Source: Eggerthellaceae bacterium (lineage in GTDB: Bacteria > Actinomycetota > Coriobacteriia > Coriobacteriales > Eggerthellaceae). Taken from it: 33,978 nucleotides of DNA. The notes under the pieces were generated by a model that was not told the origin of the DNA, made no database searches, and saw only the letters and a program-made list of their open reading frames with translations. The first letter of the stretch is position 1; every line of letters starts with the position of its first letter. Below are positions 1 through 33,978 of this stretch, in pieces. The stretch is taken from NCBI GenBank assembly GCA_017440565.1, contig JAFSHA010000057.1, positions 1 to 33,978 of the forward strand. The letters run 5' to 3'. The position numbers were made by a program, and so were the translations under genes.

Positions 1-333
1 CCTGACGGTGTGCAGGACGAGCTGCTTGGCGAGGAACTCGGCGTCGCGCTTGTCGGTCTTCCTCCTCCTGTCGGCCGCTGGCTTCTGCATCTTCGACACC
101 GCGCCGATGACGCAGTCGAGGCCGAGGGCCCGCAGCTCCCGGCACAGGTGGAATCCCGTCACGCCGGATTCGTAGACCGCCTTCGGCGCCTCGAACGACG
201 CGGCTCACTCGGCGACGGCAGGGGGGTCGTAGGCGAACGACCTGCGGGACAGCTCGCCGGTGAGCGGGTTGAAGGCGCAGGCCTTGATGCTTCTCGCGTG
301 GACGTCGAGTCCGATGAAGGTTGTATAATCCAT
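1..333 (-). pseudogene. IS110-family transposase, N-terminal part, with internal stop and cut by the window edge
   Basis: Read on the minus strand from ATG 333-331, the frame gives MDYTTFIGLDVHARSIKAC, then YESGVTGFHLCRELRALGLD, then KTDKRDAEFLAKQLVLHTVR running off base 1. GLDVH, YESG and KTDKRDA are the hallmarks of the DEDD (RuvC-like) catalytic domain of IS110-family transposases, which cut and join DNA during transposition. A GAGAGGGG ribosome site lies just upstream of the ATG. Codon 43 (bases 207-205) is TGA where the family context (AE-W-AASFEAPKA) expects TGG, so translation should stop after 42 residues unless the codon is read through. The frame is otherwise intact to the edge, which suggests a recent single-base inactivation or a sequencing error. 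The C-terminal serine-containing domain lies outside the window. Confidence 0.85.
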
Positions 334-657
334 GAGTGAGCCCCTCTCGTGCGTGCGACAACCTGGCCGATTGCCGGTTTTGAATGGACGATGACCATTA
401 TCGGCCCCGACCCGCGGATTATTCGATCTGATGACGGCACGAAGCAGGGGCTCGCAATGTTCTTCTCATATCGTCTTGCGCGGTCCATCTACGTCGAATT
501 CAAGTGGAGAGGCTTTCTGCTCAAAACAAGAGGCAGACGTCTCTTTGCCCCGCGTTTTTCTGGTATGTGATGGGCTCGCAGCTGTGTTGGTCAGAGCATG
601 CGGCAGGTAGGTACCGACTCCCTTCAGGAGGCAGGGATGACTTTCGGTCGACCAAAG
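334..657. other. non-coding stretch between the IS110 transposase and the gatC operator
   Basis: I see no convincing gene in this stretch; the short open frames here lack ribosome sites and family resemblance. Part of it, adjacent to the transposase start, should be the non-coding end of the IS110 element. In IS110-group elements that end is known to encode the bridge RNA. I could not place the outer boundary of the element, because IS110 elements often lack terminal inverted repeats. An 8-bp palindrome AGACGTCT sits at 535-542 without an evident role. Confidence 0.4.
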
Positions 658-710
658 ATTAAAACGGCGTAAACCCTTCGTTACGGCGCTCGAAAAGATG
701 GTTCGTTTTC
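658..710. promoter_or_regulatory. putative GlnR-type operator upstream of gatC
   Basis: Pentamers recur at near-helical steps: TAAAA at 660, TAAAC at 670, TTACG at 681 and GAAAA at 692 (steps of 10, 11 and 11). Bases 669-696 match the asnB/glnA element at 6301-6328 at 24 of 28 positions, including GTAAACCCT and TCGAAAA. The direct-repeat 11-bp layout is that of actinobacterial GlnR boxes. The assignment to the regulator at 7793-8467 is inference. Confidence 0.65.
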
Positions 711-730
711 GTATCGCCGGCAATGCTTGC

Positions 731-741
731 TTTGCTAGCGT
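731..741 (+). promoter_or_regulatory. candidate -10 region of the gatC promoter
   Basis: TTTGCTAGCGT holds an extended -10 form (TGC-TAGCGT, hexamer 736-741). It lies 44 bp from the start of the last operator pentamer at 692. The same TTTGCTAGC string occurs upstream of glnA at 43 bp from the equivalent pentamer. No good -35 hexamer is present at 17 bp, which would fit an activator-dependent promoter. Confidence 0.5.
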
Positions 742-780
742 GTTCGTCGTTCTTGCGATTGCGGTAGAAGGGAGACCAGT

Positions 781-1092
781 ATGGGGCCGCATCTTACCGA
801 GGATGACGTGCGGGGGATTGCCGAAGTTGCGCGCATCGGGCTTACCGAGGATGAGCTGGCGCGGATGACCGTCGACCTGAATGCCATCGTGGGAAGCCTC
901 GCGGGTATCTTTGAGTACGACCTCGAGGGAGTTTCTCCCACGTTCCACCCGATCGGGGGCCTCGTCAACGTCATGCGCGAGGATGCTGAGACGCCGAGTT
1001 TCGCGCAGCGGCAGGCTCTTTCTGGTGCACCGCACGAGCAGGAGGGCTTCTTTGCCGTTCCCTCCATCCTTGGAGAGGATGGCGATCGATGA
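781..1092 (+). CDS. gatC: Asp/Glu-tRNA amidotransferase subunit C (GatC)
   Basis: A 103-residue protein with the GatC pattern: an N-terminal helix LTEDDVRGIAEVARIGLTED, then a helix with LNAIVGSLAGIFEYDLEGVSP, and a C-terminal tail containing MREDAETPSF. In the family GatC is a small belt-like subunit that holds GatA and GatB together in the cytoplasmic GatCAB complex, which amidates Glu-tRNA(Gln) and often Asp-tRNA(Asn). Length is near the usual 95-100. The ATG at 781 is preceded by GAAGGGAG at good spacing. The stop overlaps the gatA start, indicating translational coupling in a gatCAB operon behind the operator at 658-710. Confidence 0.93.
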   Translation: MGPHLTEDDVRGIAEVARIGLTEDELARMTVDLNAIVGSLAGIFEYDLEGVSPTFHPIGGLVNVMREDAETPSFAQRQALSGAPHEQEGFFAVPSILGEDGDR

Positions 1093-2582
1093 TGCTGGGG
1101 CTGGCGTCCATGACCGCCCGCGAGATAAGGGCAGGTCTGCTTGCTGGGGAGTTTTCCGCTATCGAGATTGCGCGTGAGGCGCTTGAGCGCGTCGAGCGTG
1201 AGGACGTGCGTGTCCGTGCTTTCCTCGAGGTTTCCAAGAAGCTGGCGCTTGAGGCGGCAGCTCGCATCGATGCCGCCGTTGCGGCTGGGCGGATCTTGGA
1301 GTTGGGTCCTTTGGCGGGCGTGCCCGTTGCCTTCAAGGACAACATGAACCTTGTCGGAACGCATACGACCTGCGCTTCGAAGATGCTTGATGGGTACGCG
1401 TCTCCCTATACGGCCACGTGCGTCCAGCGATGCCTTGATGCCGGTTGCATTCCCCTTGGCAAGCTTAATATGGACGAATTTGCGTTCGGGTCGTCGACGG
1501 AGTCCTCGGCGTTTGGCCCCACGCGCAACCCCTGGGATCTCGATCGCGTGCCAGGCGGGTCGTCGGGCGGTAGCGCGGCTGCTGTTGCCGCCGGCCTTTC
1601 GCCCCTTGCGCTGGGGTCTGACACGGGCGGCTCCATCCGCCAACCCGGCAGCTTCTGCGGAGTCGTGGCGGTGAAGCCGACCTACGGCGCGGTGTCGCGT
1701 TACGGAGTGGTGGCGTTCGGCAGCTCGCTCGACCAGGTGGGTCCCCTCGCGCGCACGGTGGAGGACGCCGCCCTTGCGCTCAACGTTTTGGCGGGTCACG
1801 ACGAGCGGGATTGCATGAGCCAGGACCGGCGCGTTGACTTCACTGCGAATCTGGGCGAGGGCGTTGCGGGGATGCGGATAGGTCTCGTGCGCTCGTTCAT
1901 GTCTGCCGAGGGCCTTTCATCTGAGGTGAGGGCGAAGGTCGAGGAGGCGGCCGCGAAGCTCGAGGCTGCGGGGGCGAAGTTGGAGGAAGTGGAGCTTCCC
2001 CATGTGAAGGCCGCCATGAGCGCGTACTACGTCCTCGGACCCTGCGAGGCCTATTCGAACCTGTCGCGATTCGATGCGGTGCGCTACGGGCACCGAACCC
2101 CGGGCTGCGAGAGCCTGGCGGAGCAGTACGAGGCGAGCCGTGCCGAGGGCTTCGGCCCCGAGGCCCGCAGGCGCATCATGCTGGGCTGCTACCTGCTGTC
2201 CTCGGGCGTGTACGACAGGTACTACTACCGTGCCCAGCAGATCCGCACGCTCATCACGAGGGACTATGCCGAGGCGTTCGGGAAGGTGGACTGCATCCTG
2301 GCGCCCGTCGCGCCAACCACCGCGTTCGGGATCGGCGAGATAGGCGATCCAACCGAGATGTACCTGGCCGACATGTTCACCACCTCCATCAACATCGCGG
2401 GCAACGGCGGCATGAGCATGCCCGTCGGCTTGGGCTGTGAAAGCGGGCTTCCCGTGGGCGTGCAGCTCATCGCGCCCGCGTTCAGGGACGAAAACATGCT
2501 GCGCGTGGCAGCCGCCTTGGAGCGCGAGTACGGCGCGGCTCTCGTGGCGCCGGGGTTTGCGGATGAAAGGGCGGGTGAGTAG
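1089..2582 (+). CDS. gatA: Asp/Glu-tRNA amidotransferase subunit A (GatA)
   Basis: A 497-residue amidase-signature protein, the glutaminase of GatCAB. It hydrolyses glutamine and passes ammonia to GatB. The Ser-cisSer-Lys triad is visible: Lys83 in AFKDN, Ser158 in GGSSGGS and Ser182 in GSDTGGSIRQP. The GKLNMDEFAFGSSTESS block and the substrate-side Tyr/Arg region (YDRYYYRAQQIRTLI) also match the family. The start overlaps the gatC stop by 4 bp; the second ATG at 1092 is an equally possible start (ATGATG), with GGAGAGGA upstream. The gatB start follows after 3 bp. Length is normal for the family (about 485-495). Confidence 0.95.
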   Translation: MMLGLASMTAREIRAGLLAGEFSAIEIAREALERVEREDVRVRAFLEVSKKLALEAAARIDAAVAAGRILELGPLAGVPVAFKDNMNLVGTHTTCASKMLDGYASPYTATCVQRCLDAGCIPLGKLNMDEFAFGSSTESSAFGPTRNPWDLDRVPGGSSGGSAAAVAAGLSPLALGSDTGGSIRQPGSFCGVVAVKPTYGAVSRYGVVAFGSSLDQVGPLARTVEDAALALNVLAGHDERDCMSQDRRVDFTANLGEGVAGMRIGLVRSFMSAEGLSSEVRAKVEEAAAKLEAAGAKLEEVELPHVKAAMSAYYVLGPCEAYSNLSRFDAVRYGHRTPGCESLAEQYEASRAEGFGPEARRRIMLGCYLLSSGVYDRYYYRAQQIRTLITRDYAEAFGKVDCILAPVAPTTAFGIGEIGDPTEMYLADMFTTSINIAGNGGMSMPVGLGCESGLPVGVQLIAPAFRDENMLRVAAALEREYGAALVAPGFADERAGE

Positions 2583-2585
2583 GCT

Positions 2586-4160
2586 GTGAAGACGCTTGAA
2601 GAGGTGCTTGTCGACTGGGAGGCGGTCATCGGCCTTGAGGTTCACGCCGAGCTGACCACGCTCAGCACCAAAATGTTCTGCGGATGCAGGATCGAGTTCG
2701 GCGCCGAGCCCAACGTTCACACGTGTCCCGTCTGCCTGGGTCTTCCCGGCGCGCTCCCCGTGCCGAACAGGGACGCCATCGAGTCCATCGTGCTGGCGGG
2801 CCTTGCCACGAACTGCGACATCGAGAAACGCTCGATGTTCTACCGCAAGAATTACATGTATCCCGATATGGCGAAGAACTACCAGATCACGCAGGGTCCC
2901 GTCGCCTTCTGCATGCGGGGCTGGCTGGACCTCGACGTAGAGGGGCCGGGCGCCAAGGAGCGGTTCGGCCTTACGGGGGCGAAGCCCGGCCAAACGTGCG
3001 ACGGCGTTTCCGTGACCGAGGAAGGCTACCGAACCCGCGTGGGGATAACCCGCATCCACATGGAGGAGGATGCGGGCAAGATGGTGCACCTCGGCGGCGA
3101 GGGTGGGCGCATCGCGGGTGCTACGCGCTCTCTCGTTGACTACAATCGCGCCGGAACTCCTCTCATAGAGCTGGTTACCGAGCCCGATTTGCGCACTCCC
3201 GAGGAAGCTCGCCTGTTCATGCAGGAGCTTGCCCGGGTCTACCGGGCGATAGGCATATCGGACTGCTCGATGGAGGAGGGGTCGCTGCGCTGCGACGGCA
3301 ACGTCTCCATCAGGCGCCGCGGCGACGTGACGCTCGGCACCAAGACCGAGCTCAAGAACGTAAACTCCTTCAAGAGCCTGCACGACGGCCTGACTTACGA
3401 GATCCGTCGCCAGGCCCACGTTCTCGAGGGCGGCGGCAGCGTCGTGCAGGAGACGCGTCATTGGGATCCCGCGGCCAAGTGGACCGTCGCGATGCGCGCG
3501 AAGGAAACCGCCGACGATTACCGCTTGTTCCCCGATCCCGACTTGGCGCCGTTCGATCTGTCCGACGAGTTCATCGAGAGCGTCCGCTCGCGGCTGCCCG
3601 AGCTGCCCGGGCGCAAGGCTCAGCGCTTCGTGGACTCGTACGGCCTTTTGGCTCGCGATGCCCGCCAGCTTGTCGAAGCGGACGGCTTCGCTGATCTCTT
3701 CGATGGGTGCATGGCGGTTGCGGGGCCTCGTGCGGCGCAGCTGGCCAAGCCGGTGGCCAACCTGCTCATAAACGACGTCGCGGCTTACCTGAACGAGCGA
3801 GGTGCGGACGGCATGGCCGACGCGTCGATCAGGCCCGCGCACCTGGTCGAGCTGGCAAGCGCTGCCCTGGCCGGCGAGATTTCCTCGAGGCAGGCCCGTG
3901 AGGTGCTGTGGGTCGTGCTCGCCGAGGGCAGGGACCCTGCCGGGGTCATCGAGGAACGCGGCTTGCGTCAGATATCCGACGTTGGCGCCATAGAGGCCGT
4001 GGTGGATGCCGTGCTTGCCGAGAATCCCGGGAAGGTCGAGGCTTACCGCGCGGGAAAGACGGGTTTGGCGGGCTTTTTCGTGGGCCAGTGCATGAAGCGC
4101 ATGGCGGGTAAGGGCAACCCCCGCGTCATCAACGAGGTCCTCGGGTCGAGGCTCGCATAA
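2586..4160 (+). CDS. gatB: Asp/Glu-tRNA amidotransferase subunit B (GatB)
   Basis: A 524-residue protein starting with GTG at 2586, 3 bp after gatA. GatB activates the acyl-tRNA with ATP and transfers ammonia to make Gln-tRNA(Gln) or Asn-tRNA(Asn). The cradle domain begins WEAVIGLEVHAEL, followed by a zinc site Cys32-x-Cys34 and Cys47-x-x-Cys50 (TCPVCLGLPGALPVPN). KNYQITQG, RIHMEEDAGK and the LFPDPDL block are typical. The C-terminal 150 residues form the helical and tail (YqeY-like) domain that grips tRNA. It is slightly longer than most GatB (475-500), the excess being mainly N-terminal. A GTG at 2604 is a less likely start. Its presence implies that at least one of Gln-tRNA or Asn-tRNA is made indirectly. 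Confidence 0.95.
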   Translation: MKTLEEVLVDWEAVIGLEVHAELTTLSTKMFCGCRIEFGAEPNVHTCPVCLGLPGALPVPNRDAIESIVLAGLATNCDIEKRSMFYRKNYMYPDMAKNYQITQGPVAFCMRGWLDLDVEGPGAKERFGLTGAKPGQTCDGVSVTEEGYRTRVGITRIHMEEDAGKMVHLGGEGGRIAGATRSLVDYNRAGTPLIELVTEPDLRTPEEARLFMQELARVYRAIGISDCSMEEGSLRCDGNVSIRRRGDVTLGTKTELKNVNSFKSLHDGLTYEIRRQAHVLEGGGSVVQETRHWDPAAKWTVAMRAKETADDYRLFPDPDLAPFDLSDEFIESVRSRLPELPGRKAQRFVDSYGLLARDARQLVEADGFADLFDGCMAVAGPRAAQLAKPVANLLINDVAAYLNERGADGMADASIRPAHLVELASAALAGEISSRQAREVLWVVLAEGRDPAGVIEERGLRQISDVGAIEAVVDAVLAENPGKVEAYRAGKTGLAGFFVGQCMKRMAGKGNPRVINEVLGSRLA

Positions 4161-4177
4161 CGCTCGAACCTCTCGCC

Positions 4178-4212
4178 GGGGCGGCCCGCATCGAAGTCGG
4201 CCGCCCCTTGTT
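4178..4212. terminator. hairpin terminator between convergent gatB and asnB
   Basis: GGGGCGGCC at 4178-4186 pairs perfectly with GGCCGCCCC at 4199-4207 around a 12-base loop, followed by TTGTTG on the plus strand. It lies between the gatB stop (4160) and the asnB stop (4219), so it can end transcription from both sides. The T-run is weak on both strands. Confidence 0.7.
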
Positions 4213-4218
4213 GCAAGA

Positions 4219-6183
4219 TCAGCCGATCTCGGGCTTTGCGCGGTCGACGAAGAAGACGCGGTACCAGATGAGAAACATGTACACGATCCAGATCTTGCGC
4301 GAGTTGTCCTTCACGCCTGCGCAATGCTCGTCAAGCAGCTTCTTCAACTCCTCTATGCGGAAGAACCGGCTCGCCTCGGGGCCGGTGAGCCAGCCCTCGA
4401 CAAGCTTGCGGTAGCGCTCCTGCTTGAGCCAGCCTGCGATGGGCACGGGGAAGCCGAGCTTCTCCTTCTGCGCCCACCTTTTCGGAACGATGCGCTCGGC
4501 AGCCTTGCGCAGCGCCGTTTTCGTTTGGGCGTCGTCCACCTTGAGCTTCGTCGGGAGCGCTCGCGCGATCTCGAAAACCTCCTTGTCCAAGAAGGGGACG
4601 CGGCTTTCGAGCGAATGGGCCATCGACATCTTGTCGGTTTTGAGCAAAATGTCTTCCGCCAGCCAGAACCGTAGGTCGACGTATTGCATGCGCGTGACCT
4701 CGTCCTCGTTTGCGACTTCGGCGTACGACGGCGCCGTCAGGTCCTGCGGCCGCGTACCCGAAAGGGGGCGCTTCAGCAGGCGGGCGCATTCCCCGGTGCT
4801 GAACGCAAGGCCGTTGGCGTTGGTGTAGTACCAGTCCTCGCAGGTCATAAGGGTGCGGTTCAGGTAGCTTGCCCCGCGCAGCCCCGTTGTCTGCAGGATG
4901 CGGGATGCACCGCGGCGAAGGCTCCTCGGCATCCAGGAGAGCTTGCGGCTTGCGGCGGGTGCCTGGTAGATACGGTAGCCGCCGAAAAGCTCGTCGGCCC
5001 CCTCGCCTGAGAGGACGGCCTTGACCTTCGAGGAGGCGAGCTGGTCGACGAAGTACAGGGCCACGGCGCTCGGATCGGCTGACGGTTCGTCCATGTGCCA
5101 TTGGATTCGGGGCAGGCTCGCCCAGTACTCGCCATCTCCGATGCGCTTGCCGTCGTTGGCGACGCCAAGCATTGCGGCCAGGTCCCGAGCCCAGGAGAGC
5201 TCGTCCCGTTCCCTTGCGTACTCGGAAAAGCCGACCGTGAACGTTTTGACCTCGGGGTTTATCTCGGAGAGGCATGCGGCAAGGTAGCTGGAGTCTACGC
5301 CCGATGAGAGGAAGGCTCCAACCTCCACGTCCGCGACGTTGTGGTAGCGCACGCTCTCGCGTATGGCTGCGTCGATAGCCCGGGAGGCGCCTTCGAGATC
5401 GAGGGTCTCTTCGGGGGAGAAGCTGGGGCGCCAGTAGCGCGTCAGCTCTGTCGACCCGTCGGCGCTCACCCTGAGGCAATGCCCTGGGGGAAGCTTGAAG
5501 ATGCCCTTGAAGAACGTCTCCCGCAGGGCCGAGAACTGGAATTGAAGGTACTGCTCGAGAGCGTCCTCGTTGAGCCTCCTTTCGTAGGCCGGGTGCTCGA
5601 GAATGCTCTTTATCTCCGAGGCGAAGAGAAACTGCCTTCCTGATTCGCCGTCGACCGTGGCGTAGTAGAAGGGCTTGATCCCGAAAAAATCACGGGCGCA
5701 GAACAACTCCTTGCGCGCACAGTCCCAGATGGCGAAGGCGAACATGCCGCGCAGGCGGGCAAGGGCCCCTTCGCCCCATGCGATCCAGGCGACCAGCAGA
5801 ACCTCGGTATCGGATTCGGTATGAAACTCCCACCCTTCGTCCTCAAGTTCCGACTTCAGGTCGAGGTAATTGTATATCTCGCCGTTGAAGACGATCGCGT
5901 AGTCGCCCCTCGCCGCGCCTTCGGAAACGCCCTGGGAAGAAGGGCCGTCGGCTGCGAGGGAGGCGGAGGTTACGGCGGCTTGTCGGCTTCCGCTCGAGCG
6001 CACCAGGGGCTGGCCTCCTCCTTTGATGTCAATGAGGGAAAGCCGTCTGTGCCCGAGGGCTATGCCTCCATCGATGTAGCGCCCCTCGCCATCGGGCCCT
6101 CGGTGGGCCATGACGTCGCACATCGCCTTGAGCGTTGGCAGGTCGTTTTCCGACGCGCCGGTGAATCCGCAGATGCCGCACAT
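4219..6183 (-). CDS. asnB: asparagine synthetase, glutamine-hydrolysing (AsnB)
   Basis: A 654-residue class II amidotransferase that makes asparagine from aspartate, glutamine and ATP. The start at ATG 6183 is fixed by Cys2 (MCGICGFTG), the nucleophile that must be N-terminal after Met removal; a GAGAGGA ribosome site lies upstream. An in-frame ATG at 6264 would bury this Cys and is rejected. The glutaminase domain contains MAHRGPDGEG, GHRRLSLIDI and FNGEIYNY. The synthetase PP-loop SSGVDS is at 293-298, then GEGADELFGGY and SLESRVPFLDKEVFE. Residues about 62-94 form a Ser/Ala/Gly-rich insert between GGGQPLV and YAIVFNGE that most AsnB lack. The gene is divergent from glnA and shares its operator region. 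Confidence 0.94.
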   Translation of the reverse strand: MCGICGFTGASENDLPTLKAMCDVMAHRGPDGEGRYIDGGIALGHRRLSLIDIKGGGQPLVRSSGSRQAAVTSASLAADGPSSQGVSEGAARGDYAIVFNGEIYNYLDLKSELEDEGWEFHTESDTEVLLVAWIAWGEGALARLRGMFAFAIWDCARKELFCARDFFGIKPFYYATVDGESGRQFLFASEIKSILEHPAYERRLNEDALEQYLQFQFSALRETFFKGIFKLPPGHCLRVSADGSTELTRYWRPSFSPEETLDLEGASRAIDAAIRESVRYHNVADVEVGAFLSSGVDSSYLAACLSEINPEVKTFTVGFSEYARERDELSWARDLAAMLGVANDGKRIGDGEYWASLPRIQWHMDEPSADPSAVALYFVDQLASSKVKAVLSGEGADELFGGYRIYQAPAASRKLSWMPRSLRRGASRILQTTGLRGASYLNRTLMTCEDWYYTNANGLAFSTGECARLLKRPLSGTRPQDLTAPSYAEVANEDEVTRMQYVDLRFWLAEDILLKTDKMSMAHSLESRVPFLDKEVFEIARALPTKLKVDDAQTKTALRKAAERIVPKRWAQKEKLGFPVPIAGWLKQERYRKLVEGWLTGPEASRFFRIEELKKLLDEHCAGVKDNSRKIWIVYMFLIWYRVFFVDRAKPEIG

Positions 6184-6295
6184 GACGCACCGTGTCCTCT
6201 CTTCGATCGCCGGCCTGCGAGCTGAAGCATCGGCGTGGCGGGCTGAAATCTTGCGTGAGGGCATGATCTTCGCAGGGCGCTTCGCTTTGATTTCA

Positions 6296-6330
6296 TTTAC
6301 GTAAACCCTGCGTTAAGCCGATCGAAAACG
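6296..6330. promoter_or_regulatory. putative GlnR-type operator in the asnB-glnA divergent region
   Basis: TAAAC at 6302, TTAAG at 6313 and GAAAA at 6324 stand in exact 11-bp register. Bases 6301-6328 are 24/28 identical to the gatC element at 669-696. The element overlaps a perfect palindrome TTTACGTAAA (6296-6305). It sits between divergent asnB and glnA and could control both. Relative to the glnA -10 it is centred near -64, a class I activator position. Binding by the regulator encoded at 7793-8467 is inferred. Confidence 0.65.
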
Positions 6331-6361
6331 CGTTGCCAGCGCGGATTTTCTTCGTTTTCCT

Positions 6362-6372
6362 TTTGCTAGCAT
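6362..6372 (+). promoter_or_regulatory. candidate -10 region of the glnA promoter
   Basis: TTTGCTAGCAT (6362-6372) contains an extended -10, TGC-TAGCAT, with hexamer 6367-6372. It shares TTTGCTAGC with the gatC promoter at nearly the same distance from the operator. There is no recognisable -35 at the right distance; the region there is GATTTT. Confidence 0.5.
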
Positions 6373-6446
6373 TCAGTTCGTTCCCCAACCGTTAAAGGCC
6401 CCGTCGCCTCGGTGATAGCGTGCAGGGCCCAAGGAAGGCGAGTGCC

Positions 6447-7790
6447 ATGAGTTCCAGTCACGAGCAGGATTTCGTATTGAAGACCGTGAAGAGCCGCGAT
6501 GTCCACTTCATTCGCCTGTGGTTCGTCGACGTGATGGGACGAATGAAGTCCTTCGCCATCACGCCGCCCGAGCTCGAGAGGGCCTTTTCCGAGGGAATGG
6601 GGTTTGACGGAAGCTGCATCGAGGGTTTTCGCACACTGCGGGAATCGGATACGCTCGCCTTCCCCGACGCCTCCACCTTCCAGGTGCTGCCGTGGCGTCC
6701 GCAGTCGAACGCGGTCGGGCGCATGTTCTGCGAAATCAGGACGCCTGACGGCCGGCCCTTCGAGGGGGACTCTCGCCAGGTTCTCGAACGCGTGATGCTC
6801 AAGGCCAACGACATGGGCTATCTGTTCAACGTGGGCTCCGAGATCGAGTTTTTCTACTTCAGGGACTCCAAGGGCGCAGAAACGCTTGACAACGGCGGCT
6901 TGTTCGACCTGACGAGCCTCGATTGCGCGAGCGACTTGCGAAGGGACACCATCCTGACCCTCGAGAAGATGGGAATCCCCGTCGAGTACTCCCACCACGA
7001 GAGCGGTCCCTCCCAGCACGAGATAGACCTGCGCTTCACTGACGGGCTTTCCATGGCGGATGCCGTGATGACTTACAAGCTGGTGGTCAAGGAGGTCGCG
7101 CACAAGCACGGCGTGTTCGCGTCGTTCATGCCCAAGCCGATCGAGGGTGTTTCGGGAAGCGGCATGCACCTGCACATGAGCCTTTCTGACCTTGACGGCC
7201 GCAACGCGTTTTTCGATGCCGACGACCCGTCGGGCTTTTGCCTTTCGCGCATCGCCAAGAGCTTCATCGCAGGCGTTCTTAAATACGCTTGCGAGATGTG
7301 CCTGGTCACGAATCAGTACGTGAACTCCTACAAGCGCCTTGCGGGGGGAGCGGGGATCTCGAGTCGCGTTGCGTGGGCTGGGCGAAGCCGCGATGCGCTG
7401 ATACGGGTCCCGGGCTATCGCCCGAGTTGCGAAGAGGCGTGCCGCATCGAGTTTCGCGGCTCAGACCCGGCGGCAAACCCCTATCTTGCCTTTGCGGCGT
7501 TGCTGGCCGCGGGACTGAAGGGCATCGAGGATGGGCTCGAGCTTCCGCCGCCTGTCGATGGGGCCGAACCAGAAGCCTTGCCGAACGAGCGATTTGCCGA
7601 GCGCGGCGCGAGAACCCTTCCCACGACGTTGGGCGAGGCGGTTAGCCTGTTTGAGGGCAGCGAGCTTATGCGCGAGGTGCTGGGTCGCCATATACATGGG
7701 TACCTGGCCAAGGCCAAGCGAGCGGAATGGGAAGAATACCAGAGGGTCGTGACCGAGTGGGAGCGCGACCGCTATTTGGCGGTGTTGTGA
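6447..7790 (+). CDS. glnA: glutamine synthetase, type I (GlnA)
   Basis: A 447-residue enzyme that makes glutamine from glutamate, ammonia and ATP; the family forms cytoplasmic dodecamers. The N-terminal beta-grasp region holds VRFxRLW-like VHFIRLWFVDVMGRMKSF and GFDGSCIEGF. Metal and substrate residues are visible in NVGSEIEFF (Glu132, Glu134), SGPSQHEIDLRF, GSGMHLHMSL and RIEFRGSDPAANPYLAFAAL. The tail KRAEWEEYQRVVTEWERDRYL resembles actinobacterial GlnA2-type enzymes. The usual NLY-type adenylylation loop with its Tyr is not seen before RTLPTTLGEA, so control by GlnE-type adenylylation is unlikely. ATG 6447 has AAGGAAGG upstream; a GTG at 6420 is an inferior start. The regulator gene follows directly. 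Confidence 0.94.
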   Translation: MSSSHEQDFVLKTVKSRDVHFIRLWFVDVMGRMKSFAITPPELERAFSEGMGFDGSCIEGFRTLRESDTLAFPDASTFQVLPWRPQSNAVGRMFCEIRTPDGRPFEGDSRQVLERVMLKANDMGYLFNVGSEIEFFYFRDSKGAETLDNGGLFDLTSLDCASDLRRDTILTLEKMGIPVEYSHHESGPSQHEIDLRFTDGLSMADAVMTYKLVVKEVAHKHGVFASFMPKPIEGVSGSGMHLHMSLSDLDGRNAFFDADDPSGFCLSRIAKSFIAGVLKYACEMCLVTNQYVNSYKRLAGGAGISSRVAWAGRSRDALIRVPGYRPSCEEACRIEFRGSDPAANPYLAFAALLAAGLKGIEDGLELPPPVDGAEPEALPNERFAERGARTLPTTLGEAVSLFEGSELMREVLGRHIHGYLAKAKRAEWEEYQRVVTEWERDRYLAVL

Positions 7791-7792
7791 AG

Positions 7793-8467
7793 ATGCCGCG
7801 CAAGGAAGTCATATTCATAGCGGACAGCCTCGGAGGCGCCCATAAGTTCCAGCGGGTGCTGGCAGACCTCGACATCGAGGTTGCTGCCGGCTCGTCTGCC
7901 CAGCTCAAAAGGCTGTTGTCGGAGCATCCTGAACGCGATCTGGTCATATTCGAGGCGCACGGGGACGCGCTCGAGAACGTTTCCCGGATCGAGTCGATCC
8001 TCGCCGAGGAAGGCGGGGTTCCGATGCTTGCCATAGTGGAGGAGCGGCAGCTTGAGGAATTTCGCCTGCCGGTGCGCATCAAGGCCGACTTCGTGCTCTA
8101 CGGGGCAAGCGAGGCCGAATGCTCCATGCGCGTCAGGCAGCTGCTATGGCCGGGAGGCGAGGTGTCTTCAAGCGACTACGTCATCATCGACGGCATGAGC
8201 GTCAACCTCGCGACGTACCAGGTCAAGGTTAACGGGGAGCCGCTTGATCTGACGTACCTCGAGTACGCCCTGCTCTCGTTCTTCGTTACCCATCCCGACC
8301 GCACGTACCCGCGTGACGCCTTGCTGCGCCGCGTGTGGGACTTCGACTACTACGGTGGCAGCCGAACGGTGGACGTCCACGTGCGCCGTCTGCGCGCGAA
8401 GCTGGGCCCCGGGTTGGCGGAGCACCTCCAGACCGTGCGCGGCGTCGGCTACCTCTGGGTCTCTTGA
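7793..8467 (+). CDS. GlnR-like orphan response regulator, OmpR/PhoB family, degenerate receiver
   Basis: A 224-residue DNA-binding protein. Residues 1-115 have a receiver-like fold, but the phospho-acceptor position carries Glu54 (DLVIFEAHG instead of DLVLLD), the acidic DD pair of strand 1 is IADS, and the conserved Lys is missing (ADFVLYGAS). It therefore probably works without phosphorylation by a kinase, as Streptomyces GlnR does. Residues about 128-224 are a winged helix with LDLTYLEYALLSFFVTHPDR, RRVWDFDYYGG, SRTVDVHVRRLRAKLG and TVRGVGYLW, very close to GlnR. No sensor kinase is nearby. The start is 2 bp after glnA; a GTG at 7787 overlapping the glnA stop is an alternative. Candidate target sites flank the N-assimilation genes in this window. 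The GlnR name is inferred from resemblance and context. Confidence 0.85.
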   Translation: MPRKEVIFIADSLGGAHKFQRVLADLDIEVAAGSSAQLKRLLSEHPERDLVIFEAHGDALENVSRIESILAEEGGVPMLAIVEERQLEEFRLPVRIKADFVLYGASEAECSMRVRQLLWPGGEVSSSDYVIIDGMSVNLATYQVKVNGEPLDLTYLEYALLSFFVTHPDRTYPRDALLRRVWDFDYYGGSRTVDVHVRRLRAKLGPGLAEHLQTVRGVGYLWVS

Positions 8468-8474
8468 CGCGGTT

Positions 8475-9854
8475 ATGGGAGTGAGGTTTTGCCTGGCTAA
8501 GGCGGCGGGCGCGGCCCTGACGTGGGCCCTGCGCAACGTGGCGCGTCGTCCTGCGGGCAACGCGCCCGGCAAGGTGGCGCTGCTTCTGGACCCGGCTCTC
8601 ATAGCCCACCTTCGCGTGCGCTTGTCGAAGGGGTCCATTGTGGTGGTGGGCACCAACGGAAAGACCACCGTCGCAAACCTCGTCGCCGATGCCATCGATG
8701 CCTCTGGCCAGACCGTGGCGTGCAACCGCAGCGGTGCGAACCTGGATTCCGGCGTGGCCACGGCTTTGCTGCAAACCCGCAGCGCTGAATGGGGCGTGTT
8801 CGAGTGCGACGAGCTGTGGCTGTCCAAGGTGCTGCCCCTTCTCCAGGCCGATTACGTGGTGCTGCTCAACCTGTTTCGCGATCAGCTCGATCGCGTGGGG
8901 GAGACAGACGTCGTTCGGGAGAGGATCGCGGAAGCGCTCTCGGCATCGCCGGGCACCACGCTGGTCTATACAGCCGACGACCCTCAGTGCGCAGCCGTCG
9001 CCGAGGCCGTGGGCAATGCGCGCATCGCGGTTGGCGTCGAGGGCGACCTTGGGCTGGAGACGTTCGGGGTGGTCGATGAGCAGACATGTTGGCGTTGCGG
9101 GGCGCCGTTGACCTACGGCGCGCGCCAGTACGACCAGCTGGGAGCGTATCGCTGCGAGGGCTGCGGCTTCGCCCGCCCGAAGCTCGACTTCGCCGCGCAT
9201 GATGCCTCATATGATGCCACGGGCCTGCGTTTCTCGGTGACTGCGGCCGTCGCTTGGGCTGGCTTTGCTGCGCAAGGCGGCGCCTCGACCGAGATTTCCT
9301 GCCCGCAGCCTGCGCCTTACCTGCTCTACAACCTGTTGTCCGCCTTTGCGGCGGCGTGCCTTGCGGGTGTGCCCGTCGGCGATTTCCACCGTGCCGTCGA
9401 TTCTTTCAACCCCCGAAACGGGCGCCTGCAGCGCTACGTGGTGGACGGCCGGCCGGTGCTTCTCAACTTGGCGAAGAACCCGACGGGCTTCAACGAGAGC
9501 CTGCGTCTGCTTCTGGCCGACGAGGGGATGAAGGCCGTCGCGCTTTTCGTGAACGACAAGGAGGCCGACGGCCGCGACGTCTCGTGGATTTGGGACGTCG
9601 ACTTCGAGAGGCTGGGAGCCGGCATCCCTGCGGGGATGATTGTATTTGCGGGGGGTACGCGCAGAAACGACCTTCAGGTTCGCCTCAAGTACGCGGGCCT
9701 GCGCGCACGCCTCGTCGATGACGTCGAAGAGGTCTTCACAGCTCTCGGCGACTTTGCGCTGCCGCCTTTTGCGAGTTTGTACGTCATTGCCAATTACACC
9801 GCTCTTCCCGAGCTGCGCTTAGCGCTCGACGCCCTGTCCCGCAACGGGGCATAA
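8475..9854 (+). CDS. murT: lipid II isoglutaminyl synthase, Mur-ligase subunit (MurT)
   Basis: A 459-residue Mur-ligase-like protein. With GatD it amidates the alpha-carboxyl of D-Glu in lipid II to D-isoglutamine, on the cytoplasmic face of the membrane. The ATP P-loop VGTNGKTT is at about 58-65. A four-Cys zinc ribbon, Cys205-x-x-Cys208 and Cys227-x-x-Cys230, is inserted in the middle domain as in known MurT. The C-terminal DUF1727 part has LLNLAKNPTGFNESL and NDKEADGRDVSWIWDVDFE. The start ATG 8475 is 7 bp after the regulator and has a weak ribosome site, suggesting coupling to upstream translation. Upstream in-frame starts inside the regulator gene give no MurT-like sequence. Its partner gatD lies next to it but on the opposite strand. 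Confidence 0.9.
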   Translation: MGVRFCLAKAAGAALTWALRNVARRPAGNAPGKVALLLDPALIAHLRVRLSKGSIVVVGTNGKTTVANLVADAIDASGQTVACNRSGANLDSGVATALLQTRSAEWGVFECDELWLSKVLPLLQADYVVLLNLFRDQLDRVGETDVVRERIAEALSASPGTTLVYTADDPQCAAVAEAVGNARIAVGVEGDLGLETFGVVDEQTCWRCGAPLTYGARQYDQLGAYRCEGCGFARPKLDFAAHDASYDATGLRFSVTAAVAWAGFAAQGGASTEISCPQPAPYLLYNLLSAFAAACLAGVPVGDFHRAVDSFNPRNGRLQRYVVDGRPVLLNLAKNPTGFNESLRLLLADEGMKAVALFVNDKEADGRDVSWIWDVDFERLGAGIPAGMIVFAGGTRRNDLQVRLKYAGLRARLVDDVEEVFTALGDFALPPFASLYVIANYTALPELRLALDALSRNGA

Positions 9855-9864
9855 GAGGCGGAGG

Positions 9865-10827
9865 TCATCGGGCGAGCCGCATTCGCCCGAGCATGAAGGC
9901 CCTGGCCGCAAGCTCTTCGGCGTCGTCGATCCTTGCCAGGGTGGATGCGGGAAAGCCCGTGCGCTCGGCGCGTCTCTCAAGGCCGGCCGCGATGAGGAAA
10001 TCGGCTATCTCAGGGTTTTTCGAAAGGAGGGGGCCGTGGGCGTAGGTTCCAATCGCGTTGCGATGGATGGCGCCATCTGCGCGGGAGCGCTCATCGTTGC
10101 CATGGCCGCATCTTGAGATGATTCGGCCGAACGGCTGGGTTCCCTCAGCGAGGAACGTGCGGCCGGCGTGGTTCTCGAACCCGACGACCGGCGCTTCCGA
10201 GAGGGGGGATTCCAGGGCGAAGTCGCCGACGAGCCGCTTTCGCGCGTTCGTTGCGCGCCGCGTTTCCGCGTCGAACACCCCGACGCCCTCGACCGGCTTG
10301 CCGTCAAGAACCCAGCTCCTTCCGAGCATCTGGAAGCCCCCGCAGATGGCCAAGAGCGCGCCTCCCTCCTCGACGAAGCCTCGGATCTGCCCTCCCATTG
10401 CCATAAGGCGCTCGTGTGCAACCCGCTGCTTCTCGTCGGGCCCGCCTCCGATAAACAGGACATCGACCCCTGGAAGCTCAATTTCGTCCCCCCTGCGGCA
10501 TTCGAAAACGCTAACGGGGATTGACCGCCATGCGCACCTCATCCGAAGCACCGTCACGTTTCCCCGGTCACCGTAGAGGTTGAGCAGGTCGGGAAGCAGG
10601 TGCGCGATCGTCAGGGGAGGTTCCGAATCGCCGCCGCGGCAGAGCTTGGGAGAGGGCCGCTCGGGAAGCGGGCGACCCGTGGAAGTGCTCACGGATGATG
10701 GAAACTTAGAGTTGGAAGGCAAGATGCCTGCGTCGTTTTCGAAACAGAAGCTCACCGCGATGTACCTGCCTTTCGGAAACCTCCCAAGGAGATAATGCCA
10801 CCTTTCGGCTTCTCCGTGGGTCGTCAT
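9865..10827 (-). CDS. gatD: lipid II isoglutaminyl synthase, glutamine amidotransferase subunit (GatD)
   Basis: A class I (triad) amidotransferase supplying ammonia to MurT. The recognisable GatD domain starts at residue 72 (LTIAHLLPDLLNLYGDRGN), with nucleophile Cys162 in LLAICGGFQMLG and catalytic His264 in GTYAHGPLLSKNPEIADFLI. The 71 residues before it resemble nothing I know, and ATG 10827 lacks a ribosome site, so the true start may be internal, for example GTG at 10755 (AGGCAGG upstream). From 72 onward the length is about 249, close to the usual 240-260. Normally murT and gatD are co-directional; here they converge with only 10 bp between stops. The 5' end faces the glutamate synthase operon across a shared operator. 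Confidence 0.85.
   Translation of the reverse strand: MTTHGEAERWHYLLGRFPKGRYIAVSFCFENDAGILPSNSKFPSSVSTSTGRPLPERPSPKLCRGGDSEPPLTIAHLLPDLLNLYGDRGNVTVLRMRCAWRSIPVSVFECRRGDEIELPGVDVLFIGGGPDEKQRVAHERLMAMGGQIRGFVEEGGALLAICGGFQMLGRSWVLDGKPVEGVGVFDAETRRATNARKRLVGDFALESPLSEAPVVGFENHAGRTFLAEGTQPFGRIISRCGHGNDERSRADGAIHRNAIGTYAHGPLLSKNPEIADFLIAAGLERRAERTGFPASTLARIDDAEELAARAFMLGRMRLAR
9868..9890. terminator. candidate bidirectional hairpin at the murT/gatD junction
   Basis: A perfect 8-bp inverted repeat, TCGGGCGA (9868-9875) and TCGCCCGA (9883-9890), encloses a 7-base loop just past the murT stop. It overlaps the last codons of gatD. There is no T-run on either side, so intrinsic termination is uncertain. 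Confidence 0.4.
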
Positions 10828-10834
10828 CAGAAGT

Positions 10835-10894
10835 TAAACCCCCTCGAAACGCAAGGGATACTGCGCGGAAACAAAGGCAATATTTCCGTGAAAC
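10835..10894. promoter_or_regulatory. putative GlnR-type operator array between gatD and the glutamate synthase operon
   Basis: Pentamers occur in exact 11-bp register: TAAAC 10835, GAAAC 10846, GATAC 10857, GAAAC 10868, a degenerate AATAT at 10879, and GAAAC 10890. Five of six registers match the GlnR-box style (TAAAC/GTNAC and GAAAC direct repeats separated by six bases). The array lies between divergent gatD and the first glutamate synthase gene and may control both. A possible -10 for the plus strand is TATCCT at 10905-10910. Confidence 0.7.
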
Positions 10895-10942
10895 AAACCG
10901 GCCGTATCCTTCTCTCACATTCGAGGGGCAAGGAGGCTTGAG

Positions 10943-12133
10943 ATGCCCAAAACGGCTATAAGGGAGGGGGACGTTCGCATTCCCTCCGGTTGTGCGATCG
11001 CCGGGATCATGGACCGAAGCGGCGTGAGGCACGACGGCGGAGACATACTTCGGTCGATTGAGCTCATGCACGACCGCAGCAACGGGCTCGGCGGGGGATT
11101 CGCGGCTTACGGGATCTACCCGGAGTACCGCGAACTGTACGCGTTCCACGTCATGTACGAGACCCACGAGGCCCGTGTTGCGACGGAGGCATACCTGGAC
11201 GTCTACTTCATGAGCGAGAAGCAGGAGCGCATCCCCACCGAGCCGGTCCCGTCGATCAAGAACCCGCCCGACGTCTGGCGCTACTTCGTCGCCCCTCACC
11301 CCATGCGCATGAACATGAGCGGCTTGGACGAGTCCGAATACGTCATGAGGCACGTGTTCCATATAAACAGCCAGATCGAGGGCGCCTTCGTGGCAAGCTC
11401 GGGCAAGGACATGGGGGCGTTCAAGGGGGTGGGCTACCCCGAGGACATCGGGGAGTTCTACCGTATCGGCGACTATCGGGCGTGGGCTTGGACGGCGCAC
11501 GGACGCTTCCCCACGAACACGCCGGGGTGGTGGGGCGGCGCGCATCCGTTCACGCTGCTCAACTGGTCGGTCGTCCACAACGGGGAGATCTCGAGCTACG
11601 ACGCCAACCGCCGATACGTCGAGCAGTTCGGCTACGACTGTGAGCTGCAGACCGATACCGAGGTCATCACCTACCTCTTCGACCTGCTCTGCCGCCGCCA
11701 CGGTCTTTCGCAAGAGCTTGCCGCGCGCATCATGACAGCGCCCTCCTGGGACGAGATAGACCGAATGCCGCCCGATCGGGCAAAGTTCGAGACGGATCTT
11801 CGCGTTACGTACTCGAGCGCCTTGGTCAACGGGCCCTTCTCGGTCATCCTAGGCTCCGAAGAGGGCCTGCTTGCCATCAACGACCGGCTGAAGCTTCGCG
11901 CCCTCATGGTAGGAGAGAAGGGCAGCATGGTCTACTTCGCCAGCGAGCAGGCCGCCATCGAGGTGGTGTGCCCCGATGCCGAGAACATCCGGCCCGTCGA
12001 GGGCGGCATCCCCTTCGTGGCGCAGCTCGACGAGGTCGCGAGGCGCAAGGGCCTTGCGGCTTGCGAGAACTCCCCGGTGCTGAACCCGCTTGCCCACGAG
12101 GTCGGCGTGCAGCCGAAGAGAAGGGAGGCGTAG
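10943..12133 (+). CDS. glutamate synthase, class II amidotransferase subunit (GltB N-terminal domain as a separate protein)
   Basis: A 396-residue Ntn-type glutaminase corresponding to the first domain of bacterial GltB. It releases ammonia from glutamine for the FMN subunit encoded next. The likely nucleophile is Cys17 in IPSGCAIAGI, which needs removal of a 16-residue leader, as in other GOGATs with propeptides. HDRSNGLGGGFAAYGIYPEY, AHGRFPTNTPGWWGGAHPF, VHNGEISSYDANRRY and QTDTEVITYLFD match the fold. ATG 10943 has a perfect AGGAGG six bases upstream. The synthase gene starts 4 bp after the stop. Splitting GltB into three genes is known in archaea and some anaerobic bacteria; no GltD gene accompanies it. 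Confidence 0.9.
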   Translation: MPKTAIREGDVRIPSGCAIAGIMDRSGVRHDGGDILRSIELMHDRSNGLGGGFAAYGIYPEYRELYAFHVMYETHEARVATEAYLDVYFMSEKQERIPTEPVPSIKNPPDVWRYFVAPHPMRMNMSGLDESEYVMRHVFHINSQIEGAFVASSGKDMGAFKGVGYPEDIGEFYRIGDYRAWAWTAHGRFPTNTPGWWGGAHPFTLLNWSVVHNGEISSYDANRRYVEQFGYDCELQTDTEVITYLFDLLCRRHGLSQELAARIMTAPSWDEIDRMPPDRAKFETDLRVTYSSALVNGPFSVILGSEEGLLAINDRLKLRALMVGEKGSMVYFASEQAAIEVVCPDAENIRPVEGGIPFVAQLDEVARRKGLAACENSPVLNPLAHEVGVQPKRREA

Positions 12134-12137
12134 GGAC

Positions 12138-13643
12138 ATGCTCGATTACGCGCTTCCCAGGTTCAAGGTGCTGCGTGACGAGGCCTTGTGCGTCAAGTGC
12201 GGGGTGTGCGAGCGGTCATGCGCGAACGAGGTGCATCGCAGCGACGGCGCCTCGGGAAAGTTTGCGGCCAACCACGTTGCGTGCGTGAACTGCCAGCGTT
12301 GCGTGGTCATGTGCCCCGTACGCGCCCTGGCCATAGCCAACTGGCCCCAGGTGGACTGCGGATCGACGAACTGGACGCTCGGCTACATGCAGGACATAGC
12401 CAAGCAGTCCCAAACGGGCGGCGTGCTGCTTGCTTCGATGGGCAGCACCCAGCCCCTTCCCATCTACTGGGACCACCTGCTTCTCAATGCAAGCCAGGTG
12501 ACGAACCCCTCCATCGATCCGCTGCGCGAGCCCATGGAGACGCGCGTGTTTTTGGGCAGCCGCCCCAGCGCCTTGAAGGTGAACGAGCGGGAACGCACCG
12601 TGATTACGGAGATGCCGCCCCAAATCAAGCTCGACGTCCCCCTTATGTTTTCGGCGATGAGCTTCGGGTCCGTGTCGCTCAACGCGCAGAAGGCCCTCGC
12701 CATGGCAGCCGAGAAGTTGGGCACGTTCTTCAACACGGGCGAGGGCGGCCTGCATCGTGAACTCGAACGGTACGGAGAACACGCTATCGTGCAGGTGGCG
12801 TCGGGCAGGTTCGGCGTCGATGCGCACTACCTCAACGCCGGCGCCATGATCGAGATCAAGATCGGGCAGGGCGCGAAACCGGGCATCGGCGGGCACCTTC
12901 CCGGTGAGAAGATCAGCGGTGAGGTCTCGCGCACCCGCATGATCCCGCAGGGCACCGACGCCATATCCCCCGCGCCGCACCACGACATCTACTCGATCGA
13001 GGACCTCAAGCAGCTTATCTTCTCGCTTAAGGAGGCGACGCTCTACCGCAAGCCCGTTGCCGTGAAGATAGCGGCGGTGCACAACGCGGCGGCCATAGCA
13101 AGCGGCATGGCCCGTGCGGGCGCCGACGTCATCGTGGTCGACGGGTTCCGCGGCGGCACGGGAGCGGCGCCCAAGCGAATCCGCGACAGCGTCGGCATTC
13201 CCATCGAGCTGGCGCTTGCCGCCATCGATCAGCGCCTGCGCGACGAGGGCATCCGGTCGACGGTAAGCGTGGTTGCCGGGGGATCCATTCGAAGCTCGGC
13301 TGACATCGTGCGCGCGGTGGCGCTCGGAGCCGACGCCGCGTACATTGCAAGCGCCGCGCTCATAGCCATGGGCTGCCACCAGTGCCAGGACTGCTCGAGG
13401 GGGAGGTGCAACTGGGGGATAGCCACCCAGGACCCCCGCCTGACAAAGCGCCTCAACCCCGAAGAGGGCGCCGAGCGCGTCGTGAACCTGGTTCGCGCAT
13501 GGAATCACGAGATCCAGGAAATGATGGGAGGCATGGGGATCAATGCCATCGACAGCCTGAGGGGAAACCGCCTCATGCTGCGCGGCGTGGGGATCAACGA
13601 GAAGGAGCTCGATATCCTCGGCGTCAAGCACGCGGGGGAGTGA
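12138..13643 (+). CDS. gltB: glutamate synthase, ferredoxin-domain plus FMN synthase subunit (GltB central domain)
   Basis: A 501-residue protein with two N-terminal 4Fe-4S motifs, Cys18-21-24-28 (CVKCGVCERSC) and Cys49-52-55-59 (CVNCQRCVVMCP). A TIM-barrel FMN domain follows, reductively aminating 2-oxoglutarate to glutamate. FMN/substrate motifs include FSAMSFGSVSLNAQKAL, GTFFNTGEGG, KIGQGAKPGIGGHLP, VDGFRGGTGAAP and VVAGGSIRSSADIVRAVALG. The Cys413-416-419-424 cluster (CHQCQDCSRGRC) is where GOGATs bind the 3Fe-4S centre. The built-in ferredoxin domain and lack of a GltD neighbour suggest electrons arrive by a ferredoxin-like route rather than through an NADPH beta subunit; this is inference. 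The start ATG 12138 was chosen because the upstream in-frame stretch overlaps the previous gene; GGAGG lies nine bases away. Confidence 0.92.
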   Translation: MLDYALPRFKVLRDEALCVKCGVCERSCANEVHRSDGASGKFAANHVACVNCQRCVVMCPVRALAIANWPQVDCGSTNWTLGYMQDIAKQSQTGGVLLASMGSTQPLPIYWDHLLLNASQVTNPSIDPLREPMETRVFLGSRPSALKVNERERTVITEMPPQIKLDVPLMFSAMSFGSVSLNAQKALAMAAEKLGTFFNTGEGGLHRELERYGEHAIVQVASGRFGVDAHYLNAGAMIEIKIGQGAKPGIGGHLPGEKISGEVSRTRMIPQGTDAISPAPHHDIYSIEDLKQLIFSLKEATLYRKPVAVKIAAVHNAAAIASGMARAGADVIVVDGFRGGTGAAPKRIRDSVGIPIELALAAIDQRLRDEGIRSTVSVVAGGSIRSSADIVRAVALGADAAYIASAALIAMGCHQCQDCSRGRCNWGIATQDPRLTKRLNPEEGAERVVNLVRAWNHEIQEMMGGMGINAIDSLRGNRLMLRGVGINEKELDILGVKHAGE

Positions 13644-13668
13644 CGAGGACGAACAATAAGGAGCGTGC

Positions 13669-14412
13669 ATGATCATGGGCGGGCAACCCGTCAAGGCGTG
13701 CGTCAGTTTGGGGACGTCTCATTTTCAGAAGGCGAATCAGAGGGTGCGCGCGGCCCTCGCCGCGGCAGACGTCGTGGAGCTGCACGACGTATTCGCCCAG
13801 CGCTACCTCGGCTGCGCCTTGGATGCCGGCAAGAAGCTCGACATCTTCGGTACGCCGGGAAACGACATGGCGTGCTTTTTGGACGGCGGGGAGGTCGAGG
13901 TGCACGGTAACGTGCAAGATCAGATCGGCAACACCATGAACGCCGGGCGCATCGTCGTCCACGGACGCTGCGGCGACGCGGCCGGCTACGCCATGCGCGG
14001 CGGGGAGATCTTCGTTCGCGACGACTGCGGTTGGCGCGTGGGGATTCACATGAAGCAGTATGAAGGCAGGAGGCCGGTGGTGTTCATCGGCGGCGATGCG
14101 GGCGACTTCCTCGGGGAGTACATGGCCGGAGGCGTCATCGTCTTGCTGGGGAAAGCCGGCAAGCACCTTGGCACCGGGATGCACGGCGGGGTGATCTACC
14201 TGAAGGCTCCGCCCGATCCGGGCCTCATTTCCGACAGCTTGGTGCTCGAGAAGGCCGATGAGGCCGATGCGGAGGTGCTCTCGCCGCTCATGTGCGCGTA
14301 CAACCGATTGTTCGCCGAGGAGCGAGGCGCGGCCGTTGACGAATCGGGCGAGGGCTTCTGGCGCTTGAGGCCCGCGTCGAGCCGTCCGTACGCATCGATG
14401 TATGCGCAATAG
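13669..14412 (+). CDS. glutamate synthase, GXGXG-domain subunit (GltB C-terminal domain)
   Basis: A 247-residue protein built of a right-handed beta-helix with repeated Gly-rich turns: GTPGNDMACFLDGGEVEVHGN, DQIGNTMNAGRIVVHGRCGDAAGYAMRGG, GGDAGDFLGEYMAGGVIVLLG and LGTGMHGGVIYL. This is the GXGXG domain of GltB, also found in FwdC/FmdC. In GltB it is structural and helps position the ammonia tunnel between the amidotransferase and FMN domains. AAGGAG precedes ATG 13669, 25 bp after the synthase gene. The last 50 residues are a non-repeating tail. It completes a three-gene GOGAT operon and is followed by a hairpin. Confidence 0.9.
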   Translation: MIMGGQPVKACVSLGTSHFQKANQRVRAALAAADVVELHDVFAQRYLGCALDAGKKLDIFGTPGNDMACFLDGGEVEVHGNVQDQIGNTMNAGRIVVHGRCGDAAGYAMRGGEIFVRDDCGWRVGIHMKQYEGRRPVVFIGGDAGDFLGEYMAGGVIVLLGKAGKHLGTGMHGGVIYLKAPPDPGLISDSLVLEKADEADAEVLSPLMCAYNRLFAEERGAAVDESGEGFWRLRPASSRPYASMYAQ

Positions 14413-14452
14413 GCTCCTCTCACGAAGGGCAGGACGCCATCCTTTGCGCAGA

Positions 14453-14481
14453 GCAAAACCCGTCAAATCGGCGGGTTTTGC
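14453..14481 (+). terminator. hairpin terminator after the glutamate synthase operon
   Basis: GCAAAACCCG (14453-14462) pairs perfectly with CGGGTTTTGC (14472-14481), a 10-bp stem with a 9-base loop, 40 bp past the GOGAT stop. The downstream sequence TGCGTTTAC lacks a proper T-run, but the TTTT in the 3' arm may help. It separates GOGAT from the glnN regulatory region. Confidence 0.6.
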
Positions 14482-14506
14482 TGCGTTTACGGGGTCCCGA
14501 TTTCGC

Positions 14507-14565
14507 GAAACACAGAGTTAAACGCTGCGAAACACGCTGAAATTCGCTTGAAACGCCCTCGAAAT
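14507..14565. promoter_or_regulatory. putative GlnR-type operator array upstream of glnN
   Basis: Six pentamers run in near-helical register: GAAAC 14507, TAAAC 14519, GAAAC 14529, GAAAT 14539, GAAAC 14550, GAAAT 14561 (steps 12, 10, 10, 11, 11). It ends 10 bp before a good -10 hexamer. The spacing is less exact than in the GOGAT array. Nearness to the promoter would allow either activation or repression. Confidence 0.6.
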
Positions 14566-14574
14566 GCGGGTTCC

Positions 14575-14580
14575 TAAAAT
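14575..14580 (+). promoter_or_regulatory. candidate -10 hexamer of the glnN promoter
   Basis: TAAAAT at 14575-14580 stands out in this GC-rich DNA, 84 bp before the glnN start. The -35 position falls inside the pentamer array (AACGCC at 14552) and is not consensus-like. Confidence 0.45.
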
Positions 14581-14663
14581 GTGCTCACGTGGGTCGGCGA
14601 GCATCCCTCCTAACTCAGATCTTGCCGGCCCAAGACCTGGCTTGTATGAAGAAGGAGAGCGTT

Positions 14664-16760
14664 ATGGGTGGGATTCCAGAACTGTTCGGAAGCATGGTGT
14701 TTGACGACAGGGTCATGAAGGCGACTCTCTCCGCAAACGTGTACCAATCGCTGCGCAAGACCATCGACGAGGGGCTTGCGCTTGACGTCGAGGTGGCAAA
14801 CGCCGTCGCCGAGGCGATGAAGGATTGGGCCGTGTCCAAGGGTGTAACCCATTTCACCCATTGGTTCCAGCCCCTCACCGGCATCACTGCCGAGAAGCAT
14901 GACAGCTTCATCGCCCCTTCTCCCGATGGCGGCGTGATCATGGAGTTCTCCGGAAAGGAGCTCATCAAAGGAGAGCCGGATGCGTCGTCGTTTCCGTCGG
15001 GCGGTCTGCGCGCAACGTTCGAGGCGCGTGGCTATACGGCATGGGACCCCACCAGCTACGCGTTCATCAAGGGCACGACGCTGTGCATCCCCACGGCCTT
15101 CTGCTCCTACACCGGCGAGGCGCTTGACAAAAAGACCCCGCTTTTGCGCTCCATGGAGGCGCTGAACCGCCAGGCTCTGCGCATTCTGCGCCTCTTCGGC
15201 AACGACGAGGTCAAGCGCGTAAGCGCCTCGGTTGGCCCCGAGCAAGAGTACTTCCTGGTCACGCGCGAGATGTACGATCAGCGACCCGACTTGCGCTTTA
15301 CCGGGCGCACGCTGTTTGGCGCCCCCGCGCCTAAGGGTCAGCAGATGGACGATCACTACTTCGGCGTCATCAAGCCCCGCGTGGCGGCGTTCATGGCCGA
15401 GCTCAACGAAGAGCTGTGGAAGCTCGGCATCCTCGCGAAGACCGAGCACAACGAGGTCGCCCCCGCCCAGCACGAGCTCGCGCCCATCTACACCACCACC
15501 AACGTGGCAACCGACCACAACCAGCTCACCATGGAGATCATGCAGAGGGTCGCCGCGAAGCACGGGCTTGTCTGCCTCCTGCACGAAAAGCCCTTCGCAG
15601 GTGTGAACGGAAGCGGAAAGCACAACAACTGGTCCATTGCCACCGATAGCGGCCAGAACCTGCTTTCCCCGGGTGACACCCCGGGCGAGAACGTCCAGTT
15701 CCTGCTGTTCCTCTGCGCCGTCATCAAGGCCGTCGACGACTTCCAAGACCTGCTTCGCCTCGCAACCGCAACGGCTGGAAACGACCATCGCCTCGGCGCC
15801 AACGAAGCTCCTCCGGCTGTGGTTTCCATCTTCCTCGGCGATGAGCTCAACGCCGTGCTCGAGGCCATCGAGAACGACGAGCCGTACGTTGGCGCCGAGA
15901 AGGCGCAGATGCGTCTTGGCGTTGATGTCCTCCCGCCTTTCAGCCGCGACACCACCGACCGCAACCGCACGAGCCCCTTCGCGTTCACGGGAAACAAGTT
16001 CGAGTTCCGCATGCTGGGCTCTTCGAACTCCATCGCATGCGTGAACATCATGCTCAACACCGCGGTCGCAGAGAGCCTCAAGATCTTCGCCGATCGTCTC
16101 GAGGGCGCCGAGGACTTCGAGCAGACCCTGCACGAGATGATCAAGAGGACCATACGAGACCATCGCCGCATCATCTTCAACGGCAACGGCTATGACGACG
16201 CCTGGATTGAGGAAGCCGTCGAGAAGCGCGGACTGCTCAACTACCGCACCACTCCCGATTGCATGCCTCACCTCCTCGATGACAAGAACGTGAGGATGCT
16301 GACTTCCCACGGCGTGTTCACGCTCTCCGAGCTCAAGTCGCGTACCGAGATCATGCTCGAGAACTACTGCAACGTCGTCGAAATCGAGGCGGCAACCATG
16401 AGGGAGATGGCGCTCTCGCAAATCTTGCCCGCCGTTGAATCCTACGTCGCCGAACTGGCGGCAGCCGCGGCGGCGAAGAGGTCTGTCGCACCCAGTCTCG
16501 CCTGCGCCTACGAGGCCGAGACGGTAGTCAGGCTTTCCGAGCTTGCCGATCGCATCTTCCAAGCGTCGGAGGAACTCGGGGAGGCCATGGCCAGCCTAGA
16601 GCAAGCTTCTGACGTGGTTGAAAGGTCTCGCAAGATCTGCGACGAGGTTCTTGCGAAGATGGACGCGCTGAGGACTCCGGCCGATGAGGCGGAGACCCTC
16701 ACCTCGAGGAAGCACTGGCCGTTCCCCACGTACGGCGACCTGCTCTTCGGGGTCGACTAG
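14664..16760 (+). CDS. glnN: glutamine synthetase, type III (GlnN)
   Basis: A 698-residue type III glutamine synthetase, a family of about 700-730 residues with little similarity to the 447-residue GlnA in this window. It makes glutamine from glutamate and ammonia and occurs as double hexamer rings in known members. The signature opening is [19 protein letters not shown], followed by [59 protein letters not shown] and [19 protein letters not shown]. The C-terminal 200 residues are mostly helical. ATG 14664 is chosen because AAGGAGAG lies six bases upstream; in-frame ATGs at 14589 and 14646 lack this. The purine/pyrimidine gene run begins 92 bp later. Confidence 0.93.
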
Positions 16761-16852
16761 GCGGGTACCTGCGGCGCGGATCGGCACGGAAGTCGGCTCG
16801 CGCCGCCTTTGTTTTCTCATGCGACACGGCTCAAGCGGAAAGGGGATGGCCC

Positions 16853-17587
16853 ATGGAAAGGCTCGATCAACTCTACGAGGGAAAGGCCAAGCGCGTCTAC
16901 CGCACCGACGACGAGCGCTTTCTCGTCGTGGAGTACAAGGACGACGCCACCGCCTTCAACGGGCAGAAGAGGGGCACCATTGTTGGCAAGGGAGCCGTCA
17001 ACAACCGCATGAGCAACGTTCTCATGCGCTACCTCGAAAGCAACGGCGTGCCGACGCACCTTGTCGAGGAGCTCTCCGAGAGGGAGACGCTCGTTTACGC
17101 CGTTCAGATCATACCGCTCGAGGTTATCGTGAGAAACGTAGCTGCCGGCTCCTTTGCCAAGCGCTGCGGGATTGATGAGGGCCGCGTGCTCGATCGGCCG
17201 ACGATCGAGTTCTCCTACAAGAACGATGAGCTGGGAGACCCGCTCATAAACGCCTACCACGCCAAGGCGCTCGGCCTTGCGAGCGACGACGAGATCGAAG
17301 AAGTCAAGCGCCTCGCATTCCGGATCAACGACTTGCTGCGTGAGTTCTGGCTTTCCTGCGGCATCACTCTGGTCGACTTCAAGCTCGAGTTCGGCAGGAC
17401 GGATGATGGCACGGTGATCCTCGCCGATGAGATCAGCCCCGACACGAGCCGCCTTTGGGATGCGGAAACGGGCGAACGGCTCGACAAGGACCGTTTCCGC
17501 CGAGACCTCGGCGGCGTCGAGGAGGCTTACGTTGAGGCCATGCGCCGTGTTCGCGACCGTTTGGAAGAGGGGGGAGAGGCCCTATGA
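16853..17587 (+). CDS. purC: SAICAR synthase (PurC)
   Basis: A 244-residue enzyme that joins CAIR and aspartate with ATP in de novo purine synthesis. Recognisable blocks are [27 protein letters not shown], the signature [27 protein letters not shown] and [12 protein letters not shown]. Length is standard for the bacterial form. ATG 16853 has AAGGGGAT upstream. It opens a long co-directional run; its stop overlaps purA by 4 bp. The 92-bp gap from glnN has no obvious operator or strong promoter, so read-through from glnN is possible. Confidence 0.95.
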
Positions 17588-18861
17588 CGAACAGCGCGAT
17601 CGTGGGGGTGATGTGGGGCGATGAGGGGAAGGGCCGCATGGTCGACCTGCTCACGGATAACTACGACGTCGTCGTGCGCTTCCAAGGAGGCGGAAACGCC
17701 GGGCACACCGTCGTCAACGAGCGCGGGACGTTCGCGCTGCACCTGCTGCCCTCGGGCATCTTCCGCGACGGCGTGGTGAACGTTCTCGGCAACGGGGTGG
17801 CCGTAGACCCCCAGAGCCTTGTCGAGGAGATAGACTCCCTCGCAAAACGCGGCGTGGCCGTAACCCCCGAGAACCTCAAGATCAGCGACCGCGCGTCGCT
17901 CGTCCTGCCCTGGCATCGCGACCTCGACGAGCTCGAGGAGCTCCGCCTGGGAGAGCGCAGGTACGGCTCAACGAAGCAGGGCATCGCCCCCTTCTACGCC
18001 GACAAGCACCAGAAAAAGACCGTCCTTGCCGGCGAGCTGTTCTATCCGGACGACCTCAGGCGGCATCTGGCCGAGCTGCTTGAATGGAAGAACCTCACCT
18101 TGACCGAGGTGTACGGGTCGAAGCCTTACTCGATCGAGGACTTGGAGGCGTGGCTTGAAGGGTGCTGTGAGAGGATGCGCCCCTTCGTCTGCGACACGGC
18201 GGCTTTCCTCGAGCGCGCGCAGGGCGAGGGCAAAAACATTCTGTTCGAGGCCCAGCTGGGTTCGTTGCGCGACCTTGACTACGGCATTTACCCCTTTACC
18301 ACGTCGTCGAACACCACCGCCGCCTACGCGCCCATCGGATCGGGGCTTCCCTCGGCCCGCATCGACAACGTGATCGGCGTGATGAAGGCCTATTCGACCT
18401 GCGTGGGCGAGGGCCCCTTCGTCTGCGAGCTGCGGGGGGAGGACGCCGAGCCCCTGAGGGAGGCTGGGGGCGAGTACGGCGCCAAGACGGGCAGGCCGCG
18501 CAGGGTGGGTCCTGTCGATCTTGTCGCTGCGCGCTACGGGGTCAAGGTCCAGGCTGCGAACGAGATCGCCCTCACGAAGCTCGACGTCCTGAGCTTCATG
18601 GAGCGCATCCCGGTGTGCGTCGCGTATCTCATGGGCGGAAGGGAAACCGAAGACTTCCCGTTTCCCCTGGCGTTGGATTCCGCCCTTCCCGTCTACGAAT
18701 ACGTCGACGGCTGGATGTGCGACATCTCGGGCGCGCGAACGTGGGAGGACCTGCCTTGTAAGGCCCGCGAGTACGTCAGCCTGCTGGAACGCCGCATCGG
18801 ATGCCCTATCACCTACGTCTCGGTAGGCCCCGAACGCGACAGCATCATCGTGAGGAAGTGA
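17584..18861 (+). CDS. purA: adenylosuccinate synthetase (PurA)
   Basis: A 425-residue enzyme converting IMP, aspartate and GTP into adenylosuccinate, the first step to AMP. The GTP/IMP site [14 protein letters not shown] and [12 protein letters not shown] are clear, followed by [38 protein letters not shown] and [17 protein letters not shown]. The usual WGDEGKGK has Arg for the last Lys. [10 protein letters not shown] marks the divergent PurA subgroup seen in some anaerobes rather than the common TRRGIGPAY. It is translationally coupled to purC (ATGA overlap), and purB follows after 8 bp. Confidence 0.95.
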
Positions 18862-18869
18862 GGAACGAC

Positions 18870-20285
18870 ATGAGAGACGCCTACGAGTCACCGCTTGCGT
18901 CGCGTTACGCATCAAAGGAGATGCTCGGGCTGTTCTCGCCTGATACCAGGTATCGCACGTGGAGGCGTTTGTGGGTAGCGCTTGCGCGCGCCGAGATGAA
19001 GCTCGGGCTTCCCATCGCGCAGGCTCAGGTGGACGAGATGGCGGCCCATATCGAGGACATCGACTACGAGTGCGTCTCCGCACGCGAGGCTCAGGTGCGC
19101 CATGACGTCATGGCGCACGTCCATGCCTTCGGCATCGCGGCTCCCTCGGCCGCCGGCATCATGCATCTGGGAGCTACGAGCTGCTACGTCACCGACAACG
19201 CCGACCTCGTGATCTACCGCGAGGCGCTCGGCCTCGTTCGCATCGGACTCGTGGAGGTCATCGCGAACCTCGCGGATTTTGCAGACGCGCACAAGGCGTT
19301 GCCCACGCTCGGCTACACTCACTACCAGCCCGCGCAGCTCACCACGGTGGGCAAGCGCGCGACCCTCTGGATGCAGGATCTGGTGGCCGATGTCGAGGAG
19401 ATCGACCATATCCTGTCCACGATGAGGTTTCTTGGATGCCGGGGCACCACCGGCACCGAGGCGAGCTTCATGGAGCTGTTCGAGGGAGATGAGGCGAAGA
19501 TCGACGCCATGAACCGCCTCATCGCCGACGAGTTCGGCTTCGCCGACCTGTTCGACGTTTGCGGGCAGACCTACCCGCGCAAGGTGGACACGCGCATCCT
19601 GAACGCGCTTTCGGCGGTGGCCCAGAGCTGCCACCGAATGGCCTGCGACATCCGGCTTCTGCAGCACGACCGCCAGATCGAGGAGCCTTTCGAGGAGGGC
19701 CAGATCGGCTCGTCGGCCATGGCCTACAAGCGCAACCCCATGCGCAGCGAGCGCATATGCTCGCTTGCGCGCTACGTCATGGCCGATGCGGGCAACGCGG
19801 CCATGACGGCCTCGTCGCAGTGGCTCGAGCGCACGCTCGACGACTCGGCGAACCGCCGCATCGCCATCCCGGAGGGCTTCCTGGCCGTTGACGCCATCCT
19901 GCGCCTTTCGCGCAACGTGACGAGCGGGCTTGTGGTGAACGAGGGCGTGATCGAACGGGAGGTGCGCACCTACCTTCCCTTCATCGCGACGGAAAACCTC
20001 CTCATGGAGGCCGTCAAGCGGGGTGGGGACCGGCAGAGGCTCCACGAGGTGATAAGGAGCTGCTCTATGGAGGCTGTCGCTCAGATGAAGGAGGGCGGCG
20101 CCTGCGATTTGATGGAAAGGCTCGCATGCCATCCGGAGTTCGCCCTTACCCGCCAAGAGGTAGACGAGCTGCTCGATCCTGCTCTGTACACGGGTCGCGC
20201 GGCCCGCCAGGTGGAAGCCTTCCTTGCGAACGTTTCCGCCCTGACGTCGACCGCCGTCCGAAACGCCGTCGAGATCGACCTGTGA
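18870..20285 (+). CDS. purB: adenylosuccinate lyase (PurB)
   Basis: A 471-residue fumarase/aspartase-superfamily lyase that acts twice in purine synthesis: SAICAR to AICAR, and adenylosuccinate to [49 protein letters not shown] and the flexible signature loop [17 protein letters not shown] are visible. The start [15 protein letters not shown] at 18870 is preceded by GAGGAA; the upstream in-frame ATG at 18801 lies inside purA and adds unrelated sequence. Together with purC and purA it groups the aspartate-using purine steps. Confidence 0.95.
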
Positions 20286-20299
20286 GAAGGGAAAACGGG

Positions 20300-21835
20300 A
20301 TGGAAGAGAAGATCCTCGTCCTCGATTTCGGAGGGCAGTACGACCAGCTCATCGCGCGGAAAGTGCGCGCGCAGCACGTCTATGCCGAGATCAGGCCCTA
20401 CGATAGCGTGGGGGTCGACGAGATAGCCTCCGGCCGCTATGCCGGGATCATCTTCACGGGCGGGCCTCACAGCGTCTACGCCGAGGACGCCCCCACCGTG
20501 GACGCTCGCATGCTCAATGCGGGGATACCCGTTCTGGGCATCTGCTACGGTCATCAGCTCATGGCGCACCTTGCAGGCGGCGCTGTGGCTAGCGCGCATC
20601 GCGGCGGCGAGTACGGCAAGACGGCGGTGCGCACGCTCGAGAACGTCCTGTTTGCTGGGATACCCCCCGAGAGCATCTGCTGGATGAGCCATTTCGACGA
20701 AGTCATCGAGCCGCCTGAGGGTTTCGAGGTCATCGCGCGTACGTCAAAGTGCCTGTGCGCTGCCATGTGGGACGAGTCGCGTCGGCTGTTCGGCGTGCAA
20801 TTTCACCCCGAGGTGGCCCATACCGCCTACGGCGAGCGGCTTCTGCACAACTTCCTCTTCGAGGTGTGCGGCTGCGTCGGCAGCTGGAGCATGGGGGACT
20901 TCATCACGCGTGAGGTCAAGACTCTGAGAAGCGAGCTCGAGGGAAAGCGCGTCCTGCTCGCCCTTTCCGGCGGCGTTGATTCCTCCGTTGCGGCCGCGCT
21001 TCTCCATAAGGCGATAGGCAGCCGCCTCACCTGCGTGTTCGTCGATCACGGCCTTCTTCGCAAGGAGGAGGGCGCATTTGTCGAAAAAACGTTCGGCGAA
21101 CGCCTCGGGGCTAGTTTCGTGAGGGTCGACGCTCGCGAGCGCTTCCTCGGCCGCCTTGCCGGCGTTACCGACCCGGAGTGCAAGCGCGGCATCATCGGCG
21201 AGGAATTCGTCCGCGCATTCGAGGACGAGGCTCGCAAGCTCGACGGCGTCGAGGTGCTCGCGCAGGGAACTATCTATCCCGATATAGTCGAGAGCGGCCG
21301 AGGCGGATCGGCGGTTATCAAGAGTCACCACAACGTGGGCGGCCTGCCCGCGGCAATGGAGTTTTCCGAGGTGGTGGAACCGCTGCGCGACTTGTTCAAG
21401 GACGAGGTACGCGAGGTAGGCGAGCGATTGGGCCTGCCTGCCGAGCTGGTGTGGCGCCAGCCCTTCCCAGGCCCGGGACTTGCGGTGCGCGTCATCGGCG
21501 AGGTCACCGAGGAGAGGCTTGCCATCCTGCGCGAGGCGGACGCGATCTTTCGCGAGGAGGTGGAGAAGGCAGGCTGCGCCGAATGCGCGAGCCAGTACTT
21601 CGCCGTGCTCACCGACCTTCGCAGCGTGGGGGTCAAGGGTGATGCGCGAACGTACGGCTACGTCGTCGCTCTCAGATCGGTCACGACGGACGACTTCATG
21701 ACGGCGGAATGGACGCGCCTGCCTTATGCCGTGCTCGAGCGCGCCGGGAGCAGGATAGTCAACGAGGTGGCGGACGTGAGTCGTGTGGTGTACGACATCA
21801 CCGGCAAACCCCCGGCCACCGTGGAGTGGGAGTAG
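20300..21835 (+). CDS. guaA: GMP synthase, glutamine-hydrolysing (GuaA)
   Basis: A 511-residue two-domain enzyme that aminates XMP to GMP. The N-terminal class I amidotransferase has [28 protein letters not shown], nucleophile Cys82 in [12 protein letters not shown] and His in [11 protein letters not shown]. The ATP pyrophosphatase domain follows with [15 protein letters not shown], then the dimerisation domain with [17 protein letters not shown] and the C-terminal [16 protein letters not shown] 20300 is fixed by the family N-terminus and AGAAGGG upstream. It lies 14 bp after purB and 3 bp before glmS. Confidence 0.96.
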
Positions 21836-21838
21836 CCC

Positions 21839-25301
<3,463 letters not shown>

Positions 25302-25302
<1 letters not shown>

Positions 25303-26732
25303 TGGGCGTGCACGAGGAATGCGGGGTTTTGGGCGTATGGGCACCTGAGCCTGTCGACGTCGCCCACATGGCGTACCGGGGCCTGTTTGCCCTGCAGCAT
25401 CGCGGACAGGAGAGCTGCGGTATCGTCGTGAACGACGACGGCGTGTTCGTCTCGCATAAGGACCTCGGGCTGGTGGGCGAGTCGTTCTCGGCGTCGACGC
25501 TTAAGGCCATGCCCCGGGCGTCCATGGCGATCGGCCACGTACGCTACGGCACGACCGGCGCCTCGAGCAGGAAAAACTGCCAGCCAATCGAGGTCAACCA
25601 TCAGAAGGGGCGCATGGCCATCGCTCACAACGGCAATCTGAGCAACGCCTCGGCCTTGCGCGACGCTCTCGAGCTCGAAGGCGCGATTTTCCATACGACG
25701 AGCGACACGGAGACGATAGCCTACGTCGTCACACGCAAGCGCCTGACCTCATCGTCCATCGAGGAGGCGCTTTCGGCAGCCATGGGGGTCCTCGAGGGGG
25801 CGTACTCGCTCGTGCTCATGTCGCCCCGCAAGCTCATCTGCGCGCGCGACCGCCACGGCTTTCGCCCATTGTGCTACGGCCGAACTGACGAGGGCGCCTA
25901 CGTGATTGCCTCGGAAAGCTGCGCGCTTGCGGCGGTGGGCGCCCGATTCGTGCGCGACGTCGAGCCGGGCGAGATCCTCGTGTTCGGGGACGGCGGGCCT
26001 GCTTCGCGGCGCGAGCACTGCAGGACAAAGGAGAAGCGCACCTGCATTTTCGAGCACATTTACTTCGCGCGTCCCGATTCGGTGATCGACGGCGTCTCCG
26101 TGCAGGATGCGCGCCTGCGCGCGGGTCGCATTCTGGCCGAGGAGCATCCCGTAAGCGCCGACATCGTCGTGGGGGTGCCGGATTCGGGCCTTGCCGCGGC
26201 GCTTGGCTATGCGCAGGCGTCAGGCATTTCCTACTCGATCGGCCTGGTCAAGAACGGCTACGTGGGACGCACCTTCATTTCTCCGGGGCAGGGCTCTCGC
26301 GTTGACAAGGTCAGCATGAAGCTCGCCGCCGTCGAGCAGAGCGTGAGCGGGAAGAGCGTCGTCCTCGTCGACGACTCCATCGTGCGCGGGACTACCTGCG
26401 CGCGCATAGTGCGCCTTTTGCGCGATGCCGGAGCCAAGGAGGTTCACATGCGGGTTTCCGCCCCGCCTTTCCTGCATCCGTGCCACTACGGCACCGACAT
26501 AGACTCCCGGGACAACCTCATAGCCTGCAGGCTTCCCGTCGAGGGGATAGCCGTCGAGATCGGCGCCGATAGCCTTGGGTACCTGCCTGTAAGCCGCTTG
26601 GGCGAGCTGATCGGCGGGCAGGGGTTTTGCTCGGCCTGCTTCGACGGCCGGTATCCGACGGCGGTTCCCGATGACGTTCGCAGGGACCGCTACGAGCGCA
26701 GGTTCTCCGAGGTTGACTTGGAGGGACGATGA
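25302..26732 (+). CDS. purF: amidophosphoribosyltransferase (PurF)
   Basis: A 476-residue enzyme catalysing the first committed purine step, glutamine plus PRPP to phosphoribosylamine. The short leader MGVHEE precedes Cys7, the nucleophile exposed by propeptide cleavage. RGLFALQHRGQES, GHVRYGTTG, AHNGNLSNA and SDTETIAY follow. The PRPP loop VLVDDSIVRGTTC is at about 353-365. Cys248, Cys394, Cys443 and Cys446 match the four ligands of the 4Fe-4S cluster of the Bacillus-type enzyme, so this is the oxygen-sensitive form. The start shares one base with the pyrG stop; longer upstream frames would hide Cys7. Confidence 0.95.
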
Positions 26733-26746
26733 GGGAGGAATCGAAG

Positions 26747-27830
26747 ATGGTGGAAAACGACAGGCGGATCATCCTGGAGGGGGGCTCGTTTTTCGACGGG
26801 ACGGGTTTCGGCGCCGAGGTCGACCGCGTGTGCGAGGTCGTCTTCAACACGTCTGTGGTGGGGTACCAGGAGATTCTCTCCGATCCCTCGTACGCCTACC
26901 AGGCAGTGGTGATGACCTACCCGCTCATAGGCAACTACGGTATGGCCGACGACGACTACGAGGCGCAACGCCCGGCCGCAGGGGCGCTCATCGTGCGCGA
27001 TTATTGCGACGAGCCCTCGAACTTCCGCAGCGCAGAGACGCTTTCGACGGTGATGCGGCGCTTCGGCATCCCCGGCATCGCCGGCATCGACACGCGCACG
27101 CTTACCCGCTCGATCCGCGACGGAGGAAGCCGCCGCGCGCTCATCACCAAGGCCTCGACGAGCATCGAGGAGGGCCTTGCCATCATTGCCGCGACGCCGG
27201 TTCCCACCGATGCCGTCTCGTTTGCGAGCCGAAGAGAGCCGCACGTGTACCGTACCGCGCACGAGAGGCACCACGTGGTGGCCATCGACTGCGGTATGAA
27301 GGCCAACATCGTACGCTCGCTTTCTGAGCGGGGATGCAGGGTGTCGGCTGTTCCCTGGAACACGCGTGCCGAGGACATCATGCGCCTTAAGCCCGACGGC
27401 GTTCTGGTCTCGAACGGGCCGGGCGATCCGGCCGATGTGCCCGAGGTGGCGGCGACTGTGCGCGGGCTTGTCGGGACGGTGCCGATGTTTGGCATCTGCT
27501 TGGGGCATCAGATAATCGCCCGCGCTTACGGGGCTCGAACCTACAAGCTGAAGTTCGGCCACCGAGGGGGAAACCACCCCGTGCGCAACCTCCTGACGGG
27601 GCGCGTCGAGATAACGTCGCAGAACCACTCCTACGCCGTCGATGGGAAAAGCTTGGCGGCTACGCCCCTTTCCGTCACGCACGTGAACGTGCTCGACGGC
27701 ACGGTGGAGGGCTTAAGCTGCGAGCGGGATCGCGTGATGTCGGTCCAGTACCACCCCGAAAGCGCGCCCGGCCCCCAGGACAGCGCCTATCTGTTCGATG
27801 AGTTCGTCGCGATGATGGAAGGGGCACGCC

Positions 27831-27838
<8 letters not shown>
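26747..27838 (+). CDS. carA: carbamoyl-phosphate synthase small subunit (CarA)
   Basis: A 363-residue glutaminase subunit that delivers ammonia to CarB for carbamoyl phosphate, used for arginine and pyrimidines. RIILEGGSFFDGTGFGAE, VVFNTSVVGYQEILSDPSY, nucleophile Cys251 in FGICLGHQIIARAYGA and QYHPESAPGPQDSAYLF are visible. ATG 26747 is preferred because GGGAGGAA sits eight bases upstream. ATG 26729, overlapping the purF stop by 4 bp, has its GGAGGG only three bases away but remains possible (369 residues). The stop overlaps carB by 8 bp, so the two are made together. Confidence 0.94.
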
Positions 27839-31013
<3,175 letters not shown>

Positions 31014-31045
31014 CGTGCCGCGTGGCATGTCGGAAAGGAGCATTC

Positions 31046-31867
31046 GTGGCGGTTCTAAGGTTCACGAAAATGCACGGGCTCGGAAACGACTACCTCTACG
31101 TGCTGGGAAACCCGGACAAGGCGCTTGAACGCTACGGAATAAGCGCCCCTGATATGTCGAGGAGGCTTTCCGAGCGCCATTTCGGGGCCGGGTCCGACGG
31201 CATGATCTGGATCGCCCCGTCGGAGGCGGCCGACTGCGCCATGCGCATCTTCAACGCGGACGGAAGCGAGGCCATGATGTGCGGAAACGGCATCCGCTGC
31301 GTCGCCAAGTACGCCTACGAGAGGGGGCTTGTCGACCGCATGCGCATGAAGATCGAGACGCTCTCGGGCATCCGCGAGGTGGCCGTGGAGGCCGACGTGC
31401 GCGGTCGGGTTCTGCGGGCGTCGGTCGACATGGGCGCGGCGGAGGTGGGAAAGCGCCTCATCGTCGAGGCGGGGGAGGCTTTGAGCTGTGTTCCGGTGAA
31501 CGTCGGCAACCCCCATGCCGTGGTGTTCGTCGAGGATGCGGAGCGCGCACCGGTCGGAGAGGCCGGGCCCATTGTGGAGCATAGCCCCCAGTTTCCGGAC
31601 GGCGTGAACGTCGAGTTCGTGGAGGTAAGGGGAAGAAGCGAGCTTCGCATGAGGGTCTGGGAGCGCGGAAGCGGCATCACCATGGCATGCGGCACGGGTG
31701 CGTGCGCAAGCGTGGCCGCCGCGCTGGCCTGCGGCTTGGTCGAAGGCGGTGCGCCCGTTACGGTCTGCTTGGACGGCGGCTGCCTCGACGTTTTCGCCCG
31801 CGAGGACGGTGCGCTCGTCATGGCGGGCCCTGCCGAGTTCGTTTACGAAGGAGAGGTCGAGCTATGA
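31046..31867 (+). CDS. dapF: diaminopimelate epimerase (DapF)
   Basis: A 273-residue enzyme converting LL- to meso-diaminopimelate for lysine and peptidoglycan. RFTKMHGLGNDYLYV is the family N-terminus. The two catalytic cysteines are Cys79 in AMMCGNGIRC and Cys215 in TMACGTGACASVAAAL. GTG 31046 is chosen as start because AAGGAG lies six bases upstream and it gives the usual N-terminus; GTG 31010 overlapping the carB stop would add 12 unrelated residues. The stop overlaps dapL by 4 bp, and DapF acts directly on the DapL product. Confidence 0.94.
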   Translation: MAVLRFTKMHGLGNDYLYVLGNPDKALERYGISAPDMSRRLSERHFGAGSDGMIWIAPSEAADCAMRIFNADGSEAMMCGNGIRCVAKYAYERGLVDRMRMKIETLSGIREVAVEADVRGRVLRASVDMGAAEVGKRLIVEAGEALSCVPVNVGNPHAVVFVEDAERAPVGEAGPIVEHSPQFPDGVNVEFVEVRGRSELRMRVWERGSGITMACGTGACASVAAALACGLVEGGAPVTVCLDGGCLDVFAREDGALVMAGPAEFVYEGEVEL

Positions 31868-33060
31868 TCGAGATGAACGTCCACTACGCCGAACTGAAAG
31901 AGTCGTACCTGTTCGCCGGTATCGCGAAGAAGACGGAGGCTTACCTCGAGCGGCATCCTGGGAGCCGCCTCCTTCGCCTCGGCATAGGAGACGTCTCCCT
32001 GCCGCTGGCGCCGGCGGTCATCGAGGCATTGCACGAGGCGGTGGACGACCAGTCCCGCAAAGAGAGCTTCCAAGGCTACCTCCCGGAATGCGGCGCCCCG
32101 TTTCTGCGCGAGGCGATCGCCCGGCACTACGCAGAGAGCGGGGTCGAGGTGGCGCCGAAGGAGGTTTTCATATCAAGCGGGGCAAGCGATGAGCTGGGCG
32201 ACATCCTCGACCTGTTCAGCCCGCGAAGCGCGGCGCTTGTCGTCGAGCCGGCGTACCCAGCCTACGTCGATGCGAACGTGATGGCGGGTCGCAGGGTCGA
32301 AAGGCTCGAGGCAGGCAAAGACGACGGCTTCGCCCCTTGGCCCGATCCCGAGGCAAAGGCCGACCTCATCTACCTGTGCTCTCCGAGCAACCCGACCGGC
32401 TCCGTCTACTCCCGAAAGAAGCTTCAAGCCTGGGTCGATTACGCGAACGAGCGGGGTGCCGTCATCCTGTTCGATGCGGCCTACGAGGCGTTCATCGAGG
32501 ACCCCGGGACCCCGCATAGCATCTTTGAGATCGACGGCGCGCGCACCTGCGCCATCGAGATCTGCTCCTTGTCGAAGACGGCTGGCTTTACCGGCACGAG
32601 GCTTGGGTACACCATCATCCCGAAGGAGCTGAGACGCGAGGGCCTATCGCTCGACGGCATGTGGACGCGCAACCGAACAACGAAGACCAACGGGGTCAGC
32701 TACATCATCCAAAAGGGGGCTGCCGCTGTCTTCACCCCCGAAGGCCGACGCCAAATCGAGGGAAACATCAAAGTCTACAAGGGTAACGCCCGCGTGATCA
32801 CGGGGGCGCTGTCCGAGCTTGGCATCTGGTACTGCGGCGGCGAGAACGCGCCGTACGTGTGGATGGAGTGCCCGAACGGCATGTTGAGCTGGGAGTTCTT
32901 CGATTATCTGCTCGAGGAGATACAAGTGGTGGGCACGCCGGGCGAGGGATTCGGGGTCTGCGGCGAGGGTTTCTTCCGGCTGTCTTCCTTCGGGGATCCC
33001 GATGACACGATCGAGGCTATGGAGCGTCTGAAGGGGCTTCTGCGGGGTGCTTGCGCGTAA
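31864..33060 (+). CDS. dapL: LL-diaminopimelate aminotransferase (DapL)
   Basis: A 398-residue PLP-dependent class I/II aminotransferase. It makes LL-diaminopimelate from tetrahydrodipicolinate with glutamate as amino donor, replacing the acylated DapD/C/E route. The N-terminus MNVHYAELKESYLFAGIAKK and RLGIGDVSLPLAPAVIEAL are typical of DapL. ISSGASDELGDI, CSPSNPTGSVYSR and the PLP lysine Lys238 in CSLSKTAGFTGTRLGY are visible. The start ATG 31864 overlaps dapF; the frame open upstream lies inside dapF. It ends the long run and is followed by the amt regulatory region. Its need for glutamate ties it to nitrogen supply. Confidence 0.93.
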   Translation: MIEMNVHYAELKESYLFAGIAKKTEAYLERHPGSRLLRLGIGDVSLPLAPAVIEALHEAVDDQSRKESFQGYLPECGAPFLREAIARHYAESGVEVAPKEVFISSGASDELGDILDLFSPRSAALVVEPAYPAYVDANVMAGRRVERLEAGKDDGFAPWPDPEAKADLIYLCSPSNPTGSVYSRKKLQAWVDYANERGAVILFDAAYEAFIEDPGTPHSIFEIDGARTCAIEICSLSKTAGFTGTRLGYTIIPKELRREGLSLDGMWTRNRTTKTNGVSYIIQKGAAAVFTPEGRRQIEGNIKVYKGNARVITGALSELGIWYCGGENAPYVWMECPNGMLSWEFFDYLLEEIQVVGTPGEGFGVCGEGFFRLSSFGDPDDTIEAMERLKGLLRGACA

Positions 33061-33155
33061 AGCTACGGCTGGTTCGCTTATACTCTCGCGACAGGTCGCC
33101 GCATGCTCTTCCAATGCCGACCCTTCGATTTTCCAAGCGCCCCTGTTTCCCTTGC

Positions 33156-33231
33156 GTAACGGGTTTGTCATGGCGTTGTTAAAGGTGTTTTGAGGACACG
33201 TTGCATTACGCTCGCGAAACCTCCCCTTAAA
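33156..33231. promoter_or_regulatory. two putative GlnR-type operators upstream of amt
   Basis: First triad: GTAAC 33156, GTCAT 33167, GTTAA 33178. Second triad: ATTAC 33205, GAAAC 33216, TTAAA 33227. Both are in exact 11-bp steps with six-base spacers. GTAAC and ATTAC are the closest matches in the window to the published GTNAC half of actinobacterial GlnR boxes. The rest of the 225-bp dapL-amt gap has a TATACT at 33079-33084, of unclear meaning because no -35 partner is seen. Confidence 0.65.
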
Positions 33232-33285
33232 CCTTCCCTGTGATCATCGGATGCGTCTGGCAATCGATTTCATAAGGAGGTACTT

Positions 33286-33978
33286 ATGCTTGACACCGGA
33301 TCTACCGGCTTCATGCTGATCAGCACGATGCTCGTGCTCCTCATGACGCCGGGCCTGGCGTTCTTCTACGGGGGGCTGTCTCGTAGGAAGAACGTCGGCA
33401 ACACCATGCTCATGGTGTTCGCCACCATCGGCATCGCGGCGCTTACCTGGACGGCGTGCGGCTGGTCGTTTGCCTACGGCGGCGACGGGGCGCTGTCGTT
33501 CTTCGGTGGCTTCGATCAGCTCTTCCTCATCGGCTCCGTGCAGGAAATGTTGGCCGAAGCCGAGGGCGCCGATCCTGAGGCGGTCTATCCCGGCGTGGTC
33601 GATGTCGCCTTCCAGGCGGCGTTCTGCATGATCACGACGGCTATCATCACCGGCGGGGTGGCCGGTCGTATGAAGTTTGGAGCCGTGATCGCCTTCCTCG
33701 CGGTCTGGACCGTCTTCGTCTACCCGCCTCTCGCCCACATGGTCTGGGGAGGGGAGGGCTCCCTCATCGGCGATGCTGTCGGCGCGATCGACTTCGCGGG
33801 GGGAGATGTCGTGCACATAAGCTCGGGCCTCACAGCGCTCGTGCTCTGCCTCTTCTTAGGCCCACGCAAGGGCTTCGGGGCGATGAGCTATCGCGCCCAT
33901 AACGTCCCCTTCGTGGCGCTCGGCGCCGCGCTTCTGTGGTTCGGCTGGTTCGGGTTCAACGCCGGCTCCGCCTTTGCC
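33286..33978 (+). CDS. amt: ammonium transporter (Amt family), 3' end outside the window
   Basis: The first 231 residues of an Amt/MEP/Rh channel that moves ammonium across the cytoplasmic membrane; the frame stays open to the last base. Hydrophobic segments alternate with short loops: GFMLISTMLVLLMTPGLAFF, NTMLMVFATIGIAALTW, AFCMITTAIITGGVAGRM, FGAVIAFLAVWTVFVYPPLAH and later ones. The family blocks LMTPGLAFFYGGLSRRKNVG and FAGGDVVHISSGLTALV are clear; His177 in the latter is the first of the twin pore histidines. ATG 33286 has a perfect AAGGAGG upstream. A glnK/PII partner gene, often just downstream of amt, would be beyond the edge. The operators at 33156-33231 suggest nitrogen control. 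Confidence 0.95.
   Translation, partial: MLDTGSTGFMLISTMLVLLMTPGLAFFYGGLSRRKNVGNTMLMVFATIGIAALTWTACGWSFAYGGDGALSFFGGFDQLFLIGSVQEMLAEAEGADPEAVYPGVVDVAFQAAFCMITTAIITGGVAGRMKFGAVIAFLAVWTVFVYPPLAHMVWGGEGSLIGDAVGAIDFAGGDVVHISSGLTALVLCLFLGPRKGFGAMSYRAHNVPFVALGAALLWFGWFGFNAGSAFA

Follow-up and report, generated by a model that had tools for sequence, protein, structure and literature searches.

A conserved 11-bp repeat array predicted to be a three-box GlnR operator precedes a split glutamate synthase in Eggerthellaceae

We analyzed a 33,978-nucleotide stretch of an Eggerthellaceae genome (contig JAFSHA010000057.1; hereafter, the window), in which an array of short direct repeats precedes the genes of a glutamate synthase split into three open reading frames (ORFs). 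The array, the promoter elements and genes around it, and a glnA-glnR pair located on the same strand are as follows:

6420..7790, + strand: glnA (type I glutamine synthetase), immediately 5' of glnR
7793..8467, + strand: glnR, orphan regulator of the OmpR family, predicted to bind the array, 2.4 kb from it
9865..10827, - strand: gatD ORF, divergent neighbor, not thought to be a target; the true start is probably downstream of the ATG at 10827
10835..10850, + strand: predicted distal GlnR box a3-b3, TAAAC-n6-GAAAC, additional to the two boxes that form the core in relatives
10857..10872, + strand: predicted middle GlnR box a1-b1, GATAC-n6-GAAAC, the first two of the four conserved core registers
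10879..10894, + strand: predicted proximal GlnR box a2-b2, AATAT-n6-GAAAC, with a weak a-site register that is NATAC in relatives
10905..10910, + strand: -10 element TATCCT, 10 nt past the last GAAAC (10890-10894), a spacing identical in 41/41 promoters
10930..10936, + strand: ribosome binding site of gltB1, AAGGAGG in sequence
10943..12133, + strand: gltB1, glutamine amidotransferase part of the split glutamate synthase, predicted target gene
12090-13643, + strand: gltB2 (FMN/FeS synthase domain), downstream of gltB1
13669-14412, + strand: gltB3 (GXGXG domain), downstream of gltB1
14507..14580, + strand: second GlnR-like cluster, before a type III glutamine synthetase gene, six half-sites followed by N9 and TAAAAT (14575-14580)

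Six pentamers, TAAAC-GAAAC-GATAC-GAAAC-AATAT-GAAAC, can be read from the sequence between positions 10835 and 10894 at exact 11-bp steps (starts at 10835, 10846, 10857, 10868, 10879, and 10890, respectively), which confirms all six registers of the array proposed in the first-pass annotation. The further claim that this is the longest regular array in the window is true for exact 11-bp registers, the six-half-site cluster at 14507-14565 being irregular. The array lies on the coding strand of gltB1 and ends 48 bp before the gene, an orientation that was alike in all promoters compared. To score runs of four or six 11-bp registers, we used a simple scheme with dinucleotide shuffles as the null. 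The array scored 17.5 (four registers) and 22.3 (six registers), compared with maxima of 12.8 and 13.9, respectively, in 200 shuffles of the whole window, none of which reached the observed scores; nor were these scores reached when the local 243 bp was shuffled 5000 times. The register signal was exclusive to step 11, with 17.5 at this step versus no more than 7.8 at steps 6 to 10 and 12 to 16. Because the scoring scheme was devised with the array already known, the shuffles alone overstate the case, and we place the main weight on conservation in relatives, which provides an independent test.

Relatives of gltB1 were collected among the genomes of the family and the named genomes of GTDB (Adlercreutzia, Gordonibacter, Raoultibacter, Slackia, Parvibacter, Enteroscipio, and others), and the resulting set comprised 41 dereplicated Eggerthellaceae-type glutamate synthase promoters. 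The pattern G[AT]AAC-N10-TANNNT was present upstream of gltB in 38 of these, against 0.25 expected from shuffles; TANNNT at any other distance from the strict half-site was seen in 0-5 promoters (n = 41), and the reverse strand of the 41 gltB promoters contained no instance of the pattern. With a relaxed half-site, the succession of a last half-site, exactly 10 nt, and a -10 element (TANNNT) was found in all 41 promoters. The consensus in relatives is GaaAC-n6-GAAACA-n5-.atac-n6-GAAACA-n9-TA..CT, and the poor fifth register of the window (AATAT at 10879) corresponds to the register that is weakest in relatives too. The brevity of the pentamers and the one off-consensus register might suggest that the 11-bp spacing is a chance pattern of A-rich pentamers, but neither the local nor the whole-window shuffles attained the observed score, and the maintenance of the architecture in 41/41 promoters refutes this explanation, leaving it with practically no probability. 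The comparison yields a precise and testable promoter rule, GAAAC-N10-TANNNT behind 11-bp repeats. In one relative, the gltB promoter (L048:6835-6921) has seven 11-bp registers (GAAAC, GACGC, GAAAC, GAAGC, GAAAC, GTTGC, and GAATC) followed by N10-TATGCT, and thus exceeds the six sites given as the maximum in PMC5826061.

A PWM built from relatives alone was used to scan the window and its shuffles. The best site in the window was 10857-10910 (score of 47.0), overlapped by a distal register scoring 26.4, whereas the next independent site in the 34 kb scored 7.5 and the shuffles reached at most 7.1. In neighbor loci, the gltB promoter was nearly always the top site, with gltB sites scoring 15 to 55, and sites were also detected upstream of type III glutamine synthetase genes (L055, L056, and L061) and upstream of glnA adjoining glnR in distant Actinomycetota (L086, L092, L101, and L111). 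The latter sites constitute independent support, because those genomes took no part in building the matrix. Many glnA promoters of the family contain a one-box site 9-11 nt before TATAAT. A profile search across 45 whole genomes returned gltB promoters as the strongest matches, and at E ≤ 0.1 the genome that contains the window gave a single match, which was the window site. The profile includes this site, so that only the uniqueness of the window match is informative. A single half-site plus -10 element showed no enrichment as a genome-wide predictor (19 matches versus 28 in the reversed-pattern control), and the full array is therefore needed for prediction; a one-box pattern was not clearly above its own control in 60 relatives.

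In sequence, the array fits the operator of actinobacterial GlnR, with gTnAc/GaAAc half-sites 6 bp apart arranged in tandem at 11 bp, on the coding strand and upstream of a nitrogen-assimilation gene. The actinomycete GlnR box consensus is gTnAc-n6-GaAAc-n6-GtnAC-n6-GAAAc, gltBD is among the genes known to be controlled directly by GlnR, and the solved activation complex contains 4 GlnR DNA-binding domains positioned head to tail on 4 sites (PMC10704036). Adjacent glnA and glnR genes are found in the window and in all family loci examined, the pairs occurring throughout the family. The C-terminal domain of the window GlnR is a winged helix of the OmpR type (PF00486, 5.4e-23), and the best PDB matches of the protein are 8hih, 8hig, and 8hml, whose recognition helices are nearly the same as its own (GG[ST]RTVDVHVRRLRAKLGP). 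We take these entries to be GlnR structures, with 8hih presumably representing the activation complex; their PDB names read only "transcriptional regulatory protein" and "OmpR family regulator," and the GlnR identity also leans on the description in the review. The N-terminal receiver-like domain matches the GlnR-type PF21695 weakly (E = 0.00016; 22.0 bits versus a cut-off of 27), and the PDB comparison reveals homology across much of it. The conserved receiver Asp (D50) with Arg52 is absent, the corresponding residues being Glu-Ala-His in the window GlnR and Glu-Ala-Arg in family members; the position is Glu in the Eggerthellaceae GlnR proteins aligned (L112-L137, L161, and L173) and Asp in the distant L101, L111, and L086. 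In described GlnR proteins, the conserved Asp serves dimerization rather than phosphorylation (PMC10704036), and we propose that Glu is a variant of a noncatalytic position and that the window protein would work like GlnR.

No sensor kinase was found among the annotated neighbors of glnR in the window and in the family loci examined, in keeping with an orphan regulator. The GlnR query matched in 136 of 137 family genomes, a count that takes in other OmpR-type regulators in genomes with a weak best match, and the window's own genome contains 12 matches at E ≤ 0.001, several further OmpR-type regulators among them. One of these, for example a PhoP-like protein, might be the true ligand, given that 11-bp direct repeats are common to the OmpR/PhoB superfamily and that PhoB-like activators use similar direct repeats near the -10 element. 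We consider such a ligand very unlikely. The half-site agrees with that published for GlnR, glutamate synthase is already known as a GlnR target, glnA promoters next to glnR are picked up by the PWM in distant genomes, and glnA-glnR pairs are present family-wide.

Based on the GlnR consensus, the GlnR gene in the window, the fixed -10 spacing, and the relatives-only PWM, we are confident in interpreting the array as a three-box GlnR operator (a3-b3-a1-b1-a2-b2) in the gltB1-2-3 promoter, most likely activating gltB under nitrogen limitation. Counterpoints include the poor half-site in the fifth register (AATAT), although the corresponding a2 site of Streptomyces coelicolor amtB is likewise atypical and dispensable (PMC5826061), and the absence of gltB from some family genomes with GlnR. 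Each 11-bp register of the coding strand would take up one GlnR protomer, with successive protomers in head-to-tail order; the first-pass annotation proposed several dimers on one DNA face, and the array, a multi-site nitrogen-regulator operator by our reading and kept in 41/41 promoters, is consistent with several protomers along one face. The final register overlaps the expected -35 position and leaves 10 nt to the -10 element, so that GlnR on the array most likely substitutes for a good -35 element in recruiting RNA polymerase. The fixed N10 distance, present in 41/41 promoters with other spacings at or near background, is that of a PhoB-like, -35-replacing (class II) activator promoter. 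Under this arrangement, gltB would be switched on when nitrogen is limiting, and the distal third box should confer a stronger or faster response, by analogy with the amtB promoter of Streptomyces coelicolor.

The preference for activation is drawn from geometry, and GlnR is a dual regulator that represses gdhA and ald in other actinomycetes (PMC10704036, PMC4140684). Repression of gltB by GlnR bound to the array is nevertheless quite unlikely: the operator stops 10 nt upstream of the -10 element and leaves both this element and the start uncovered, OmpR-type proteins in such a geometry usually activate, and GlnR up-regulates GOGAT genes in Saccharopolyspora. Activation of gltB by GlnR would extend the nitrogen control described for Streptomyces, mycobacteria, and their relatives to a gut-dwelling actinobacterial family.

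The amtB promoter of S. coelicolor has 3 GlnR boxes in the same order (a3-b3-a1-b1-a2-b2), of which a2 is atypical and dispensable, and with the third box activation is both stronger and more rapid (PMC5826061). The array in the window resembles it in having 6 half-sites of the same consensus, one atypical a-site (here AATAT), and a GlnR of the OmpR type, and differs in that the target is a split glutamate synthase, the 6 registers are in one unbroken 11-bp phase, and the host belongs to the Eggerthellaceae. Similarly, the GlnR operators with two boxes and the activation complex of Shi et al. (2023; PDB 8hih), cited in PMC10704036, have four 11-bp direct registers, with one DNA-binding domain per register, head to tail, beside RNA polymerase, a plan that we predict to apply here; unlike those operators as cited, the window array has an extra distal box, and the family GlnR has Glu where other GlnR proteins have the receiver Asp. 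In Saccharopolyspora erythraea, glutamate synthase (gltBD) is under direct GlnR control (Yao 2014, as cited in PMC10704036), as predicted here, whereas the enzyme of the window is split into 3 ORFs and its host belongs to a different actinobacterial class. A GlnR-type gltB switch is already known, then, and is apparently undescribed in Coriobacteriia; a search of literature of partial coverage turned up no paper that connects GlnR to Coriobacteriia or Eggerthella, which is weak evidence. What is unusual here is the replacement of the receiver Asp by Glu in the aligned Eggerthellaceae GlnR sequences, and the location of this second glnA-glnR pair amid glutamine-using enzymes.

The region had been described in the first-pass annotation as a divergent promoter of gatD and glutamate synthase that would link the GatD half of peptidoglycan amidation to nitrogen control. 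The divergent arrangement stands insofar as the longest gatD ORF starts at an ATG (10827) only 8 bp from the array, and a bound multimer could affect a leftward promoter. However, approximately 70 residues precede the conserved GatD core, and the base composition before ~10690 is not coding-like, so that ATG 10827 is perhaps not the gatD start, which probably lies well downstream. Furthermore, gatD adjoins gltB only in this contig, the adjacency being detected in no relative; the array and the -10 element point only at gltB, as in all relatives; and none of 30 family murT loci has a GlnR site (maximum PWM score of 4.8, versus 15 to 55 for gltB sites). We therefore reject gatD and murT as GlnR targets and regard a shared operator that also controls gatD according to nitrogen status as improbable. 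The other side of the proposed link, in which murT is read from the glnA side, fared no better, as no convincing GlnR site was identified before the glnA-glnR-murT unit of the window. Given the gatD context, the doubtful gatD start, and the results for the murT loci and the glnA-glnR-murT unit, the attractive connection between nitrogen control and cell-wall amidation is removed as unsupported. A GAAAC-N10-TAGCAT motif before the second murT of the genome (C36) was dismissed as weak, the upstream registers being absent. The murT and gatD genes are separate and convergent here (8475-10827), whereas many genomes of the family have murT open frames of ~730-850 residues, a length suggestive of MurT-GatD fusions.

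The cluster preceding the type III glutamine synthetase gene consists of GAAAC (14507), TAAAC (14519), GAAAC (14529), GAAAT (14539), GAAAC (14550), and GAAAT (14561), at irregular steps of 12, 10, 10, 11, and 11 bp, and is probably a second GlnR promoter. Two partial arrays are located on the minus strand: TTAAC-ATGAC-GTTAC-GAAAC at 33145-33182, at 11-bp steps and with no evident promoter or target gene, and TTAAC-TTTAC-GAAAT-GAAGC at 6279-6316, near the asnB start and with no clear -10 element.

The genome that contains the window encodes 2 diverged glnA-glnR pairs. The GlnR of the other pair (G000:C157:37561-38223) is 73% identical to the window GlnR and 91% identical to that of G084, a genome of the same genus, whereas the window GlnR is only ~73-75% identical to any other; which of the 2 paralogues acts on the array is uncertain. 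The window carries nearly every glutamine-making or glutamine-using enzyme on one contig (781-33060), including gatCAB, asnB, glnA, murT, gatD, gltB1-3, and the type III glutamine synthetase, as well as guaA, glmS, pyrG, purF, and carAB, together with purC, purA, purB, and dapF. None of carA, guaA, pyrG, and gltB was found in G084 (97% complete), and any pyrG match is absent from 18 of 137 family genomes. It is possible that the window was acquired as an island; a contaminant contig is ranked as less likely. A more speculative scenario, to which we assign a small chance, is that the Eggerthellaceae GlnR, with Glu for Asp, is a constitutively assembled oligomer reading 11-bp ladders of 4 to 7 registers as a glutamate synthase rheostat, with a second, diverged glnA-glnR pair, that of the window, locally controlling the surrounding island of nearly all glutamine-using enzymes. 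We also entertained self-resistance to a glutamine antagonist as the role of the island and set it aside, since carriers have no second, native pyrG and duplication is thus unsupported. Full-length carriers of the window pyrG type (73-78% identical) show no native-type pyrG (~55-60%), a pattern that looks like replacement rather than duplication.
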